Source: Aureispira sp. CCB-QB1
GTDB lineage: Bacteria; Bacteroidota; Bacteroidia; Chitinophagales; Saprospiraceae
Assembly (NCBI RefSeq): GCF_000724545.1
Contig: NZ_JHBV01000032.1
Span: forward strand, 62,001 to 126,000
Length of the DNA stretch: 64,000 bases
Direction: 5' to 3'
The position numbers and the translations under genes were made by a program. The notes under the pieces are model-generated. The model ran no database searches, had not been told where the DNA came from, and saw only the letters and a program-made list of their open reading frames with translations. Shown here one piece after another: positions 1 through 64,000 of the stretch. How positions within the stretch are numbered: position 1 is the first letter of the stretch; every line of letters starts with the position of its first letter.

Positions 1-1
1 G

Positions 2-1234
2 TATATTTATATGGGGCACATGAAGTTTGAAAATACGCAGCCTTATGAGCCTTGGTTTTGGGAAAAAAATCGAATTGACTTAGTGTTTGATTATGTAGAT
101 GAAGTAAATACACAAGCAAAAACGCTAAGAATGCGTCAAGGAGAGACCATTAATTACGATAAGTTAATTATAGCTTGTGGTTCTACTCCCAATAAGTTTG
201 GTTGGCCAGGTCAAGACCTAGATGCTGTACAGGGCTTGTATTCCTATCAAGATTTAGAGGGAATGGAAAAATATAGCAAAGACTTGGAGCGAGCAGTTAT
301 TGTTGGTGGTGGCTTAATTGGTTTGGAAATGGCGGAAATGTTTCAGTCTAGAAATATTCCTGTCACTTTTTTGGTTCGAGAGAAAAGCTATTGGGATGCG
401 GTGATGCCCAAAGAAGAATCTTTAATGATTGGTCGCCATATAGTAGAGCATCATATTGATTTGCGTTTGGAAACAGAGTTGAAGGAGATTTTATCGGATG
501 ATCATGGACGAGCAAGAGCCGTTATCACCAATACTGGAGAAAAAATTGAATGCCAGTTTGTTGGCTTAACAGCAGGCGTTAGTCCTAATATTCAGTTTAT
601 CAAAACATCTGAAGCTTGCGATATTGATACACAAAAGGGAATACTTGTCAATGATTATCTGGAAACAACAGCGCCTGATGTGTACGCATTAGGCGATTGT
701 GCACAACTAATGAATCCAATGGAAGGTCGTCGTCCGATTGAAGCAATTTGGTATACAGGACGAATGATGGGAGAAACCGTGGCACATACGATTTGTGGTA
801 AACGAACGGCTTATGTCCCTAGCTTGTGGTTCAATTCTGCAAAGTTTTTGGACATAGAATATCAAGTATATGGTGATGTAAGAGCCAATCCACCAAGCAA
901 CCATGCACAACTCTATTGGGAACATGAAGAAGGACGTAAAAGCATTCGGTTGGTGTTTGATAAAGAAACCAATGCTATATTAGGTTTTAATTTGATGGGA
1001 GTGCGTTATCGTCATGAAGTCTGTGAAAAATGGATTGAGGAAGATACTTCCATAGAGGAGGTTTTGCAAAATTTGGGCTTAGCCAACTTTGATCCTGAGT
1101 TTTATGATGAGTATGAAGCTGCCGTGATCGAACAATACAATAGGAAATTTAATAAAAATTTGAAATTGAAGCAGAAACGAGGCTTAACAGGTGCGCTTCG
1201 ATTTTTAAAAAATAAATTTGCTAGACAAGAATAA
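2..1234 (+). CDS. FAD/NAD(P)-dependent pyridine nucleotide-disulfide oxidoreductase, 5' end outside window
   Basis: Flavin oxidoreductase of the pyridine nucleotide-disulfide family, which passes electrons between NAD(P)H and a partner through FAD. The frame is open to the left edge of the window (codons Y-I-Y precede the first ATG at 11), and the N-terminal FAD-binding GxGxxG fold is missing, so the gene begins upstream. Visible are the ACGS segment, the second Rossmann motif VIVGGGLIGLEMAE (NAD(P) binding, around nt 295-336) and the C-terminal FAD motif VYALGDCAQ (around nt 680-706). The tail is basic (KFNKNLKLKQKRG). It lies 29 bp upstream of a membrane 4Fe-4S protein, and the pair probably forms one transcript and one electron-transfer unit. 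The physiological electron partner is unknown. Family call firm, substrate unassigned. Confidence 0.88.
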   Translation, partial: YIYMGHMKFENTQPYEPWFWEKNRIDLVFDYVDEVNTQAKTLRMRQGETINYDKLIIACGSTPNKFGWPGQDLDAVQGLYSYQDLEGMEKYSKDLERAVIVGGGLIGLEMAEMFQSRNIPVTFLVREKSYWDAVMPKEESLMIGRHIVEHHIDLRLETELKEILSDDHGRARAVITNTGEKIECQFVGLTAGVSPNIQFIKTSEACDIDTQKGILVNDYLETTAPDVYALGDCAQLMNPMEGRRPIEAIWYTGRMMGETVAHTICGKRTAYVPSLWFNSAKFLDIEYQVYGDVRANPPSNHAQLYWEHEEGRKSIRLVFDKETNAILGFNLMGVRYRHEVCEKWIEEDTSIEEVLQNLGLANFDPEFYDEYEAAVIEQYNRKFNKNLKLKQKRGLTGALRFLKNKFARQE

Positions 1235-1263
1235 TCCAATTAAAAACACTATAAAATATCTCT

Positions 1264-3111
1264 ATGAAAAGTTTAAAAATACTTGGATTAGCCATCTTCT
1301 TATTCTCTTTTGGTTTATTTGTGGTGTCAATAACCTTGAGCCAACATGTCCTGAATGATGCTGCTATTGCCTCTCTAAAAAAGTATTACAAAGAGACGTT
1401 GAAGGAGCAAGCGGGAGCGCAATTTGGAAAAGAGTATTCTAATAATTTTACGTTTATTCAAGAGCTCAAACCTTTACTGAAAAAAACACAAGAAGCCTTA
1501 GAAAAAAAAGCTGGTATTGACCCTGCTAATAATGTTTGGAATGCGACAAACTTACCTGAAGGTGTGTCAGAGTGGGATTATCGGATGAGTGATGGTGATG
1601 TTAAAGGGTATCTGGCTAGTATTAGCAAAGATAGTGCAACAGGGCTATTGCCTAATAATGCAGGACTTTTCTTTTTTCTAATTTTTATACTAGGAAGTAT
1701 TGGAGCATTTATGTATATCGTACCAGATGTAAGCAAAATACCAGGTATTAAACATGATGGAATTTTTCATAGTGCCGTCACAAAAGGTATTATTCCTATT
1801 CTACAAATGGTTTTAGTAACTATTACGATTGCCGTGACCTGTTATATTATGTATAGCGAAGGGGCTTTGTTTTATTTAAAATGCACGTTATTATTTACAG
1901 CAGCCGTTTTAGCACTGATTTATTTTAAGGAGAGCAGAGAACGCAAACAGCCTTGGGCACCTGGTTCCTCTTCTATAGGAAATGGTTGGATTGGAATTAT
2001 AATGGGAACCTTTTTAATTCTATTTTATATAGTCCTTTATTTCTATCCTCATTACATAACCAATTGGGTGTTGTTAGTAGATCCAATCAAACGAGCCCTT
2101 TCGGGAGGAAAACCCGCAGATCGTTGGTTCTTGTATGGCTTTTTGTATTGTTTGGTAATGATTGTCATGGGTGTCCGTATGATTATAAAATATAGACACA
2201 ACCGTTATCAACTATTTCGTACAGGCTCGGTTTTATTTTTTCAACTAGCATTTGCTTTTCTTATTCCTGAATTATTAGGAAGGTTTAACAACCCTGCCGT
2301 TGATTTAAAAAATGCATGGCCTTTAGATTATAGTTTTTATTATGATTACCGACTAGATGCTATGTTGGTTCAAAATGATAATTATTTCTTAGGAATGCAC
2401 GTTGGTACGGCAATGTTTGTTTGGGGAATACTATTGACTTTGGTTATTGTCCCTTTCTTTACCTATTACTATGGAAAACGTTGGTACTGCTCTTGGGTCT
2501 GTGGTTGTGGCGGTTTGGCAGAAACACTAGGAGATCCATTTAGACAACAGTCAGACAAAACACTTCGAGCGTGGAGAATAGAGCGTTATGTGATACATAC
2601 TGTTATGGTCTTTGTCTTTGTGTTAACAATCGTTGTGTTGTACCATTATATCAGTGGTAATAGCAAGTTAGATCTTTGGTTGGTTGAATTTGATGCTTAC
2701 CAGATTAGAACATGGTATGGTTTCTTGATCGGGTCTATCTTTGCGGGCGTTGTTGGAACAGGTTTTTACCCATTGATGGGAAATCGAATGTGGTGCCGTT
2801 ATGGTTGTCCTTTGGCAGGTATCATGGGAATTGTACAGCGATTTAAATCTCGATTTAGAATCACAACAAATGGAGGGCAATGTATTTCTTGTGGAAATTG
2901 TTCTACTTACTGTGAAATGGGAATTGATGTACGCCATTATGCACAACGAGGACAAGATATAGTCCGTGCTTCTTGTGTAGGTTGTGGTGTATGTTCTGCT
3001 GTTTGCCCTCGTGGTGTGTTGCGTTTAGAAAATAGTAGCGAGGATACAGGGGATCGTGCCTTGGACGTACGAAATGTGCATGTAAAAATGGAAGATGTAA
3101 CTTATTTGTAA
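1264..3111 (+). CDS. Polytopic membrane 4Fe-4S ferredoxin-type protein (NosR/NapH/CcoG-like)
   Basis: Membrane iron-sulfur protein likely to carry electrons across or along the inner membrane. The first 25 residues form a membrane anchor, followed by a soluble region to about residue 135, then several hydrophobic helices. Two cysteine motifs sit at membrane boundaries, C409-SWVC413-GC and C511-RYGC515-P, typical of the NapH/NosR/CcoG group. A C-terminal ferredoxin domain has two complete 4Fe-4S sets: C540/C543/C546/C550 and C571/C574/C577/C581-P. At 615 residues it is longer than CcoG, mainly through extra N-terminal membrane and soluble sequence. It follows the FAD oxidoreductase by 29 bp and is followed by a strong terminator, so the two genes look like a complete unit. 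The role as electron conduit for the flavoprotein is inferred from context; no denitrification gene is visible. Confidence 0.85.
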   Translation: MKSLKILGLAIFLFSFGLFVVSITLSQHVLNDAAIASLKKYYKETLKEQAGAQFGKEYSNNFTFIQELKPLLKKTQEALEKKAGIDPANNVWNATNLPEGVSEWDYRMSDGDVKGYLASISKDSATGLLPNNAGLFFFLIFILGSIGAFMYIVPDVSKIPGIKHDGIFHSAVTKGIIPILQMVLVTITIAVTCYIMYSEGALFYLKCTLLFTAAVLALIYFKESRERKQPWAPGSSSIGNGWIGIIMGTFLILFYIVLYFYPHYITNWVLLVDPIKRALSGGKPADRWFLYGFLYCLVMIVMGVRMIIKYRHNRYQLFRTGSVLFFQLAFAFLIPELLGRFNNPAVDLKNAWPLDYSFYYDYRLDAMLVQNDNYFLGMHVGTAMFVWGILLTLVIVPFFTYYYGKRWYCSWVCGCGGLAETLGDPFRQQSDKTLRAWRIERYVIHTVMVFVFVLTIVVLYHYISGNSKLDLWLVEFDAYQIRTWYGFLIGSIFAGVVGTGFYPLMGNRMWCRYGCPLAGIMGIVQRFKSRFRITTNGGQCISCGNCSTYCEMGIDVRHYAQRGQDIVRASCVGCGVCSAVCPRGVLRLENSSEDTGDRALDVRNVHVKMEDVTYL

Positions 3112-3139
3112 TTGCATACAATCAACGAGTAAAGATAAA

Positions 3140-3179
3140 AGGCTGTCTAGGTGAAAATCCTAGGCAGCCTCCTTTTTTA
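3140..3179 (+). terminator. Rho-independent terminator of the FAD/Fe-S operon
   Basis: A 12-bp stem, AGGCTGTCTAGG (3140-3151) against CCTAGGCAGCCT (3159-3170) with one G-T pair, has a 7-nt loop and is followed by a T-rich run at 3173-3179. It lies 28 bp after the stop codon. Confidence 0.9.
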
Positions 3180-3276
3180 TCTATAAAAGATGATCTTTTC
3201 TAGTAATATTTTAAAAATTAAAATCCTCTAACCAATTTAGAAAACCAGCATAAGAGAAGAACACTAGAAGAAAGCT

Positions 3277-5256
3277 TTAATAAGCTAATAATTCTTCAAG
3301 AGCTGTTAACAAGCGTTCTTGTGGCAAGAACTGACGCTCTAGGTCTTTGGCAAAAGGAAATGGCGTATCCATACTAGCCACCCGTTTGATAGGAGCATCC
3401 AAATGTTCAAATAAGTTTTCAGCAATATAGGCTGATAATTCTCCTCCAATGCCCCCAATCATCGTGTCTTCGTGTAGTAAAAGTACTCGATTGGTTTTTT
3501 CGACAGAGGCAGCAATTGTTTCGTAATCCAAAGGCAACAAGGTGCGCAAATCAATTACTTCTACATCTGCACCTAAACTATCCACAGCAGCCTTTGCCCA
3601 ATGAACGGCATTACCATAAGTGATAATAGTTGCTTCGGAACCTTCCCTTGCAATGGCAGCTTTTCCTATTTCTACTGTATAATAATCGTCTGGAATCTCA
3701 GCAGACATAGAACGATATAAAGCCTTGTGTTCAAAGTACAGCACGGGATTAGGATCTTCGAAAGCAGCCAAAAGCAATCCTTTGGCATCCTCAGGATTGG
3801 ATGGATAAACAATCTTTAGACCAGGAACATGGAAAAACCAAGCTTCGTTACTTTGAGAGTGAAAAGGTCCCGCTCCAACGCCTCCACCTGTTGGCATACG
3901 CAATACTAAATCTACGTTTTGTCCCCAGCGATAGTGCAATTTAGCAGCATTGTTCACAATTTGGTTGAAACCACAAGTTACAAAATCTGCAAATTGCATT
4001 TCGACCATGGCTTTATAGCCCTTGAGACTTAGTCCCAAAGCTACCCCAACAATCGCACTTTCACACAATGGCGTATTGCGTACTCTGTCTTTGCCAAACT
4101 GTTCCGTAAAACCATCCGTAATTTTGAATACACCTCCATAATCTGCAATATCTTGCCCCATCAAAACCAAGTTATCATATTTCTCCATTGCTTGACGAAG
4201 ACCATCTGATATCGAATCCACAAAACGACGCGTACTAACATTGTTAGAAGCTGGAGCGGTAGATACAGAAGTATGAGGAGCAAATAAGTCCTCCATTTCT
4301 GTTTCAAAGCTAGCTTCTATATCAGGTGTGGCATAAGCAATTTCTAAACCGGCTTCAATTTCTTTTTTGTAAGCTTTTCGCAAATCTTGAATAGCCTCTT
4401 CTGTTAGAATACCTTCTTTTATCAGATACTGTTCATAGTTGCGAATAGGATCTTTTTGCGCCCAGTGATCCATTAAATCTTGGGGTACGTATTTTGTTCC
4501 AGAAGCTTCCTCATGTCCTCTCATACGGAATGTTTTACATTCCAACAAAACAGGACGAGGGTTCTTGCGCATAGATTTAGTTAGTTTATCAACTGTGTTG
4601 TAAACTTCCAAAATGTTATTCCCATCAATTTTATGCCCTTCCATGCCATATCCTTTGGCTCTATCCACCAAATCTTCACAAGCATATTGTTCTGAAGTAG
4701 GTGTCGACAGACCGTATCCATTGTTTTCAATCACAAAGATAACAGGCAGGTTCCAAACTGCCGCCACATTCAACGCTTCGTGAAAATCACCTTCGCTTGT
4801 TCCTCCTTCTCCTGTAAAAGCAACAGCTACTTGACCTTCGTTGGCTAAGTTACTTGCTAAACCAACCCCTCCTGCAAAAGAAAGTTGAGGACCAAGGTGA
4901 GAAATCATACCTACGATATTAAACTCTGGAGCACCAAAGTGAAAGGAGCGATCTCTACCTTTTGTAAATCCAGGTAATTTTCCTTGCCATTGACAAAACA
5001 AACGCTCTAAAGGAACTTCTCTGGTTGTAAATACCCCTAAGTTACGATGCATCGTAAATACATATTCTTCTGGTTGCAAAGCGGCTGTAACTCCTACAGC
5101 AATTGCTTCTTGACCAATTCCTGCAAACCATTTGCTAATGCGACCTTGACGTAATAAAACCAACATTTTTTCCTCTATCATACGAGGTTTGAGCAAGGCA
5201 CGATAAAGCTCTAATAATTTTTTTTGGCTCAATCGTTTTTTGTTGTAGCTGATCAT
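3277..5256 (-). CDS. Fused alpha/beta E1 component of a 2-oxoacid (branched-chain or pyruvate type) dehydrogenase
   Basis: Thiamine-diphosphate-dependent E1 that decarboxylates a 2-oxoacid and hands the acyl group to a lipoyl E2. Residues 1 to about 325 are the alpha subunit: the TPP motif runs from G149-EG to N178-N179, preceded by the HRN segment at 70-72. A roughly 20-residue Ser/Thr/Ala linker (APHTSVSTAPASNN) leads into the beta subunit at about 345-659, with the GQDIADYGGVFKIT and GVGAGPFHSQSNEAWF signatures. In most bacteria these are two genes; the single-chain form is known in Bacteroidota. No E2 or E3 gene lies nearby. A TAnnTTTG box about 95 nt upstream (5352-5359, minus) is a plausible promoter. 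Substrate (branched-chain 2-oxoacid versus pyruvate) cannot be settled from sequence alone. Confidence 0.9.
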   Translation of the reverse strand: MISYNKKRLSQKKLLELYRALLKPRMIEEKMLVLLRQGRISKWFAGIGQEAIAVGVTAALQPEEYVFTMHRNLGVFTTREVPLERLFCQWQGKLPGFTKGRDRSFHFGAPEFNIVGMISHLGPQLSFAGGVGLASNLANEGQVAVAFTGEGGTSEGDFHEALNVAAVWNLPVIFVIENNGYGLSTPTSEQYACEDLVDRAKGYGMEGHKIDGNNILEVYNTVDKLTKSMRKNPRPVLLECKTFRMRGHEEASGTKYVPQDLMDHWAQKDPIRNYEQYLIKEGILTEEAIQDLRKAYKKEIEAGLEIAYATPDIEASFETEMEDLFAPHTSVSTAPASNNVSTRRFVDSISDGLRQAMEKYDNLVLMGQDIADYGGVFKITDGFTEQFGKDRVRNTPLCESAIVGVALGLSLKGYKAMVEMQFADFVTCGFNQIVNNAAKLHYRWGQNVDLVLRMPTGGGVGAGPFHSQSNEAWFFHVPGLKIVYPSNPEDAKGLLLAAFEDPNPVLYFEHKALYRSMSAEIPDDYYTVEIGKAAIAREGSEATIITYGNAVHWAKAAVDSLGADVEVIDLRTLLPLDYETIAASVEKTNRVLLLHEDTMIGGIGGELSAYIAENLFEHLDAPIKRVASMDTPFPFAKDLERQFLPQERLLTALEELLAY

Positions 5257-5351
5257 TTTATTTGTAATTTTGGAACCTTAGGTTCTATAAAATTAATGAA
5301 GAATATACGACTACAATTATCGATATATTCAAAACTATAATAAATACATAG

Positions 5352-5359
5352 CAAAGGTA
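5352..5359 (-). promoter_or_regulatory. Candidate -7 box of the E1 alpha/beta gene
   Basis: Read on the minus strand the sequence is TACCTTTG, an exact match to the Bacteroidota consensus TAnnTTTG, about 95 nt before the start codon. No clear -33 TTG is seen at the usual spacing, so this is a candidate only. Confidence 0.45.
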
Positions 5360-5400
5360 GGAAACCTATATTCGTAGAAAAATAAAATCCCAAAAATTTT

Positions 5401-5436
5401 CAAAAAGAAAAGCAGCCTAAAAATTCTTAGACTGCT
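5401..5436 (-). terminator. Weak terminator-like hairpin after the alkB-like gene
   Basis: AGCAGCCTAA (5411-5420) pairs with TTAGACTGCT (5427-5436) except for one internal mismatch. On the minus strand it is followed by a T-rich run. It would stop leftward transcripts just before the E1 promoter, though it is 240 bp past the alkB-like stop. Confidence 0.35.
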
Positions 5437-5591
5437 TAAAATGTACAATATCCAATATTTAAAAGGAGGACTTAAATGAATAAGCGGTTCAATTAGGGTA
5501 TCTATCTAGGACTGATATACCTACCTTTCAATTTGGGGTAAATTGACTTATACAATGCATTCAAATTTAGAGTAGAATCATTGTTTTTTTA

Positions 5592-5634
5592 CAGGTAATA
5601 ATACCTAAGTTTGATAATGGGGTATTATTACCTG
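5592..5634. repeat. Perfect 14-bp inverted repeat downstream of the alkB-like gene
   Basis: CAGGTAATAATACC (5592-5605) and its exact reverse complement (5621-5634) flank a 15-nt spacer. Neither strand has a T run right after the stem, so it is not a standard terminator. It may be an RNA structure or a protein-binding site. Confidence 0.6.
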
Positions 5635-5675
5635 ATAGATGGTAGATGAATGACTATCAGTCAGATTATTAACTT

Positions 5676-6194
5676 TTAGACTATAATTTGTCTAAAAGTT
5701 AAGCTCATGCGTGAGGAGATTGTTTGAGATTTTGGAATAGAGTGTTGCCAATTTTTTTGAACGGTTTGGTCCATATAAAACAAAGAACCACTCAATAATT
5801 CGATATCTCTTTTTTGATCTTTATTTAAAATATTTCTAAAACGCAATATTCGAGTTGCTCCCAAACTGATAATAACGATTCCTGTATTAGGAGCAAGAAT
5901 ATCAATCCGATCAGAGTGATAGCCCATTTTTGACTGCCCGTTTTCGTATAAATTAATCAGACAGTTGTTAGGAAAAAATTGAAGTGGTATAGAAATTTTT
6001 TGACATAGGATGCTTATACAAGGCAGCATTTCCTGAAAAGGATACGCCATTGGAGCATAGTTATACGCAAGACCAAAACTAGCTGTCTTTCTACTTTTTA
6101 TGGACTCATTCCAAGGTGTATTTTTTAGAATTGTTTGGAATAGGACATTAGGTTTTTTTACAAAATTTGGAATCAAAGAAGTACCGTTTAGCAT
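5676..6194 (-). CDS. AlkB-like 2-oxoglutarate/Fe(II) dioxygenase (alkylated DNA or RNA repair)
   Basis: Small dioxygenase of the AlkB family, which oxidatively removes alkyl lesions such as 1-methyladenine and 3-methylcytosine from nucleic acid, using Fe(II), O2 and 2-oxoglutarate. The iron ligands are visible as H93-x-D95 (in GYHSDRID) and H151, and the 2-oxoglutarate-binding arginines as R162 and R168 in RMSLTFR. Also visible are the asparagine/tyrosine segment NLYENGQSKMGYHSD and SLGATRILRFRN, typical of the ALKBH2/3-like group. Its 172 residues are near the short end for the family but all catalytic elements are present. It stands alone, between an FGGY kinase and the E1 gene on the same strand. 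The exact lesion or nucleic-acid substrate is not predictable. Confidence 0.87.
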   Translation of the reverse strand: MLNGTSLIPNFVKKPNVLFQTILKNTPWNESIKSRKTASFGLAYNYAPMAYPFQEMLPCISILCQKISIPLQFFPNNCLINLYENGQSKMGYHSDRIDILAPNTGIVIISLGATRILRFRNILNKDQKRDIELLSGSLFYMDQTVQKNWQHSIPKSQTISSRMSLTFRQIIV

Positions 6195-6340
6195 GAGTTA
6201 GAGTTTTGAATTATTAAAATAGCTAGTGATAATAACCTAAAAAGTTATTTAATCGTTCTTATATCCAACACTAGAATGTAGTTATTAGAAAAATTATAAG
6301 CTAATACAAGCAAATAGTGAATGACTATTTATGGCAACGG

Positions 6341-7927
6341 CTACAGATTTAATTGATAATAAATCGATTTGTTTTTTTTATAAAGCCGAACAAAGGTTTT
6401 AAATAATCGATTATAAATTAGTTGGTTTTGAGGGATAGGATAAAAGGTGTTCTGATAACGCATTGTTGTTGCTAAATCTTGAAAAGTAGCCAACCCTAAG
6501 CCATCTAAAGCAATCATAGCAGCCCCTTTGGCATTAGCTAAACTAGGGTCTTGTGCTTGTAAAATTGGATAGCCCAAAACATCTGCAAAAATCTGACACC
6601 AAACCGCAGAGTTAGCTCCCCCGCCTGTCATTGTAATAGCTTCCTTTTTTTGGCGAGAAAATTTAGCGACATATTGCCAAAGCCAACGAGCATTTAGAGC
6701 AATGCCTTCATAAACCGCTCGAATCATTTCAGCTCTGGTTGTGGTTAGAGATAAGTTGTGAAAGCCTCCTCTAATATAAGGATCCTCAACAGGGCAACGC
6801 TCCCCATACAACCAAGGGGTAAATATTAAGTGATTGCTACCAGGGCTAGTTTGAACAACCATCTCATCAAAATAAGCATAGATCTTTCGATCTTGTTCTT
6901 CTATAGATAAACCAACGTATTCTTTATCAAGCTGAAATAAATCTTTTAAAAAAGACAGGCAAATGGCAGAAGTCTGTTGTTCACAAGCAATAAAATACTT
7001 ATTAGGGATACTAGCAGGAAAAGTGGCAATGTTATGTAAAATATCTACTTTTTTGTAAGGAACGTGCATGCTCAAAAAGGTAGAGGTACCAATGCAAAGA
7101 TTGGGTTGATAGTCTTCTACAGCCCCTGCACCAATAAGTATAGATTGCAAATCTGGAGAACTGCCAACGACTTGTACATTGGGCGAGAGTCCTAATTCTA
7201 TTGCTAAATTTGGTGTAATGCAACCAATTACATCTGTTGCTGCAATCATATCAGGCAATTTTTCGGGGGCAATACCTGCCATTTTCAATAATTTAGGGTG
7301 GTATTGAATGTTGCCAATATCTCGACAATCGGTTACCCAATGGAGTGTCATGGTATCAAAGGTAGAGACCATTTTATTTGTCCACTTGTAATTCAAATAG
7401 TCTTTGGGTTCTAAAAATTTATAGGTTTTTTGATAAATATCATGCCGATGTTCTTTGATGTATAAAATGTGAGCAAAAGAATCTTTTCCTGAAGGGGAAG
7501 GAGCTCCTCCTGTCAATTGAATCCATTTCCAAAGCTTCCACGCCCCATATGCTTGAATTCTTGGGAAACCATTTATTGCTTTTCTGGCACAAGCCCCACC
7601 TCTAGAGTCAAGCCAAATCATACCATTCATTAAGTGCTGACCATTTTTATCTAAAGGAACGGTTCCTGCCCATTGACCTGTGCAAGCGATGGCTACAATA
7701 GCTTGCTTGTTTATTGTTACTTTTTGAAGCAGTCGTTTGGTTGCCTTAAGAGAAGCTTGCCACCAATCCTCTGGATTTTGTTCAGCGCCACCACCTTCCA
7801 ATAATTGCAAAGAAACTTTTTCAGAAGTAGCATTAACTAGATTCCCATTAGAAGATAATAAAATTACTTTGACACTAGAGGTGCCTAGGTCTATGGCTAA
7901 AACATATTTTTCTTGTAGCATCATCAT
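6341..7927 (-). CDS. FGGY-family carbohydrate kinase (xylulokinase-like)
   Basis: ATP-dependent sugar kinase of the FGGY family, cytoplasmic. The N-terminal ATPase phosphate loop is VLAIDLGTSSVKVILL (about residues 9-24). The C-terminal domain carries the FGGY-type signature region (TGGGANSAVWCQIFADVLG) and the NAKGAAMIA adenosine-binding segment. Its 528 residues are somewhat longer than typical xylulokinase (about 480-510). Three consecutive ATG codons open the frame, so the true start may be any of 7927, 7924 or 7921. No xylose isomerase or sugar transporter is adjacent, so xylulose is only one candidate; other pentuloses or polyols are possible. It is divergently oriented to the MFS gene across 258 bp. 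Confidence 0.82.
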   Translation of the reverse strand: MMMLQEKYVLAIDLGTSSVKVILLSSNGNLVNATSEKVSLQLLEGGGAEQNPEDWWQASLKATKRLLQKVTINKQAIVAIACTGQWAGTVPLDKNGQHLMNGMIWLDSRGGACARKAINGFPRIQAYGAWKLWKWIQLTGGAPSPSGKDSFAHILYIKEHRHDIYQKTYKFLEPKDYLNYKWTNKMVSTFDTMTLHWVTDCRDIGNIQYHPKLLKMAGIAPEKLPDMIAATDVIGCITPNLAIELGLSPNVQVVGSSPDLQSILIGAGAVEDYQPNLCIGTSTFLSMHVPYKKVDILHNIATFPASIPNKYFIACEQQTSAICLSFLKDLFQLDKEYVGLSIEEQDRKIYAYFDEMVVQTSPGSNHLIFTPWLYGERCPVEDPYIRGGFHNLSLTTTRAEMIRAVYEGIALNARWLWQYVAKFSRQKKEAITMTGGGANSAVWCQIFADVLGYPILQAQDPSLANAKGAAMIALDGLGLATFQDLATTMRYQNTFYPIPQNQLIYNRLFKTFVRLYKKNKSIYYQLNL

Positions 7928-8185
7928 TTGTTTTATAAAGTACCCAATGGAGTTATAAGTACACTCATAATGAGACTTATTAGAGCTTAAGTAATGTAAA
8001 AAAAGTTAAAATTTATTTATTTTTAACTAAATGTTCAATTAATTTTTGTGAATTGTGCTTTTTTTAGCAAAAAAAATATAGTTTTATGATGTTGATGGAT
8101 GAATTGGTGTATTAAAATAGCTCTAATCAGGTTGGATTTAATTTGAATTAAAATTATATAAAAGCTATTTATTTAAATCAAAGAT

Positions 8186-9382
8186 ATGAATTTGACAACA
8201 ACGACATCTTCTTTTTTTAGGAACCGTAACATCATACTTTTTTTGTTAGCCAGTATACAGTTTATTTATACCCTTGATTTGATGATTATGATGCCATTAG
8301 GTTCTTTTCTAATCACTTCATGGAACATAACTACGAATCAGTTTGGTTTACTAATTTCTTCTTTTGCAATCGCAGGCGGTTGCTCCTCCTTTATGGCCGT
8401 TTTTTTTATAGAACGTTATGATCGACTAAAAGCCTTATTTTTAATATTTGCTTGTTTTACAGTAGGTTTGTGGTTGACAAGTTTTGCTCCTAACTATGAG
8501 GTTCTCTTATTTTCAAGAGTATTTACTGGGATTTTTGGAGGTTTATTGGGACCTCTCATTTTAGCAGAAATTAGTTTGCAATTTGAATACTCCAAACGTT
8601 CTAAGCCCATCTCAATAACCACGATCGCCTTGGCATTAGCTTCTATTATAGGGGTACCCATAAGCTTGTATTTAGCGCAATTAGACACTTGGCGATTGCC
8701 ATTTATTTTGTTAAGTACAATGAGCACATTGGTCGGAGCAATGCTATACTTTATCGACTCTAATAAAAAGCAGGAAATAGACCGAAAGAAAAAAATTAGT
8801 TTAACCTCCTTTCTTACAGAATGGAAACCTTTATCAGGTTTATTGGTAACCATTAGCGTTTCATTGAGCCAATACACTATTTTTATATATTTAGCACCCT
8901 ATTTTGTTCATAATCTAGGTATTACAGAAGAAGAACTTTCTTTGATTTATTTAGTAGGAGGAATTTCTGTAATGGTTTTTGCCCCAATAATAGGCTTTCT
9001 TTCCGATCGATATGGCAAACAACGAGTTTTCATTTTATTATCAACGTTCTTAACAGGACCGATCTATTTAGTGAGCCACTGGTCCTTTTCTTTTTTCCAA
9101 CACATTTTAATCTTATCCATCTTTTATTTTGGATTGGATGCAGGAAGAATGATTCCAATCAACACTATTTTATCAGAACTAACGGGAGAAGAAAACCGAA
9201 CGGCTTATCTGAATCTTTGTTCTTCTATAAAAAAAATGGCCATAGGCTCAGCTGCTTTAATAGGCAGTTTGGTCATACACACATTGCCCAATCACCAATT
9301 ACTATACTTTGATCAACTGGGTATTATTGCACTATTGAGTATAACAATATCAATAGTTTTGGTACTAAGAATAAAAATGTAA
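8186..9382 (+). CDS. Major facilitator superfamily transporter (DHA1-like)
   Basis: Twelve-helix secondary transporter of the inner membrane. The hydrophobic helices are evenly spread over 398 residues, with the DHA1-type loop FFIERYDRLKAL after helix 2 and FLSDRYGKQRVFIL after helix 8, the two MFS motif-A positions. The N-terminal FIYTLDLMIMMPLG helix is typical of the arabinose-efflux/multidrug branch. It is 126 bp upstream of the HMG-CoA reductase operon on the same strand and could export its product, but the gap leaves room for a separate promoter. Substrate unknown. Start at 8186 is the first ATG and places helix 1 correctly. Confidence 0.85.
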   Translation: MNLTTTTSSFFRNRNIILFLLASIQFIYTLDLMIMMPLGSFLITSWNITTNQFGLLISSFAIAGGCSSFMAVFFIERYDRLKALFLIFACFTVGLWLTSFAPNYEVLLFSRVFTGIFGGLLGPLILAEISLQFEYSKRSKPISITTIALALASIIGVPISLYLAQLDTWRLPFILLSTMSTLVGAMLYFIDSNKKQEIDRKKKISLTSFLTEWKPLSGLLVTISVSLSQYTIFIYLAPYFVHNLGITEEELSLIYLVGGISVMVFAPIIGFLSDRYGKQRVFILLSTFLTGPIYLVSHWSFSFFQHILILSIFYFGLDAGRMIPINTILSELTGEENRTAYLNLCSSIKKMAIGSAALIGSLVIHTLPNHQLLYFDQLGIIALLSITISIVLVLRIKM

Positions 9383-9508
9383 TAGATTCCATTTGGTAGT
9401 TTATCTACAACAAACAGTCGGCTAAAATCACATTCAAATTGCTAGATCAATACTACTTGTTGAGCATCTTGTGTGTGATAAGGAAAGGTAGTGTTCTGAA
9501 GTCAAATT

Positions 9509-12295
9509 TTGAGAATGTCACAAGTGTTGAATGAAATAGAGAGAATTAGCGGACTATTAAAAACTTATAACATCATGGAAAATCAAAACACAAAAACGAG
9601 AAGGTATTTTCACGAAACTCAATTGCCTGAAATTTTACTGGCGATAGGAAGTGATCTATTGACAGGATGCATGACCGACTTTTCGGATGATGAACTTAGA
9701 ATTTACTGTTCTTTGGAGAGTAATTTATACATAGGACAGATTGTCGATGCTCTTTATTTTAAACAAACCGATGAAAATTATTGCTTAGAAAGGTTGCGTG
9801 TACAAAGAATTCGAAAGAACGAATTAACAGAACAACTATCGGTTTCTTTATTATTACTCAACACCGATCAAATAGAACGTTTTCAAAATATTCTAAAAAA
9901 AATGACTTTGTTGACGCAGCAAAATACCAAAGGGGTGTTTGAATTAAAGACATTTCCTTGGTTTCCAGGAAGTGCTCATTATTCTGAAAGAGCGATAGAG
10001 AAAAGACAAGAGTGGCTAGAAAAAACAACAGGAATACACATCGATGCTTTGAACGAATCCGTTTTTTTCCCACCGAGCTTATCAGGGAATATAGAAAACT
10101 ACATTGGAGCTGTTCAGATTCCTGTAGGAATAGCAGGACCTATAAAAATTAATGGAATGTATGCCAATGGTTATATTCCTGTTCCAATTGCAACTACAGA
10201 AGGTGCCTTAGTGAGTTCGATAACAAGAGGGGCGATGGCAACAAATATGGCAGGAGGAATTGATGTGCAAGTTGTCAAACAGCAAATGGTTCGGGCTCCT
10301 GCTTTTTTTTGTGAAGATATTCATGGCGCTGTCAACTTAGAAAAATGGATTTATGAACACCAAATGGAGATTACTAAGGAAGCAGAAAAAATGTCCTCTG
10401 TTGCCAAATTAATTCAAATCATTCCTTTCTTATTTGGAGATACCTTGCATTTAAAATTTCATTTTAGAACAGGAGATGCTTCTGGGCAAAATATGACAAC
10501 GGCTTGTACTTGGGCAGCTTGTGAATGGATCGTATCAAAAATCCAAGAAGATCCTTACATCAAATATCAAAATTATATTATTGATGGCAACTTGGCAGGA
10601 GATAAAAAAGTAACGGCTCAAAACTTTTTGATGGGGCGAGGAGTAACTGTAACGGGAACTTGCTTTGTCTCTGGACAAATATTACGTGATGTGCTGCGAA
10701 TTACGGCAGACGATTATATCAAAAATTTTCAGGCAGGAGAAGTGGCAGGATTAAAGTCGGGGATGGTTGGACACAATATTAATTTTGCCAATGTTATTGC
10801 AGGTGTTTTCACAGCAACAGGACAAGACATTGCCAGTGTACACGAATCTTCTTGTGGTATTCTAAAAGCTAGAAAACAAGAAGATGGTATTCTTTTTACA
10901 GTCTATTTGCCCTCGCTTACCATTGGTACTATTGGAGGAGGAACGGGATTACCAACTCAAAAAGAAAGCCTAAAAATAATGGGTTGTTACGGACAACGAC
11001 AGCTGTTTAGATTTGCAGAAATTATTGCCAGTAGTTGTTTAGCTTTAGACTTGTCGACAGGAGCAGCTGTTACCGCTCAAGAATTTGTCAGTGCACACGA
11101 ACGCTTAGGACGCAATAGAAATCACAATCAACTAACCAAGTCAGAGCTCAATATTGCTTTTTTCAATAGCCTATTTACAAGTAGAGAGGTAGTTTCTTTT
11201 GAGGCATTGGATTTTTCGGAAAATGAAGGCTTGGTATCGCATTTAACCAGCAAGTCAAATGAGGGAATAACAGGACTTTTTAAATATGAATTAACAACCA
11301 AAACCCAAACGCCATCAACTTTAGATCCATCTGAAGAAAAAATTAAAGCTGTCTTAAAATTAAAAGCTTCTCACAAAGAAGCTATCCGAGCAGCTAGCAT
11401 GGTGATTAAATTATCAGGAGAGGATGTATTACCTGGTTATTTTGAAACGTATCATGCTGTATTTGGTTTTGATAATTGTGATGAGCGAGAAATGGCGTTT
11501 TATACCCAAGCCCCTTTGTCTATCAAACAGTTTTGTCCTCAGTTGTTGGGGGCAAGACAGGAGCCTCAAAGGCAGGTTTTTGCTTTGTTATTAGAAGATG
11601 TAACAACATACTTGCACCCCAAATCTTCTAATGATGCCTCTATATGGAATAGCTTTAGAATACAGACAGTAGTGAGCGATTTGGCAAAAGTGCATAGTGT
11701 CTATTGGAATAATTATGAAGCCATCCCACAAACAATGAAAGTCAAACCATTTTTAGAACGGTTTGATTCCTCTGCGACAATTTTATTAAAAGAAGCATTG
11801 AAGTTCAATGCTCAAAATCACCCACATTTAATTTCTGTAGAGTTGCACCAAAAGCTAGCATATTTCTTAGACAATTTTGATAGACATCTTGATACAATGA
11901 ATGGTTATCATAAAACTCTAATTCACAACGATTGCAATGCTAGAAATATTGGCGTAAGGGAAGAAGGAGAAAAAGCCCGTTTAATTTTATTTGATTGGGA
12001 ATTGGCGGCATATCATAATCCTCAAAGAGATTTAATCGAACTTCTTGCTTCGGTATTGCCTGCTAGTGCTAGCAAGGCAGAATTTATCACTTGGGTAGAT
12101 TATTATTTGCAGGCATTGAGTCGAGAAACACAAACAACTTTTGATCGAGAGTTATTTTTAAAAGTGCTAGAAATCAATGCTTATGAATGTGCTTTGATTC
12201 GATTAAATTTATATTTATTGGTTCATAATATCATGAAGTTGGAATACATTGATCAATTGTATGGGAATGTAATCCGATTTGGAATAGAAGCCTAA
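9509..12295 (+). CDS. HMG-CoA reductase fused to a C-terminal APH-type phosphotransferase domain
   Basis: Two enzymes in one 928-residue chain. Residues about 150-560 are a class I-like HMG-CoA reductase, which makes mevalonate from HMG-CoA: ENYIGAVQIPVGIAGP (196-211), the catalytic glutamate E231 in ATTEG, DASGQNMTT (323-331), the lysine pair K366-K367 in GDKK, D440 in ATGQD, GTIGGGTG (473-480) and histidine H530 with the trailing GRNRN. Residues about 620-928 look like an aminoglycoside/choline-kinase fold: Brenner loop H806-N-D808-CNAR-N813 and metal-binding D829 in LFDWELA. Residues 1-150 match nothing I recognise. Ordinary HMG-CoA reductases lack a kinase domain. It leads a tight operon (11 bp to the next gene) with a nucleotidyltransferase and two P-loop kinases. 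The reductase call is firm; the kinase substrate is unknown. Confidence 0.88.
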   Translation: MRMSQVLNEIERISGLLKTYNIMENQNTKTRRYFHETQLPEILLAIGSDLLTGCMTDFSDDELRIYCSLESNLYIGQIVDALYFKQTDENYCLERLRVQRIRKNELTEQLSVSLLLLNTDQIERFQNILKKMTLLTQQNTKGVFELKTFPWFPGSAHYSERAIEKRQEWLEKTTGIHIDALNESVFFPPSLSGNIENYIGAVQIPVGIAGPIKINGMYANGYIPVPIATTEGALVSSITRGAMATNMAGGIDVQVVKQQMVRAPAFFCEDIHGAVNLEKWIYEHQMEITKEAEKMSSVAKLIQIIPFLFGDTLHLKFHFRTGDASGQNMTTACTWAACEWIVSKIQEDPYIKYQNYIIDGNLAGDKKVTAQNFLMGRGVTVTGTCFVSGQILRDVLRITADDYIKNFQAGEVAGLKSGMVGHNINFANVIAGVFTATGQDIASVHESSCGILKARKQEDGILFTVYLPSLTIGTIGGGTGLPTQKESLKIMGCYGQRQLFRFAEIIASSCLALDLSTGAAVTAQEFVSAHERLGRNRNHNQLTKSELNIAFFNSLFTSREVVSFEALDFSENEGLVSHLTSKSNEGITGLFKYELTTKTQTPSTLDPSEEKIKAVLKLKASHKEAIRAASMVIKLSGEDVLPGYFETYHAVFGFDNCDEREMAFYTQAPLSIKQFCPQLLGARQEPQRQVFALLLEDVTTYLHPKSSNDASIWNSFRIQTVVSDLAKVHSVYWNNYEAIPQTMKVKPFLERFDSSATILLKEALKFNAQNHPHLISVELHQKLAYFLDNFDRHLDTMNGYHKTLIHNDCNARNIGVREEGEKARLILFDWELAAYHNPQRDLIELLASVLPASASKAEFITWVDYYLQALSRETQTTFDRELFLKVLEINAYECALIRLNLYLLVHNIMKLEYIDQLYGNVIRFGIEA

Positions 12296-12306
12296 TTATA
12301 TCCCTT

Positions 12307-13680
12307 ATGAAAATATCAAATACAACCATAGAAGACCAGTTGTTGGTTTTGTTGAGTTATAATAACTTAACACCAAGCGAAAAAACGAAAATAGAACAAC
12401 TTATTCCTTTGATCTCGTCTTGGGAGTCCTTTTATAACTTGGCTCGATTTAATAGGATCATACCTCACATCTACCGCATTCTGAAGCAAGAGAACTGGTG
12501 GCAACAGATACCAGACCATGTTCAAGATGAAATTAGTGAAAGAGCCGCTGAAATTCAACAGATTAATGCAGCAAGATTACAGAAGGCAAAGCCAATCTTA
12601 AAACGCTTTCAAGAAGCAGGAATTGAGTTTGTGATTTTAAAAGGCGTTTTATTTGCAGAGACTATTTATCAAAATAGTTTTTATAAAAGAATGAATGACA
12701 TTGATATTTTGGTTCGAAAAAAATCGATTCCCAACATTTTGCAAATATTTGAAGAAGAAGGCTTGTTGTGTATTGGAGAGCGCATTGGAGGAAACCCAGA
12801 GAAACAACTCAAAACGTCTCATCATTTGCCCCCATTCATTGATCGAGAGTTACAATGTATGTTTGGGATACAGTGGGGGTTAAAATCTCCTTTAACCCCT
12901 TATCGATTAGATTATGAGGCAATATGGTCAAGAGTGCGCCCTTTTTCTTTTTTAGGCTTAAATGCCTTGCAGATGTGCCCAGAAGATAATTTTCATCATA
13001 TTTGTGTGCATTTGGGCTATTATAAAAATGGGCTTAGAGATGTCTTTGATATTTATAACTTGTTACGAAAATATGAAGCTAATTTTGATTGGCAGTTATT
13101 AGAAACCGAAGTGAAAAAGGCAGGAACAGAACGTTTGATGTATTTTGCGCTTTCGTTGACCAATTCATTATATTCTAACCCAACTGTGAGTGAGTTGATA
13201 AAAAAAATGGAACCCCAAACTTCTGCTTATTACAAAAAAGGTGTTGCAGAGAAAACAAAAAATTTGCATACTCAATTGAGAATTGGAACCTCCTATCCAA
13301 CAGAAGTAGAAAAGGCAATTTCAGAGTTTAATGCCACCAATCAGTTCAAGGAAAAATCTTATTATTTTTGGTTAACTTGGAAATATTTGCTTTTTCCTCC
13401 AATGGAAGAGGCTAAGAAGATGGCTGCTAATTTATACCCTAATGCTAGACAAGGTGTTTGGATTTGGTGGACTCGATCTTATCGAATGTTAGAGTACATT
13501 GCGAGTGAAATTAGTTGGCTGTTGCTGTTTGCATTGATGTTTAAAACATGGTACGATTTACTTCAATGTGGTTGGTCCAATTTGTTTTTTAAGTCCTCAA
13601 AAACTTCTACCAAAGAAAAAATGAACACCTTAGGTATATCAGAAGAAGCATTAGAACGCATCAAAAAAAGAATTCAATAA
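12307..13680 (+). CDS. Nucleotidyltransferase-fold protein (PF14907-like, uncharacterised)
   Basis: Resembles the uncharacterised nucleotidyltransferase family PF14907. The signature is visible at residues 108-136: FVILKGVLFAETIY, then RMNDIDILV, where D131 and D133 would be the metal-binding aspartates and L111-K-G the conserved Lys-Gly. The helical N-terminus (1-100) and the segment HHICVHLGYYKNGLRDVFDIYNLL further along also fit the family. A hydrophobic stretch near residues 400-420 (ISWLLLFALMFKTW) may touch the membrane. Family members occur in RiPP and polysaccharide loci, with no single known reaction. The stop codon overlaps the next start by one base (TAATG at 13678-13682), which implies translational coupling. 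Function in this operon unknown. Confidence 0.75.
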   Translation: MKISNTTIEDQLLVLLSYNNLTPSEKTKIEQLIPLISSWESFYNLARFNRIIPHIYRILKQENWWQQIPDHVQDEISERAAEIQQINAARLQKAKPILKRFQEAGIEFVILKGVLFAETIYQNSFYKRMNDIDILVRKKSIPNILQIFEEEGLLCIGERIGGNPEKQLKTSHHLPPFIDRELQCMFGIQWGLKSPLTPYRLDYEAIWSRVRPFSFLGLNALQMCPEDNFHHICVHLGYYKNGLRDVFDIYNLLRKYEANFDWQLLETEVKKAGTERLMYFALSLTNSLYSNPTVSELIKKMEPQTSAYYKKGVAEKTKNLHTQLRIGTSYPTEVEKAISEFNATNQFKEKSYYFWLTWKYLLFPPMEEAKKMAANLYPNARQGVWIWWTRSYRMLEYIASEISWLLLFALMFKTWYDLLQCGWSNLFFKSSKTSTKEKMNTLGISEEALERIKKRIQ

Positions 13681-14306
13681 TGAAAGAACCACAATGGATT
13701 TGTATTACAGGAACCGATGGTGCTGGTAAATCTAGTTTAATAGATATTTTATTGCAAGACACCATTTTGTTTAACGGCAAAAAAGTCAAAGAAGTCACAA
13801 TCTGGGATTTGTTTTATTTACCCAAGGAAGAGCAACATCTTTCTATTTCTTCTAAGCAAGCTGTTGATTGGTATTTAAAAAGTCTTTCTCCTCAAAGTCG
13901 TACGTTCTTTTTATTACACTGCATGGCACAAGCATTAGAAATTGCCAGAAGAGAAGCAGTAGAGATTGCTTTGATTAATGCCTATTGGTACAAGTATCTA
14001 GCAACAGAAGTTGCTTATGATGGAAACTTAGCCCATCGGCTTAGCTTGACAACTTCTTTTCCGAAGCCAGATCTTGTTTTTTCTTTAAATGTTTCTGTCA
14101 AAACAGCAGGACAACGAAAGAAACACTATTCAGCCTTTGAAAGTGGATTTCCTGAACAGGTCAATACAAAGCAATTTATGAATTTTCAACATAAAGTACA
14201 AGCAGCTTATCAGCAGATTATGACTACAGTAGAGCATATTGCTTTGGATGGAGAACTACCTTTGTTAGAATTAAAAAAGCAGATTCTAGCGCAACTAAAA
14301 TTTTAA
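13680..14306 (+). CDS. Thymidylate-kinase-like P-loop protein lacking the DRY motif
   Basis: P-loop NTPase shaped like a nucleoside monophosphate kinase. Walker A is G11-TDGAGKSS19 at the N-terminus. Where thymidylate kinases have the D-R-Y motif that helps bind the acceptor, this protein has N100-A-Y in ALINAYWYKYLATEVAYDG, followed by the usual AYxG-like helix. Loss of the arginine suggests that it does not phosphorylate dTMP, and it may act on another phosphorylated substrate or be regulatory. It is translationally coupled to the nucleotidyltransferase and lies 3 bp before a second, better-conserved paralogue. As it is not a normal thymidylate kinase, I give no gene symbol. Confidence 0.72.
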   Translation: MKEPQWICITGTDGAGKSSLIDILLQDTILFNGKKVKEVTIWDLFYLPKEEQHLSISSKQAVDWYLKSLSPQSRTFFLLHCMAQALEIARREAVEIALINAYWYKYLATEVAYDGNLAHRLSLTTSFPKPDLVFSLNVSVKTAGQRKKHYSAFESGFPEQVNTKQFMNFQHKVQAAYQQIMTTVEHIALDGELPLLELKKQILAQLKF

Positions 14307-14309
14307 ATA

Positions 14310-15125
14310 ATGAAACCGTATACTATTACAATAACAGGAATTGATGGTTGTGGAAAAAGCACTGTTATTCATCAATTGATCAAAAAACAAAAAGAAGTTC
14401 CAGAAGCCTATCAAGTATTGGCATGTACTAATTTTCACGATACGCCCAATGCTCCTTTTTCTGAGTTGTCTCAAGGCATGGATGCCTTATCCCAATATGC
14501 TGATATTCGAAAAGATCCAACGATTAAGTATGTTGCTTTATATTTAAAAATGACCTTGTTTGGGGCAATAGAGCAATTTTTTGCTGATTATTATCAACCC
14601 AATGTGTTAATTACAGAACGCCATCCACTAGTAGGGAGTTTGGTTTATGGTAATTTATACCTACAAATGAACTCCAAATTGAATCTACAAGAAAATTCTA
14701 CTTGGAATGAATCATTGTTAGAAGAACAACAAATTCCTTGGGCAAGTATTTTACATTGGTTTAAATTAGAAAATAAACGGCTTGGAAGAAGGATAGATTT
14801 TTGGGAATTGCCAGCATACTTAGTAAAAATTCAGCAACAGCAACTTTCAGAACTAATTCCTTCTTTAGCAACTCTTTTTAGAACAACCTTACCGCAAAAG
14901 ATCATTCATTTCCAAATTGAAGAAAATATTGCTGCTACAAGAGTAGGGCAACACAAACCCAAAGAAATACATGAAAGTGAACAGCATTTGATATATCTTC
15001 ATCAAGCTTATTTAAAGGCATTAAAATATATGGAAAAACAAGGTGTAGCAGTAACTTATTTAGTGGTACAAGGGAAAGATCCCAATGACCTGATGAACGA
15101 TGTATGGAGAGCAATTTATCCATAA
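14310..15125 (+). CDS. Thymidylate-kinase-like P-loop protein with conserved ERH motif
   Basis: Second P-loop kinase-like protein of the operon. Walker A is G10-IDGCGKST18; the acceptor-side motif E103-R104-H105 in VLITERHPLVGSLVYG corresponds to the DRY/ERH position of thymidylate kinases. At 271 residues it is longer than a housekeeping Tmk (about 200-215), with an extra middle segment (residues 125-190) and a C-terminal helical tail (HLIYLHQAYLKALKYME). It starts 3 bp after the preceding gene and is followed by a hairpin at 15156-15181, so it closes the operon. The reaction is unknown; phosphorylation of a phosphorylated small molecule is the simplest reading. Confidence 0.72.
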   Translation: MKPYTITITGIDGCGKSTVIHQLIKKQKEVPEAYQVLACTNFHDTPNAPFSELSQGMDALSQYADIRKDPTIKYVALYLKMTLFGAIEQFFADYYQPNVLITERHPLVGSLVYGNLYLQMNSKLNLQENSTWNESLLEEQQIPWASILHWFKLENKRLGRRIDFWELPAYLVKIQQQQLSELIPSLATLFRTTLPQKIIHFQIEENIAATRVGQHKPKEIHESEQHLIYLHQAYLKALKYMEKQGVAVTYLVVQGKDPNDLMNDVWRAIYP

Positions 15126-15155
15126 TTGTTTTGTTAATGGATGGCAATTAAAAGT

Positions 15156-15181
15156 AAGGTCAAAATCTAAATTTTGACCTT
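15156..15181 (+). terminator. Terminator-like hairpin closing the HMG-CoA reductase operon
   Basis: AAGGTCAAAAT (15156-15166) and its exact reverse complement (15171-15181) surround a 4-nt loop, 30 bp after the last stop. The following sequence is only partly T-rich, so efficiency is uncertain. Confidence 0.6.
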
Positions 15182-15286
15182 CTATAATTTAAGAGTTCAG
15201 AGTTTTTATGTGTGATTATTAGTGCTGTATGAATATTGCTGAAAGCTAGGAAATAAGCAAATTATTACTTGGTGATAAAAAAGTAT

Positions 15287-15952
15287 CTATGCATCGGCTT
15301 GTGCTGCTAGTAAGTAGTCTTTTATTTCTTGATAACCTTTATTTTCTGCAATGCTCATGGCTGTTTCTCCTGTGTACATTTTTGTTGTAATAAAAGCACC
15401 ATTTTCAACGAGTAGTTTTGTCAAGGCTAAATTTCCTCTGTAAACCGCAGAATGCAGCGCTGTGGCATTTTGCATTTGAGCAATGTTAGGATTTGCACCA
15501 GCTTTGAGTAAAATCGTACAGAGTTCGTAGTTTTCTTTGGCAACAGCCGATTGTAAAGGTGTGACTCTAGAAACGTTCTTGGCAGCAAGATTGACATCGG
15601 CACCATATTCAATCAGTAGTTTTGCAATTTCTGTTTGATGGAATAGAGCGGCTAAGCATAAAGGAGGATAACCATCTTGAGAAAGAGCATTAATTCCTTT
15701 AGATTTATACTGTCGTAGATGCTCTTTTACCGCATCAATTTTACCACAAACAATCGCTTCGTGAAACGATAAGGTTTTTTTCAAGGCAAGTGCTTGCTCT
15801 AGAGCTTTGTCTAACTGATTATACGCAATAATCATCAGCCCTGAGCTACCATAATAATCTCTAAAGTTTAAAATTTCAGGATTAGAGTGAATCAATGAAA
15901 TGACTTTGTCAGTATCCTTGTTTTTGCTGTGTGATTTAAGTACTTGAATCAT
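15287..15952 (-). CDS. Ankyrin-repeat protein
   Basis: A 221-residue protein made mostly of ankyrin repeats, which form a protein-binding surface. Repeats are visible as G-x-T/x-L-x-x-A blocks: INALSQDGYPPLCLAALF, VTPLQSAVAKENYELCTILL (with GANPNIAQ) and ATALHSAVYRGNLALTKLLV, then GETAMSIAENKGYQEIKDYL at the end. There is no signal peptide or membrane segment, so it is probably cytoplasmic. It converges on the HMG-CoA reductase operon and stands alone. Partner and role unknown. Confidence 0.85.
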   Translation of the reverse strand: MIQVLKSHSKNKDTDKVISLIHSNPEILNFRDYYGSSGLMIIAYNQLDKALEQALALKKTLSFHEAIVCGKIDAVKEHLRQYKSKGINALSQDGYPPLCLAALFHQTEIAKLLIEYGADVNLAAKNVSRVTPLQSAVAKENYELCTILLKAGANPNIAQMQNATALHSAVYRGNLALTKLLVENGAFITTKMYTGETAMSIAENKGYQEIKDYLLAAQADA

Positions 15953-16440
15953 ATGCTTTATTTTTGAGGTGAGGACAAATAAGCTGTAAAAAAGTACTTT
16001 CTCTAGCAGTTAGTCAAAGACTTTTTTACAAATAAAATTATGTTGCGAGACTTGCATTCGATTAATGATCAATGTGTTGTTGGTAAGGGAATATATTGCT
16101 TGTATTCGTCTAGATTCTTGGATGCTCTTTCTATTCAAAAAAAGAAAGTAGTAATTCATGTTAAGGCTTTAGGTCTATTCTTTGAGTAGTGAAAGACATT
16201 TCCAACAGATAGTGGCTGAATGATAACCAATACGTTTGTGTGAGGTTTAAGGGTATAAGTATAATCTGATTTAAACCAATTATAACTTGATACTTAACTT
16301 AATTTACCTTTAAGCTAAAAGATTACCAAAAGTTACAAAAAAAAATCTACATAAACAACTTATTGTTAGTGAATTGTGTGTAATTTAAACTAAAAAATTA
16401 AATATGCCTAATTATAGAATAGCAAGTTTTATCACAAAAA

Positions 16441-16520
16441 AAGCGGCAAGACTCGATGAATCCTAGTTTTAGGAAAAAAATGGAAGCAGTTCAACGATTC
16501 GTAGACACCGCTTAATTTTT
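16441..16520 (+). ncRNA. Possible small structured RNA
   Basis: The ends AAGCGG (16441-16446) and CCGCTT (16508-16513) are complementary. An inner helix pairs GATGAAT (16455-16461) with ATTCGT (16497-16502) over six base pairs including one G-U. A small CCTA/TAGG hairpin (16462-16473) sits inside, and a T run (16516-16520) follows the outer stem. This would be a self-terminating transcript of about 75 nt. It does not fit a tRNA and lacks the full SRP core. No promoter was found. Confidence 0.3.
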
Positions 16521-16589
16521 GTTGGTTGGTAGTTGTTTGTAAAACAGATCTTTAGATAGCGTAGCAGTAGCGAGCGTAATGTGCCGTAC

Positions 16590-16633
16590 AAAAAAAAGAG
16601 TTGTATGCATCACAGAATGATTGCATACAACTC
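16590..16633 (-). terminator. Rho-independent terminator of mnmG
   Basis: A perfect 12-bp stem GAGTTGTATGCA (16598-16609) with TGCATACAACTC (16622-16633) has a 12-nt loop. On the minus strand it is followed by eight T residues (16597 down to 16590). It lies 28 bp past the mnmG stop. Confidence 0.92.
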
Positions 16634-16661
16634 ACTATAAATTGAATAAATGATCGTTTTT

Positions 16662-18521
16662 TTAGCGTCCTACATAGACCAATAAAATAGATACATCAGC
16701 AGGAGAAACACCACTAATACGACTTGCTTGACCAATAGTTGCAGGCTGCAACTGATTCAACTTCTCCACGGCTTCGGAAGAAAGCCCTTTGATGGTTGAG
16801 TAGTCAATGTCATATAAGCGCACATTTTCTAAGCGATTAATTTTTTCAACTTGATCTTTTTCTTTGCGAATGTATCCCTCGTACTTCAAATTAATTTCAG
16901 CACAGTCTACAAATTCTTGCTCAAATTGCTGCATGAATTTTTCTACTTTAGGAATAGCTTTCATAAAGTCTTTGATGCTGAGATTTGGGCGCAAAAGAAT
17001 TTTATGCATTTTCATTTTTTGACGCAGAGGAGCAGAGCCTTTTTCTGCCAATACTTGATCAATATCAGATGGATCTATACTCGTATTATGAATAAATTCA
17101 GCAATTTTCTCATAAGCAGCCTCCTTTTCTCTCACACGTTTTAGGCGATCTTTCACATCAATACCTAGTTGATCTGCCAACGGTGTCAATCGAGTATCTG
17201 CATTGTCTTGGCGCAAGAGAATGCGATGTTCGGCACGAGACGTGAACATACGGTAAGGTTCTTTTGTCCCCTTGTTGATTAAATCATCAATCAAAACACC
17301 AATATAAGCCTCTGAACGTTTTAAAACAAAAGGTTCTTGGTCGTGTATTTTTAGATGTGCATTGATTCCCGCCATTAGACCTTGAGCAGCCGCTTCTTCG
17401 TAACCTGTTGTTCCATTAATTTGCCCTGCAAAGAATAAGTTTTTCACTAGGCGAGTTTCCAAAGAAACTTTGAGTTGTGTGGGCTGGAAAAAGTCGTATT
17501 CAATAGCATAGCCAGGGCGGAACATTTTGGCATTTTCAAAGCCAGGAATCAATTGCAAAGCTTTGTATTGCACATCTTCAGGCAAAGAGCTAGAAAAGCC
17601 ATTTACATAAACTTCGCAAGTATCCCAACCTTCAGGCTCTACAAATAATTGATGGCGTTCTTTGTCCGCAAAACGTTCAATTTTATCCTCAATAGAAGGG
17701 CAGTAACGAGGACCAATACCTTGTATCCGTCCCGTAAACATAGGAGATTTATCGAATCCTGTTTTTAGGATTTCGTGCACTTGCTTGTTGGTGTAAGTAA
17801 TGTGGCAAGGACGTTGTTTTTCTAATTTGGGTGTATCGGTAAATGAAAACTTGCCAACAGGTTCGTCTCCATGCTGCACCTCCATCACATCCCAGTTGAT
17901 GGTACGTCCATCGACACGTGCAGGAGTACCTGTTTTCATGCGATCTGCCTCAAAACCTAACTCTATCAATTGAGCAGTAATACCTGTTGAAGCTCGTTCG
18001 CCAGCACGTCCAGCACTTATTTTTCGCTCGCCAATATGGATAATACCATTTAGAAATGTTCCATTGGTTAGAATAACCGTTTTGGCAGGAATTTCTAAAC
18101 CTAAAGAAGTGCGCACTCCTTTTACAACACCATTTTTGACAACAAGACCAACGACCATTTCTTGCCAAAAAGAAATATTGGGATTGGATTCTAGCATCAT
18201 ACGCCATTTTTCGGCAAAACGCATTCGGTCACTTTGAGCACGAGGACTCCACATGGCAGGACCTTTGGATAAGTTTAGCATGCGAAATTGGATCATGGTA
18301 TGATCGGTTACAATTCCCGAATAGCCACCTAAAGCATCAATTTCACGTACAATTTGCCCTTTGGCAACACCACCCATAGCAGGATTGCAAGACATTTTGG
18401 CAATGGTTTCCATATTCATGGTTGCTAACAACACCTTGGAACCCATATTGGCAGCTGCTGTTGCTGCTTCGCAGCCTGCATGTCCTCCACCTACAACAAT
18501 TACATCATATTCTGGAAACAT
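16662..18521 (-). CDS. mnmG: tRNA uridine-5-carboxymethylaminomethyl modification enzyme MnmG (GidA)
   Basis: FAD enzyme that, with MnmE, installs the carboxymethylaminomethyl group on U34 of certain tRNAs. The FAD-binding motif VIVVGGGHAGCEAA is at residues 7-20, followed by NPAMGGVAKGQIVREIDALGG, TGTPARVDGRT and the second family signature RYCPSIEDKIERF, all typical of GidA. A longer frame opens at 18596, but its 25 extra residues are not part of the family; the ATG at 18521 gives 619 residues, the normal length, and lies about 55 nt after a good promoter. MnmE is not nearby. It ends in a strong terminator and is transcribed alone. Confidence 0.97.
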   Translation of the reverse strand: MFPEYDVIVVGGGHAGCEAATAAANMGSKVLLATMNMETIAKMSCNPAMGGVAKGQIVREIDALGGYSGIVTDHTMIQFRMLNLSKGPAMWSPRAQSDRMRFAEKWRMMLESNPNISFWQEMVVGLVVKNGVVKGVRTSLGLEIPAKTVILTNGTFLNGIIHIGERKISAGRAGERASTGITAQLIELGFEADRMKTGTPARVDGRTINWDVMEVQHGDEPVGKFSFTDTPKLEKQRPCHITYTNKQVHEILKTGFDKSPMFTGRIQGIGPRYCPSIEDKIERFADKERHQLFVEPEGWDTCEVYVNGFSSSLPEDVQYKALQLIPGFENAKMFRPGYAIEYDFFQPTQLKVSLETRLVKNLFFAGQINGTTGYEEAAAQGLMAGINAHLKIHDQEPFVLKRSEAYIGVLIDDLINKGTKEPYRMFTSRAEHRILLRQDNADTRLTPLADQLGIDVKDRLKRVREKEAAYEKIAEFIHNTSIDPSDIDQVLAEKGSAPLRQKMKMHKILLRPNLSIKDFMKAIPKVEKFMQQFEQEFVDCAEINLKYEGYIRKEKDQVEKINRLENVRLYDIDYSTIKGLSSEAVEKLNQLQPATIGQASRISGVSPADVSILLVYVGR

Positions 18522-18582
18522 AGTATTTTTAAAATTGTTGGTTTGAGGTTTTGGAAAGCCCCCAAACAGATTAATAGTGACG

Positions 18583-18613
18583 CAAAGATACAACATTCTA
18601 CTACTCTATGCAA
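18583..18613 (-). promoter_or_regulatory. Promoter of mnmG
   Basis: On the minus strand, TTG (18613-18611), then 20 nt, then TATCTTTG (18590-18583) matches the Bacteroidota -33/-7 consensus closely. The transcript would start about 55 nt before the chosen mnmG start and inside the longer alternative frame, which supports the start at 18521. Confidence 0.7.
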
Positions 18614-18815
18614 TTTTTTTAATTATAGGAGTGTATGGTTATATCTTATAGAGCATCAATTATATCTGAATCAGAGAAAATGACAATCCGATGATTTTAG
18701 AGTGGTTTGAAAGCTATTATTTTCGATTGGGAATAGGAATGTTATTTGAGGTAGACGATGTACTTCTCGTAACTTTTGCTGTTATCAATCGTTATTATTA
18801 TTAAAAAAAATAAAG

Positions 18816-20927
18816 ATGCAACTATCTCAAATAAAGTTTACCTTACTCTTACTGATTTGTTTTGTATCCAATAGCCAAGCACAAGAAAACCTACCGTTGT
18901 GGTTTGAAGAATTGGATTTTGAGAAGAATGTCAATCGCTGGTATAAAGTTCAAGAATATGGTGAAAAAACCTACCATAATGCTTTGTATGTAAATGCCCA
19001 AAAAGATTTTCGTCTCGTTGCAGAGTTCGATTCTAAAAATCGAATGATGGATTCCAAATGGGGGCTGTCTTGGGGGCGAAAAGATGCCTATAAATATTAT
19101 CATTTTGAAATCAACAATCAAAAAGAATTTAGAATAGGGTATCAGCTACACGGAAAATTCAATGTTATAGAGCCTTGGGTTCGAAAAAGTAAGCTTATTG
19201 CAACTGATTATAATACCCTTGAAGTTCGAAAGCAAGGGGGAAATTTACTCTTTTTTATCAATAATAAAGTTGTGTATAAGGTGCCTTATCGACCTTTTGA
19301 GCAAACGGGGGTTGCCTTAAAAAGTACGTCAAGAGAAATTATTTTTAAGCGTTTGGCTATTTACCAAGATATGGGCGAGATCAATTTGGTAAAAGGAGGG
19401 GATGCTGTAGAGGGAACTCAACCACAGAACTTGGGGCGAGAGGTGAATAGTGAGTATGTTGATAAATCGCCAACGATAAGCCCAGATGGTAAAACTTTGT
19501 ATTTTGTCCGAGAAGATGCTAAAGATGGTTTTGGAGCGCAAGATATTTACTTTAGCACTCGTTCAGAAGATGGAGTATGGTCAAAAGCAGTGAACATTGG
19601 TCGTCCATTGAACAATCAGGGCAATAATTTTGTCAATGCTGTAATGCCAGATAACAACACCTTAATGACCATCAATAGTTATGGACGAACAAGTATGGAT
19701 GAAGTGTTGGCGTTTACATATAGAACAAAAGACGGTTGGTCAATTCCTAAGCGAAAAGCCATTCAGAGACTACAGCATGTTGGTAGATGGGTTTCTTTTG
19801 ATTTGGCAGCGGATGGCAAAACCATTGTCTTTTCGATGAAACGACCAGATACCTATGGAGGAAGGGATTTGTATGTTTCATTTTTGCTACCTGATGGTAA
19901 CTTTTCTACACCCAAAAATTTAGGACCAACACTGAACACTCCTGGAAATGAACACTGTCCTTTTTTAGCAGCGGATGGTAAAACCTTGTATTTTGATACG
20001 GATGGACACCCTGGTTATGGAGGGCGTGATATTTTTATGGCCAAGCGACTGGACGATTCATGGACTAATTGGGAGGTGCCTCAAAATTTAGGTCCAACCA
20101 TCAATACTAAAGGAGCGGATGAAGGGCTTGTTATTCCTGCTTCGGGAGAGTATGCCTATTTTGTTTCAGACAAAAAATCTTATGGAGGGTATGATATTTA
20201 TAGTTTAAAAATGCCAGAAGCTTTACGACCTGAGCCAACGGCACTAATAACGGGATATGTGATCAACTGCTTTGATCAAAAGGGTATTCCTACTAGCATA
20301 AAAGTTTTTAAAGAAGGTGTTTTGGTAGAAGATGCTTATGCTCGAACCAACCCCATTAATGGCGAATTTAAATTGGCTTTAGTTGGCGGTTTTAATTATA
20401 AAATAGTGGCTACATATAATGCTGAGCTAGAAGAGAGCAATCAAGATACCATACAAATTGATTTAACTAACTTAGAAAAATACGAGGAAAGAGAACTAGA
20501 TCCTATTTGCTTTCGACCTAAGAAAAAGCCTGGAGAACCTGTAAAAGTGCCCATTAGGGCACAGCATATTCCTACGTTTAAAAGTGTTTATTTTGATCAT
20601 GACAAGTCTATCTTGACCAATATAGCCAAAGCTGAGTTAGATAAAATGGCAGATACACTCCAATTTTATCCAACTATAGCGGTAGAAGTATTGGGGCATA
20701 CAGATAGCAATGGTTCCAATCGTTACAACTGGACTTTGGCAATACGCCGTGCGTCAACTGTCATGAAGTATTTAGAGAAAAAAGGAATTGCTTCTGATCG
20801 TTTTGCTTTTAAAGGGTTTGGAGAAACACAACCTGTTGAATCCAATGCTACCAATAATGGTCGTGCCTCCAATCGTCGAGTGGAGTTTAGAGTTATCAAA
20901 GAGTTTTCTGAAATGTCCAATCGTTGA
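18816..20927 (+). CDS. Secreted OmpA-family protein with PD40 beta-propeller repeats (PorE-like)
   Basis: Envelope protein of 703 residues with a signal peptide (1-22, cleavage after SQA). Residues about 60-190 form a lectin-like jelly-roll domain (WGLSWGRKDAYKYYHFEI). Residues about 215-465 hold PD40/WD40-like propeller repeats, with repeats such as SPDGKTLYFV, AADGKTIVFS and AADGKTLYFD. A carboxypeptidase-regulatory-like domain follows (about 475-560). The C-terminal OmpA domain (about 590-700: VLGHTDSNGSNRYN, LAIRRASTVMKYL, RASNRRVEFRV) binds peptidoglycan. The propeller-CarbD-OmpA order resembles PorE of the T9SS, but the N-terminal TPRs of PorE are absent and replaced by the jelly roll. 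Lies alone, convergent to a methyltransferase gene. Role as T9SS part or envelope anchor is inference. Confidence 0.85.
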   Translation: MQLSQIKFTLLLLICFVSNSQAQENLPLWFEELDFEKNVNRWYKVQEYGEKTYHNALYVNAQKDFRLVAEFDSKNRMMDSKWGLSWGRKDAYKYYHFEINNQKEFRIGYQLHGKFNVIEPWVRKSKLIATDYNTLEVRKQGGNLLFFINNKVVYKVPYRPFEQTGVALKSTSREIIFKRLAIYQDMGEINLVKGGDAVEGTQPQNLGREVNSEYVDKSPTISPDGKTLYFVREDAKDGFGAQDIYFSTRSEDGVWSKAVNIGRPLNNQGNNFVNAVMPDNNTLMTINSYGRTSMDEVLAFTYRTKDGWSIPKRKAIQRLQHVGRWVSFDLAADGKTIVFSMKRPDTYGGRDLYVSFLLPDGNFSTPKNLGPTLNTPGNEHCPFLAADGKTLYFDTDGHPGYGGRDIFMAKRLDDSWTNWEVPQNLGPTINTKGADEGLVIPASGEYAYFVSDKKSYGGYDIYSLKMPEALRPEPTALITGYVINCFDQKGIPTSIKVFKEGVLVEDAYARTNPINGEFKLALVGGFNYKIVATYNAELEESNQDTIQIDLTNLEKYEERELDPICFRPKKKPGEPVKVPIRAQHIPTFKSVYFDHDKSILTNIAKAELDKMADTLQFYPTIAVEVLGHTDSNGSNRYNWTLAIRRASTVMKYLEKKGIASDRFAFKGFGETQPVESNATNNGRASNRRVEFRVIKEFSEMSNR

Positions 20928-20981
20928 GGTACTGTCCAATCTGCTCTGTTAGGAACAAAAGCATCGTTTTATGTTGAGTTG

Positions 20982-21590
20982 TTAGTGTTTTTGCGCAACA
21001 AGGAATAATTCGGGCAAATTAGATAATTCTCTTTGTTCTTTGATAAAAAAGCCTGATTGTTGGATGGATTGTTGTAATTTTATTTTAGTATAAAAGTTCG
21101 TAGTTGGCATGATTCCTAATTTTAGGAGTACTGTCATAAAGATTCGAGGAAGACTTCTTTTTTCGCCTAAACAGGCTGTGGAGGATATGAATATGCCATT
21201 GGGTTTTAATAAGGTATATATTTTTTTTAGTGTTTTTTTTGTATCTGGAACATAATGTAATACATTAAATGCTAATATTATATCAAAAGAATTGTTTTTA
21301 AATCTTTGGTCGAAAAGATCTGTATATAAGAAACTTATCTTTTGGGGGATATTATTAGATTTATCTTGAGCTATTTTTATCATCTTCTCTGAAGTGTCAA
21401 TCGCTACTATATCTTGTGCGGCTTTTGCCAATTCAATACTTATCAGACCAGAACCGCACCCAAAATCTAGAACTGTGTCTGATTTATTGAGGTATGAAGT
21501 GGTACGATGAATTATTTGCAAGCCTATTTTTCCTATTTTGTCACTAGAATGGCTAGAGACTCTATTCCAGAAATTTTCAGATGAATACAT
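20982..21590 (-). CDS. Class I SAM-dependent methyltransferase
   Basis: Small cytoplasmic methyltransferase. Motif I is VLDFGCGSGLISIELA, the acidic ribose-binding residue is in VAIDTSEKMI, and motif IV/post-I is FDIILAFNVLHYVPD. This is the Methyltransf_11/25 group of small-molecule or lipid methyltransferases. A longer frame starts at 21719, but its first 43 residues resemble no methyltransferase and are Cys/Phe-rich; the ATG at 21590 (MYSSENFWNRVS) gives a normal 202-residue enzyme. It is convergent with the OmpA/PD40 gene. Substrate unknown. Confidence 0.85.
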   Translation of the reverse strand: MYSSENFWNRVSSHSSDKIGKIGLQIIHRTTSYLNKSDTVLDFGCGSGLISIELAKAAQDIVAIDTSEKMIKIAQDKSNNIPQKISFLYTDLFDQRFKNNSFDIILAFNVLHYVPDTKKTLKKIYTLLKPNGIFISSTACLGEKRSLPRIFMTVLLKLGIMPTTNFYTKIKLQQSIQQSGFFIKEQRELSNLPELFLVAQKH

Positions 21591-21722
21591 TTTAACATTT
21601 TTAGGTAAATAAATAAGAATGGAAAAATACCTATTTACAAATGTAAAGTTGACTCTAATGCAGTAGAAAGTACTTGCAGAGCAAGATTTCTTATCTAAAG
21701 TCAATAAATTTTGAGGCAAACA

Positions 21723-21763
21723 TAAAAATAACCAATAATTCTATCAGTAGAATTATTGGTTAT
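21723..21763 (-). terminator. Terminator after the rhomboid gene
   Basis: A perfect 16-bp stem, ATAACCAATAATTCTA (21728-21743) against TAGAATTATTGGTTAT (21748-21763), with a 4-nt loop. On the minus strand it is followed by a short T run. It lies 31 bp past the rhomboid stop. Confidence 0.85.
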
Positions 21764-21794
21764 CATTTGTTAAGGTGTTATTTGGTTTTTTTAT

Positions 21795-22436
21795 CTATAT
21801 GTCTACGTCCTTGTTGGGTAAATTTGTTGTTGTTGAAGGAGGGGTAGGATCTTTTTGTGTTTCTGTAAAAAACATTCCAAAAATACCACCCATGATACCC
21901 CCCATAATATGAGCATATTCAGAAACCATGTTTTCTTGCATACTATGAATGACCTCTTGCCCAATAAAAAATAAAGCGACTAGTATAAATGTTAGTGGAA
22001 TACTCCCTTTTCTTACGTCTGCAAAGGATACTAATACAATAAACATAAATACAATTCCACTTGCCCCTAACAAACCTGTACTAAACAACAAGATTTGCAA
22101 AAAACCAGTTACTAGAGCCGTTAAAATCATCATTAAGAGAATTTTTCGACTACCATATTTTTCCTCCATAATTGGGGCAATTAATAAGAAAATCGACATA
22201 TTTCCCATGATGTGGGCTTGATTAGCATGTCCCATTGTATAGGTTAGCAGTCGGACATAGTTGAGTGGATTTGCCCAATCAAAATTTCCAGGTAACATAA
22301 AAAAGGCAGAAGTGATTCGCCCTACTTCATTAGGACCTGTACCCACCGATGCAATTAAATCAATTAGATAAACACCGATGCAGATGAGAGAGAAGGTGAG
22401 TACGACAGGAGAGTTATATCTTATTTTTAAAGCCAT
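21795..22436 (-). CDS. Rhomboid-family intramembrane serine protease
   Basis: Inner-membrane protease that cuts substrates inside the lipid bilayer. The catalytic serine is S126 in the GxSG motif G124-ASG, and the catalytic histidine is H176 in AHIMGGIMGG. H75 and N79 in GHANQAHIMGNMSIFLL correspond to the oxyanion-stabilising His/Asn of GlpG. About six hydrophobic helices fill 213 residues, with a Pro/Thr-rich cytoplasmic tail. It is transcribed alone and ends in a strong terminator. Substrates unknown. Confidence 0.92.
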   Translation of the reverse strand: MALKIRYNSPVVLTFSLICIGVYLIDLIASVGTGPNEVGRITSAFFMLPGNFDWANPLNYVRLLTYTMGHANQAHIMGNMSIFLLIAPIMEEKYGSRKILLMMILTALVTGFLQILLFSTGLLGASGIVFMFIVLVSFADVRKGSIPLTFILVALFFIGQEVIHSMQENMVSEYAHIMGGIMGGIFGMFFTETQKDPTPPSTTTNLPNKDVDI

Positions 22437-22623
22437 ATTTTGATTGTATTATAAGTTCTTACAGTTCGGTTTTGGAGTGATTGTTTACAAGTTCTTGCAC
22501 TAAGAACTATTTTTGTTTTTTATGATATGGTATCATCTTTAACCCAATTATGGTTAAAACAATTCACAATAAAAGATAGTTTAGCATATTTTAACGAATT
22601 AGCTAAGTAGTGTTGATTTATGC

Positions 22624-24021
22624 TTAATCCTCTACTTCGATATCTACATTTTCCCCAACATCTATATTTTCTTTTGAGGCGGATAAGCTTTGAGTTAATT
22701 TTTGTACCAATTGAAATTCTTTTAAGAAAACAGATGCAATCACTCTAATGATAGTATAAGCTGGAATGGCAACAACCATACCTGTTATACCTCCTAATTT
22801 AGCTCCAACGACCACCACAATAAAAATCTCCAAAGGATGAGCGGACACGCTATTAGAAAAAATATACGGTTGCAATACAAAACCATCTAAAATTTGCATC
22901 GAAGCAAATACCCCCATTACTTTTAAAATCATAGGCAAAGTAACCATATAGAAGGACATATCTAGGTTGGAACTAATGATTACGAGCATTCCAAATAAAG
23001 TTCCTATGATAGGACCTAAGTAGGGAATAACATTAACAATAGCGGCAAAAAAGGCAATTAAGAACGCATTGGGAATGTTGAAGAAAGAGAGCAATACGGT
23101 AACGTAAAGTGTAATAAGTGTTATTTGTAACAAAATGCCACTAAAATAGCGTGTCAACAAGCGCTTTATTTGCGAAAGTGCTGTATCTGCTTCATCTTTT
23201 TGCTGATTGGGAACAATGGCTTTTAAGACACGTCCAAATAATTGTTCGTCCTTCAAGAAGAAAAAGGCAATGAATGTGACAGAGGTCATCAATACCATAA
23301 AATTGCCAAAGAAAGAGAACATGTATAGCAAGGTTCTAGTAATAATTTGAGAGGGGCTAACATACTCAAACATTTTTTTTCTTAACTGTTCAGAAGGGGT
23401 GTCAGAAGGTGTAATAACCACTGTTGTGTCTACAGGAACCATTGGCTCAACATTTAGAGCTATCTTTAAGTGAACGTGTGTTTGGGGGATTGTATCACCA
23501 TTGGCTAGAATTAGAGAGTCAATGTGTACATTGGTATAAGTTTTTATATTGGAAGGGGAGGCAGGCGCTGTTGTGGTTGGAATAGAGTCCACGGGGACTT
23601 CTATTAAGTTGGTAGAATCGGCATAAGTCGATAATTCCCCTCCAGAGAGACCTTTGACAATCAACCAATCATTGAAATGAGCAATAGGTTCTTCTAAACT
23701 TGTGACGATGGCTGTGTAATCTACTTCTGCTAAGTTTTGTCCTTGTTTGACGATTACAGGAACAAAGATATAGAAGAGCAGTCCAAAAATGCCATAAAAA
23801 AGGAATAGGACAATTAAGGCACGAATACTATTCGGGATTTCCCATCCCCTGTACCGAATACGCCCCATTAACTTCATCAAGGGAGAGCCTAGTAAGGAGA
23901 TAACCCAGGCCAATACTACCCAAGTAAAAATATCACTAAAGTAATAAATGATTAAGCAAGCAATCGTTATAGAAAGCAATGCGCCAATATAGCGGGAATA
24001 TTTTCGAATGATTGGTTGCAT
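22624..24021 (-). CDS. AI-2E family transporter (PerM-like permease)
   Basis: Polytopic inner-membrane protein of the AI-2E/PerM family, members of which export signals or act as ion antiporters. The pattern is three N-terminal helices, a large extracytoplasmic region, then C-terminal helices with the family segments YLGPIIGTLFGMLVI and GFVLQPYIFSNSVSAHPLEI. The region of about residues 115-240 is longer than usual and Pro/Thr/Asp-rich (VPVDSIPTTTAPASPSN), a lineage-specific insertion in the external domain. At 465 residues it exceeds the typical 340-380. The C-terminus is acidic. It is followed at a distance by the rhomboid gene on the same strand; a link is not shown. Substrate unknown. Confidence 0.87.
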   Translation of the reverse strand: MQPIIRKYSRYIGALLSITIACLIIYYFSDIFTWVVLAWVISLLGSPLMKLMGRIRYRGWEIPNSIRALIVLFLFYGIFGLLFYIFVPVIVKQGQNLAEVDYTAIVTSLEEPIAHFNDWLIVKGLSGGELSTYADSTNLIEVPVDSIPTTTAPASPSNIKTYTNVHIDSLILANGDTIPQTHVHLKIALNVEPMVPVDTTVVITPSDTPSEQLRKKMFEYVSPSQIITRTLLYMFSFFGNFMVLMTSVTFIAFFFLKDEQLFGRVLKAIVPNQQKDEADTALSQIKRLLTRYFSGILLQITLITLYVTVLLSFFNIPNAFLIAFFAAIVNVIPYLGPIIGTLFGMLVIISSNLDMSFYMVTLPMILKVMGVFASMQILDGFVLQPYIFSNSVSAHPLEIFIVVVVGAKLGGITGMVVAIPAYTIIRVIASVFLKEFQLVQKLTQSLSASKENIDVGENVDIEVED

Positions 24022-24190
24022 ATGGTATTAACGATACAAGATGATGAATAATGAAATGAGTTTGCAGATCAAGTAGAATGCTTAATTCTCTTCTTAAAAG
24101 TAATACTTTGTTTGATGAATCACAACTATGTTGTCGTTAAGTAACATGCTGAACTAAAGAATTCTACAAATGCTTTTGGGAGCGATTATT

Positions 24191-25183
24191 TTAGGTCTGT
24201 ATTAATTGATTCAAAAAATGACTTTCAGCCTGTTTTAAGTCCAAAGAAGGCACTTTTGTTTTAATTTTTTGAATATTTTTTAATTGTTGCTGCACAAATT
24301 TTTGATGACTACTAGAGCTCGGATTAAAAGATTTGTGTTGTATGGCTTTGTGCAACTTATAAATATTTTTCCTTAAAGACGCTTCTTCTGGTGCTAAATA
24401 ACTTTGACCAAATGCTTCCCAAATGTACTCAATGGCCAAAGAACTAGGATGGATTAAGTCATCAGTATAATAACGATAATCTCGCAAGTCATCCATCATA
24501 ATTTCATAGGCAGGAAAATAATGTATAAAACGTGCTTTCTGTACCATTTCTTGTACAGCCAATAACAACGTTGATTTGCTTATTTGGTTTTCGGTAAAAC
24601 CATCTTTTAAATGTCGGATAGGACTGACAGTAAGAATGATATTAAGGTCTGGTGTGTTTTCTTTTAGATATTCTAACAAAGGACCTAAGCTGCTTACAAT
24701 TTCGTCAACAGTTAAGCGTCTTCTTTTAAATCTATTGGCAGGAAACTTATGGCAATTGCTCACCACTTTTTGAGTTTTTCTAAGCTCATAAACCCAAGCT
24801 GTACCCAAAGTTATAAGTAAGGTGTTGCTTCTTTTTAAGCGAGTTCTTGCTTTTATTAATTCGATGTTAATCCGTTCAAGTGTTTCCTCAATTGTGGTTG
24901 ATGAAAATGAGCTGTGATGTTGAAAACTATTCCAAAGACCATTGTGAAAGAACAAATCCTCTTCTTGAAACTCATACTTGTTTAGAAGTAAGCCCAAACT
25001 ATTGCGAATAGAAATGGGGTTGTATAGAGTGCCAAAAGGATTAATAGAAATATTATAGAAAATATTCTGCAACTTTTGAGCTATATTTTGAGCAAAACAA
25101 GAGCCAATGGATAACAAGTAATCTTGATACTGTATCTTAAAAGCAGCAGGTTCTAATTCAATTGTTGTTTTATGTTTTATCAT
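24191..25183 (-). CDS. GSCFA domain protein
   Basis: Cytoplasmic protein of the GSCFA family (PF08885), named after the motif seen here at about residues 27-31 in LLSIGSCFAQNIAQKLQ. Other family features are INPFGTLYNP, the LLITLGTAWVYE strand, the NCHKFPANRF segment and the DLIHPSSLAIEYIWEAF block near the end. The fold is thought to be related to SGNH hydrolases, with the DxxH block (DDLIHPS) as the possible catalytic Asp/His. No substrate is established for the family. It is a single gene with its own leader region of 340 bp shared divergently with a beta-barrel gene. Confidence 0.88.
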   Translation of the reverse strand: MIKHKTTIELEPAAFKIQYQDYLLSIGSCFAQNIAQKLQNIFYNISINPFGTLYNPISIRNSLGLLLNKYEFQEEDLFFHNGLWNSFQHHSSFSSTTIEETLERINIELIKARTRLKRSNTLLITLGTAWVYELRKTQKVVSNCHKFPANRFKRRRLTVDEIVSSLGPLLEYLKENTPDLNIILTVSPIRHLKDGFTENQISKSTLLLAVQEMVQKARFIHYFPAYEIMMDDLRDYRYYTDDLIHPSSLAIEYIWEAFGQSYLAPEEASLRKNIYKLHKAIQHKSFNPSSSSHQKFVQQQLKNIQKIKTKVPSLDLKQAESHFLNQLIQT

Positions 25184-25523
25184 TTTGTATAAAAACTAGC
25201 CATGCCCGAAACGCATCGAATACCAAACAGTAATACGATCAATAATCCACAAAGTATTAGGCGAATAAAATGTTGTTAAAAAAATCGATTGAACTAGCCC
25301 AACCAATTTAAAATTGTTTCTGTTTTATAGAGTTATAAGCGAGTAGCTAGATAAGCAAAAAATGGCAGAACTATTAAATTATAAAAGCCTTTTGTTATCT
25401 TTGTGCGCATTTATTAAGTGTTTTGTTAGATGCTTTTAACATTTTAGAATATTTACAAGATAAGAATTCACACCATAATTTTGGAAAGGGACAAAGATAA
25501 TCCCTATTTATACACATAGAAAA
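25184..25523. other. 340-bp divergent intergenic region
   Basis: No gene seen. It separates the divergent GSCFA and beta-barrel genes and contains one promoter-like box on the plus strand at 25396-25403. Confidence 0.6.
25396..25403 (+). promoter_or_regulatory. Candidate -7 box of the PorT-like gene
   Basis: TATCTTTG matches TAnnTTTG exactly and lies about 120 nt before the start codon. A -33 TTG is not found at the standard spacing. Confidence 0.45.
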
Positions 25524-26492
25524 ATGAACATGAATTTTATTAAGACAATACAGGTGAGTGTATTGGTAATCTGCTTTTTGGCAGGTTATACAACACAAGC
25601 ACAAGACTTATTTAAACCCAAATTTGGTTTGAGGGCAGGAGCAAGTTTTGCAACAATGTTTGGTCCCAAAGAGAATGGAGTAGACGAAACCAATAAATTA
25701 ACTGTTCGAGTTTCGGCAGGAGGGACGGTTAAGTTGCCCTTGCATGAGCGTTTTGGATTGGCTGCCGAAGTAGTTTTTGTGCAGAAGGGAACCTACTATA
25801 GTGCATCCGCCGAAAATTCTTTCTTGAAACTACCTGCTTACGGAACAGAGCAAGCCTTGATTTATGGTTACAATAAAATAGGGAGTAGCTATGAAAAAAG
25901 AACGGATAAAAACTATAAGCGTCGTGTCGGTATGAATATTATCAATGCGTATATAGAAGTTCCTGTCATGTTTTACTTCGAGGCATTAGACGATCGATTG
26001 CAATTTGACGTAGGGGCTGGAATAGGTTTCTTAATTGATTCAAAAGCATTGGGAACAATCAAGTTTGGTGATGCTGATATTTTAAATGCAGATAATCCAG
26101 ACATTTCTCAATTTATAGAAATGGACTTGGATTATAAAATGATCAAGGACGAAATTGGTGCTGTGTATGACAATACAGCAAAGTCTGCCAAAATTGATGG
26201 TACAACACGTTATTATCCTAGAGGACCAAGTGCCTACTACTTTACAGATGTAGAAGACAAAGCTAACGAACATATATTTAAGACAGTTGACTTAACTCTT
26301 CAAGCTGGTGTTTCTTATTACTTCACGCCAGGTCTTCGATTAGGACTAAGATTTAGTTATAGTTTATTAGATATTACGACCAACAAATACGACTACTCTC
26401 TAAAAGATTTGAATAGTGATGGTTCGTATATTCAGAGAAATGATATTGATGGAAATCTAGGGTTTCAACTATTTGTCGGGTTACAATTTTAA
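25524..26492 (+). CDS. Outer-membrane beta-barrel protein (PorT/OMP_b-brl_2-like)
   Basis: Signal peptide (MNMNFIKTIQVSVLVICF..., cleavage after TQA near residue 26), then alternating strands typical of the small Bacteroidota barrels. It begins with FKPKFGLRAGASFATMFG and closes with LGLRFSYSLLDITTNKY and the terminal strand NLGFQLFVGLQF, ending in phenylalanine as outer-membrane proteins do. The family includes PorT/SprT, a T9SS component, but many paralogues have no such role. A long loop at about residues 170-250 is acidic (DADILNADNPDISQF). The start may be the third codon (ATG at 25530). It ends in a clear terminator. Confidence 0.78.
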   Translation: MNMNFIKTIQVSVLVICFLAGYTTQAQDLFKPKFGLRAGASFATMFGPKENGVDETNKLTVRVSAGGTVKLPLHERFGLAAEVVFVQKGTYYSASAENSFLKLPAYGTEQALIYGYNKIGSSYEKRTDKNYKRRVGMNIINAYIEVPVMFYFEALDDRLQFDVGAGIGFLIDSKALGTIKFGDADILNADNPDISQFIEMDLDYKMIKDEIGAVYDNTAKSAKIDGTTRYYPRGPSAYYFTDVEDKANEHIFKTVDLTLQAGVSYYFTPGLRLGLRFSYSLLDITTNKYDYSLKDLNSDGSYIQRNDIDGNLGFQLFVGLQF

Positions 26493-26517
26493 ATTGTATT
26501 TCTATTCCCATTTTTGC

Positions 26518-26548
26518 AAAGCCAATGAGAAACGCTCTCATTGGCTTT
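26518..26548 (+). terminator. Terminator of the beta-barrel gene
   Basis: A perfect 13-bp stem AAAGCCAATGAGA (26518-26530) with TCTCATTGGCTTT (26536-26548), 5-nt loop, followed by a T/G-rich stretch. It lies 25 bp past the stop codon. Confidence 0.85.
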
Positions 26549-26810
26549 GTTGTTTGGTGATGTTCTTAGAGATAGGTGTGTTCAATTGATTATTAGATGT
26601 TGTTGGTGGATTTTTAGTTTTAGTTGATTGATATATAGTTGGTTATGAGGTTGTTGGAAACTATAGGTGAAAAGGTACAGGAATAACCCAAACTTAAAAA
26701 ATGTAAAAATAAGGAGAAATTATATATTTAAAGGCTAATAAACCAAGGAGAAAAATGAATTTTGCCATCTTTTTTTGAACAAAAAACTCAAAACTTTGTT
26801 TATGTTAATG

Positions 26811-26818
26811 TACTTTTG
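26811..26818 (+). promoter_or_regulatory. Candidate -7 box that fixes the start of the coiled-coil/HhH gene
   Basis: TACTTTTG fits TAnnTTTG. It lies downstream of the alternative TTG start at 26762 and about 45 nt upstream of the ATG at 26864, so transcription from here favours the ATG. Confidence 0.45.
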
Positions 26819-26863
26819 CGAGACCAAAATCAATTAATTATTAAAGAAAAACAGAAACAATCA

Positions 26864-27532
26864 ATGTTGAAAAAATTAAAAAAGACACTAAGCAAGGAAA
26901 TTAAGAGTCGTTATGAAAAGATGGAGAGTCGCTATTTGGGACTTGAAAATCGAATTTATACTACTATCGAAGATCGATTAACGCTTTTAGAATCTAAATT
27001 TGATGAGTTGAGTGTTTTGATCAAAGAAGAGGTTCGCAATCGCAAAGAACGTAACGAAGACAAAATCGAAGAAATTGAAGCTGATTTGGAAGAAGAAGGA
27101 GTAGCATTTTCAGAAACTGTTGAGGAAGTTAAAGAGATCATTGATGAAACTATTAAAGATACTAAAGAGAAGGTCAAGGGGGCTAAGAAAACGGTTGATG
27201 TAAAAGTGAAAGAGGCAAAGGAAATGGTTAGCAGCAAGCTGAAGAAGGGAAAGAAAGTAAAAGAAAAAGTGGAAAAGAAAGTTGACAAAAAAGTCAAAAA
27301 AGCAGCAGGAAAGGTAAAAGAAGTTGCAGAACAATTGGAGAATGATGACTTAACAGTGTTAAAAGGTCTTGGAGAAAAAATGGCCGAAAAACTAAAAGCT
27401 GAAGGCATTACAACATTCCAGCAGTTGGCAGATTTGAAGCAAGTTGATATTGTCAACTTAGATAAAAAAATCAAAAGCTTTGCCGCTCGTTGTGTTCGTT
27501 ATGAATGGAGAAAACAAGCTAGTGAACAATAA
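26864..27532 (+). CDS. Lys/Glu-rich coiled-coil protein with C-terminal helix-hairpin-helix domain
   Basis: A 222-residue, highly charged protein. Residues about 1-60 and 85-160 are long helices full of Lys and Glu (KEKVKGAKKTVDVKVKEAKE, KKVKEKVEKKVDKKVKKAAG), predicted to form coiled coil. The last 60 residues form a helix-hairpin-helix pair with LTVLKGLGEKMAEKLKAEGI and TTFQQLADL, as found in DNA-binding or ribosomal-protein-associated modules. The longer frame from a TTG at 26762 adds 34 residues of no character and lies before the likely promoter, so the ATG at 26864 is chosen. The combination suggests a nucleoid- or nucleic-acid-associated protein. This is inference from composition and HhH only. 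Confidence 0.75.
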   Translation: MLKKLKKTLSKEIKSRYEKMESRYLGLENRIYTTIEDRLTLLESKFDELSVLIKEEVRNRKERNEDKIEEIEADLEEEGVAFSETVEEVKEIIDETIKDTKEKVKGAKKTVDVKVKEAKEMVSSKLKKGKKVKEKVEKKVDKKVKKAAGKVKEVAEQLENDDLTVLKGLGEKMAEKLKAEGITTFQQLADLKQVDIVNLDKKIKSFAARCVRYEWRKQASEQ

Positions 27533-27570
27533 GTATAGCAATTAATCAAAAGATTAGGCAAATTATTGAG

Positions 27571-27606
27571 AATCACTCTGGAATTTTATTCTAGAGTGAT
27601 TTTTTG
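27571..27606 (+). terminator. Terminator between the HhH gene and the CHAT gene
   Basis: AATCACTCTGGAAT (27571-27584) pairs with ATTCTAGAGTGATT (27588-27601) through one G-U, with a 3-nt loop and a T run at 27600-27605. It ends one base before the stop codon of the convergent CHAT gene and may serve both strands. Confidence 0.87.
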
Positions 27607-27607
27607 T

Positions 27608-30600
27608 TCAATGCCTTTCTGATTTTTGAAATACTTTAAAAAGTAATAAAAGGAGTAAGATAGAAAGGCTTATAATTCCAATTAAAAAACTCCAAGAACG
27701 TTTTTTTTCAATAGGACTAGCATTCCCAATAGAAATAAAACTTGCCCAGTAAGTAGGATGTCCCGATATTTCATCTGTTTTGGATAAGAATGTTAGTTTG
27801 GCTTGTTGCAAAGCAGCAGGTTTGTTCATTCCTATAGCTAAATTAGAGTAGAAAGTTTCGATAAGAGCAGCACTAGTAAAGTCATTGACCTCCCAAAGTG
27901 TTGTGACAACGCTTGGGGCACCAGCATACAAAAATGCCCGTGCTAGACTCAAAACACCCTCTCCTCGAATAGCTTTACCGAATCCAGTCTCGCAAGCACT
28001 AAGAACGACCAAGTCGGCATTTAGCGCTAAATTGTGAATTTCGTAAGCATAGAGAGCGGCATTGTCTTTATTACTTGTATCTGAGGAAGCAAAAGAAAGC
28101 ATGGAGCGCATAGGATGTTCCATGTTGACAATTCCATGTGTCGCTAAGTGGATGATACTAAATTTATTAGAAACTCTTTTAAATAAGTACTTATTGGCCT
28201 CTTCTCCATAATAATACTCTCCATCAAAAATAGCTTTAATAGCATTCAGCTCTTTTTGAGTCCAAGGCAAGCTATCTTGATTAGTGGCAAACTGAATAGA
28301 TGGCGCAAACCCTAAACATTTTCCATTGTTTTGACCTTGTTTGTCCTGTGTATTATTGATCCATAGTGTCGATGAATAATTATAGTTAATACTGTATCTA
28401 TTTAGGATAAAAGCTAATTCTTTGTAGTCTCTATCTTGCATTTTGTGTTCTTCTGGACGCTTTTCTATCAAGACCTCAAAAGGAATATAATTGAGCATTC
28501 CATCTGGAATAATTGTGATTTCTTCAACAAGATCGGTAGGTGAAATGAGTGGTGCAAAAAACTCTAAGTAGAATTTATGCGAAGCAGCAATTAGCGCTTG
28601 ATAAGCCCATTGTGGATGCTCTCCAATCATGTCATAGTTAGTTAAAGCACTTCTTAAATTGTATACCAGTTGCTCATAATTTTGAGGAATGAGAATTTGG
28701 AAAAACTCTTTTTTGTGAGGTGCAATCTTAAAAACATAAATGTAATCATCTCCTACAAAATATTCTAAGAGTACGTGTTTGGGTTGGAGTAATTGAGATT
28801 GAACTTCATCCGTAGATGTAATTTTAGCTTCGTATTTTAAACGATAGTAGGTTGGGTATTGGCGTTCCAATTCAAAAATCAGAGAATCATAAGATTGTTT
28901 TGTTTTTAGATAAGCTTTGTCAAATTCTTGATTATCTTTCGCATTTCTATTCTTATAATTAGAATAATAAGCGAGTTGATTGCGCAACGTAGATTCTAAC
29001 TCTAATAATTGAGGAGGGATATTACTACTACCACGAGCAAGATTATTTTGTAACCCCTGAAGCAGGGCAAATGTTTTACTGTATTCTGTCACCTCAAAAG
29101 CTTGATCCAAATATTTTGCGTCTTCACTTTGTTGATACATAAGATATAGGGCAGTAATCGCACCCTCGTAAACGGGGAGAGAATATTTCTTAAGTTCTTG
29201 TCGAGCTTGTATCGAGCTAAAATTGTTTCGTAATGAGTTAATGACCTCAATCCCTTGGCGATAAGTTTCAATAGCAAACTTTAGATCTTTAATACGATGT
29301 CTTTCTCTATAGAGTTGCTGAATTAGTTTGGCTTTTTGCTCTAAAGCACCAAGCCATGCAATATTACGAGACAAATCTTGAGTAGAAGGATTGGTATAAA
29401 TATTAATTGTTTGGTCGTACAAACTAGGACAAACTGTTGCAAGTGCTCTTTGGATGTACAAAAGTGCTTGCCTATATTCTTTAGCTCTATGATAAAAATC
29501 AGCCAATCCCATATAGCTGCTATAGAGTTGTTGTTCAAGTGTTCTATTACGATTTTCTTTGTCAATCGAAAAATCTAATTGTCGAGAATTCGAGCGTTGG
29601 TTAACCCTTGATTCATTAATTAAGTATGCCTCATCTTGTTTGGTTTCTAACGCTTTCATCAAATAACTAAATTCCTTGTCAGGAAATTCTTGCAAACGAT
29701 AAATATTGGCTATTTTTTCATAAATATTCGTAACAGAATAATGGGTTAAGCCCAATTGTTGCTGATTGATTTTTAATGCTTTTTGATAAAAAAACAACGT
29801 AGAATCATACGCTTTTTGATTGAGGTAATAATTTCCTATTTCTAAAAAAACAGGAGCGAGTTTTAGATGATTACGACCCAAATTTGTTTCATAGATTTTT
29901 CTAGATTGTTTGAGTTGCTCCAATTCATTATTGCTTTCTTTTAACGTTCGAAAACAAAGTGCCAAGGCCAACCGCACTTCGGCAATTTCTAAACTTTCTT
30001 TGTGTTTTAGTTTTTCAAATATCAGCAGAGCATATTCATAATAAGATAAAGCTTTTGCCAAAGAACCATTGTTTCTATAACGATTGGCCAAGAGATAGTA
30101 GCTCTTAGCCACTTCTACGTGTTCTGCTCCTAAGACATTGAGTTGAATTTTGAGTGCTTTTTCAAGGCATTTTAATTCTCGATCATAGATGTTCATGACT
30201 CGATAATAAATGGCAATATCAATATAAGAAGAGGCAATTTGCAGATGGTTGTTATCAAATAATGTATTGCGGATTTCAAATGTCTTTTGATGATAGGACA
30301 GTCCTTTGTGATAATCCTTTTGTGTTTCATAAAAGAAATTGCCAATCGCTTGATAGGTATTTGCTGTTTGATAGTGCATTTTTCCAATTGTCTGCAATTG
30401 AATATCGAGCGCTTTATTTAGATATTCTAATTCTTTTTGAATTGGTGTACCATCTATATTAATATGGACAAAATCTTTGTTAGAAAAACCACGATAACAA
30501 CGACCTATGTAGTAATAAGAAAGAGCAACTTTTTGATGTATGTCACCGTGTAGATTTTTGCGAATTTTAAGTGCTGCTTCGTGATACTCCAAAGCTTTTT

Positions 30601-31057
30601 TGTAGTGAATCTTGGTTTCTATTCCTCTATCAGTTCTTAGAGTCGTAGAAATACTACTGTAGTAACGTCCCAACCCTTCATAAGCGTCTGCAATTAGGTT
30701 ACTATCTATTTCAAAACTAGGGTCGATACTTTTTATTTCTGCAAGTTGTTGTAGTGCTTTTTCAAAGCCTTTGTTCTTTGCTTCCTCATAGAGTGCCAAC
30801 TCAATATAAATGTTTCCAATACCATTGTAACAAATAGCATAGTAAGCAGGTAAGTTATTGTTTCGATAAAGGCGTGCAGCAAATTGGTAGGATTCCTTTG
30901 CTTCTACATATTGCATTTCTGCATAATACTTTTCGGCATCTAGGATATGTTTGTAAGCACGGGCTAATGTTTGCTCTACATCAGACTGAGCATAACCAAC
31001 AGACAAGCAACCACTGAGGAATAAAAAGAGAATGCTTATGTATATTAGACGATTCAT
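27608..31057 (-). CDS. TPR-CHAT protease-like protein with lipobox and C-terminal membrane helix
   Basis: A 1149-residue protein. The N-terminus is a lipoprotein-type signal (FLFLSGC, lipid cysteine C17). Residues about 35-620 are many TPR repeats (for example YEEAKNKGFEKALQQLAEI, KALEYHEAALKIRKNLHGD), a protein-binding solenoid. The CHAT domain, a caspase-like cysteine protease fold, occupies about residues 830-1110, with catalytic histidine H974 in HLATHG and cysteine C1022 in LSACETGFG, then GEGVLSLARAFLYAGAPSV. One hydrophobic helix (about 1123-1140) follows and the end is basic. A lipobox plus a C-terminal helix would tether both ends to membrane, unusual for CHAT proteins, which mostly act in the cytoplasm. 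Target unknown; protease activity is inferred from the conserved dyad. Confidence 0.87.
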   Translation of the reverse strand: MNRLIYISILFLFLSGCLSVGYAQSDVEQTLARAYKHILDAEKYYAEMQYVEAKESYQFAARLYRNNNLPAYYAICYNGIGNIYIELALYEEAKNKGFEKALQQLAEIKSIDPSFEIDSNLIADAYEGLGRYYSSISTTLRTDRGIETKIHYKKALEYHEAALKIRKNLHGDIHQKVALSYYYIGRCYRGFSNKDFVHINIDGTPIQKELEYLNKALDIQLQTIGKMHYQTANTYQAIGNFFYETQKDYHKGLSYHQKTFEIRNTLFDNNHLQIASSYIDIAIYYRVMNIYDRELKCLEKALKIQLNVLGAEHVEVAKSYYLLANRYRNNGSLAKALSYYEYALLIFEKLKHKESLEIAEVRLALALCFRTLKESNNELEQLKQSRKIYETNLGRNHLKLAPVFLEIGNYYLNQKAYDSTLFFYQKALKINQQQLGLTHYSVTNIYEKIANIYRLQEFPDKEFSYLMKALETKQDEAYLINESRVNQRSNSRQLDFSIDKENRNRTLEQQLYSSYMGLADFYHRAKEYRQALLYIQRALATVCPSLYDQTINIYTNPSTQDLSRNIAWLGALEQKAKLIQQLYRERHRIKDLKFAIETYRQGIEVINSLRNNFSSIQARQELKKYSLPVYEGAITALYLMYQQSEDAKYLDQAFEVTEYSKTFALLQGLQNNLARGSSNIPPQLLELESTLRNQLAYYSNYKNRNAKDNQEFDKAYLKTKQSYDSLIFELERQYPTYYRLKYEAKITSTDEVQSQLLQPKHVLLEYFVGDDYIYVFKIAPHKKEFFQILIPQNYEQLVYNLRSALTNYDMIGEHPQWAYQALIAASHKFYLEFFAPLISPTDLVEEITIIPDGMLNYIPFEVLIEKRPEEHKMQDRDYKELAFILNRYSINYNYSSTLWINNTQDKQGQNNGKCLGFAPSIQFATNQDSLPWTQKELNAIKAIFDGEYYYGEEANKYLFKRVSNKFSIIHLATHGIVNMEHPMRSMLSFASSDTSNKDNAALYAYEIHNLALNADLVVLSACETGFGKAIRGEGVLSLARAFLYAGAPSVVTTLWEVNDFTSAALIETFYSNLAIGMNKPAALQQAKLTFLSKTDEISGHPTYWASFISIGNASPIEKKRSWSFLIGIISLSILLLLLLFKVFQKSERH

Positions 31058-31811
31058 TTCTTATTTTATAAGTCACATGGGCTAAAGTAATGAGGGAGGG
31101 GAAAACGTGAAAATAGACGTACGTGGTACAAAACTAACAAAAACATTGTTTTTTTGTTTCAAAATTTGGTATTACACGCTTTTTATTTCTATTTTTAGAA
31201 ATATCATACTTTTTCTTTGCAAGATTTTAAGTTTTTGGCAAAATATAAAAACTGAAAGGTACGCAAATAGTGTCAATATATCTAAGTATCAGACTATAAA
31301 CCTATTCAATTAGTGGTTTTGAGTTGAATGAATTGCTTTTTTTAAGTATGATTTTAAAGTTTTTTGAAGAAGAAAGATGCATCACATATACTATTATAGG
31401 GGATAAATCAGCCCTAAAGATTAAACTTTTTTACGTCAAAATTCTTTATCATATTAGCGAAGAAGCAAAAACAAACATTCTCAGAGAGGTTGTGTGGATT
31501 TTAATCATGCTAATAAATAAAAAACACTAAGTAAGAGGTCAGAAAAAATAATAACAAAAAATGGAATTATTTTTTTGAACGATTACTTATATTGAATCAT
31601 ACAAATTTAGTCGTGATCTAATAGTAATGCTTATTTGGAAGCTTGATTGAACACAAAAAATACTATTGGGGCGATGTATAGTTTTTGCTATGAGGCTAAC
31701 TTTATTACTCCGTTTAAACCACAAAATAGTTGTTCATGGAATAACCAACGGGGTATTTAAACTTCTAAGACTATTTTTTTTGAGACCCGATAAAAAAGAT
31801 ACATTTAACAC
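31058..31811. other. 754-bp intergenic region, very AT-rich
   Basis: Two short open frames (31107-31313 and 31324-31530) lack codon bias and start context, so I do not call genes. No terminator or consensus promoter is evident. It separates the divergent CHAT and lysozyme-like genes. Confidence 0.6.
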
Positions 31812-32588
31812 ATGGGAAGACCAACTTTGAGATTATACGATGGCTTTAGCCATACCTCTCCACACTTAAAAGATGACGTAAAAGAATTACAAACTCTATT
31901 AAAAGGCTTGGGGTACCGAATTCGCCCTGATGGTGAATTTGGAGCTTATACAGAAAATGTTGTTCGCTTGTTTCAAGCTTCAAAAGGGCTCGGTGCCGAT
32001 GGAATTGTAGGACCGTATACATGGTCTTTGTTACTTAAAAAGCCATCGCCTAAAAACCCATCAACAACGTTTCAAACATCTTATTCTAAATGGGATAGAA
32101 CCTTACTACAACAATTAGAAGAGTTAAAAAAGTACGAATACACCGTCAAGAAAGTAGCTGAAAAATATGGTATTCCTCCATCAATTATTGCTGGTTTAGG
32201 TTCTCGTGAATCTCACTGGGGATTGGCATTAACACCTCCTGGACCAGGAGGAACAGGGGATCATGGCCATGGACGAGGTTTGATGCAGGTCGATGATCGT
32301 TGGCATGTGCCGTTTATTCAATCGGGCAAATGGGCGGATGGAAGAGAAAATATTATATATGGTGGAGCTGTATTGAAGAACTGTATGTTGTATTTTGAGA
32401 AAAAAGCAGGCTGGGAGATGAGTTTTAAACTAATCAAAGCTGGAGTAGCAGGATATAATTGTGGTCCTAGACGTGCTTGGGATGGCTATAGAATGGGATA
32501 TGGAGTAGATTATTATACGACAGGGAGAGACTATTCTAAAAATGTCATTGAGCGTGCTGGCTGGTTTCAGTTACACGGGTGGAAATAA
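31812..32588 (+). CDS. Peptidoglycan-binding and goose-type lysozyme-like protein without signal peptide
   Basis: Likely peptidoglycan hydrolase. Residues about 17-75 form a PG_binding_1 module (DVKELQTLLKGLGYRI, GEFGAYTENVVRLFQASKGL, DGIVGPYTWSLL). A linker rich in Pro/Ser leads to a GH23-like lysozyme/transglycosylase domain (about 105-258), with the catalytic glutamate E133 in GLGSRESHWGLAL, GRGLMQVD (155-161), and AGVAGYNCGPRRAW. The N-terminus MGRPTLRLYDG is not a signal peptide, and there is no membrane helix, so export must be by another route, or the protein acts after lysis. No holin, tail or immunity gene is next to it. It ends with a strong terminator. Confidence 0.82.
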   Translation: MGRPTLRLYDGFSHTSPHLKDDVKELQTLLKGLGYRIRPDGEFGAYTENVVRLFQASKGLGADGIVGPYTWSLLLKKPSPKNPSTTFQTSYSKWDRTLLQQLEELKKYEYTVKKVAEKYGIPPSIIAGLGSRESHWGLALTPPGPGGTGDHGHGRGLMQVDDRWHVPFIQSGKWADGRENIIYGGAVLKNCMLYFEKKAGWEMSFKLIKAGVAGYNCGPRRAWDGYRMGYGVDYYTTGRDYSKNVIERAGWFQLHGWK

Positions 32589-32653
32589 CTATTTGTTGCT
32601 GCTTATCAAGAGAAAAATAGATGCTATAAGAATTTAGCTAAATTTATAACAAG

Positions 32654-32690
32654 AGAGCCATCATTTTCAAAATGATGGCTCTTATTTTAT
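32654..32690 (+). terminator. Bidirectional terminator between lysozyme-like and T9SS cargo genes
   Basis: AGAGCCATCATTTT (32654-32667) and AAAATGATGGCTCT (32669-32682) are exact reverse complements around a one-base centre (working loop about 7 nt), followed by TATTTTAT. The cargo gene on the opposite strand ends 13 bp further on. Confidence 0.85.
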
Positions 32691-32694
32691 CCAC

Positions 32695-34338
32695 TTATCG
32701 AGCTAGAGTTACTTCTCCTCTCTTGGAAACACGTACCCCATAATCATCGTAATATTGGAGTAAATAAATATAAACCTCAGAAGCGGCAATTTGTCCCTTA
32801 AATTGCCCATCCCAAGGGGCATAATTGGCGTTGGTCTGATAGACGATTTGTCCCCAACGATTGTAAATTTCAAAATTAATAATTTCTAAATCACATTTTG
32901 TAACTGGACCAAATGTATCGTTAACACCATCGGCATTGGGCGTGAAAATATCAGGTATTCCTTCAAAGCAATCACATTCCTTGGTTGATACTTCTATTTC
33001 CTTTGTCTCACTTCCGCAAATATTGCTAACAGATACAGAATAAATACCTGCTTGTTGTACCCAAAAGGTAGGACTAGTAGAATTATCTTGCCAAGTGTAG
33101 GTTGTTGATGAGTGCATATGGGTGGCGTCCAATACAAAAGAACTGCCTTCACAGATCGTTGTTGGATAGTCGTCCCAATAAAAATCAGGCATAGAAGTAT
33201 AACTCACAGAAATACTATCGGTACTAACACAGTTATCCAGAGTAACCGAAACGGCATAGATTCCACTCTGATTGATGGTGTAGTTGGGGTCCGTGCTCGC
33301 ATCTTGCCAAAGATAAGTAGAATTATTTTGATAAACATCTAACGTTAAAAATTCTCCTTCGCACAAAGTAGTGTCCTTGCCCAAGTCAAGCGAGGGATAA
33401 TCCGTAACGTAAACAAAGGCACTATCTGTTTGTGTACAGTTGTTTATAGATACAGTGACTGAATAAAGACCAGATGTAGAAGCGGTATATTGCGAAACAG
33501 TAGCATTGTCTTGCCAAACGTAACTAGCATTGCGGACTCTAGCATCCAAAATTGCATTATCTCCTCGACAAATATGTGTTGTATCTACCAAGTCTAAGCT
33601 TGAAAAATCTATATCTTCTGCCAAAGAAGCCGTCCCCAAGATATTACCAGGAATAATATTAGAACACTGTAAAACTCTTTGTGCAGGGTTTTGGTTGGGA
33701 ACTTTGTAAACGTTCTTTCCCGAAAATGCATATAGTTCAGGAGAACAACCAATAGAGGCGAGCCCAAATACATTACTAAGTGAGTTGAAGCGACCTTTAT
33801 TTTTAGTATTTGGGAAATTAGGTTTATTTAAATTCTTAATATCTATTTCTACTAACTTTGATCCATAAGGAACATGAACAACGGCTGATAAGTATAACTT
33901 GCCATTTAACAAAGCAATGTCTCCATCTGGGTCCACCCACAAACTAGTATTACCAATATGAGTGGCAGTTCCTCTGAATAAGTCAATCGTGTATATTCGA
34001 TCCCCTTGTCCCATGGCATATAAAACACCTTTTTTGGAGAATGTTAAGGAATTTAGATAGACTGGAATATTATTAATTAAAGATATTGTTGCATCGATTC
34101 GGCTAATTTTGTATAGGTTATAATCATAACCTATACCATAGAGTATTTTACTGACAGGATTCATCGCAATATCAAGGAATACAGTATCTAATTTCCCAAT
34201 GGTTCGAGCCCTACAAGTAGACACATCAATTAAGTACAAAGAATCTGGCGTATTAACATATGCTTGATTTTGAGCAAATAATTGAAAGTGAAAAATACTG
34301 AAAATAAAAAATAGTATTGATCTTATGAGTTGTGTCAT
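32695..34338 (-). CDS. T9SS cargo with type-B (CHU_C) sorting domain
   Basis: Secreted or cell-surface protein of 547 residues. It has a signal peptide (MTQLIRSILFFIFSIFHFQLFAQ). Residues about 25-250 resemble a beta-propeller (VNTPDSLYLIDVSTCRA, LYGIGYDYNLYKISRID). Three Ig-like repeats follow, each with a C-x-G/x-L-D pattern (LDLGKDTTLCEGEFLTLDV). The C-terminal 90 residues are the gliding-motility-type sorting domain: FTPNADGVNDTFGPVTKCD, FEIYNRWGQIVYQT, APWDGQFKG, then VRVSKRGEVTLAR. This tail directs export through the T9SS, for which SprA is encoded at 48.9 kb. Function of the mature protein unknown; adhesion is a guess. Confidence 0.88.
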   Translation of the reverse strand: MTQLIRSILFFIFSIFHFQLFAQNQAYVNTPDSLYLIDVSTCRARTIGKLDTVFLDIAMNPVSKILYGIGYDYNLYKISRIDATISLINNIPVYLNSLTFSKKGVLYAMGQGDRIYTIDLFRGTATHIGNTSLWVDPDGDIALLNGKLYLSAVVHVPYGSKLVEIDIKNLNKPNFPNTKNKGRFNSLSNVFGLASIGCSPELYAFSGKNVYKVPNQNPAQRVLQCSNIIPGNILGTASLAEDIDFSSLDLVDTTHICRGDNAILDARVRNASYVWQDNATVSQYTASTSGLYSVTVSINNCTQTDSAFVYVTDYPSLDLGKDTTLCEGEFLTLDVYQNNSTYLWQDASTDPNYTINQSGIYAVSVTLDNCVSTDSISVSYTSMPDFYWDDYPTTICEGSSFVLDATHMHSSTTYTWQDNSTSPTFWVQQAGIYSVSVSNICGSETKEIEVSTKECDCFEGIPDIFTPNADGVNDTFGPVTKCDLEIINFEIYNRWGQIVYQTNANYAPWDGQFKGQIAASEVYIYLLQYYDDYGVRVSKRGEVTLAR

Positions 34339-35000
34339 TCGATAACTTAATTGAATAATGATAAAATAGGTATTGTATATAGGGGCAGTAGTAGTAGTAC
34401 AAACTAAACTTATTGCATGATAATTAAAAAGATGGTATGCTTAAAAAACATTTGTAGCTGTTTCCCACGATAAAAAAATTATAAAATATATTATAATCAG
34501 TATGGTTAGCATTTTTTTTCTCAAAAAACACCATTCAAACAATATTGATTGGTTGGATTAAAATTTTAGGAGTATTGCATTTGGAGGCTATTATGGGGCA
34601 TAATTATTATAGAGTTTTACCTAGCTTACTCAAAATATCTTGGAGAGATATAGAGAAGATAGACAAAAAATAGATGTTTTGCTGAAGAGAAAGGAAGAGG
34701 ATGTCAAAAATAAGACATTTTATAGCAGCTTATCTTAAAAAGTAAGCGGCTTTTTTTATATTACAAGGTGATAGATTCAAACCACTATCTTATAACTTGT
34801 TACAAGTTTTTAGAGTGTGTTATAGAAGATATAGGTCATGATATTTTTTAATTATAATCGAATATAATAATAGTCCGATAAAACCATATGAACAACATCA
34901 GAAACAAACTCTATATATTTATTGAGGGAGTTGTTATTGATCATTAGTTTGATGTGGTTTTGTTTAAAGTTAGCAATAATGGACTACTAACGCAAGCAAG
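34339..35000. other. 662-bp intergenic region upstream of nadB
   Basis: No gene. One terminator-like hairpin lies at 34724-34757. The rest is AT-rich; no good promoter match was found for nadB. Confidence 0.55.
34724..34757 (+). terminator. Orphan terminator-like hairpin upstream of nadB
   Basis: AGCAGCTTA (34724-34732) pairs with TAAGCGGCT (34743-34751) with one mismatch and a 10-nt loop, followed by seven T. It is on the plus strand but no plus-strand gene ends here, so it may end a small transcript or attenuate nadB. Confidence 0.45.
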
Positions 35001-36599
35001 ATGAAGCAAATAGATGTATTGGTAATTGGATCAGGAGTTGCAGGCTTAACTATTGCCATAAAAATGGCAGAGCGTCATCCCGACAAAAAAATTTGTGTTT
35101 TGACAAAAGCTACCAAGGAGGAAAGCAACACACGTTATGCACAAGGTGGAGTGGCTGCCGTTTGGAATTTTGATACAGATTCTTTCGACAAGCATATTGA
35201 AGATACGCTAGATGCAGGAGACGGTCTTTGTGATTTGAATGCTGTCAATATTGTTGTCAAAGAAGGTCCAACGAGAGTGCGAGAATTGATTGAGTGGGGG
35301 ACGCGTTTTGACAAAAATTTAAGTGACTATGATTTGGGAAAAGAAGGTGGTCATTCAGAAAATCGAATTTTACACTTTAAGGATTTGACTGGTTGGGAGA
35401 TTCAACGGGCTTTGAATGAAAAAGCAAAAAGTTATCCGAACCTTGAGTACTATGATCATTACTTTGCAATTGATTTAATTACACAGCACCACTTAGGTAA
35501 ACAAGTTACTCGTATAACACCTAATATAGAGTGTTATGGAGCGTATGTATTGAACACTCAAAACAAGGAAATAGAAACATTTTTAGCCAAATTTACCGTT
35601 GTAGCTACTGGCGGAGCTGGACAGGTTTATAAGACAACGACAAACCCTAGTATCGCTACAGGAGATGGAATGGCAATGTTTTATAGAGCCAAAGGGCGCA
35701 TGGAAAATATGGAGTTTGTACAATTTCATCCAACTTCTTTGTACAATCCTGTTGTTGAAAACCCTGCATTTTTGGTATCGGAGGCGGTGCGTGGCTTTGG
35801 AGCCATTCTCAAAACACCAGAAGGAGAGGAGTTTATGCACAAATATGATCCAAGAAAGTCTTTGGCACCTAGAGATATTGTGGCAAGAGCGATTGACAAC
35901 GAAATGAAGATGCGAGGACAAGATTACATGATGTTGGACTGTTCTCATTTGGATAAAGATGCTTTTGTAGCTCATTTTCCAACGATTTATGATAAGTGTA
36001 TTAGCCTTGGAATCGACCCAATGAAAGATTTAATTCCTGTGGTTCCAGCGGCACATTATATCTGTGGTGGTATTAAAACGGATGAAATGGGGCAGACTTC
36101 TATTCAAAACTTGTACGCTTGTGGAGAATGTAGTTGTACAGGCTTGCATGGGGCCAATCGACTAGCTTCCAATTCTTTGTTGGAAGGATTAGTTTATGCA
36201 GAACGGGTGGTGCAGGATATTTCAGGTCGTATTGATAATACAGAATTTCAGGCGGGGATTCCAGATTGGGATGCTACAGGCACAACAGACCCTAATGAGT
36301 TGGTCTTGATTACACAAAGTATCAAGGAGCTAAAAGAAATTATGAGTAGTTACGTGGGAATTGTTCGATCAAGTGTGCGTTTAAAAAGAGCCTTCGATCG
36401 CTTGCATATTTTGTACGAAGAAACAGAGCAACTGTATAGTACAACTACTATATCGCCGCAACTCTGTGAGTTGAGAAACTTAATTACAATTGCTTATATG
36501 ATTACACGTTCAGCAGCTACTCGCAAAGAAAGTAGAGGTTTACACTATACCACTGATTACCCTGAAAAACAATCGTTTTTAGAAGTAACCTTGATGTAA
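35001..36599 (+). CDS. nadB: L-aspartate oxidase
   Basis: FAD enzyme that oxidises L-aspartate to iminoaspartate, the first step of de novo NAD synthesis, in the cytoplasm. FAD-binding motif VLVIGSGVAGLTIAI at residues 6-20; the RYAQGGVAAVW substrate-loop segment; GGAGQVYKTTTNPSIATGDG and MEFVQFHPTSLY, typical of the succinate dehydrogenase/NadB family; HGANRLASNSLLEGLVYAERV near residue 390. Length 532 is standard. No nadA or nadC neighbour in this window. It is followed after 11 bp by a Crp/Fnr regulator, so the two are likely cotranscribed. Confidence 0.95.
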   Translation: MKQIDVLVIGSGVAGLTIAIKMAERHPDKKICVLTKATKEESNTRYAQGGVAAVWNFDTDSFDKHIEDTLDAGDGLCDLNAVNIVVKEGPTRVRELIEWGTRFDKNLSDYDLGKEGGHSENRILHFKDLTGWEIQRALNEKAKSYPNLEYYDHYFAIDLITQHHLGKQVTRITPNIECYGAYVLNTQNKEIETFLAKFTVVATGGAGQVYKTTTNPSIATGDGMAMFYRAKGRMENMEFVQFHPTSLYNPVVENPAFLVSEAVRGFGAILKTPEGEEFMHKYDPRKSLAPRDIVARAIDNEMKMRGQDYMMLDCSHLDKDAFVAHFPTIYDKCISLGIDPMKDLIPVVPAAHYICGGIKTDEMGQTSIQNLYACGECSCTGLHGANRLASNSLLEGLVYAERVVQDISGRIDNTEFQAGIPDWDATGTTDPNELVLITQSIKELKEIMSSYVGIVRSSVRLKRAFDRLHILYEETEQLYSTTTISPQLCELRNLITIAYMITRSAATRKESRGLHYTTDYPEKQSFLEVTLM

Positions 36600-36610
36600 A
36601 AACAATAAGC

Positions 36611-37273
36611 ATGCAAACGTTAACCAAACTTTGGTATTTAGAACAATTTGATATTTTTAAAGTGCTCACTAAAACAGAATTAAAATTAGTGGCAGAAACT
36701 TCTATTCATAAGCCTTATAAGAAGGATGATCCAATTATGTTTCCTTTTAACTCTCAAAAAACAATTTACTTGTTGAAAGAAGGGGCTGTGAAAGTGGGTA
36801 ATTACACCGAAAATGGAGAAGAAAACTTAAAATATCTCTTGAATTCTGGAAATATTTTTGGCGAATTGGCTTTAGCAGATGGGAATTCCAACGATTTTGT
36901 TGTTGCTGCCGAAAACTGCACCGTCTGCACTTTGCATATTGATGTGATTCAAAATATTATGTCAAAAAACAAGGCGTTTAATCGTGCAATGTACAAACTA
37001 ATTGGTCTGAGGTTGCGAAAAGTAGAATTTCAAATTGCTCAAATTATATACAAAGACTCTACGACTAGAATTATTGACTTTCTTTTGGAGTTGGGCAAAG
37101 ATTTTGGAAAACATAAGGATAATAGCTTAATTGTTAAGAAATTCTTGAACAATACAGAAATTGGTAAACTTACTTTTACTTCTCGTCAAACGGTTAGTAG
37201 TGTTTTGAACAAACTAAAACGTTCTGGAAATATAGACTATGACGACAAAACAATCAGAATTATTAACCTATAA
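36611..37273 (+). CDS. Crp/Fnr-family transcription regulator
   Basis: DNA-binding regulator of 220 residues: an N-terminal cyclic-nucleotide-binding-like beta-roll (about 15-130) and a C-terminal winged helix with KLTFTSRQTVSSVLNKLKRSGN as recognition helix. In the phosphate-binding cassette (FGELALADGNSNDFVVAAE, 83-101) the arginine that contacts cAMP phosphate is replaced by N94/D95, so cAMP is probably not the ligand. There are no clustered cysteines for an Fnr-type Fe-S cluster. It lies 11 bp after nadB; whether it controls nadB or simply rides with it is unknown. Confidence 0.88.
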   Translation: MQTLTKLWYLEQFDIFKVLTKTELKLVAETSIHKPYKKDDPIMFPFNSQKTIYLLKEGAVKVGNYTENGEENLKYLLNSGNIFGELALADGNSNDFVVAAENCTVCTLHIDVIQNIMSKNKAFNRAMYKLIGLRLRKVEFQIAQIIYKDSTTRIIDFLLELGKDFGKHKDNSLIVKKFLNNTEIGKLTFTSRQTVSSVLNKLKRSGNIDYDDKTIRIINL

Positions 37274-37399
37274 AGCCGTTCGGTTGCTACAAACTAGAAT
37301 CGTTTCTTACAAGAATCGGAGTATAAAAATTTTAGATTCGCAAAATGTATGCTTGCGGAGCAATTAATTGCTCTATTCCCAAAAGTTCACTGAAGTTTG

Positions 37400-37407
37400 T
37401 ATATTTG
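37400..37407 (+). promoter_or_regulatory. Candidate -7 box upstream of trmB
   Basis: TATATTTG fits TAnnTTTG, 150 nt before trmB. A transcript from here would begin with the long hairpin at 37420-37474. No good -33 box. Confidence 0.35.
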
Positions 37408-37419
37408 CGGACTCTAAAC

Positions 37420-37474
37420 ACCTCATTACTTCGTGGCTTTTTTCGTTTTACAAAAAGTCATGAAGTAGTAAGGT
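37420..37474 (+). repeat. Long imperfect hairpin between crp-like gene and trmB
   Basis: Two 23-nt arms (37420-37442 and 37452-37474) pair with a 9-nt loop. Of four non-Watson-Crick positions, three are G-U pairs when read as plus-strand RNA and one is C-A. It could end the nadB-crp transcript or form a leader structure for trmB. Confidence 0.55.
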
Positions 37475-37557
37475 CATATACTTCTATTTTTAATAATTGC
37501 TGAAAAATTGTAGCAGGTCTAGATTCTTGATTTGCTCTTAGTGATAAATATAAACCA

Positions 37558-38238
37558 ATGACAAAGCTTAGCAAACTCCAAAAATTTGCAGCCATTAGAA
37601 CCTTTCCCAATGTTTATTCGTCTAAAGGACATAATACACCACTTGTCGTAGATTATCAAGGAAATGATGTAGACATGAAAGGGCAATGGCAAAATCATTT
37701 TCAAAATGACAATCCAATTATTTTGGAAGTGGCGTGTGGAAAAGGACATTACGCACGTGGTTTAGGAAAAATGTATCCTGAAAATAATTATATCGGAGTT
37801 GAAATCAAAGGGAATCGCCTCTGGACAGGAGCCAATGGTGCTTTGTTGAACAAAGAAGAAAATGTTGCTTTCTTAAGAGCTAGAATAGAGTTTATGGAAT
37901 ACTATTTTGCTCCAGGAGAAGTATCCGAAATTTGGATTACATTTCCTGATCCACAATTAGGAAAGGCACGAAAACGCACTACAGCACCAAGATTCTTGGA
38001 TGTGTATCGCCATATTCTCAAAAAGGACAATAATCGTGTGCACCTAAAAACAGATTCTCCAGAGTTGTATGAATACACCTTAGAAGTATTAGAAGAACAG
38101 CAAATTGAAATCTTGTATCAAAATGATAATATTTATGCTCAAGAGTTGGATTTTCCTGAGTTGGATATTAAGACATTTTATGAAGAAATGCACCTAAAGG
38201 ACAATAGAACAATCAAATATATTCAATTTACATTATAG
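37558..38238 (+). CDS. trmB: tRNA (guanine-N7-)-methyltransferase
   Basis: Methylates N7 of G46 in the variable loop of tRNA with SAM. SAM-binding segment ILEVACGKGHYARGLGKMYP (usually LEvGcGkG), then NYIGVEIKGNRLWTGA, and the family hallmark ITFPDPQLGKARKRTTAPRFLDVYRHIL, where the common PDPWPKKRH is changed to PDPQLGKARKR. 226 residues, normal length. It precedes an O-antigen-ligase-like gene by 20 bp, which suggests one transcript without an obvious functional link. Confidence 0.94.
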   Translation: MTKLSKLQKFAAIRTFPNVYSSKGHNTPLVVDYQGNDVDMKGQWQNHFQNDNPIILEVACGKGHYARGLGKMYPENNYIGVEIKGNRLWTGANGALLNKEENVAFLRARIEFMEYYFAPGEVSEIWITFPDPQLGKARKRTTAPRFLDVYRHILKKDNNRVHLKTDSPELYEYTLEVLEEQQIEILYQNDNIYAQELDFPELDIKTFYEEMHLKDNRTIKYIQFTL

Positions 38239-38258
38239 AGTAAGTCTGCCAGTCATTT

Positions 38259-39515
38259 ATGGAGTCAAAAATACAGTTTTTCTTAGGACAATATCCTCGA
38301 CAAAAATTAATTTATGCTACCTGTATAAGTTTATTTATTGGGCTAATTTGTTCTAAGTTTTTGTTGACACTGTCCATGATTGGATTTGTAGTTTTGGGTA
38401 TATTATCTCCAACAATAAAACAAGATTGGAAACGTATTGGGGCAAACAAATCGTTCATCGCTACATTAGGTATATTTGTATTATTTCTTTTTAGTGCTTT
38501 GACCTCTGATAATTGGGAGGCATCCATGGTTCGTTTGCGGATAGCCTTGCCACTACTCATATTGCCTATTGCGTTTGGGCTGTTGCCAACTTTTTCTAAA
38601 AAATCCTATCAAGAATTGTTGGCCATCTATTTTTATATGATGGTGATTGCCTGTTTAGGAGTTTTAGTCAACTACGGACTACACTATGAAGCAATGCAAC
38701 AACGTCTAATTGTGAGCAAAGCTATTCCAACACCAAATGGAGAGCATATTCGATTCAGTTTGATGATAAATCTAGCTGTTTTTGCAGGATTTTGGTTGCT
38801 CCAGCAAGGGTTTCATTGGAAGAATGCAAGCGAGAAATGGCTGCTCCGCTTTCTTGTCTTATTTCTGATCATTACACTACACTTACTATCGGTGAGAATT
38901 GGTCTTTTGGTCTTGTATGGAGGAATAGGAACAACGGTTTTGTATTATATGCTGAGCAAAAGGCATTATGGGATTGGAATGATCTTATTAGTGGGAATGT
39001 GTGTGGTGCCTTATTTGGCATACAAGTATGTTCCAAGTATTAGAACCAAGGTTGATTTGACCAAACACAATTGGGATATGTATCGACAGGGACATATTGG
39101 GGAGTATTCAGATACTCGTCGTTTGTTGTCATACAAAATAGCGTGGGATGTAGCGCAACAATCACCTTGGTTTGGGGTTGGGATTGGAGATTTGAATGAT
39201 GAGCAAGCGAAGCAATATGAGGCGCATTATCCAGATCAAAAAGTCATGTATCCTCACAATTTCTTTTTGACATTGTATGCAGCTACAGGAATCATCGGGT
39301 TGCTATTTTTTCTGAGTTGTTTTTTATTCCCTTTCTTTTACCATCAAAACTATAAGAATCTATTTTTTCTCTTGTTTTATGTAACAATATTCTTGTCATT
39401 TATGACAGAGAATACACTTTTGAGCGCGATAGGGCTTGGTATTTATAGTTTCTTTTTGTTATTTTCTGTCAACTATTTAGAAGGGAGTTATCAAAAAGCA
39501 AGGATACCATCATAA
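38259..39515 (+). CDS. O-antigen ligase (Wzy/WaaL-like) family membrane protein
   Basis: Polytopic inner-membrane protein of 418 residues with about ten to twelve hydrophobic helices. The large extracytoplasmic loop near residues 265-330 has the family features: YSDTRRLLSYKIAWDVAQQS followed by WFGVGIGDLNDE and YPHNFFLTLYAATGIIGLL (Wzy_C domain). These enzymes join glycan chains to lipid A or polymerise glycan repeats on the outer face of the inner membrane. No glycosyltransferases are near, so the substrate is unknown. Likely cotranscribed with trmB. Confidence 0.85.
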   Translation: MESKIQFFLGQYPRQKLIYATCISLFIGLICSKFLLTLSMIGFVVLGILSPTIKQDWKRIGANKSFIATLGIFVLFLFSALTSDNWEASMVRLRIALPLLILPIAFGLLPTFSKKSYQELLAIYFYMMVIACLGVLVNYGLHYEAMQQRLIVSKAIPTPNGEHIRFSLMINLAVFAGFWLLQQGFHWKNASEKWLLRFLVLFLIITLHLLSVRIGLLVLYGGIGTTVLYYMLSKRHYGIGMILLVGMCVVPYLAYKYVPSIRTKVDLTKHNWDMYRQGHIGEYSDTRRLLSYKIAWDVAQQSPWFGVGIGDLNDEQAKQYEAHYPDQKVMYPHNFFLTLYAATGIIGLLFFLSCFLFPFFYHQNYKNLFFLLFYVTIFLSFMTENTLLSAIGLGIYSFFLLFSVNYLEGSYQKARIPS

Positions 39516-39517
39516 AA

Positions 39518-39555
39518 AAATAAGTTGTTAAGATTCTACACTCAACAACTTATTT
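39518..39555. terminator. Bidirectional terminator between the ligase-like gene and panD
   Basis: AAATAAGTTGTT (39518-39529) and AACAACTTATTT (39544-39555) form a perfect 12-bp stem with a 14-nt loop. On the minus strand seven T follow, a good panD terminator; on the plus strand the tail is weaker. Confidence 0.75.
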
Positions 39556-39596
39556 ACTATATAAGAACTTTGTTTGGACAAGCACTACTAAGGAAC

Positions 39597-39944
39597 CTAG
39601 TTTAAAGCATTCTTTTCGTTAGGAAAAACAATTGTTGGTTCAAAAGTTTTCGCCTCTTCAGGTGATAGAAAAGCATAACCGATAATAATAATAATATCGC
39701 CAACTTGACATCTGCGAGCAGCAGCACCATTTAAACAGATAACCCCTGAGCCTCTTTCTCCCTTAATAACATAGGTTTCTAATCTTTCCCCATTGTTATT
39801 GTTTACTATTTGCACACGCTCTCCTTCAAATATATTAGCAGCTTCCATTAAATCTTCATCAATCGTAATACTACCAACGTAATTAAGGTTGGCTTCTGTC
39901 ACTGTAGCACAGTGAATTTTTGATTTGAACATTTGTAAGAACAT
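39597..39944 (-). CDS. panD: Aspartate 1-decarboxylase
   Basis: Makes beta-alanine from L-aspartate for pantothenate and CoA synthesis. It is a pyruvoyl enzyme: the proenzyme cleaves itself at G24-S25 in [11 protein letters not shown], and S25 becomes the pyruvoyl group. [57 protein letters not shown] are all family landmarks. Length 115 is typical. The ATG at 39932 (fifth codon) is an alternative start that also keeps the active site. A TAnnTTTG box lies 46 nt upstream. panB and panC are not in the window. Confidence 0.96.
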
Positions 39945-39989
39945 AATTCAATTATTTTATCTTAAAATCAAAAGTAAATTTTTGTGCCA

Positions 39990-39997
39990 CAAAGGTA
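39990..39997 (-). promoter_or_regulatory. Candidate -7 box of panD
   Basis: On the minus strand TACCTTTG, an exact TAnnTTTG match, 46 nt before the panD start. No clear -33 TTG. Confidence 0.5.
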
Positions 39998-40056
39998 CGC
40001 TTTAGTTATGATAAAAGGAAATTAAGACAAAAATCGAGATTGGTATACTAAAAATG

Positions 40057-40085
40057 AAAAGAGCCTGTGGGCAACAGGCTCTTTT
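40057..40085. terminator. Terminator of the Big_2 lipoprotein gene
   Basis: A perfect 12-bp stem, AAAAGAGCCTGT (40057-40068) with ACAGGCTCTTTT (40074-40085), and 5-nt loop. T-rich on both sides, so it can work for either strand; the gene it serves ends 173 bp to the right on the minus strand. Confidence 0.75.
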
Positions 40086-40257
40086 ATTCTCAATCTTTGA
40101 AGATGAATAAACTCAACTAAAAAGGTTCTATGAACACTACTCTATTTACTAAGATGCGAGTAAATTAATTTTTGGTGTATTTGGTGTGAAAAAAAATACT
40201 TTTTTCTCTTTTACTTGAAAAATATTCATTTTGTTGATTGATAATCAGGGTGTTATT

Positions 40258-41733
40258 TTATTGGACATTAACCGTAATTGTTTCACTTAAGTTACCATGA
40301 CAAACCGTAATGGTTGCTGTACCAGCGTTAAAGCTAGTAGCAGAAATTTCGCCATTAAAATCTACATCGGCAACTTGTACGTTATCACTACAATAAACTA
40401 ATGCAGCATTACTAATAGGGTTACCTGAGTTATCTAAAACCTCTGCTTGAATTTGAGCTGTTTGCCCAATGCTTAGAGTTACATTGTTAGGACTAGTCAA
40501 GTTCAAACTTGCAGCAGCTATATCTTGGGCACCACAGTTGCAATTTCCAGAACTGACAGCAACCGAAAGAACCCCAACACCTGGCTCTATATCTGGATCA
40601 GAAGGGTGAGAAGCAATCACATAAGTAATTAAGCCAAGAGTAGCATTGCTTTTTACGGTTGCCAAACCATTATTATCGATGGTAGCGATATCAAAAATAG
40701 AGAACCCATAAGTTGGGATTTCCCATGTTAAGTTAGAAGGAGTTGTCATTGCGCCTAAAGCTAATTCTCCGTTACTATTTCGAACAACATCGTATTGTTT
40801 GGCTGTAAATTGTTTGGTTTGACCAGCAGGAACAGTAGCGTAGTATGGATCAACAATAATTACTTTGTTAGGAGCAACCACCAACTCGGCGCTACCAGTA
40901 ATTCCTTCGGCAGTCGCACGAATAGTTGTCGTACCAACTTTTAATGGCGTAATATTTCCAGAAGCGTCAACACTAGCGATATTAGGATCTACAACAGACC
41001 AACTGAAATTAGTACTAACTTCTTGATTGTCGATATTGTATGCTTTTGCGCTGTATTGTGTTGTTTCTGTTTTTAAAATAGTATTAGAATTGGGGCTAAG
41101 TACAATACGAGAAACTGGTAGAGGAACACTAATTGGTCCTAAGACAACAACAGGAACAGTAACAACAGGTGTTCCTGTCAAACCATTGGCTGTTACTGTA
41201 ATTTGACAGCTACCAACTCCTACAAAATTAACCATTCCAGTATTAGATACTGTGGCAACATTGGCATCACTAGATTGATAACTATACGTAGTAGAACCTG
41301 TTCCAAGATAAACCGCTTCTAATTGAATATCTGGGAAATCGGTGTCTACTAAAATAGCAGAAGGTGCGACAGCAAATAGACCAGGAACTTGAATGTTTAG
41401 CGGTGCCTCGGCTGTTAGGGTTACTCCCCCTACATTAACGGAAGCTTTGATTGTTGTAACGCCAACTTCGCTAATGGTAACTTGCCCGTTGCTTCCAATA
41501 CTTGCAACAGAAGAGTTGCCACTAGACCAAGTCACATTGGTAGCCGTAGTTTTGTTGCCTGAAGCGTCAATTAATGCAGCACTATATGTAATATTTTGCC
41601 CTGGCTCAGCAGACATGGCTCCGTTTTCTATAACTAGCAGTTGGCTGCTATCTGTTGATACATCATCTGGTTTACAACTATTCAGAAAAAGTAGGGTTAA
41701 GGTAAATAATAAGAATGAAATGTATGTTTTCAT
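40258..41733 (-). CDS. Lipoprotein with bacterial Ig-like (Big_2) repeats
   Basis: Outer-surface or periplasmic lipoprotein of 491 residues. The signal ends in a lipobox (LLFLNSC, about C20). At least four Ig-like Big_2 domains follow, each with the W-S/x-S-x-x-x-V-A-S/T-V pattern: VTWSSGNSSVASIGSNGQV, YQSSDANVATVSNTGMVNF, WSVVDPNIASVDASGNITPL and a last copy near residues 405-490 ending in CHGNLSETITVNVQ. Such repeats build rods used for adhesion or display. No enzymatic domain or T9SS tail is seen. Monocistronic. Confidence 0.85.
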   Translation of the reverse strand: MKTYISFLLFTLTLLFLNSCKPDDVSTDSSQLLVIENGAMSAEPGQNITYSAALIDASGNKTTATNVTWSSGNSSVASIGSNGQVTISEVGVTTIKASVNVGGVTLTAEAPLNIQVPGLFAVAPSAILVDTDFPDIQLEAVYLGTGSTTYSYQSSDANVATVSNTGMVNFVGVGSCQITVTANGLTGTPVVTVPVVVLGPISVPLPVSRIVLSPNSNTILKTETTQYSAKAYNIDNQEVSTNFSWSVVDPNIASVDASGNITPLKVGTTTIRATAEGITGSAELVVAPNKVIIVDPYYATVPAGQTKQFTAKQYDVVRNSNGELALGAMTTPSNLTWEIPTYGFSIFDIATIDNNGLATVKSNATLGLITYVIASHPSDPDIEPGVGVLSVAVSSGNCNCGAQDIAAASLNLTSPNNVTLSIGQTAQIQAEVLDNSGNPISNAALVYCSDNVQVADVDFNGEISATSFNAGTATITVCHGNLSETITVNVQ

Positions 41734-42045
41734 AATAAATAGTATTGGATAAAATGGTGAAAAAATAAGGGCTAAAAAGTATCCTTTTTACAGCTTGCCA
41801 AAATAGATTATGATAATAATTAGGTAGCTAGATGAGTACTTTTTTTTACCTTTGTTTGAACGTGCCAAAACTAAATCAAACATTAAACCCAAAAAAAATA
41901 TAGACAATGTATATTCATCGTTTTTAGGTATGATATGATGGTTTTTTGTTGATTATTTTGTTGGTTGTTAGTATTTTAAGTGATTCTCACGTTAATGTGC
42001 TTTAGTTCATTTTTTGTGAAGAATATTCTTGTTGGTACTCCAAAA
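41734..42045. other. 312-bp divergent intergenic region
   Basis: Between the Big_2 lipoprotein and the unrecognised helical protein. One promoter-like box on the plus strand (41847-41854); nothing else seen. Confidence 0.55.
41847..41854 (+). promoter_or_regulatory. Candidate -7 box of the unrecognised helical protein gene
   Basis: TACCTTTG matches TAnnTTTG exactly, about 190 nt before the ATG at 42046. No -33 box recognised. Confidence 0.4.
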
Positions 42046-43557
42046 ATGGCACAAAATTCGTCTACTGAGCGAAAATACTGTATACACACTTACTCTGAAA
42101 TAGACTATCTAATGAATGAAGAACTTTTCCTTCTTTTTTGTGAAGTAAACCCCACTAGTCAAATTGTGTTGGATCATGCTTTTGGTAAGTCGCCTAAAAT
42201 GTTGCGGCTAATTCATTTTTTGAGAACAATAGAAACAACATTTAAAACTCCAAGGGCAATTAATGTTATTTATAAAGAAGAAGTAGACCAAGTAGAATAC
42301 ACCAAACTAATCAACCGTTTTTATAAATTAAGGCAGCAGTTAATAGAGTGGTTGTATCACTATTTGAAAAAGACAGAGACGCATTCTTCAAAAGAAGAAC
42401 AAAGTTTGAGTTTTATTCGTTATTTGGTTAATAAAAACCAATTTAAAGATGCTTTGGAGAAAGCCCTCAAATTAGAAAAGCATTGCCAAAAACTAAATTT
42501 ATTTGAGTTGCTACCTGGCGTACTTAATATGATTATATACTGCCAGCAGTGTTTGTTTATAGGAGGTGACAAGGCACTTATTGATGCCGAAAAGCGCTTG
42601 TTAAAAGCGGTTGAATGGAATCATGCTTTGCAGAAATTGCATTATTATCACCAACAATCGTATCGTATAAAAACAATAGAGGATTATCAAGGAGTACTAA
42701 AAGCTGTACGAAAATTGATACAGCCTTATAAAGACTTGCCCAGATTTACACTACTCTACCATTATATTGCATTTAGCAAAGGGTGTACGGCAATTGGGCG
42801 CACTCACAAGTCTACGAATGCATTGGTTCGACATTTGAACAAGTTAGAAGCTATTTTGAAAGAGCATCCTCAAATGCCAATGATTTTTGCAATGGCTCAT
42901 TACCCTAAGTTAACAACCTATAATCTGCTCTTACTAAAGGCAATATTTTATTTTTATAGAGGGCAATACAATGAGTCAGCCAAAGCGCTAAAAGAAAGGG
43001 ATAGAATCGAAACGGCTCATCCTAACTTGCCATATCCAACTTCTGAATCGGAAATTAGAAACACCATTAGCATTCTCATTTCTAGCAAACAATACCGCCT
43101 TGCACTAAAAAAATGGGAGCAATTAGTAGCTTTTTATAAGAAGCATGAGCAAGATGAACGGTTGGATTTGGCATTAATGGAAAAGGCTAATATTTATTTT
43201 TTCCAATACCCTAAAGTAAATAAAACCGATCTTTTGGCTTTATATGAGGATTTGTTAGAAGCAGGAACTAGAGCCACTGAATTTACTGATTTTATAATAA
43301 TTGCTACGATTTGGGTTAAACTATTATTAGGAAAAACATTTACAGCAATAGAGTTAGAAAAAGGAGCGGGTATGTTCAACGCTTATCAATTAAAAATTTC
43401 CTTAGTTCGTCAGTTGGGAGAAGCAATTTATCAGAAAAATTCTAAATTATTAAGGCAACTAATAAAGGACATAGAAAAATTATTAGAGAATAAAAACAAT
43501 AGTATACAGTCTCTTTATTATCAGCAGTTTATTGTGATTGCAAAGACACACGTTTAA
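42046..43557 (+). CDS. Unrecognised alpha-helical protein (TPR-like), 503 residues
   Basis: I do not recognise a family. The protein is almost entirely helical and rich in Leu, Lys and Tyr, with repeating helix pairs spaced like TPR or related solenoids, for example NKNQFKDALEKALKLEKHC and FYFYRGQYNESAKALKERD. It has no signal peptide, membrane helix or catalytic motif, so it is probably a cytoplasmic scaffold. The frame is open further upstream to a GTG at 41980 and another ATG at 41995, but those residues are hydrophobic and poorly coding-like; the ATG at 42046 (MAQNSSTERKY) is preferred. It stands alone. Confidence 0.7.
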   Translation: MAQNSSTERKYCIHTYSEIDYLMNEELFLLFCEVNPTSQIVLDHAFGKSPKMLRLIHFLRTIETTFKTPRAINVIYKEEVDQVEYTKLINRFYKLRQQLIEWLYHYLKKTETHSSKEEQSLSFIRYLVNKNQFKDALEKALKLEKHCQKLNLFELLPGVLNMIIYCQQCLFIGGDKALIDAEKRLLKAVEWNHALQKLHYYHQQSYRIKTIEDYQGVLKAVRKLIQPYKDLPRFTLLYHYIAFSKGCTAIGRTHKSTNALVRHLNKLEAILKEHPQMPMIFAMAHYPKLTTYNLLLLKAIFYFYRGQYNESAKALKERDRIETAHPNLPYPTSESEIRNTISILISSKQYRLALKKWEQLVAFYKKHEQDERLDLALMEKANIYFFQYPKVNKTDLLALYEDLLEAGTRATEFTDFIIIATIWVKLLLGKTFTAIELEKGAGMFNAYQLKISLVRQLGEAIYQKNSKLLRQLIKDIEKLLENKNNSIQSLYYQQFIVIAKTHV

Positions 43558-43810
43558 GCAATGTGGGGGGACGAGGTTATACTTTAACAGGTTGTTTTTT
43601 GTTAAAGTATATTAATAAATTCAAAATTATAGGCATATGTCTTAATATTGAATTTATGACTTTAGTAGGATATAGATGTGAATTTACTAATCTATTAAGT
43701 TAAAATAATCCCCCTCTGTTGTGGTTTCAACGAACTAATATTAAAATTTGTCCTACAATGAATTGTATTAATTGGTTAATGTAGAACTTATTAAAGTTTG
43801 TTTGGAAAAT

Positions 43811-45052
43811 ATGGAAAAGAAAACTCTAAGACACAAGAACGTATGGTATGTTGTTTTTAATCTGATTTTACCTATTGCTTTGTTCGGGCAACTGAAAGAG
43901 TCGGCTGAATTTATACCTTGCGAAGACTATTGTGAAGGTTATCAACCTATAATTGACTTAGATTTTAGTTTTTATAAGGAGCGTTATGTAGAGGAAAATT
44001 TATTGTACAAAATAACAGATAACTGGGGGAATGGTTGTTTGCCTTTGTATGGCACTCGCAATATGAGAAGTGTTTTGCATGGAGTAGCTTACCGAGGAGG
44101 TGCCAACAACTATTTTCACAAAACTGATAAACGAAAAAATCATAACCCTCTCCCCAAAGATGGTATAAACAATTTGTGTTACGAAGGATTTTCGGCAGCA
44201 GTTTATCTTTATCGAACAAATTTTGAATCTGTAGATAGTATCGACACCTGTAGTTGTGTACATGGGGCTAACAATCAAATGAAATACTATCAATTGGATT
44301 ATTTTGATTCATCACATGTACAAAAAATTATAGAGTTGGTATATGAATCTGGAATTGATGCTTCAAAAGGACCTGTTTATTTGCATTGTTGGAATGGATG
44401 GCACGCTTCTGGATTTATTGCAGCCGTTTTGTTAAAACAATTTTGTGGATATACTAGCGCAGAAGCTATTCGGTACTGGGATTTGGGGACAGATGGTGCT
44501 AATCGAAGCAGTCGATACCAAAAAATTCGTATGATGATTCGTGATTTTGAACCTAACGAAAAGTATCGTTTGTTGGATAAAGAAGGAAATTATATATGCC
44601 CCGAAATGCCTCAATTTATAGACAGTTCTAAAATTCAAGTTACTATAAATCATTTGCTTATTGTTCCTGAATCAATTGCTGAAAATAGTTCTATCCCTTT
44701 GCACAATATTTATTTTAAAGCAGGCAAGTCTACGATTCAAAATATAAGTAAAAATTCAGATATTAAAACTTTACTAAAAGCCTTAAAAACACATAAAGAG
44801 TTGGTTGTGGAGATTGGAGGTTATACTGATGATATTGGAAACGATTCTGTAAATCAAGTTTACTCTGAGCAGCGAGCTAGGTATGTCTACGATTATTTGT
44901 TGTCTCAAGAAGTTGATAAGAATCGCTTATCTTACAAAGGATATGGTGAACAGAGACCATTGTACAGCAATGCATACGAAGCGACAAGGGTGAAGAATAG
45001 ACGGATAGAAATCAAAATACTCCAAAGTGTGGGTTTAAAAGAAGGCGATTAG
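43811..45052 (+). CDS. Secreted phosphatase-like domain fused to OmpA domain, catalytic Arg missing
   Basis: A 413-residue envelope protein. Signal peptide at 1 to about 27 (NVWYVVFNLILPIALFGQ). Residues about 60-250 resemble a protein tyrosine/dual-specificity phosphatase: a P-loop-like VYLHCWNGWHASG with cysteine C193, but the invariant CX5R arginine is A199, so normal phosphatase chemistry is unlikely. The C-terminal OmpA domain (about 310-410) has VEIGGYTDDIGND, VYSEQRARYVYDYLL and RVKNRRIEIKI, which bind peptidoglycan. A longer frame begins at a TTG at 43772; the ATG at 43811 puts the signal peptide at the N-terminus. It may bind a phosphorylated ligand or act structurally. The fold call for the middle domain is moderately sure. 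Confidence 0.75.
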   Translation: MEKKTLRHKNVWYVVFNLILPIALFGQLKESAEFIPCEDYCEGYQPIIDLDFSFYKERYVEENLLYKITDNWGNGCLPLYGTRNMRSVLHGVAYRGGANNYFHKTDKRKNHNPLPKDGINNLCYEGFSAAVYLYRTNFESVDSIDTCSCVHGANNQMKYYQLDYFDSSHVQKIIELVYESGIDASKGPVYLHCWNGWHASGFIAAVLLKQFCGYTSAEAIRYWDLGTDGANRSSRYQKIRMMIRDFEPNEKYRLLDKEGNYICPEMPQFIDSSKIQVTINHLLIVPESIAENSSIPLHNIYFKAGKSTIQNISKNSDIKTLLKALKTHKELVVEIGGYTDDIGNDSVNQVYSEQRARYVYDYLLSQEVDKNRLSYKGYGEQRPLYSNAYEATRVKNRRIEIKILQSVGLKEGD

Positions 45053-45082
45053 CATTATATGAAATGCTTATAGCCAAAATAG

Positions 45083-45165
45083 AGCCTGCTTTTTATTTGT
45101 GAAATGCCTTAGACTAAAGATCGATAGCACTTGTTTCAACAATAAAAAGCAGGCTTGTTTTATTG
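45083..45165 (+). terminator. Long-loop terminator-like hairpin
   Basis: AGCCTGCTTTTTATT (45083-45097) is exactly complementary to AATAAAAAGCAGGCT (45141-45155) across a 43-nt loop, followed by TGTTTTATT. It lies 30 bp past the phosphatase-like/OmpA stop and before the convergent VWA gene. Confidence 0.6.
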
Positions 45166-45203
45166 GGAGCAAATTATTTATTTACTGGAAATAACGGAGA
45201 GAA

Positions 45204-46853
45204 TTAGTTCTCTGAATTTGCTTCTAGTGTTTCTAACGTATTGGCTGATTGCACCATCTGCAAAAATTCTGTTCGGTATCCCTCTTTATCATTACCTAAA
45301 GCACCTTTGGCTAGTTCTAAAACACTATCATAGGTAGCCGAACCTTTGAACTTAGAATTTCTTAATAACATCCCAAAACCAGCAACGGCTGCCGAAAAGC
45401 GATAATTATCAGAACTGCTGTCTAAGTTGGTAATAGCTGTATTTTTAAGTACTTGCTCCAACAAAATAGATTGATCGGATTTAATGGGTTTGTAGCGAAA
45501 TTTCACGGTCATTAAGTCGGTTTCGTTTCCTGAAACCTTAGTCGTTTGATATTTTAAATCAGCAGCTTGATGAATTGTTTGCGTAGATTTTGAATTGGCA
45601 AGAATCACTTCGTAAATGGCAGTTACTGTATGACCTGCACCTAGTTCTCCTGCATCTTTGGTATCGTCATCAAAATCCTCGTTCGCCAACAATCTATTTT
45701 CGTACCCAATCAAACGGTAAGCTTTAACCATTTTGGGATTAAACTCAATTTGAATTTTTACATCTTTGGCGATTGTAAACATATTGGCACGCATCTGAGT
45801 AACGAATACCTTTTTGGCTTCACGAATGTTATCAATATAAAAATAATTGCCGTTCCCTGCATTACTAATCTGTTCCATGCGACCATCTTTATAATTGCCC
45901 ATACCAAAACCACAGATAGTCAAGTAAATATTGTCTTTTCGTTTTTCTTCAATAAGCGAAACAAGCTCACTAGATGAAGAAACCCCAACGTTAAAGTCTC
46001 CGTCTGTTGCTAAAATAACTCGGTTGTTACCATCAGCAATCAAATTTTCTTTGGCAATGTTGTAGGCCAACTCGATACCTTGACCTCCAGCAGTTGACCC
46101 GCCAGAATTAATCCCATCAAGAGCATTTAAAATCTTTTCATGTTCAGAAGCAGGAGTGGAAGGCAAAACCAAACCTGCTGCCCCTGCATAGGCAACAATG
46201 GCAACTTTATCCTTGTCATCCAACTCAGACAACAAGAGTTTTAGGGATTTTTTAAGTAAAGGGAGCTTGTTTTCAGCACTCATAGAACCAGAGGCATCAA
46301 TAAGAAAAACTAAATTAGACGATTTTAAATCGGTATAATCCAAGTCTTTGCCTTGCAAACCTATATGAATGAGATGATGTTCAGAATTCCACGGAGTGGT
46401 AGATATTTCTGTATTAATCGAAAAAGGATCTTGCCCTTGCGGTTGGGGATAGTCATAATCAAAATAGTTGATCATTTCTTCAATGCGAACAGCGTCGGCT
46501 AAAGGCATTTGATCCATTTCTAGATAACGACGAATATTGCTATAAGAAGCATTATCAACATCTATAGAAAAGGTAGAAACAGGTGTTTGAGCAACACCTT
46601 TAAAGGTATTTTCATTGATTTTATCGTATTCTTCGGTATTAAGTTTTTCATTTTGTATCGGTTCAGGACTCACTTGATAAGTATAGTTAGCCCCTTCCGT
46701 TACAGTCTCAACTTTAGATAGAGCTTTTTGATCCATGGCACGAGCATTCGGTACTTCTTCAAGGTATAATGCCTTATCTACAGTAGCATTTTGACAGGAG
46801 AAAATAAACGTAGCACTAAAACCAAGTGCTAATAACTGAAATATTTTTTTCAT
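45204..46853 (-). CDS. YfbK-type von Willebrand factor A lipoprotein
   Basis: Lipoprotein of 549 residues. The signal ends in lipobox FIFSC20, which needs the ATG at 46853; the longer frame from 46889 would bury it. Family order: a YfbK N-terminal domain (TFSIDVDNASYSNIRRYLEM, MPLADAVRIEEMINYFDYDYP), then the VWA domain with the MIDAS motif D-x-S-G-S in LVFLIDASGSMSAENKLPLL and GSTAGGQGIELAY, ILATDGDFNVG, and a C-terminal DUF3520-like domain (YENRLLANEDFDDDTKDAGELGAGHTVTAIYEV). VWA domains bind protein ligands through a divalent metal. Role unknown, often near Bat/MoxR systems, but here it is monocistronic. Confidence 0.9.
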   Translation of the reverse strand: MKKIFQLLALGFSATFIFSCQNATVDKALYLEEVPNARAMDQKALSKVETVTEGANYTYQVSPEPIQNEKLNTEEYDKINENTFKGVAQTPVSTFSIDVDNASYSNIRRYLEMDQMPLADAVRIEEMINYFDYDYPQPQGQDPFSINTEISTTPWNSEHHLIHIGLQGKDLDYTDLKSSNLVFLIDASGSMSAENKLPLLKKSLKLLLSELDDKDKVAIVAYAGAAGLVLPSTPASEHEKILNALDGINSGGSTAGGQGIELAYNIAKENLIADGNNRVILATDGDFNVGVSSSSELVSLIEEKRKDNIYLTICGFGMGNYKDGRMEQISNAGNGNYFYIDNIREAKKVFVTQMRANMFTIAKDVKIQIEFNPKMVKAYRLIGYENRLLANEDFDDDTKDAGELGAGHTVTAIYEVILANSKSTQTIHQAADLKYQTTKVSGNETDLMTVKFRYKPIKSDQSILLEQVLKNTAITNLDSSSDNYRFSAAVAGFGMLLRNSKFKGSATYDSVLELAKGALGNDKEGYRTEFLQMVQSANTLETLEANSEN

Positions 46854-46946
46854 TGTATTGTATTTTGTTGGGTTATGATAGAGTATCACACTCTAAGAAA
46901 ATGTTGATTATTATTGTGTTTAGTACTTTGTGTATTTTTTAGCTTT

Positions 46947-46974
46947 TTTGTGAAAAACTAAAAAAGTATCTTTG
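46947..46974 (+). promoter_or_regulatory. Promoter-like pair on the plus strand without a downstream gene
   Basis: TTTG (46947-46950), 16 nt, then TATCTTTG (46967-46974). It points right into a region where both flanking genes run left, and directly precedes a hairpin that could be a small RNA. Confidence 0.4.
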
Positions 46975-46980
46975 CATCAG

Positions 46981-47053
46981 TTTGATTATCAGTTTTTTAA
47001 GGAATTAAGTAACAAAAGTGCACTCTGTTGATAATCAAACTGATGCGATTTTT
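46981..47053 (+). ncRNA. Candidate small RNA with long terminal inverted repeat
   Basis: An 18-bp perfect inverted repeat, GCATCAGTTTGATTATCA (46974-46991) and its reverse complement (47029-47046), encloses a 37-nt loop and is followed by ATTTTT (47048-47053). With the promoter-like pair just upstream it would give a transcript of about 70 nt. The left arm overlaps the -7 box by one base and the transcript may start inside that arm, so a simple terminator or operator is also possible. Confidence 0.3.
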
Positions 47054-47071
47054 CCACGAAGTAGTGGTGTT

Positions 47072-47572
47072 TTATTTTATTGTAAATCGAGCAGGCAACG
47101 AATTGGAAAGTAAATTGACTTGATCTCCAATAAACCGAATGCTATAAGTGCCAGGTTGATCTAAGGCATATCGAGGTCTTAAGTCGATGGTGTATAATTG
47201 AACTCCATTGCCTTCAATACTAATTAAATCGCTATCTTCTACCGCACCACTATAAGTTGGGATTTTGCCTACAAAAGGAATTATATTACCTTTTTTGTCT
47301 TTAATTTGAAAACAGTTGTTCCAATTTTGACCATTGGCAGGAGAATTGAGCTTGCAAAACGAAACTATTTCTGAAGTATTATTTTTTATGACAAATCTTA
47401 ACGTAATGGGTTCCCCTAATTGATAACTAGGTTGTGTCATATTTAGACTAATATTTAGTGGAATGGTTCGTTGTGGTGGAATTTCTGTTTTGGGAGCAGT
47501 CGCAACCTGATTGTCGTTTTGACAACTTAATAAAATGCTACAAAAACAAATTGTTAAGATGGTAGTTCTCAT
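47072..47572 (-). CDS. Small lipoprotein with Ig-like fold
   Basis: 166-residue lipoprotein: signal MRTTILTICFCSILLSC with lipobox LLSC17. The mature part is one beta-sandwich (NISLNMTQPSYQLGEPITLRF, VIKNNTSEIVSFCKLNSP, QPGTYSIRFIGDQVNLLSNS), resembling the N-terminal beta domain of deuterolysin-type M35 peptidases or BsuPI-type inhibitors, but without a protease domain. Probably envelope-located. No function can be assigned. Monocistronic, upstream neighbour ruvA is divergent. Confidence 0.75.
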   Translation of the reverse strand: MRTTILTICFCSILLSCQNDNQVATAPKTEIPPQRTIPLNISLNMTQPSYQLGEPITLRFVIKNNTSEIVSFCKLNSPANGQNWNNCFQIKDKKGNIIPFVGKIPTYSGAVEDSDLISIEGNGVQLYTIDLRPRYALDQPGTYSIRFIGDQVNLLSNSLPARFTIK

Positions 47573-47697
47573 ATTTTGAATGATTTAAGTATAGATAAGG
47601 ATGCACTATTTAGTAAAAAGGGTGTGCAAATGTTTTCATTTTGTTAAAAAAACTATTAAGAGTTAAAGGATAAATAATTATTGTACTAGCTTTTTTA

Positions 47698-47705
47698 TAG
47701 TTTTG
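47698..47705 (+). promoter_or_regulatory. Candidate -7 box of ruvA
   Basis: TAGTTTTG fits TAnnTTTG, 60 nt before the ruvA ATG. A TTG lies 14 nt upstream, shorter than the usual spacing. Confidence 0.4.
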
Positions 47706-47764
47706 TGCGTTGATTACATTGTAAACTGTCTCTGTGTGTTAAACACGACGTTAAGATAAATAAT

Positions 47765-48370
47765 ATGATTGCCTACATCAAAGGTAAGTTAACCCAAAAA
47801 AGTCCAACAGATATTATTATTGAAACTGCCAATGGCATTGGATATCATGTGCACATTACACTAAATACTTATAATAAAATAGCAAATCAGAATGAATTAA
47901 AAATCTTAACTCATTTTATTGTAAAAGAAGACAGTCAAACTTTGTACGGTTTTGCAGAAGAGGAAGAAAGGCAGATTTTTGGACTATTAATCTCTGTTTC
48001 GGGGGTAGGTCCTAGCACTGCACGGGTTTTGCTATCGACCTTATCACCAGGAGAAGTAAGATCGGCTATTGTTTCAGAGAATATAGCAGTATTAAAGAGT
48101 GCCAAGGGGATTGGACCCAAAGCAGCTAAGCGTATTATTCTGGAGTTAAAAGATAAGGTTTTGAAAGAAGGAGGGGCACAAAGTGCTGCAATTTCACAAA
48201 CTTTAACAGTTGATAACACTATTCGAGAAGAAGCATTATCAGCATTGGTTGCGTTAGGTTTTAATAAGACATTAGTCCAAAAAGCGCTGAATCGAATATT
48301 GAAAACGACCCCTCATATTCAGGATTCAGGGGAGTTAATTAAACAAGCTTTAGGACAACTTTCTTCCTAG
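47765..48370 (+). CDS. ruvA: Holliday junction branch migration protein RuvA
   Basis: Binds four-way DNA junctions and loads the RuvB motor during recombination repair. N-terminal OB-fold MIAYIKGKLTQKSPTDIIIETANGIGYHVHI; two helix-hairpin-helix motifs, LLISVSGVGPSTARVLL and LKSAKGIGPKAAKRIILELK; C-terminal RuvB-binding domain from about 150 (NTIREEALSALVALGFNKTLVQKAL). Length 201 is typical. The ruvA-sprA order is a conserved arrangement in Bacteroidota as I recall it, here with a 534-bp gap. Confidence 0.96.
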   Translation: MIAYIKGKLTQKSPTDIIIETANGIGYHVHITLNTYNKIANQNELKILTHFIVKEDSQTLYGFAEEEERQIFGLLISVSGVGPSTARVLLSTLSPGEVRSAIVSENIAVLKSAKGIGPKAAKRIILELKDKVLKEGGAQSAAISQTLTVDNTIREEALSALVALGFNKTLVQKALNRILKTTPHIQDSGELIKQALGQLSS

Positions 48371-48904
48371 CCTACTTTAATTTGAGAAAAAAAAAGACCA
48401 AATTAAGTAAATCTAAAAAAAAATAATTTGTTGATTTGCCTAATGTTTTTATTTCGTGTCGATTAAAAGTTGTGAGGAACTTTACTACTTCGCTATTTTT
48501 ATGGATGATGAATCTTAAAAAATATCATTATCAGCACTCAATATCTTATTTTCGATTTTACGAAGCAGAATTACACTAAAAAAAAGAAACACATTACATT
48601 GTTTAACAAAATAGCAGGATATAAGGTTCAATTCTACACAATTATAATTTTCTAGATTAAATTTTTCGACCATTTTTGAAAAATGAATAGACAAAGCAAG
48701 CATTTGACTACTAAAATAGGATATATCTATTGTTAGCTAGAAAATCTTTGTCTTAGAAATAAGAGAATCAGCGAAAATTAAATATTTTTGGAGTCATTTT
48801 GTTAAAGTCCACTCTTTTTCAGAGCATTACCAATGCCCTAAAAATGGACCTAGATGAGGCGAGTCTACAAAAGACCGTTCGTCTTAATAACCAAGCAGTT
48901 TTTT
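48371..48904. other. 534-bp region between ruvA and sprA
   Basis: No gene. A TATTTTTG box at 48783-48790 is a weak promoter candidate for sprA in very AT-rich sequence. No terminator was found after ruvA, so read-through into sprA is possible. Confidence 0.5.
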
Positions 48905-51900
48905 ATGAATTTCAAGACACTGAATTTGTGCTTTTGGGTAGTATGTACCTATACAGTAGCAGGATGGAGTACAGACTATAACACTCTCAATTATTTAGAG
49001 GAAGATTTTTGGGCTTCGCCAACCTTTTTTATGCCAGACACCTTGCCTCCAATACAGGATAGACCAGAGGTAGATGTATCGAACAAACAAAATCCGTTTG
49101 ATTTAAAGGATCCCAAAGTAATCGAAAAAAATGTAGAGTATGATGCAGAAAGTAATCTGTATATCATTACTGAAACGATCAACGGATCTTACTATCGATC
49201 TCCAATGTACTTAACTCCCGATGAATACTTTAAGTGGAGGGCAGAACAGGAGGACAAAGCCTATTTTAAGGAGTTGTCTCAAATGAATAAAGTAGGAAAA
49301 GTTGGAGGTGATCCTGTTGCGCCTTATCAAGATCGAATTAGCAATAGCTTGGTTGAGCGTCTGTTTTGTGGTTCAACAATTGATGTTCGACCTCAAGGTA
49401 ATATAGGTTTGACATTTGGTTTTGATTATCAAAGAATCGCAAATCCTATCTTGACTGAACAACAGCAACAACAAGGTGGTTTTGATTTTGATATGAATAT
49501 TCAGCTGAGTGTGGTCGGTAAGATTGGGCAAAAACTAAAGCTGTCTTTTAACTATAACACACAAGCTACCTTTGATTTTGATCGCCAAATTAAAGTAGAA
49601 TATTTGAGTGATACAGAATGTTCAGAAGATGACATTATCAAAAAAATAGAAGCAGGTAACGTTAGTTTTCCATTGCGTTCTTCTCTTATACAGGGGCGCC
49701 AAAATTTATTTGGCTTTCGCACAGATTTGCAATTTGGTCGTTTAAAAATGTCTTTGGTTGCTTCTCAAAGTCAAACCAAACGAAAAGAAATTCAAATCAA
49801 AGGTGGTTCTCAATTGCAAGATTTTGAGGTAACAGCAGATAATTATGATGAAAATCGACATTTCTTCCTTTCTCATTACAACCGTGCTACTTACGAAGAG
49901 AATTTAACGACGCTACCTCAGATCAATACGCTGTTTAATATTACCAAAATAGAAGTATGGGTAACCAATGATCGAAATGTAACCGAAGGCGTTCGAGATG
50001 TCGTGGCTTATGCAGATTTGGGAGAAACGGATCCTAGCAAAATGGTTAGTGGCAACCAATACAATCCTTCGACCGCATCTGAACAAGGGATTGATTTAAG
50101 AAACAATCGTCTACCAGATAATGATGCCAATGATTTATATAAAGAGTTGTTGGCTAGTGAAAATGGGACTCCTTCGGGGAACGCTCGTGGGCTTCAAACA
50201 TCTATTAGTGCTTTACAAGGTGCCCCGTTTAATATGAGTGATGCAGAAGACTTTGTGAAAATCAGAGCCCGTAAATTGTCGCCCTCAGAGTTTACCTATG
50301 ATCCTAAACTTGGGTTCGTATCTGTCAATGTGTCGATCAAGCCAACAGATGTAGTCGCAGTGGCTTATCAATATACTTATAATGGTCAGATATACCAAGT
50401 GGGGGAGTTTGCACAAGATTTGCCTTTGAATGCTGACACTTTGAATGTAATGCATTTAAAATTATTAAAGGGAGTTAGAACAAGAGTTGATTTGCCAATT
50501 TGGGACTTAATGATGAAAAACATTTATTCCTTAGGAGCCTATCAAATTAATCAAGAAGACTTTATGCTGGATGTCTTTTATCAAGACCCAGGAGGAGGAG
50601 AGAAGCGATTTTTGCCAGAGGGACCACCAGAAGGAAAGCCCTTGATTACGATGTTGAACTTAGATAATCTGAACAGAGCAAGAGACCCTATTCCTGATGG
50701 ACAGTTTGACTATATCCCAGGGACAACGATTTTGCCTAGAAACGGACGTGTCATTTTTCCAGTTTTAGAGCCTTTTGGAAGTTCGTTGGCTGGAGAGTTT
50801 TATCGAACACCTGGTGATCCTGCAAGTTTACATCCTATTTCTCAAAAATATCTATACAACCAGCTCTACGATTCTACAATTACAAGAGCAAGAGAATTTC
50901 CAGAGTTTAATCGATACATTATACGAGGTCGTTACAAGTCTAGTGTTTCTTCTGAAATTTCCTTGGGAGGATTTAATATTCCGAAAGGGTCGGTAGTGGT
51001 AACAGCGGGTGGACGTACATTGACAGAAGGTACGGATTATACGATTGATTATAATTTGGGAAGAATTAAAATTTTGAATGAGGCTTATTTGAATTCTGGA
51101 CAGCCAGTTCGAGTTGCTTTTGAGGACAATGCTACCTTTGGGTTTAATCAACAAGGCTTTTTTGGAGCAAGGTTTGATTACTTTGTGAATAAAGATCTGA
51201 ATATTGGAGCTACCTTTTTGCACTTAAACGAACGCCCCTTTACACAGAAGGTAAATTATGGGGATGACCCTATTTCGAATAGTATTTATGGATTTGACGT
51301 ACAATATAGCAGCGAAGCACCTTGGTTAACTCGTTTGATAGATAAAATACCATTGATTAGCACCAAGGCAATGTCAAATATTTCGTTTTCAGCAGAATTT
51401 GCACATTTAATTCCTGGTTCTCCAGATATTATCAATCAAGCTAATGACGAAGGAGGAGTTGTTTTTATTGATGATTTTGAGGGATCAACGAGCAATTTTA
51501 ATTTGTCTATTCCAAGTTTAAATTGGGTGTTGGCAAGTACGCCAAGAAGTGACCTTTCTAATCCTTTGTTCCCAGAAGCAAGTTTGTCAAATGATTTGGA
51601 ATACAATAAAAACAGAGCAAGAATAGCATGGTATAACTTGGAACCTGCTTTAAATTTCACCTCTGGTTCTAAGAGTATTTATACACGTGAAATTCAACAA
51701 CAAGAGGTTTTTCAAAATGTTCAAAATACAGGTTTAACCTATACTGGACTACGTACATTTGATTTGTCTTATAGACCGAAGGAACGTGGACCTTATAACT
51801 TTGATACGACAAACATAGATCCAGCTACAGGAGAATTTACCAACCCTGCTGATCGTTGGGGAGGTGTTATGCGTAGTTTGACAAATACTGATTTTGAGGC

Positions 51901-54900
51901 TTCTAATATTGAGTTTGTCGAAATGTGGGTCATGAGTCCTTTTAAAGAAGGTTATGGTGGTAATGGTGGAGACTTGTATATTGAGTTGGGAGATGTTTCG
52001 GAAGATATCTTAAAAGATTCTCGATTGTTCTTTGAGAATGGGATACCAGCCGCCAATTCTAATACTAGTACAGATGAAACTGTCTGGTCAAGAATTCCAA
52101 GAACACAAGCTGTTACACGTGCTTTTGACAATGATCCTGCTATTAGAGACCAACAAGATATTGGTTTGGATGGCTTTGATGATGAAGGAGAACGTCAGCA
52201 TTATGCTTCTTATCTAAGTGCCATGCAACGAATTGTTGCACCAGGTATTTTCCAAGGCATTCAAGATGACCCAGCAGGAGATAACTTCCGTTTTTATAGA
52301 GATGCCTTTTATGATGATCCTGCCAACATTCCTTCAGGAAACTTAGAAGATCCAACTTTGTATCGTTATATTAAATATAACAACCCACAGGGTAACTCTT
52401 CTAATGATCAGAGTACCAATAATCAGGCTATTTCAACTTCTACCAACATTCCAGATACAGAGGATTTAAACAAAGACAATACGCTAAACGAGCAAGAGTC
52501 CTACTATCGTTATCATATTCCAATTCGCAGAGAAAATGGTGATGAGATGGCATTTACTCAGTATACCATTGATTCTGTTCGTATGAACTATGATGGCCCT
52601 AATGGACCAGAGACAGTATATTGGTATCAGTTGAAAATCCCTGTGGATAAATTTACCAGTCGTGTCGGAGGAATTTCTGATTTCCGTGCCATTCGATTTA
52701 TGAGAATGTATATGACAGGGTTTGAAGAAAAAACGACGTTGCGTATGGCTCGTCTAGATTTGATTCGCAATCAATGGAGACGTTATATCAGAGATTTGAC
52801 CTTGCCAGGTTTGATTATTCCTCCAGAAGATCCAAGTAACACAACATTTGATGTATTTGCAGTAAATATTGAAGAAAATGGTTCTAAAATTCCATTTAAT
52901 TATGTGTTGCCTCCTGGTGTGTCTCGTGAACAAGTGATTGGTTCTGTTACCAATGCACAACAAAATGAACAATCGCAAGCGTTGAGAGTTTGTAACCTAG
53001 AAGATGGAGATGCTAGAGGAATTTATAAAATCGTAGACTTGGATATGCGGGTTTATGAACGTTTAAAAATGTATGTTCATGCAGAAAATTTGAGAGGAGA
53101 GCAAGAAAATGATCCTGGAGACATGACCATGTTTATGCGAATAGGAAGTGATTTTGAAAATAACTACTATGAGTATGAAATTCCTTTGACAATGTCAGAC
53201 GAAAGTGGAGGAATCAAAGACGATCAAAATATTTGGTTGGAAGAAAATCAATTTGATTTCCCTCTCGAATTACTACGTCAAGTAAAAGTCGATAGAGAAG
53301 TGAAAGGAATTGCCTTGAGTGATTTGTATGAGTCATTTGATGGAAATAATATTATTAGAGTAAAAGGTAACCCAACACTTGGGCAAGTAAAAGGGGTAAT
53401 GGTTGGGGTACGCAACCGCAAAGACGATGGTTTGGCACGTTGTGCAGAGATTTGGATTAATGAGTTGCGTTTGACTGGTTTTGACGAGCGAGGTGGATTT
53501 GCTGGTTTGGCGAGATTGGATGTTCAACTAGCCGATTTTGGACAATTGACGGCATCGGGAAGTTACCAATCCATTGGTTTTGGAAATATCGACCAAAGTG
53601 TCGGAGAGCGTAGTCGTGAGGAGTTGATACAATACGATATTTCAGGTTCTTTGAAATTGGACAAGTTCTTTCCCGAAAAATGGAAATTAAGCATTCCTTT
53701 TTATGCGCAGTATTCTCAAGAGATTAGTACGCCAGAGTTTGATCCATATCAACTGGATGTTCCTTTAGAACAACGTTTGGCTTCTATTTCTGATTTGAGA
53801 AGACGAGATTCTATTCGACAAGCAGCGAGAACCATACGAACGATTTCTAGTTTTAACTTTACAAATGTTCGAAAGGGAAGAACGTCTAAATTTGTCCCAT
53901 TACCAACAGATATTTCTAATTTCTCCTTTACGTATGCACAATCGAGTAATATTTTCCGCTCACCAATAATTGAACGAGAAGAACGGACGGAGCATAGAGG
54001 AGTTTTGGATTATAATTACTCTCCTGGAGTTAAACCTATTTATCCATTTAAAAAGGCGATTAATAAAATAAAAAATAAAAATGCTGTAAAATGGTTGGGA
54101 CTCATTCGAGAAATTAACATTAATCCATTGCCTAATGCCATTGGTTTTAGAAATGAATTGAAGCGTAATTTTGGGGAAACAACGTATCGATTTACAGATG
54201 CAACTACTAGTACTTATTACGATAAGAAGTTTATTTGGGATAGAGCTTATAATTTGCAATGGAATATCTTTAAGTCCTTGCGTTTGAATTACACGGCTAC
54301 GAATAACGCAATTATTGATGAACCAGAAGGTAGAATTGATGAGCAAGTAGAAAGGGATGTTTTGTGGAACAATATCAAACGTTTTGGTCGAACTAAGAAC
54401 TACCAACATAATGTCAGTGCTAGCTATACGTTGCCTCTAAAATATATACCTGCACTCGACTGGGTAACTGTTAAAGGACAGTATTCAGCAACCTATAGTT
54501 GGACTGCTGCCACCTTGGGCTTGGATAGCTTAGGAAATGTTATTCAAAACTCTCAAAAACGTCAAGTTACAGGAGATTTCCAATTTAAGAAATTGTATGA
54601 CAAGTGGAATTATCTGAAAAAGATAGGAACTCCAAAACGTCCTTCTGCTGGTGGTAAAGGCAAAGAGAAGAAACCAGAAAAAATTAAATTACCTGAAAAG
54701 AAAAAATATCCACCTCTAAGAGAGATTGAAGATCCTGAGAAGCGTGCAGAGGAAAAGGAAAAACGAAAAATGGAACGCAAGGCTTGGCGAGAAGAAGTCA
54801 AGAAAATTAGAGAAAAAAGGCAGCCTAGTGGTGCAGAGCGTGCTCTAATTCGTCCATTAATGTTGTTGCAACGAGCGAGGGTGACTTACAATGAAAACTT

Positions 54901-56308
54901 TACGACAGTGCTTCCTGGTTTTATGGGAACCTCCAAATATGTTGGTCAAGACTATACGGGAACGAATACCAACCCAGGTCCACGACCAGGATGGGACTTT
55001 ATTGCGGGGTGGCAGCCAGATCGTACTTGGTTGGACAAAGCCGCAGAGAGTGGCTGGATTTCAACAAGTATTTATCAAAATCAACCTTTGATACAGACGC
55101 ATACTCAAACTTATTCAGCAAAAGTCACTTTGGAACCCATTCAAGGATTGAAAATTGATGTTGATTTGGATAAGACGATTACAGAGAACTATCAAGAGTT
55201 GTTCAAGGTCGAAGATCAGTTTAGCAATGACGAATTTTCTCATTTGAATGGTATGTTGAGTGGTACTGTAAAAATGACCTACTTGCCTTTAGCTACTTTC
55301 TTTGATAAGGAGGGAACCAAAGGAACGAACTCTTCGGTCAACTTTGAAACCTTTGAGAGCAATCGAATTATTATTTCTCAACGGAAAGGGACAGGAACGC
55401 ATGATGACACAGAAACCAATCCTGGCTTTACAGAAGGATATGGTCGTTATCAACAAGATGTTTTGATTCCTGCTTTCTTGGCGGCTTATACGGGGCGCGA
55501 TGCTAATAATATAGAGTTAGGAGATATCCGTAATACGATGCCTCTGCCAAACTGGAAATTGACCTATAATGGTTTGTCAAAAATGCCTGGCTTAGATAAA
55601 ATTTTCTCTAGTTTTAGCTTAACTCATGGCTACAAATCAACCTTAACAGTCAATCAATTTGTTACGGATTTGGATTTTGCGTCTACGTTGGCACCAACAG
55701 GTACCAATGGAAAAGATGTTAATAGTCAAAACTATTATTCTAGCTTTGAAATCCCTAATTTGGTGATTTCTGAATCATTCAATCCTTTGATTGGGGTAGA
55801 CATGCGTTTCAAAAATGATTTGTCTTTAAATTTCCAATATAAAACAAGTAGAAATTTGTCTATGAGTTTTATTGACTATCAATTGAGTGAACAAAATACA
55901 ACTGATGTAACGGTTGGTTTTGGATGGAAATTCAAAAACTTTAAACCAATTGAGTTCTTTAAGAATAAGAAAAAGAAAGAAAAGGAAAAAGAAAAAATCA
56001 AGTTGGGGGAAATGGATTTCAATTTTGATTTTGGAAAAACCATTGCTAAAGATGAGTTGAACTTGAAATGTGATGTTTCTTTCCGTGATGACAAAACGGT
56101 CAATCATATCTTAGATCAAGATCAATCGGTTGCTACGCGAGGAATGCAAACGATTCGTATTTCACCATCGTTGGAATGGATTCCAAATAATCGCTTGACA
56201 TTCCGTCTGTTCTTTGATTATACGCAAACGATACCAGCTGTATCAACGTCTTTCCCTATTACTAGTTTGAAAGGTGGTTTGACGATCCGCTTCTCATTGT
56301 CACAATAA
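48905..56308 (+). CDS. sprA: T9SS outer-membrane translocon SprA (Sov)
   Basis: The largest gene here: a 2467-residue beta-barrel forming the outer-membrane pore of the type IX secretion system, needed for gliding adhesin and cargo export. The ATG at 48905 gives a signal peptide (MNFKTLNLCFWVVCTYTVAG); the frame is open 17 codons further to 48854 but that adds no family sequence. Recognisable SprA segments: STIDVRPQGNIGLTFGFDYQ, TPDEYFKWRAEQ, GQKLKLSFNYNTQATFDFD, GVVFIDDFEGSTSNF, and the C-terminal strand GGLTIRFSLSQ. Two lysine-rich stretches stand out, about residues 1910-1975 (GGKGKEKKPEKIKLPEKKKY) and 2350-2368 (NKKKKEKEKEKIKLG), likely periplasmic loops. The gene ends in a strong terminator. 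PorV and other partners are not nearby. Confidence 0.96.
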   Translation: MNFKTLNLCFWVVCTYTVAGWSTDYNTLNYLEEDFWASPTFFMPDTLPPIQDRPEVDVSNKQNPFDLKDPKVIEKNVEYDAESNLYIITETINGSYYRSPMYLTPDEYFKWRAEQEDKAYFKELSQMNKVGKVGGDPVAPYQDRISNSLVERLFCGSTIDVRPQGNIGLTFGFDYQRIANPILTEQQQQQGGFDFDMNIQLSVVGKIGQKLKLSFNYNTQATFDFDRQIKVEYLSDTECSEDDIIKKIEAGNVSFPLRSSLIQGRQNLFGFRTDLQFGRLKMSLVASQSQTKRKEIQIKGGSQLQDFEVTADNYDENRHFFLSHYNRATYEENLTTLPQINTLFNITKIEVWVTNDRNVTEGVRDVVAYADLGETDPSKMVSGNQYNPSTASEQGIDLRNNRLPDNDANDLYKELLASENGTPSGNARGLQTSISALQGAPFNMSDAEDFVKIRARKLSPSEFTYDPKLGFVSVNVSIKPTDVVAVAYQYTYNGQIYQVGEFAQDLPLNADTLNVMHLKLLKGVRTRVDLPIWDLMMKNIYSLGAYQINQEDFMLDVFYQDPGGGEKRFLPEGPPEGKPLITMLNLDNLNRARDPIPDGQFDYIPGTTILPRNGRVIFPVLEPFGSSLAGEFYRTPGDPASLHPISQKYLYNQLYDSTITRAREFPEFNRYIIRGRYKSSVSSEISLGGFNIPKGSVVVTAGGRTLTEGTDYTIDYNLGRIKILNEAYLNSGQPVRVAFEDNATFGFNQQGFFGARFDYFVNKDLNIGATFLHLNERPFTQKVNYGDDPISNSIYGFDVQYSSEAPWLTRLIDKIPLISTKAMSNISFSAEFAHLIPGSPDIINQANDEGGVVFIDDFEGSTSNFNLSIPSLNWVLASTPRSDLSNPLFPEASLSNDLEYNKNRARIAWYNLEPALNFTSGSKSIYTREIQQQEVFQNVQNTGLTYTGLRTFDLSYRPKERGPYNFDTTNIDPATGEFTNPADRWGGVMRSLTNTDFEASNIEFVEMWVMSPFKEGYGGNGGDLYIELGDVSEDILKDSRLFFENGIPAANSNTSTDETVWSRIPRTQAVTRAFDNDPAIRDQQDIGLDGFDDEGERQHYASYLSAMQRIVAPGIFQGIQDDPAGDNFRFYRDAFYDDPANIPSGNLEDPTLYRYIKYNNPQGNSSNDQSTNNQAISTSTNIPDTEDLNKDNTLNEQESYYRYHIPIRRENGDEMAFTQYTIDSVRMNYDGPNGPETVYWYQLKIPVDKFTSRVGGISDFRAIRFMRMYMTGFEEKTTLRMARLDLIRNQWRRYIRDLTLPGLIIPPEDPSNTTFDVFAVNIEENGSKIPFNYVLPPGVSREQVIGSVTNAQQNEQSQALRVCNLEDGDARGIYKIVDLDMRVYERLKMYVHAENLRGEQENDPGDMTMFMRIGSDFENNYYEYEIPLTMSDESGGIKDDQNIWLEENQFDFPLELLRQVKVDREVKGIALSDLYESFDGNNIIRVKGNPTLGQVKGVMVGVRNRKDDGLARCAEIWINELRLTGFDERGGFAGLARLDVQLADFGQLTASGSYQSIGFGNIDQSVGERSREELIQYDISGSLKLDKFFPEKWKLSIPFYAQYSQEISTPEFDPYQLDVPLEQRLASISDLRRRDSIRQAARTIRTISSFNFTNVRKGRTSKFVPLPTDISNFSFTYAQSSNIFRSPIIEREERTEHRGVLDYNYSPGVKPIYPFKKAINKIKNKNAVKWLGLIREININPLPNAIGFRNELKRNFGETTYRFTDATTSTYYDKKFIWDRAYNLQWNIFKSLRLNYTATNNAIIDEPEGRIDEQVERDVLWNNIKRFGRTKNYQHNVSASYTLPLKYIPALDWVTVKGQYSATYSWTAATLGLDSLGNVIQNSQKRQVTGDFQFKKLYDKWNYLKKIGTPKRPSAGGKGKEKKPEKIKLPEKKKYPPLREIEDPEKRAEEKEKRKMERKAWREEVKKIREKRQPSGAERALIRPLMLLQRARVTYNENFTTVLPGFMGTSKYVGQDYTGTNTNPGPRPGWDFIAGWQPDRTWLDKAAESGWISTSIYQNQPLIQTHTQTYSAKVTLEPIQGLKIDVDLDKTITENYQELFKVEDQFSNDEFSHLNGMLSGTVKMTYLPLATFFDKEGTKGTNSSVNFETFESNRIIISQRKGTGTHDDTETNPGFTEGYGRYQQDVLIPAFLAAYTGRDANNIELGDIRNTMPLPNWKLTYNGLSKMPGLDKIFSSFSLTHGYKSTLTVNQFVTDLDFASTLAPTGTNGKDVNSQNYYSSFEIPNLVISESFNPLIGVDMRFKNDLSLNFQYKTSRNLSMSFIDYQLSEQNTTDVTVGFGWKFKNFKPIEFFKNKKKKEKEKEKIKLGEMDFNFDFGKTIAKDELNLKCDVSFRDDKTVNHILDQDQSVATRGMQTIRISPSLEWIPNNRLTFRLFFDYTQTIPAVSTSFPITSLKGGLTIRFSLSQ

Positions 56309-56336
56309 ATAGAATTTAATCTACCAATAGAATGAA

Positions 56337-56368
56337 GAGCTTGCTTTTTAGCAGGCTCTTTTTTTTTG
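56337..56368 (+). terminator. Rho-independent terminator of sprA
   Basis: AGAGCTTGCT (56337-56346) pairs with AGCAGGCTCT (56351-56360) with one G-U, 4-nt loop and an 11-base T run (56358-56368), 28 bp past the stop. Confidence 0.93.
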
Positions 56369-56573
56369 TTGGATTAGAGATGGGCGTTTTTATTGCGGCG
56401 TGTTATAAGGGTAGTATTAAAAGGTATAGAGGAAACCAGAATAGGCGACAAAAGCTAAAACTATTGGGCTAAACCACGCAGTAGCAGGGTAGCTAACTAC
56501 TATGCTTAAATATAATTTCGGTTAAGATAAGAATAGCGACCAATTGTAAAAAGAAACTTAGTAGTAGTCACCC

Positions 56574-57731
56574 CTATAGATCATTTTCATCCGATTTTTG
56601 ATACAACATTCTCCAAAGCAGCAATAAAACTACCGCAGCAATACTAGATACCACCATGGCAATGGCCCAACTTCCTGTATCCAAGGTGCCTTTCATGGCC
56701 AATTGCCCAACTCTAAAAACATTTAAAATGGGTAAAAAAGGATCTATTGCATTCATTTCTTGAATAGGAACCAACCCGTATAAGGCAATAGCATGAATAA
56801 CAATAGTAGCCCAAAACGTACGGGTATAAGCAGCAACCATAGAGTTGCTAAAGGCAGCAATACAGCCAAATATTCCTATAATAAATAACCAAGTAGGACA
56901 CCACAACAAGAGCATACTGCTTAATTTGTTCCAAACTAAAAGCTGTTCAATACTTAGTATAATGCTACGAACCATGCCTACTTGCTCGGCATCTAAACCA
57001 GCTTGAAAACCAACAAATGCTAAGCCCATACCTAGCAAAGTTACTAAGAAAATAAGTATTAGGTTGGTGAGAAAATTTTTAGGCGCTCTATAATAAGCTC
57101 TTAGAACCAATATTCTAGTTAGCCAGATTACAAGAAGAATGAATAAGAAGTTAAGCACATTGGAAACAATGCCTCTGATATTATCCATGATTTTTCCAAT
57201 GGTAATAAAGGCATTAAACGTATTGGTTTTTTGAATGACAATGGGGTTGACAATTTCGGGAGCTAATCCCATTGCTTCTACTTTGTTAAGCACCAGTTTT
57301 TGTTCGTAATTTTCTAAAATATCTAAGGCTGTATGAGCTTCTTCACCGTGTTGTACGGCATTATAATAGACCTTGATTTTTTTTTGACGATTGGTGTCAT
57401 TGGCAAAATTGTTGGGAAATAAAACGCCAATATCCAAGCTATCTTTATCCAAAAGTTCCAACAGTTCTTCTTCTTGCTGCAAATGAGTTAGCGTTGCTGT
57501 TGTCTCAAATTTTTGTAATAAATCATTGGGAACATAGCTCTTGCCAACCAAGCCAATTCGTGCTTTCGTTTTTGTTCCTCCCAAAAAACTATTAATGTTG
57601 TCGGCAGCTGCTGTCATAATACCAGAGAAGAAAAAAGAGGGAATTGCAAAGGCAACTAATAACCTAAGTAAAATTTGCCAACTAAATAGGATAGATCGGA
57701 GAGATTGAAGCATAGTGTTTTTATTGAGCAA
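56574..57731 (-). CDS. ABC-2 type transporter permease (NatB-like)
   Basis: Membrane component of an ABC exporter. One N-terminal helix (LLRLLVAFAIPSFFFSGIM), a large extracytoplasmic domain (about residues 45-180, with IGVLFPNNFANDTN), then five or six helices from about 190 to the end (NFLFILLVIWLTRILVL, FLVTLLGMGLAFVGF). This is the layout of the ABC2_membrane_3/NatB group. No ATP-binding subunit lies next to it within the window, which is unusual, since permease and ATPase normally form one operon. An alternative start is the ATG at 57713. Substrate unknown. Confidence 0.8.
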   Translation of the reverse strand: MLNKNTMLQSLRSILFSWQILLRLLVAFAIPSFFFSGIMTAAADNINSFLGGTKTKARIGLVGKSYVPNDLLQKFETTATLTHLQQEEELLELLDKDSLDIGVLFPNNFANDTNRQKKIKVYYNAVQHGEEAHTALDILENYEQKLVLNKVEAMGLAPEIVNPIVIQKTNTFNAFITIGKIMDNIRGIVSNVLNFLFILLVIWLTRILVLRAYYRAPKNFLTNLILIFLVTLLGMGLAFVGFQAGLDAEQVGMVRSIILSIEQLLVWNKLSSMLLLWCPTWLFIIGIFGCIAAFSNSMVAAYTRTFWATIVIHAIALYGLVPIQEMNAIDPFLPILNVFRVGQLAMKGTLDTGSWAIAMVVSSIAAVVLLLLWRMLYQKSDENDL

Positions 57732-58152
57732 GTAGATGATTTAATCTGAATAAAACTAGTATTTGTCGCTTTAAGAAAACATTAGTGTATTGATATACAT
57801 AAATCTGCAATTCTTTTCATAATTTTGAGTAGTAAACGATTTATAGTTCGTTAATTTTTTGATATTTCGATGAGCTCATGTAAGAGCAGTTCAGTATAAT
57901 TACTCCATGACTATTTATACTCATCTCTAACAAGGTATGGTGTAACATGGGATTGATTGGTACGAATCTTTATTGATACGTTTGGGGATCCACTTATTTA
58001 CTAAACGAATTATGAATTTGATAGTTCATGTAACATGACTTTTTAGCGAACCATTGAACACTGTTTTTACACCTATTGAGGTTTTTTGTGGTAACACAAA
58101 GAGTTAAATATAATGTAAGAACTACAAAATTAAAAGCATACTAAATTTACGG
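57732..58152. other. 421-bp divergent intergenic region
   Basis: Between the ABC permease and the YbjN-like gene. AT-rich, with no promoter match, repeat or gene that I can support. Confidence 0.55.
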
Positions 58153-58593
58153 ATGTTAAATTTAAAAAAATACTACGGTATAGTTGAACAAGCTATTGAA
58201 AAAATTGGCTTAGACCCAACTAGATTTAGAGGAGAACAAGAGGGAGAATGGACACTACATCGAGGAGAATATACTATTTGGATTGATGTTTGGAACGACC
58301 CAATAGAAAAAGTAGCTTATCTACAGGTTGTTGCCCCTGTTATGGAAATTCCTGATGAATCACAAACGGTTCTTTTTCGAGAGTTGTTACAAATTAATTT
58401 GCAACTATGTGGTATTGCTTTTTCAGTTCATGGAGAAAAAGTAGTCCTAAAAGGAACGAGGGTTGCAGAAGGTTTGGATGTAGAGGAAGCACATGCTATG
58501 ATTATGCTGATTAGCAAATATGTTAGTAATTTTTCGCCGATTTTGCTCAAACGATATTTTAATAACGGACAACCAGGAATTCCTCCTAAGTAA
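58153..58593 (+). CDS. YbjN/CesT-like small protein
   Basis: 146-residue soluble protein resembling the YbjN or type III chaperone-like fold: a helix (KYYGIVEQAIEKIGL), strands (EGEWTLHRGEYTIWIDVW, VAYLQVVAPVMEI), a central helix (VLFRELLQINLQLCGIAFSV) and a C-terminal helix (EEAHAMIMLISKYVSNFSPIL). Proteins of this type act as small chaperones or regulators. Probably cytoplasmic. No partner is apparent; 240 bp before ogt. Confidence 0.65.
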   Translation: MLNLKKYYGIVEQAIEKIGLDPTRFRGEQEGEWTLHRGEYTIWIDVWNDPIEKVAYLQVVAPVMEIPDESQTVLFRELLQINLQLCGIAFSVHGEKVVLKGTRVAEGLDVEEAHAMIMLISKYVSNFSPILLKRYFNNGQPGIPPK

Positions 58594-58704
58594 ATCAACA
58601 AAATGCGGTTGTTAATCTTTTTAATGATTGATTAAGGTAATCGCTAAAAGATAGGACAAGTTGTTAATGAATAATTCTGTTAACATACAAAAGGTTATGA
58701 TAAC

Positions 58705-58825
58705 TAATAGTCCGCTACGCTTTTGAATCGCGTTTTTGTGTTACTAGTACAAGCTTACTCGGCAAACAGAGGTAGTTGCGCTGCGTAGCACCTCAATTTA
58801 ACATGATTTTTAAACGGACTACTAG
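58705..58825. repeat. Possible miniature inverted-repeat element upstream of ogt
   Basis: CTAATAGTCCG (58705-58715) pairs with CGGACTACTAG (58815-58825), one mismatch. Inside, GCTACGC (58715-58721) is the exact complement of GCGTAGC (58784-58790), and GAGGT/ACCTC (58770-58774, 58791-58795) form a further nested pair. The GC-rich core differs from the AT-rich surroundings. It ends 8 bp before the ogt start codon. Confidence 0.45.
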
Positions 58826-58833
58826 ATAATCAT

Positions 58834-59316
58834 ATGAAAACTTATTACAATTCCCCTATAGGTCGTTTGGTAATTACAGGAAGTATGAACAAAATAATGT
58901 CCATAGTTGTTGATGAAACGTCAAGGGACTTTGCAGGACAACTGCCTGACTATATGAGACTTTGTGTGGATGAACTAGATGGGTATTTTAACAAAGGGTT
59001 AGAACGATTCACGGTTGATTTAAAGTTGGAGCAAGGAACATTATTTCAACAAAAAGTCTGGACAGAATTGCTGAATATACCGTACGGAAGGACAACAACA
59101 TATCTGAAGATAGCCGAAAAAGTAAGTACTAAAAATGCTGTTCGTGCTGTGGGGCGTTGTGTAGGCAATAATCCTTTTGCGATTATAGCACCTTGTCATC
59201 GTGTAATAGGGACAGATGGAAGCTTAACAGGATTTGCATATGGTTTGGAAGCAAAACGTTTGTTGCTAGAGTTAGAAAAGTCAAAATTGTATGGGAAACA
59301 GTTCAAATTGTTTTAA
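58834..59316 (+). CDS. ogt: Methylated-DNA-[protein]-cysteine S-methyltransferase
   Basis: Suicide repair protein that moves alkyl groups from O6-alkylguanine to its own cysteine. The active-site C121 sits in the invariant PCHRV (IIAPCHRVIG), preceded by the DNA-binding helix (KVSTKNAVRAVGRCVGNNP) and the FQQKVWTELLNIPYGRTTTY segment. 160 residues, a normal Ogt length without the Ada domain. It is 26 bp upstream of the batC-like gene and may be cotranscribed. The repeat element at 58705-58825 overlies its leader. Confidence 0.95.
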   Translation: MKTYYNSPIGRLVITGSMNKIMSIVVDETSRDFAGQLPDYMRLCVDELDGYFNKGLERFTVDLKLEQGTLFQQKVWTELLNIPYGRTTTYLKIAEKVSTKNAVRAVGRCVGNNPFAIIAPCHRVIGTDGSLTGFAYGLEAKRLLLELEKSKLYGKQFKLF

Positions 59317-59342
59317 ACAACTTCAAAACTAAAACCATTACT

Positions 59343-60149
59343 ATGAAATATTGGAGTATATTTTTGATATTATTTTTGAGCCATCTAATAATGGCACAAA
59401 CCGAACATAGTGCTTTACTTGATGGTACTATTGCTTATGAAAAAGGAGATTTTGAAACAGCGACTAAAAAGTTTGAAAAAGCCTTAGAGCGCAATAGTAG
59501 TTCTTTGAAAGGTAATTTTAATTTGGGAAATAGCTTATATAAGCGCCAAAAGTACGATGAGGCAGCGACTTATTACCAAAATGCAATAGAGGCAGCCGAA
59601 GGAAATAAAGAAAAAGCACAGGCATTTTATAATTTTGGAAATACGCGTTTGGCACAAGCTAAACGCAGTATGCAACAACAAGGACAGGGACCTGCTATGT
59701 TGGATGAAAAAGGACAAAAACATTTAAAGGAAGCAATTGATTCTTACAAAAATGCTTTGCGAAACAATGCCCAAGATTATGATGCAAAGAATAATTTAGC
59801 AACTGCTTATAAGTTATTGCGTCAACAGCAACAACAACAGCAACAACAACAGCAAAATAAGGAGCAAAACCAAGATCAACAAGATCAGAAAAATCAAGAT
59901 CAGAAAGACCAAAAAAATCAACAAGATAAACAGGAAAATCAGCAGGATAAGCCATCTGAAAAACCTAAGGAGAATCAGCCAATTGATAATGAAAATCAAA
60001 AAAATCCAGCTGATTTAGAACCTCAAGAGATGTCTAAGGATGAAGTTGATCGTTTGCTAGAAATTATTGAGCAGGACGATAAAAAAGTACAAGAGAAATT
60101 GATGAAACGCAAACGTTCTAAAACCAAGAAACCAGAGAAAGCTTGGTAG
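59343..60149 (+). CDS. batC: BatC-like TPR protein with glutamine tract
   Basis: Periplasmic or membrane-associated protein of 268 residues. The ATG at 59343 starts a signal peptide (MKYWSIFLILFLSHLIMAQ); a longer frame from 59193 overlaps ogt and is not believed. Three to four TPR repeats follow (LDGTIAYEKGDFETATKKFE, NFNLGNSLYKRQKYDEAATY). Then an 11-glutamine tract encoded by a CAA/CAG repeat (59823-59855) and a Gln/Asp/Lys/Asn-rich tail (NQDQQDQKNQDQKDQKNQ). TPR with such a tail is typical of BatC of the Bat aerotolerance/stress cluster. batA and batB are not beside it, so the cluster is split. Symbol given by context. Confidence 0.8.
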   Translation: MKYWSIFLILFLSHLIMAQTEHSALLDGTIAYEKGDFETATKKFEKALERNSSSLKGNFNLGNSLYKRQKYDEAATYYQNAIEAAEGNKEKAQAFYNFGNTRLAQAKRSMQQQGQGPAMLDEKGQKHLKEAIDSYKNALRNNAQDYDAKNNLATAYKLLRQQQQQQQQQQQNKEQNQDQQDQKNQDQKDQKNQQDKQENQQDKPSEKPKENQPIDNENQKNPADLEPQEMSKDEVDRLLEIIEQDDKKVQEKLMKRKRSKTKKPEKAW

Positions 60150-60353
60150 CAGGAGGGTAGTCTTGTGTCAAATTCTTATGTTTTTAGCTTGTATCTCATC
60201 CAAATCAGTCGTATCTTTACTTGCTTGCAGGTGGTAATCGTCCGTTAAAACCTTGTTAAGCAGGTCTTTTTTTTCTGTTTGAGCTTATTTTTTGCTTAAA
60301 ATTAGAATTGAAAAAAGACCTAAATTTTTAGACATTATCAAAACTAGAAAACT

Positions 60354-60974
60354 ATGAACAATCAACTATTTTTAATCCTGTTGGGATTACTAACGGGTTT
60401 TTCATGTGTTGCTCAAGAAGAAAAGAGCAGTTCTTTTTTTGTGGAAGTAGCTTACGATACCATTGCTTTAGAGGAGCAATTTGAATTGAAATTTACTTTA
60501 AAAAATGCAAAGGCAATTGCCTCTTTTGAGCCTCCAGCGTTAGAAGGCTTTCAATTGCTTGCTGGACCAATGACGAGTCAATCAATGTCTATTATTAATG
60601 GAGATATGACACAATCCATGTCGTATACTTACATCCTAAAGCCAATGGATTTAGGTGTTTTTATTATTCCAGCTACTACTATTGAGACAGAAACAGGTAT
60701 GTTGTTATCCGAGGATATTGCTGTTGTTGTTGTTGAGAAGATCGAACACCCTCATCGCAACAACCCACTCAATAATGCTTTTCAAGACCCATTTGGAAAT
60801 AATCCTTTCTTTAATGATCCTTTTTTTAATCAAGGAAGAAGAAATCCTAGACAAGGAATGGATGAGATGTTAAAAAGTTTTGACGACATGTTTAAAACAT
60901 TGCCGCCAGAGTATTATCCACAGCCTGCTCCAAAAGAAAAGCCTAAAAAGAAAGAAAAGGTTTACAAAATATAA
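60354..60974 (+). CDS. Short BatD-like protein
   Basis: 206-residue secreted protein like the first domain of BatD: signal peptide (MNNQLFLILLGLLTGFSCVAQ) and one Ig-like domain (FFVEVAYDTIALEEQFELKF, LKNAKAIASFEPPALEGF, GDMTQSMSYTYILKPM), matching the first domain of the full BatD next door. The rest is Asn/Phe/Pro-rich (NNPFFNDPFFNQGRRN) and the end is basic (KPKKKEKVYKI), with no further Ig domain and no membrane helix. It is either a duplicated and truncated batD or a specialised partner. It lies 204 bp after batC and 159 bp before full-length batD. Confidence 0.78.
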   Translation: MNNQLFLILLGLLTGFSCVAQEEKSSSFFVEVAYDTIALEEQFELKFTLKNAKAIASFEPPALEGFQLLAGPMTSQSMSIINGDMTQSMSYTYILKPMDLGVFIIPATTIETETGMLLSEDIAVVVVEKIEHPHRNNPLNNAFQDPFGNNPFFNDPFFNQGRRNPRQGMDEMLKSFDDMFKTLPPEYYPQPAPKEKPKKKEKVYKI

Positions 60975-61133
60975 GGTTCTTAATGAAGTTTTGTTTGAGT
61001 TTCTGAGGCTTGCCGTTTGTCTAATTAAATGAGCTGATCTATTGATTAGAGCAAATAAAAAATAGCGAAGTCAAACAATGATTATAATATTAGATACACT
61101 ATTCAACAAGAGAATTAAAGCACTAAACTAGAT

Positions 61134-62894
61134 TTGAAGGCGACGAAATTATCCAACATACTTTTATTTTTGCTTACGACACTGTCTTTTTCATGGAGTT
61201 GGGGGCAACAAGTTAGCTTTGAAGCTATTTGTAATGCAAGAGAGGTGCTGGTTGGGAACCCTTTTGAAGTGACTTTTCAATTAAAAAATGCAAAAGTTAA
61301 AAAAATAGACCCACCAAGTTTTAATGGCTTGGAAGCGCAAGGCCCTAATATTGGGCAATCGTTTTCTTATGTTAATGGTCGAAGTTCTACCAATGAATCG
61401 TATAGTTATTATGTGGTTGCTAATAAACCAGGAACGTACAAAATTGGTGCAGCTAAAGTAATTACTAATAAAGGAAAAACGTTAAAAAGCAAGCCACTGA
61501 CTGTAAAGGTAGTAGATAGACCAAGCACAGAAGACAATTCAGACTTGGCGGGCAAAGTGTTTCTACGAACAGAGTTGAGCAATACAGATGCTGTAGTTGG
61601 AGAGCAAGTGACGGTTGATATACGAATTTATACGCAGGTGGGAATAGAGCAAACAGAGATGGTAAAAGAGCCTACATTTGAAAATATGTATTCTCATTAT
61701 CTTAGAAGTTTTGCGGATCGCCCAGAGATTGTTGTTGTGGAAGGAGATCAATATTATACACAGATTATTCGAAGAATTGTTGTGTTTCCCTCCAAGCCAG
61801 GAACAATCGTTGTAGAACCAGCTATTCTGAATATAGGAATAGCATCGAATCAGGGGGGAGGACTTTTTAATCCTTTTGCAATAGAATCCTATACCATTAA
61901 AAGTTTGCCAGTAGAGTTAAATGTAAGTGAACTAGGAGGAGTAGCTTCGGGGTTCTCTGGTGCCGTAGGGAATTATAGAATGCAAGCGCATGTGTCTAAG
62001 AATAAAATCACTTCTGATGATGTATTAGAGTTGACGCTTCGTGTACGTGGACAAGGGGATATTAAGCAGGTTTTGGCTCCTAATATTGGGGTTGATAAAA
62101 AGTACTTTGATCAATTTAAACCTAATATCAACGAAGATATACGAGAAGGTGGGGGATTGTTAGGAGGTGTCAAGGAATTTCAATATGTATTGACTCCAAA
62201 AGCAACAGGAACCTTTACCGCAAATCCAAAGTTTGTTTATTTTGATTCTAAAGAAAAAAAGTTTGTAACCATTGATACTTCAATTACTATTGAGGTAGTG
62301 CCAGGCAAAAGTAACTTGCCTACCAAAGCAGAACGGGATGCAGCTGGTGACCAGCCACTCGTAATAAAAGAAACAGAATCAATGGACTTAATGAGTTTTA
62401 AAGCGCCTTTAAAAACAGCTCAATTTTCAAGAGAAAAGAAGGGAGTTTTTTTAGGGTCTGTATTGTTTTGGGGACTGGCAATTTTTCCATTTATAGCGCT
62501 CATTGCTTTTTTACAATGGAAGAAAAAATATGATGATTTGAATAATATTTCAGACAAGGAACGGAAACAGAGAAATGCAGGTTCAGAAGCTTCTATTCGC
62601 TTGCAAGCAGCTAAAAATGCTTTGGATCTCGATGATTCTAAACTGTTTTTTAATGAAATTTCTAAAGCGTTGTTGGGCTTTGTAAGCGATAAGTATCATA
62701 TACCAACAGTTGAATTGACGAAAGATAACGTGCGACAAAAACTAGCCGCTCAAGATATTGCGGATGAAAAAATTGATTCATTGGTAAGTATTTTGCAGAC
62801 TTCAGAAATGGCACTTTTTGCAGGCTTGACGAATCACGAATCCATGGAAAAGGTGTATCAAGAAAGTACGGATTTAATTCAATTAATGAGCTAA
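61134..62894 (+). CDS. batD: BatD family protein, TTG start
   Basis: 586-residue membrane protein of the Bat cluster. Signal peptide (LKATKLSNILLFLLTTLSFSWSWGQQ), several Ig-like domains (VSFEAICNAREVLVGNPFEV, VKVVDRPSTEDN, LTLRVRGQGDIKQVL, GTFTANPKFVYF), one C-terminal membrane helix (GSVLFWGLAIFPFIALIAFL, about 440-460) and a cytoplasmic helical tail. There is no ATG before the signal peptide: an in-frame stop (TAA at 61116-61118) closes the frame above the TTG at 61134, which must be the start. Bat proteins are linked to oxidative-stress tolerance and gliding in some Bacteroidota. 14 bp before batE. Confidence 0.88.
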   Translation: MKATKLSNILLFLLTTLSFSWSWGQQVSFEAICNAREVLVGNPFEVTFQLKNAKVKKIDPPSFNGLEAQGPNIGQSFSYVNGRSSTNESYSYYVVANKPGTYKIGAAKVITNKGKTLKSKPLTVKVVDRPSTEDNSDLAGKVFLRTELSNTDAVVGEQVTVDIRIYTQVGIEQTEMVKEPTFENMYSHYLRSFADRPEIVVVEGDQYYTQIIRRIVVFPSKPGTIVVEPAILNIGIASNQGGGLFNPFAIESYTIKSLPVELNVSELGGVASGFSGAVGNYRMQAHVSKNKITSDDVLELTLRVRGQGDIKQVLAPNIGVDKKYFDQFKPNINEDIREGGGLLGGVKEFQYVLTPKATGTFTANPKFVYFDSKEKKFVTIDTSITIEVVPGKSNLPTKAERDAAGDQPLVIKETESMDLMSFKAPLKTAQFSREKKGVFLGSVLFWGLAIFPFIALIAFLQWKKKYDDLNNISDKERKQRNAGSEASIRLQAAKNALDLDDSKLFFNEISKALLGFVSDKYHIPTVELTKDNVRQKLAAQDIADEKIDSLVSILQTSEMALFAGLTNHESMEKVYQESTDLIQLMS

Positions 62895-62908
62895 AATACC
62901 AATTAGAG

Positions 62909-63667
62909 ATGAAAAAGAGTTCCTTGTTGTGGAAAGTTGTGCTGCTGTTTGTATTGGTAACAGAATGGGCTTTAGCCAACGATTCAACAGCTACTGATTT
63001 TGCCAAAGCTGTTCAGGCACAGGAGAATGGTCAGTACAAAGAAGCAATAAAACTATACGAACAAATATTAGAAACAGATATGGTTTCTCCTGCTTTGTAT
63101 AATAATTTGGGCTTGGCTTATTATAATAACAAACAGCTTGGCTTTGCTATTGTACAGTTTGAACGAGCATTAAAGTTGGCTCCAGAACATACCGATGCGA
63201 AACATAACTTGCAAGCAGCACAACAACGGATAGAAGATACTTATAAGGCACCCGAAGCCTTATTTTTTGTGCAGTGGTGGCATTCTATTGTAGGGGCATT
63301 TAGTTCTACAGGTTGGGCTGTTTTGTTTTTGTGTTTAATTTTTATGGGAGTAACAGCTGTTGTTGTTTGGCAATGGCAACATCAATCCTTATTTAAAGGA
63401 ATCGCTATTCTTTTCTTTTGCTCTAGTTTTTTTCCATTGATTTGGGGCTTCCAACAAAAGGAATTAGAGACAAGCTCCAACGCTGCTATTGTTGTTAATG
63501 AACAAATAGGTCTGCGCCAAGAGCCAGACTTGTCTAGCGAAGAAATAGAATTGGTTTTTGAAGGAGTAAAAGTATCTATATTAGAGGTACAAGATAGTTG
63601 GACGCATATAGAACTACCCAATCATTTGATAGGGTGGGTACCTAGCACTATGTTAGAACAAATTTAA
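62909..63667 (+). CDS. batE: BatE-like TPR and SH3-domain membrane protein
   Basis: 252-residue protein, 14 bp after batD. Signal or first helix (SLLWKVVLLFVLVTEWALA), TPR units (QENGQYKEAIKLYEQILETD, LYNNLGLAYYNNKQLGFAI), two membrane helices (AVLFLCLIFMGVTAVVVW and FKGIAILFFCSSFFPLIWGF, about 130-180), then an SH3b domain (about 190-252: AAIVVNEQIGLRQEPDLSSE, GWVPSTMLEQI). This order is the standard BatE architecture. It ends the visible Bat cluster. Confidence 0.88.
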   Translation: MKKSSLLWKVVLLFVLVTEWALANDSTATDFAKAVQAQENGQYKEAIKLYEQILETDMVSPALYNNLGLAYYNNKQLGFAIVQFERALKLAPEHTDAKHNLQAAQQRIEDTYKAPEALFFVQWWHSIVGAFSSTGWAVLFLCLIFMGVTAVVVWQWQHQSLFKGIAILFFCSSFFPLIWGFQQKELETSSNAAIVVNEQIGLRQEPDLSSEEIELVFEGVKVSILEVQDSWTHIELPNHLIGWVPSTMLEQI

Positions 63668-63675
63668 GGAGATAT

Positions 63676-64000
63676 TTAGTCGGGCTTGGGAGTTGCAAAG
63701 CGTATCTTTCTGCTGCCCAACATCCATTCACCTGTACGAATGCCCTGTTTGTACTGACCTTTTTCTATAATAGCTCCGTCAAAATTATACAAAACCCATT
63801 CGCCATCTAGTTTATTTTCTTTGATATTAAATATCAAACTTACTGGATGAGTAATCTGACTTTTTGATGTTTTGCAAACATAAGGATCTTTTTTTAGAGG
63901 AGAAAATTGATAGGTTCCATCTGGTTTCTTTGTAATAATTTCCATGAAACGTTTGTATCGGGTATATTTTTCCTGCTGATTAGTTTGCCCAACACTTCTT
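63676..64000 (-). CDS. MORN-repeat-like protein, 5' end outside window
   Basis: C-terminal part of a longer protein: the frame is open through the right edge of the window beyond the first internal ATG at 63945 (upstream residues RSVGQTNQQEKYTRYKRF), so the start lies outside. The visible part has MORN-like units (LDGEWVLYNFDGAIIEKG, QYKQGIRTGEWML), as in Bacteroidota toxin-antitoxin and envelope-associated MORN proteins. Convergent with batE; stops only 8 bp apart. Function unknown. Confidence 0.7.
   Translation of the reverse strand, partial: RSVGQTNQQEKYTRYKRFMEIITKKPDGTYQFSPLKKDPYVCKTSKSQITHPVSLIFNIKENKLDGEWVLYNFDGAIIEKGQYKQGIRTGEWMLGSRKIRFATPKPD

Follow-up and report, generated by a model that had tools for sequence, protein, structure and literature searches.

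An HMG-CoA reductase–kinase fusion operon in Aureispira as a candidate lipid biosynthesis module

The 64,000-nucleotide stretch of the Aureispira sp. CCB-QB1 genome that we analysed (the window; contig NZ_JHBV01000032.1) carries four closely spaced genes encoding an HMG-CoA-reductase-like/EcKL-APH kinase fusion, a PF14907 nucleotidyltransferase-fold protein (NT5), and two thymidylate-kinase-like P-loop proteins (TK1 and TK2). The evidence modestly favours a reading in which the fusion makes a long-chain alkyl phosphate for a lipid and NT5, TK1, and TK2 are one of three head-group modules. The reductase half would convert a long-chain acyl thioester to an alcohol, which the attached kinase would turn into an alkyl phosphate, from which an unusual membrane or surface lipid would be built. 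NT5, TK1, and TK2 would activate or attach a polar group, taking the place that might be held in sister clusters by a CarS-like protein with a CDP-alcohol phosphatidyltransferase or by a DUF3419 (BtaA-like) protein. We infer from sequences and gene neighbourhoods what the enzymes act on and yield, in which order the steps run, which lipid results, and what NT5, TK1, and TK2 do.

The operon and the two halves of the fusion

The fusion (928 aa, 9509..12295, forward strand) has an uncertain start codon, its 5' end being ambiguous between a TTG at 9509 and an in-frame ATG at 9515. The reductase domain (residues 162–535, 9992..11113) matches Pfam HMG-CoA_red (PF00368) with an E-value of 3.7e-104. 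The kinase domain (residues 672–874, 11522..12130), with HxDx4N and DWE motifs, matches EcKL (PF02958, E 1.3e-13) and, over residues 759–868, APH (PF01636, E 1.1e-07); the N-terminal 155 residues matched no family above the cut-off. NT5 (457 aa, 12307..13680), TK1 (208 aa, 13680..14306), and TK2 (271 aa, 14310..15125) follow on the same strand with an 11-bp gap, a 1-bp overlap, and a 3-bp gap. ORF calls, Pfam matches, and coordinates bear out the initial annotation of this gene content and its coupling, and every residue named there (E231, K366, K367, D440, H530, H806, D808, N813, and D829) is found in the fusion. An MFS transporter gene (8186..9382, forward strand) lies 126 bp upstream of the fusion, and its membership in the unit is doubtful. 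All five genes also occur in another genome of this species, with 98.7–99.7% identity. Promoter and terminator scans gave counts no higher than in shuffles, and Rfam and tRNA scans found no match within the window.

The reductase half shares the PF00368 domain and the catalytic Glu, Lys, Asp, and His with class I HMG-CoA reductases such as the Methanothermococcus (6hr7) and human (1dq8) enzymes, but differs from them in its pocket residues and its attached kinase. In our alignment, the catalytic Glu is kept in all 70 readable fusion rows, and the Lys, Asp, and His in all 72. Lys735, His752, and Ser684 of the human enzyme, which we take to be the HMG pocket residues, appear likewise in the Methanothermococcus enzyme and are changed in the fusions. 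All 72 fusion rows have Asn in place of His752 and lack the Lys that follows GRG, whereas both residues are retained in 15/15 standalone class-I-like reductases, a difference that argues for a role in lipid synthesis; Ser684 is replaced by Glu or Asp in the 72-row alignment. The reductase half is an HMG-CoA-reductase homologue with a probably altered substrate. The absence of a Lys aligned with Lys735 (72/72 fusion rows) was considered as a distinguishing feature of the fusions, but this column is not diagnostic because the Lys is also missing in 15/15 standalone reductases and stands one column further on in 20/72 fusions, which counts against our reading.

The kinase half has the domain match and the motif of EcKL/APH kinases, and differs from them in being attached to a reductase. 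The Brenner-type motif with the metal-binding Asp, HxDx4N...D[WFY]E, is present in the window fusion and in 66/68 fusion rows, being missing in L119 and L120. At loci L149, L151, and L156, the same kinase family is fused to NAD_binding_4, a fatty-acyl/thioester reductase family, in place of the HMG-CoA-reductase domain. A carrier domain is also present in the fusions of L149 and L151, and L154 is grouped with these three loci by clustering. This exchange of reductases points to a lipid product, while the standalone kinases of L145, L148, and L152, which have no recognised reductase among the neighbours scanned, count against it.

The myxobacterial elb ether-lipid operon with its ElbD protein, as described in the available excerpts of PMC9131029 and PMC9426513, shares with the related loci a logic of acyl activation, carrier protein, fatty-acyl-type reductase, and acyltransferase, and L151 and L154 have elb-like parts as separate genes. 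In contrast, the ElbD domain lists in these excerpts contain no kinase, HMG-CoA-reductase-like domain, UbiA, or CarS. The window does not encode an ElbD-type single protein uniting ligase, carrier, reductase, and acyltransferase, and has only the HMG-CoA-reductase-type reductase.

Related loci and their neighbouring genes

A kinase-domain alignment search of contigs gave 83 matches, of which 80 were kept; these 80 named contigs and the window form our set of 81 loci. A scan of genome contigs with a single protein as query found no relative. Of the 81 loci, 71 carry a reductase–kinase fusion of at least 600 aa. The window fusion is 32–35% identical to other members of its family and sits on a long branch of the tree, apart from the other NT5 loci, a divergence that we count against our reading. 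NT5 or TK genes lie near the fusion in 10/81 loci. Homologues of NT5, TK1, and TK2 are all found near a fusion at eight loci besides the window, and a ninth, L100, has only an NT5 homologue, located where its stretch ends. Such recurrence exceeds chance, and the gene set singled out in the initial annotation is conserved in other genomes.

Genes of lipid type accompany many of the loci: acyl-CoA ligase (19/81), UbiA (26/81), CarS/CDP-alcohol (42/81), DUF3419 (6/81), PlsC (7/81), and desaturase genes (6/81 and 4/81). The neighbours include matches to CarS-like and archaetidylserine-synthase-like models, and we presume the DUF3419 neighbour to be BtaA-like. At least one of these genes, or an ICMT-family or methyltransferase gene, is present at 58/81 loci, which argues for a function in lipid synthesis. 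No such lipid-type neighbour is present in the window, which counts against this function. Only two of the ten NT5-type loci have a strict lipid-type neighbour, a desaturase in L102 and L110, and UbiA was seen in none of the ten stretches.

The three presumed head-group modules, CarS/CDP-alcohol (42 loci), DUF3419 (6), and NT5/TK (10), never occur together, with zero overlap (Fisher p 3e-4 for the mutual exclusion of CarS/CDP-alcohol and NT5/TK). This pattern is a further argument for lipid synthesis. The exclusion may reflect ancestry, and the 23/81 loci without any module count against our reading. The NT5 type is linked to lipids mainly via the fusion and a PEP-synthase-like gene. As an obligatory partner, the PEP-synthase-like protein was rejected, having any match in just 8/17 genomes searched (strong in L101, L096, L084, and L102) and none in the Aureispira genome or G127.

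We propose only tentatively, and with more doubt than belief, that the fusion belongs to a lipid pathway spread over several phyla, in which the HMG-CoA-reductase homologue would be an alcohol-forming acyl-thioester reductase with an alkyl-phosphate-making kinase. In many lineages, a PEP-synthase-like enzyme would further activate the alkyl phosphates, and a UbiA-type transferase would attach the activated alkyl chain to a backbone. The products would be alkyl (ether) lipids, assembled in the archaeal style but from fatty chains. CarS with a CDP-alcohol transferase, a BtaA-like enzyme, or NT5/TK1/TK2 would then act as three interchangeable head-group modules. The archaeal-type ether lipid genes of bacteria (PMC7852524, in excerpt) have a UbiA family enzyme and a CDP-activation logic in common with the related loci, and that excerpt does not mention an HMG-CoA reductase–kinase fusion. 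Among the titles and opening lines of abstracts of the open-licence PMC literature searched, we found no report tying such a fusion to lipid genes, nor a description of a lipid pathway containing one.

Mevalonate and soluble-metabolite alternatives

In a much less probable account, the fusion would act as a true HMG-CoA reductase, feeding mevalonate or phosphomevalonate into a prenyl or archaeal-type lipid that UbiA, CarS-like, and CDP-alcohol enzymes assemble. The conserved catalytic residues, the frequencies of UbiA and CarS/CDP-alcohol genes, and the CarS-like and archaetidylserine-synthase-like matches are consistent with it, as is the presence of the decarboxylase TIGR01240 in 6/20 genomes with this kinase family; the Aureispira genome has a decarboxylase. 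However, no decarboxylase match was seen in 14/20, among them 11/11 gammaproteobacterial genomes with the fusion, which argues for our reading instead. The changed pocket, the swap for a fatty-acyl-type reductase, and the NT5-type stretches without UbiA also speak against a genuine HMG-CoA reductase, as does a further reductase in all seven of the scanned genomes that carry the fusion. The Aureispira genome has two HMG-CoA reductase homologues besides the fusion, and in G133, G098, and G104, where one match each had at first suggested the fusion as sole reductase, a second reductase of ~450 aa was found.

Somewhat less probable again is that the four genes make, phosphorylate, and nucleotidylate a soluble specialised metabolite, which the MFS protein then exports, much as the initial annotation had suggested. 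NT5 matches NTP_transf_5 (E 8.7e-45) with an NDxD motif invariant in 10 sequences, and its model weakly matches LnuA and ANT(2''), nucleotidyltransferases of small molecules (lowest E among all matches 4.1e-03). TK1 and TK2 retain the P-loop of the thymidylate kinase family, with Thymidylate_kin matches barely above the cut-off for TK1 (E 2.8e-06) and below it for TK2 (E 7.2e-05), whereas their TIGR00041 scores (43.1 and 29.6 bits) fall under the curated dTMP kinase cut-off of 83.25. The TK2 model shows the family fold and matches AbmG, a kinase with solved structures that contain cytidine nucleotides. Among NCBIfam models, the MFS protein best matches that of the myxochelin exporter, at 203.7 bits where the cut-off is 525. 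These matches would suit a soluble product, but the related loci, with their lipid-type genes, point to a lipid, and the MFS gene lies in no neighbour cluster recurring in at least 3 of the loci. The suggested logic of synthesis, phosphorylation, and nucleotidylation is close to ours, while export by the MFS protein finds no comparative support.

The initial annotation had also raised a non-orthologous mevalonate phosphorylation route. The Aureispira genome encodes a diphosphomevalonate decarboxylase as well as a GHMP protein resembling mevalonate kinase, each scoring under the curated cut-off, and we saw no distinct GHMP phosphomevalonate kinase in it. This gap does not go with TK1/TK2, because G021 (same genus) and G057 share it and have no match to the fusion. 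The Pfam families listed with E ≤ 0.1 for TK1 (8) and TK2 (14) include no phosphomevalonate kinase family, neither that of the animal P-loop enzyme nor another, and the 50 PDB matches listed for the TK2 model include no phosphomevalonate kinase. That the fused kinase, TK1, or TK2 phosphorylates mevalonate or phosphomevalonate toward isopentenyl diphosphate is thus very improbable despite the gap, given the other reductases, the mevalonate-kinase-like gene, and the decarboxylase of the host, and fusions in genomes without a detected decarboxylase, including the NT5-type L126 and L087; as a main reading, this bypass was dropped. The excerpt of PMC12419801 mentions a Lipocone gene neighboured by an HMG-CoA reductase together with a GHMP kinase, which is a different case.

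Implications for the HMG-CoA reductase family

Textbooks present HMG-CoA reductase, the target of statins, as the enzyme of a single reaction. If our reading is true, the HMG-CoA reductase fold would have a new activity in a widespread branch marked by an altered pocket and an attached kinase, and HMG-CoA reductase annotations would mislead pathway reconstruction. The reading also gives a testable role to PF14907, to our knowledge an uncharacterised nucleotidyltransferase family. The clusters point to candidate genes for an unrecognised bacterial lipid in Kordia, Phaeodactylibacter, and Thalassolituus, cultured genera represented among the loci.

The fusion gene, its coupled neighbors, and their distribution

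In the window, the fusion gene (9509–12295, plus strand; start codon uncertain) encodes a protein of 928 residues, in which ORF calling and Pfam placed an HMG-CoA-reductase domain at 162–535 and an EcKL/APH-type kinase at 672–874. It is followed on the same strand by the genes for a PF14907 protein, NT5 (12307–13680), and two thymidylate-kinase-like proteins, TK1 (13680–14306) and TK2 (14310–15125), with spacings of 11, −1, and 3 bp. The initial annotation had proposed these domains and their coupling, and both were confirmed, together with every residue it named; the unit is real and conserved. NT5/TK genes occur in 10 of the 81 loci compared here. The P-loops are retained in TK1 and TK2, as is the NDxD motif in NT5. 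The predicted structure of TK2 (mean pLDDT 83.2) matched thymidylate kinases, AbmG, and deoxynucleoside kinases (best E-value 6.8e-07). The NT5 model (pLDDT 76.2) found no structural match at an E-value of 0.001, and its weak matches were a Thermotoga nucleotidyltransferase (4.1e-03), MenT1, LnuA, ANT(2''), and FKRP (0.025). The FKRP structure has also been solved with CDP-ribitol, which hints weakly at a possible role of NT5 in phospho-alcohol transfer. The MFS gene (8186–9382, plus strand), 126 bp upstream of the fusion, belongs to none of the neighbor clusters recurring in at least three related loci. Elsewhere in the window, we noticed a 659-residue ORF (3277–5256, minus strand) resembling by eye a fused two-part 2-oxoacid dehydrogenase E1, and a very long ORF of 2484 residues (48854–56308, plus strand).

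A reductase match was present in 45 of 150 genomes of the family, and alignments covered both reductase and kinase in the host genome (G000), G127, G128, G133, G098, and G104; in G022, the match lay in two pieces at contig edges. The kinase was matched at an E-value of 1e-8 in 11 of 395 genomes of the class. Searching named records with the kinase-domain alignment gave 83 relatives, of which 80 were kept (L077–L156), mostly from Bacteroidota, followed by Gammaproteobacteria, Myxococcota, and single others, many being MAGs whose taxon labels may be wrong. With the window, these make 81 loci, the joined G133 contig being left out of the count as identical to L086. Of these, 71 have an HMGR-kinase fusion that reaches 600 residues or more. 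The other ten are L082 (565 residues), L123 (524 residues), the standalone kinases L145, L148, and L152 (392–396 residues), the cluster c45 proteins L149, L151, L154, and L156, and L103, with HMGR and APH matches in 1523 residues.

Mevalonate genes of the host and its relatives

The host genome (7.37 Mb, 184 contigs) has three reductases by PF00368: the fusion, a standalone class-I-like enzyme of 515 residues with an HMG-CoA_red_N domain (L002:1096–2643), which shares the contig of the fusion and lies 61 kb downstream of it, and a more divergent open frame of 470 residues, which we take for class II from its length and score only. Its three GHMP proteins (PF00288) were, by NCBIfam, a homoserine kinase over the cut-off, a mevalonate-kinase-like protein (79.6 bits against a cut-off of 163), and a diphosphomevalonate decarboxylase (161.3 against 171). 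Neither DXP reductoisomerase (PF02670) nor HMG-CoA synthase (PF08540) was found in this genome, and an archaeal-type synthase may escape PF08540 because two of four archaeal controls gave no match. No distinct phosphomevalonate kinase was seen among the host genes. G021, of the same genus, and G057 have a reductase match, only homoserine-kinase-like and mevalonate-kinase-like GHMP proteins, and no fusion that we could find; the phosphomevalonate kinase gap is common to them and therefore does not track TK1/TK2. All five fusion carriers G133, G098, G104, G128, and G022 encode another reductase and the decarboxylase. Among 20 genomes of unstated completeness reached via the loci, the TIGR01240 decarboxylase was matched in six (those of L142, L143, L148, L097, L106, and L095), in three over the cut-off; it was not found in any of 11 gammaproteobacterial genomes (one labeled Thalassobium) nor in those of L145, L126, and L087. 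L126 and L087 are of the NT5 type, and L145 and L148 are standalone-kinase carriers. The mevalonate phosphorylation route suggested in the initial annotation is not supported.

Altered residues of the presumed HMG pocket and the neighboring genes

The catalytic Glu is conserved in 70 of 70 readable rows of the alignment and the other catalytic residues in all 72 rows, which include a duplicate of one locus (71 without). In all 72 rows, His752 (human numbering) is replaced by Asn and Ser684 by an acidic residue (Glu or Asp), and GRG is no longer followed by Lys. The column of Lys735 is occupied by Ser, Phe, Gly, Ala, Val, Thr, or Leu in a gapped region where 20 rows have Lys in the adjacent column. 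In human HMGR, Lys735, His752, and Ser684 are residues of the HMG pocket. In 15 of 15 standalone class-I-like reductases, Lys735 and Ser684 are missing and His752 and GRGK are retained; the 515-residue host enzyme, which has relatives in the family, likewise lacks the aligned Lys735 and Ser684. For L149, L151, and L156, NAD_binding_4 takes the place of the HMGR domain in the fusion to the kinase family, and the former two also have a carrier domain. L156 has no Pfam kinase domain at an E-value of 0.01, and its tie to the kinase family is by tblastn (22% identity, E-value 2e-16). Of the evidence for a changed substrate, this swap of the reductase weighs most.

The neighbor clusters, named by a family scan of one or two members each, comprise a PEP-synthase-like protein with PPDK_N and PEP-utilizers domains (c1), CarS-like (c2), UbiA (c3), CDP-OH_P_transf (c4), and fused CarS-like/CDP-OH_P_transf proteins (c15), AMP-binding ligases of the fatty acid CoA ligase family (c5), MMPL/RND (c6), ICMT-family (c16), methyltransferase (c20), acyltransferase (c21), fatty-acid desaturase (c26, c40), and DUF3419 (c28) proteins, the last being the BtaA family. 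The PEP-synthase-like gene occurs in 41 of the 81 loci, UbiA in 26, the ligase in 19, and RND in 13. At least one of c2–c5, c15, c16, c20, c21, c26, c28, and c40 was found in 58 of 81 stretches and 51 of 71 fusion loci, and in 65 of 81 stretches when c1 and RND proteins are added. Sixteen loci, the window and L086 included, have no such neighbor, and five of these lie on stretches below 7 kb. Four kinds of gene (c1, ligase, methyltransferase, and acyltransferase) adjoin L151 and L154; no recurring cluster was seen next to L149 or L156. The standalone kinases lie near ligase, DUF3419, c1, and UbiA genes, with no reductase recognized among their neighbors. A conserved protein of about 375 residues (c7; L134:13962–15089 and 12 relatives), with no family over a cut-off, also adjoins both the PEP-synthase-like gene and the fusion.

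Genome searches matched the PEP-synthase-like protein in 8 of 17 genomes: strongly in those of L102 and of the neighbor-less L101, L084, and L096, where the match lies elsewhere in the genome, partially in L119, and weakly in L104, L107, and L111. None was found for L092, L094, L097, L098, L108, L115, and L088, nor in the host genome or G127, so that, if the Kordia type and the unit in the window work in this way at all, they do so without it.

Presumed head-group modules and the putative product

Three presumed head-group modules, CarS/CDP-alcohol (42 loci), DUF3419 (6), and NT5/TK (10), never overlap in any locus, and 23 of the 81 have none. The exclusion between CarS/CDP-alcohol and NT5/TK gave a Fisher p of 3e-4, with the caveat of non-independence among related loci. 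In a quick tree built from 71 rows, three changes account for the NT5 label, against a shuffled mean of 9.3. The window fusion does not group with the remaining nine NT5 loci and falls beside long-branched standalone reductases, a join that the program warns may be false. Both TK1 and TK2 are present in nine of the ten NT5 loci. The PEP-synthase-like gene is in the stretch in seven of the ten and a desaturase in two, making the lipid link thinner than for the other types; in G133, c1 also adjoins NT5.

Our search of an open-access library turned up no description of this gene set. The chain of the product and its character as an ether or phosphodiester are inferred, as are the roles of NT5, TK1, and TK2. 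The window locus itself has no lipid-type neighbor, and the lipid reading is therefore transferred from its relatives. Most likely, this gene set has a lipid function, in which the fusion would make a phosphorylated long-chain alcohol.
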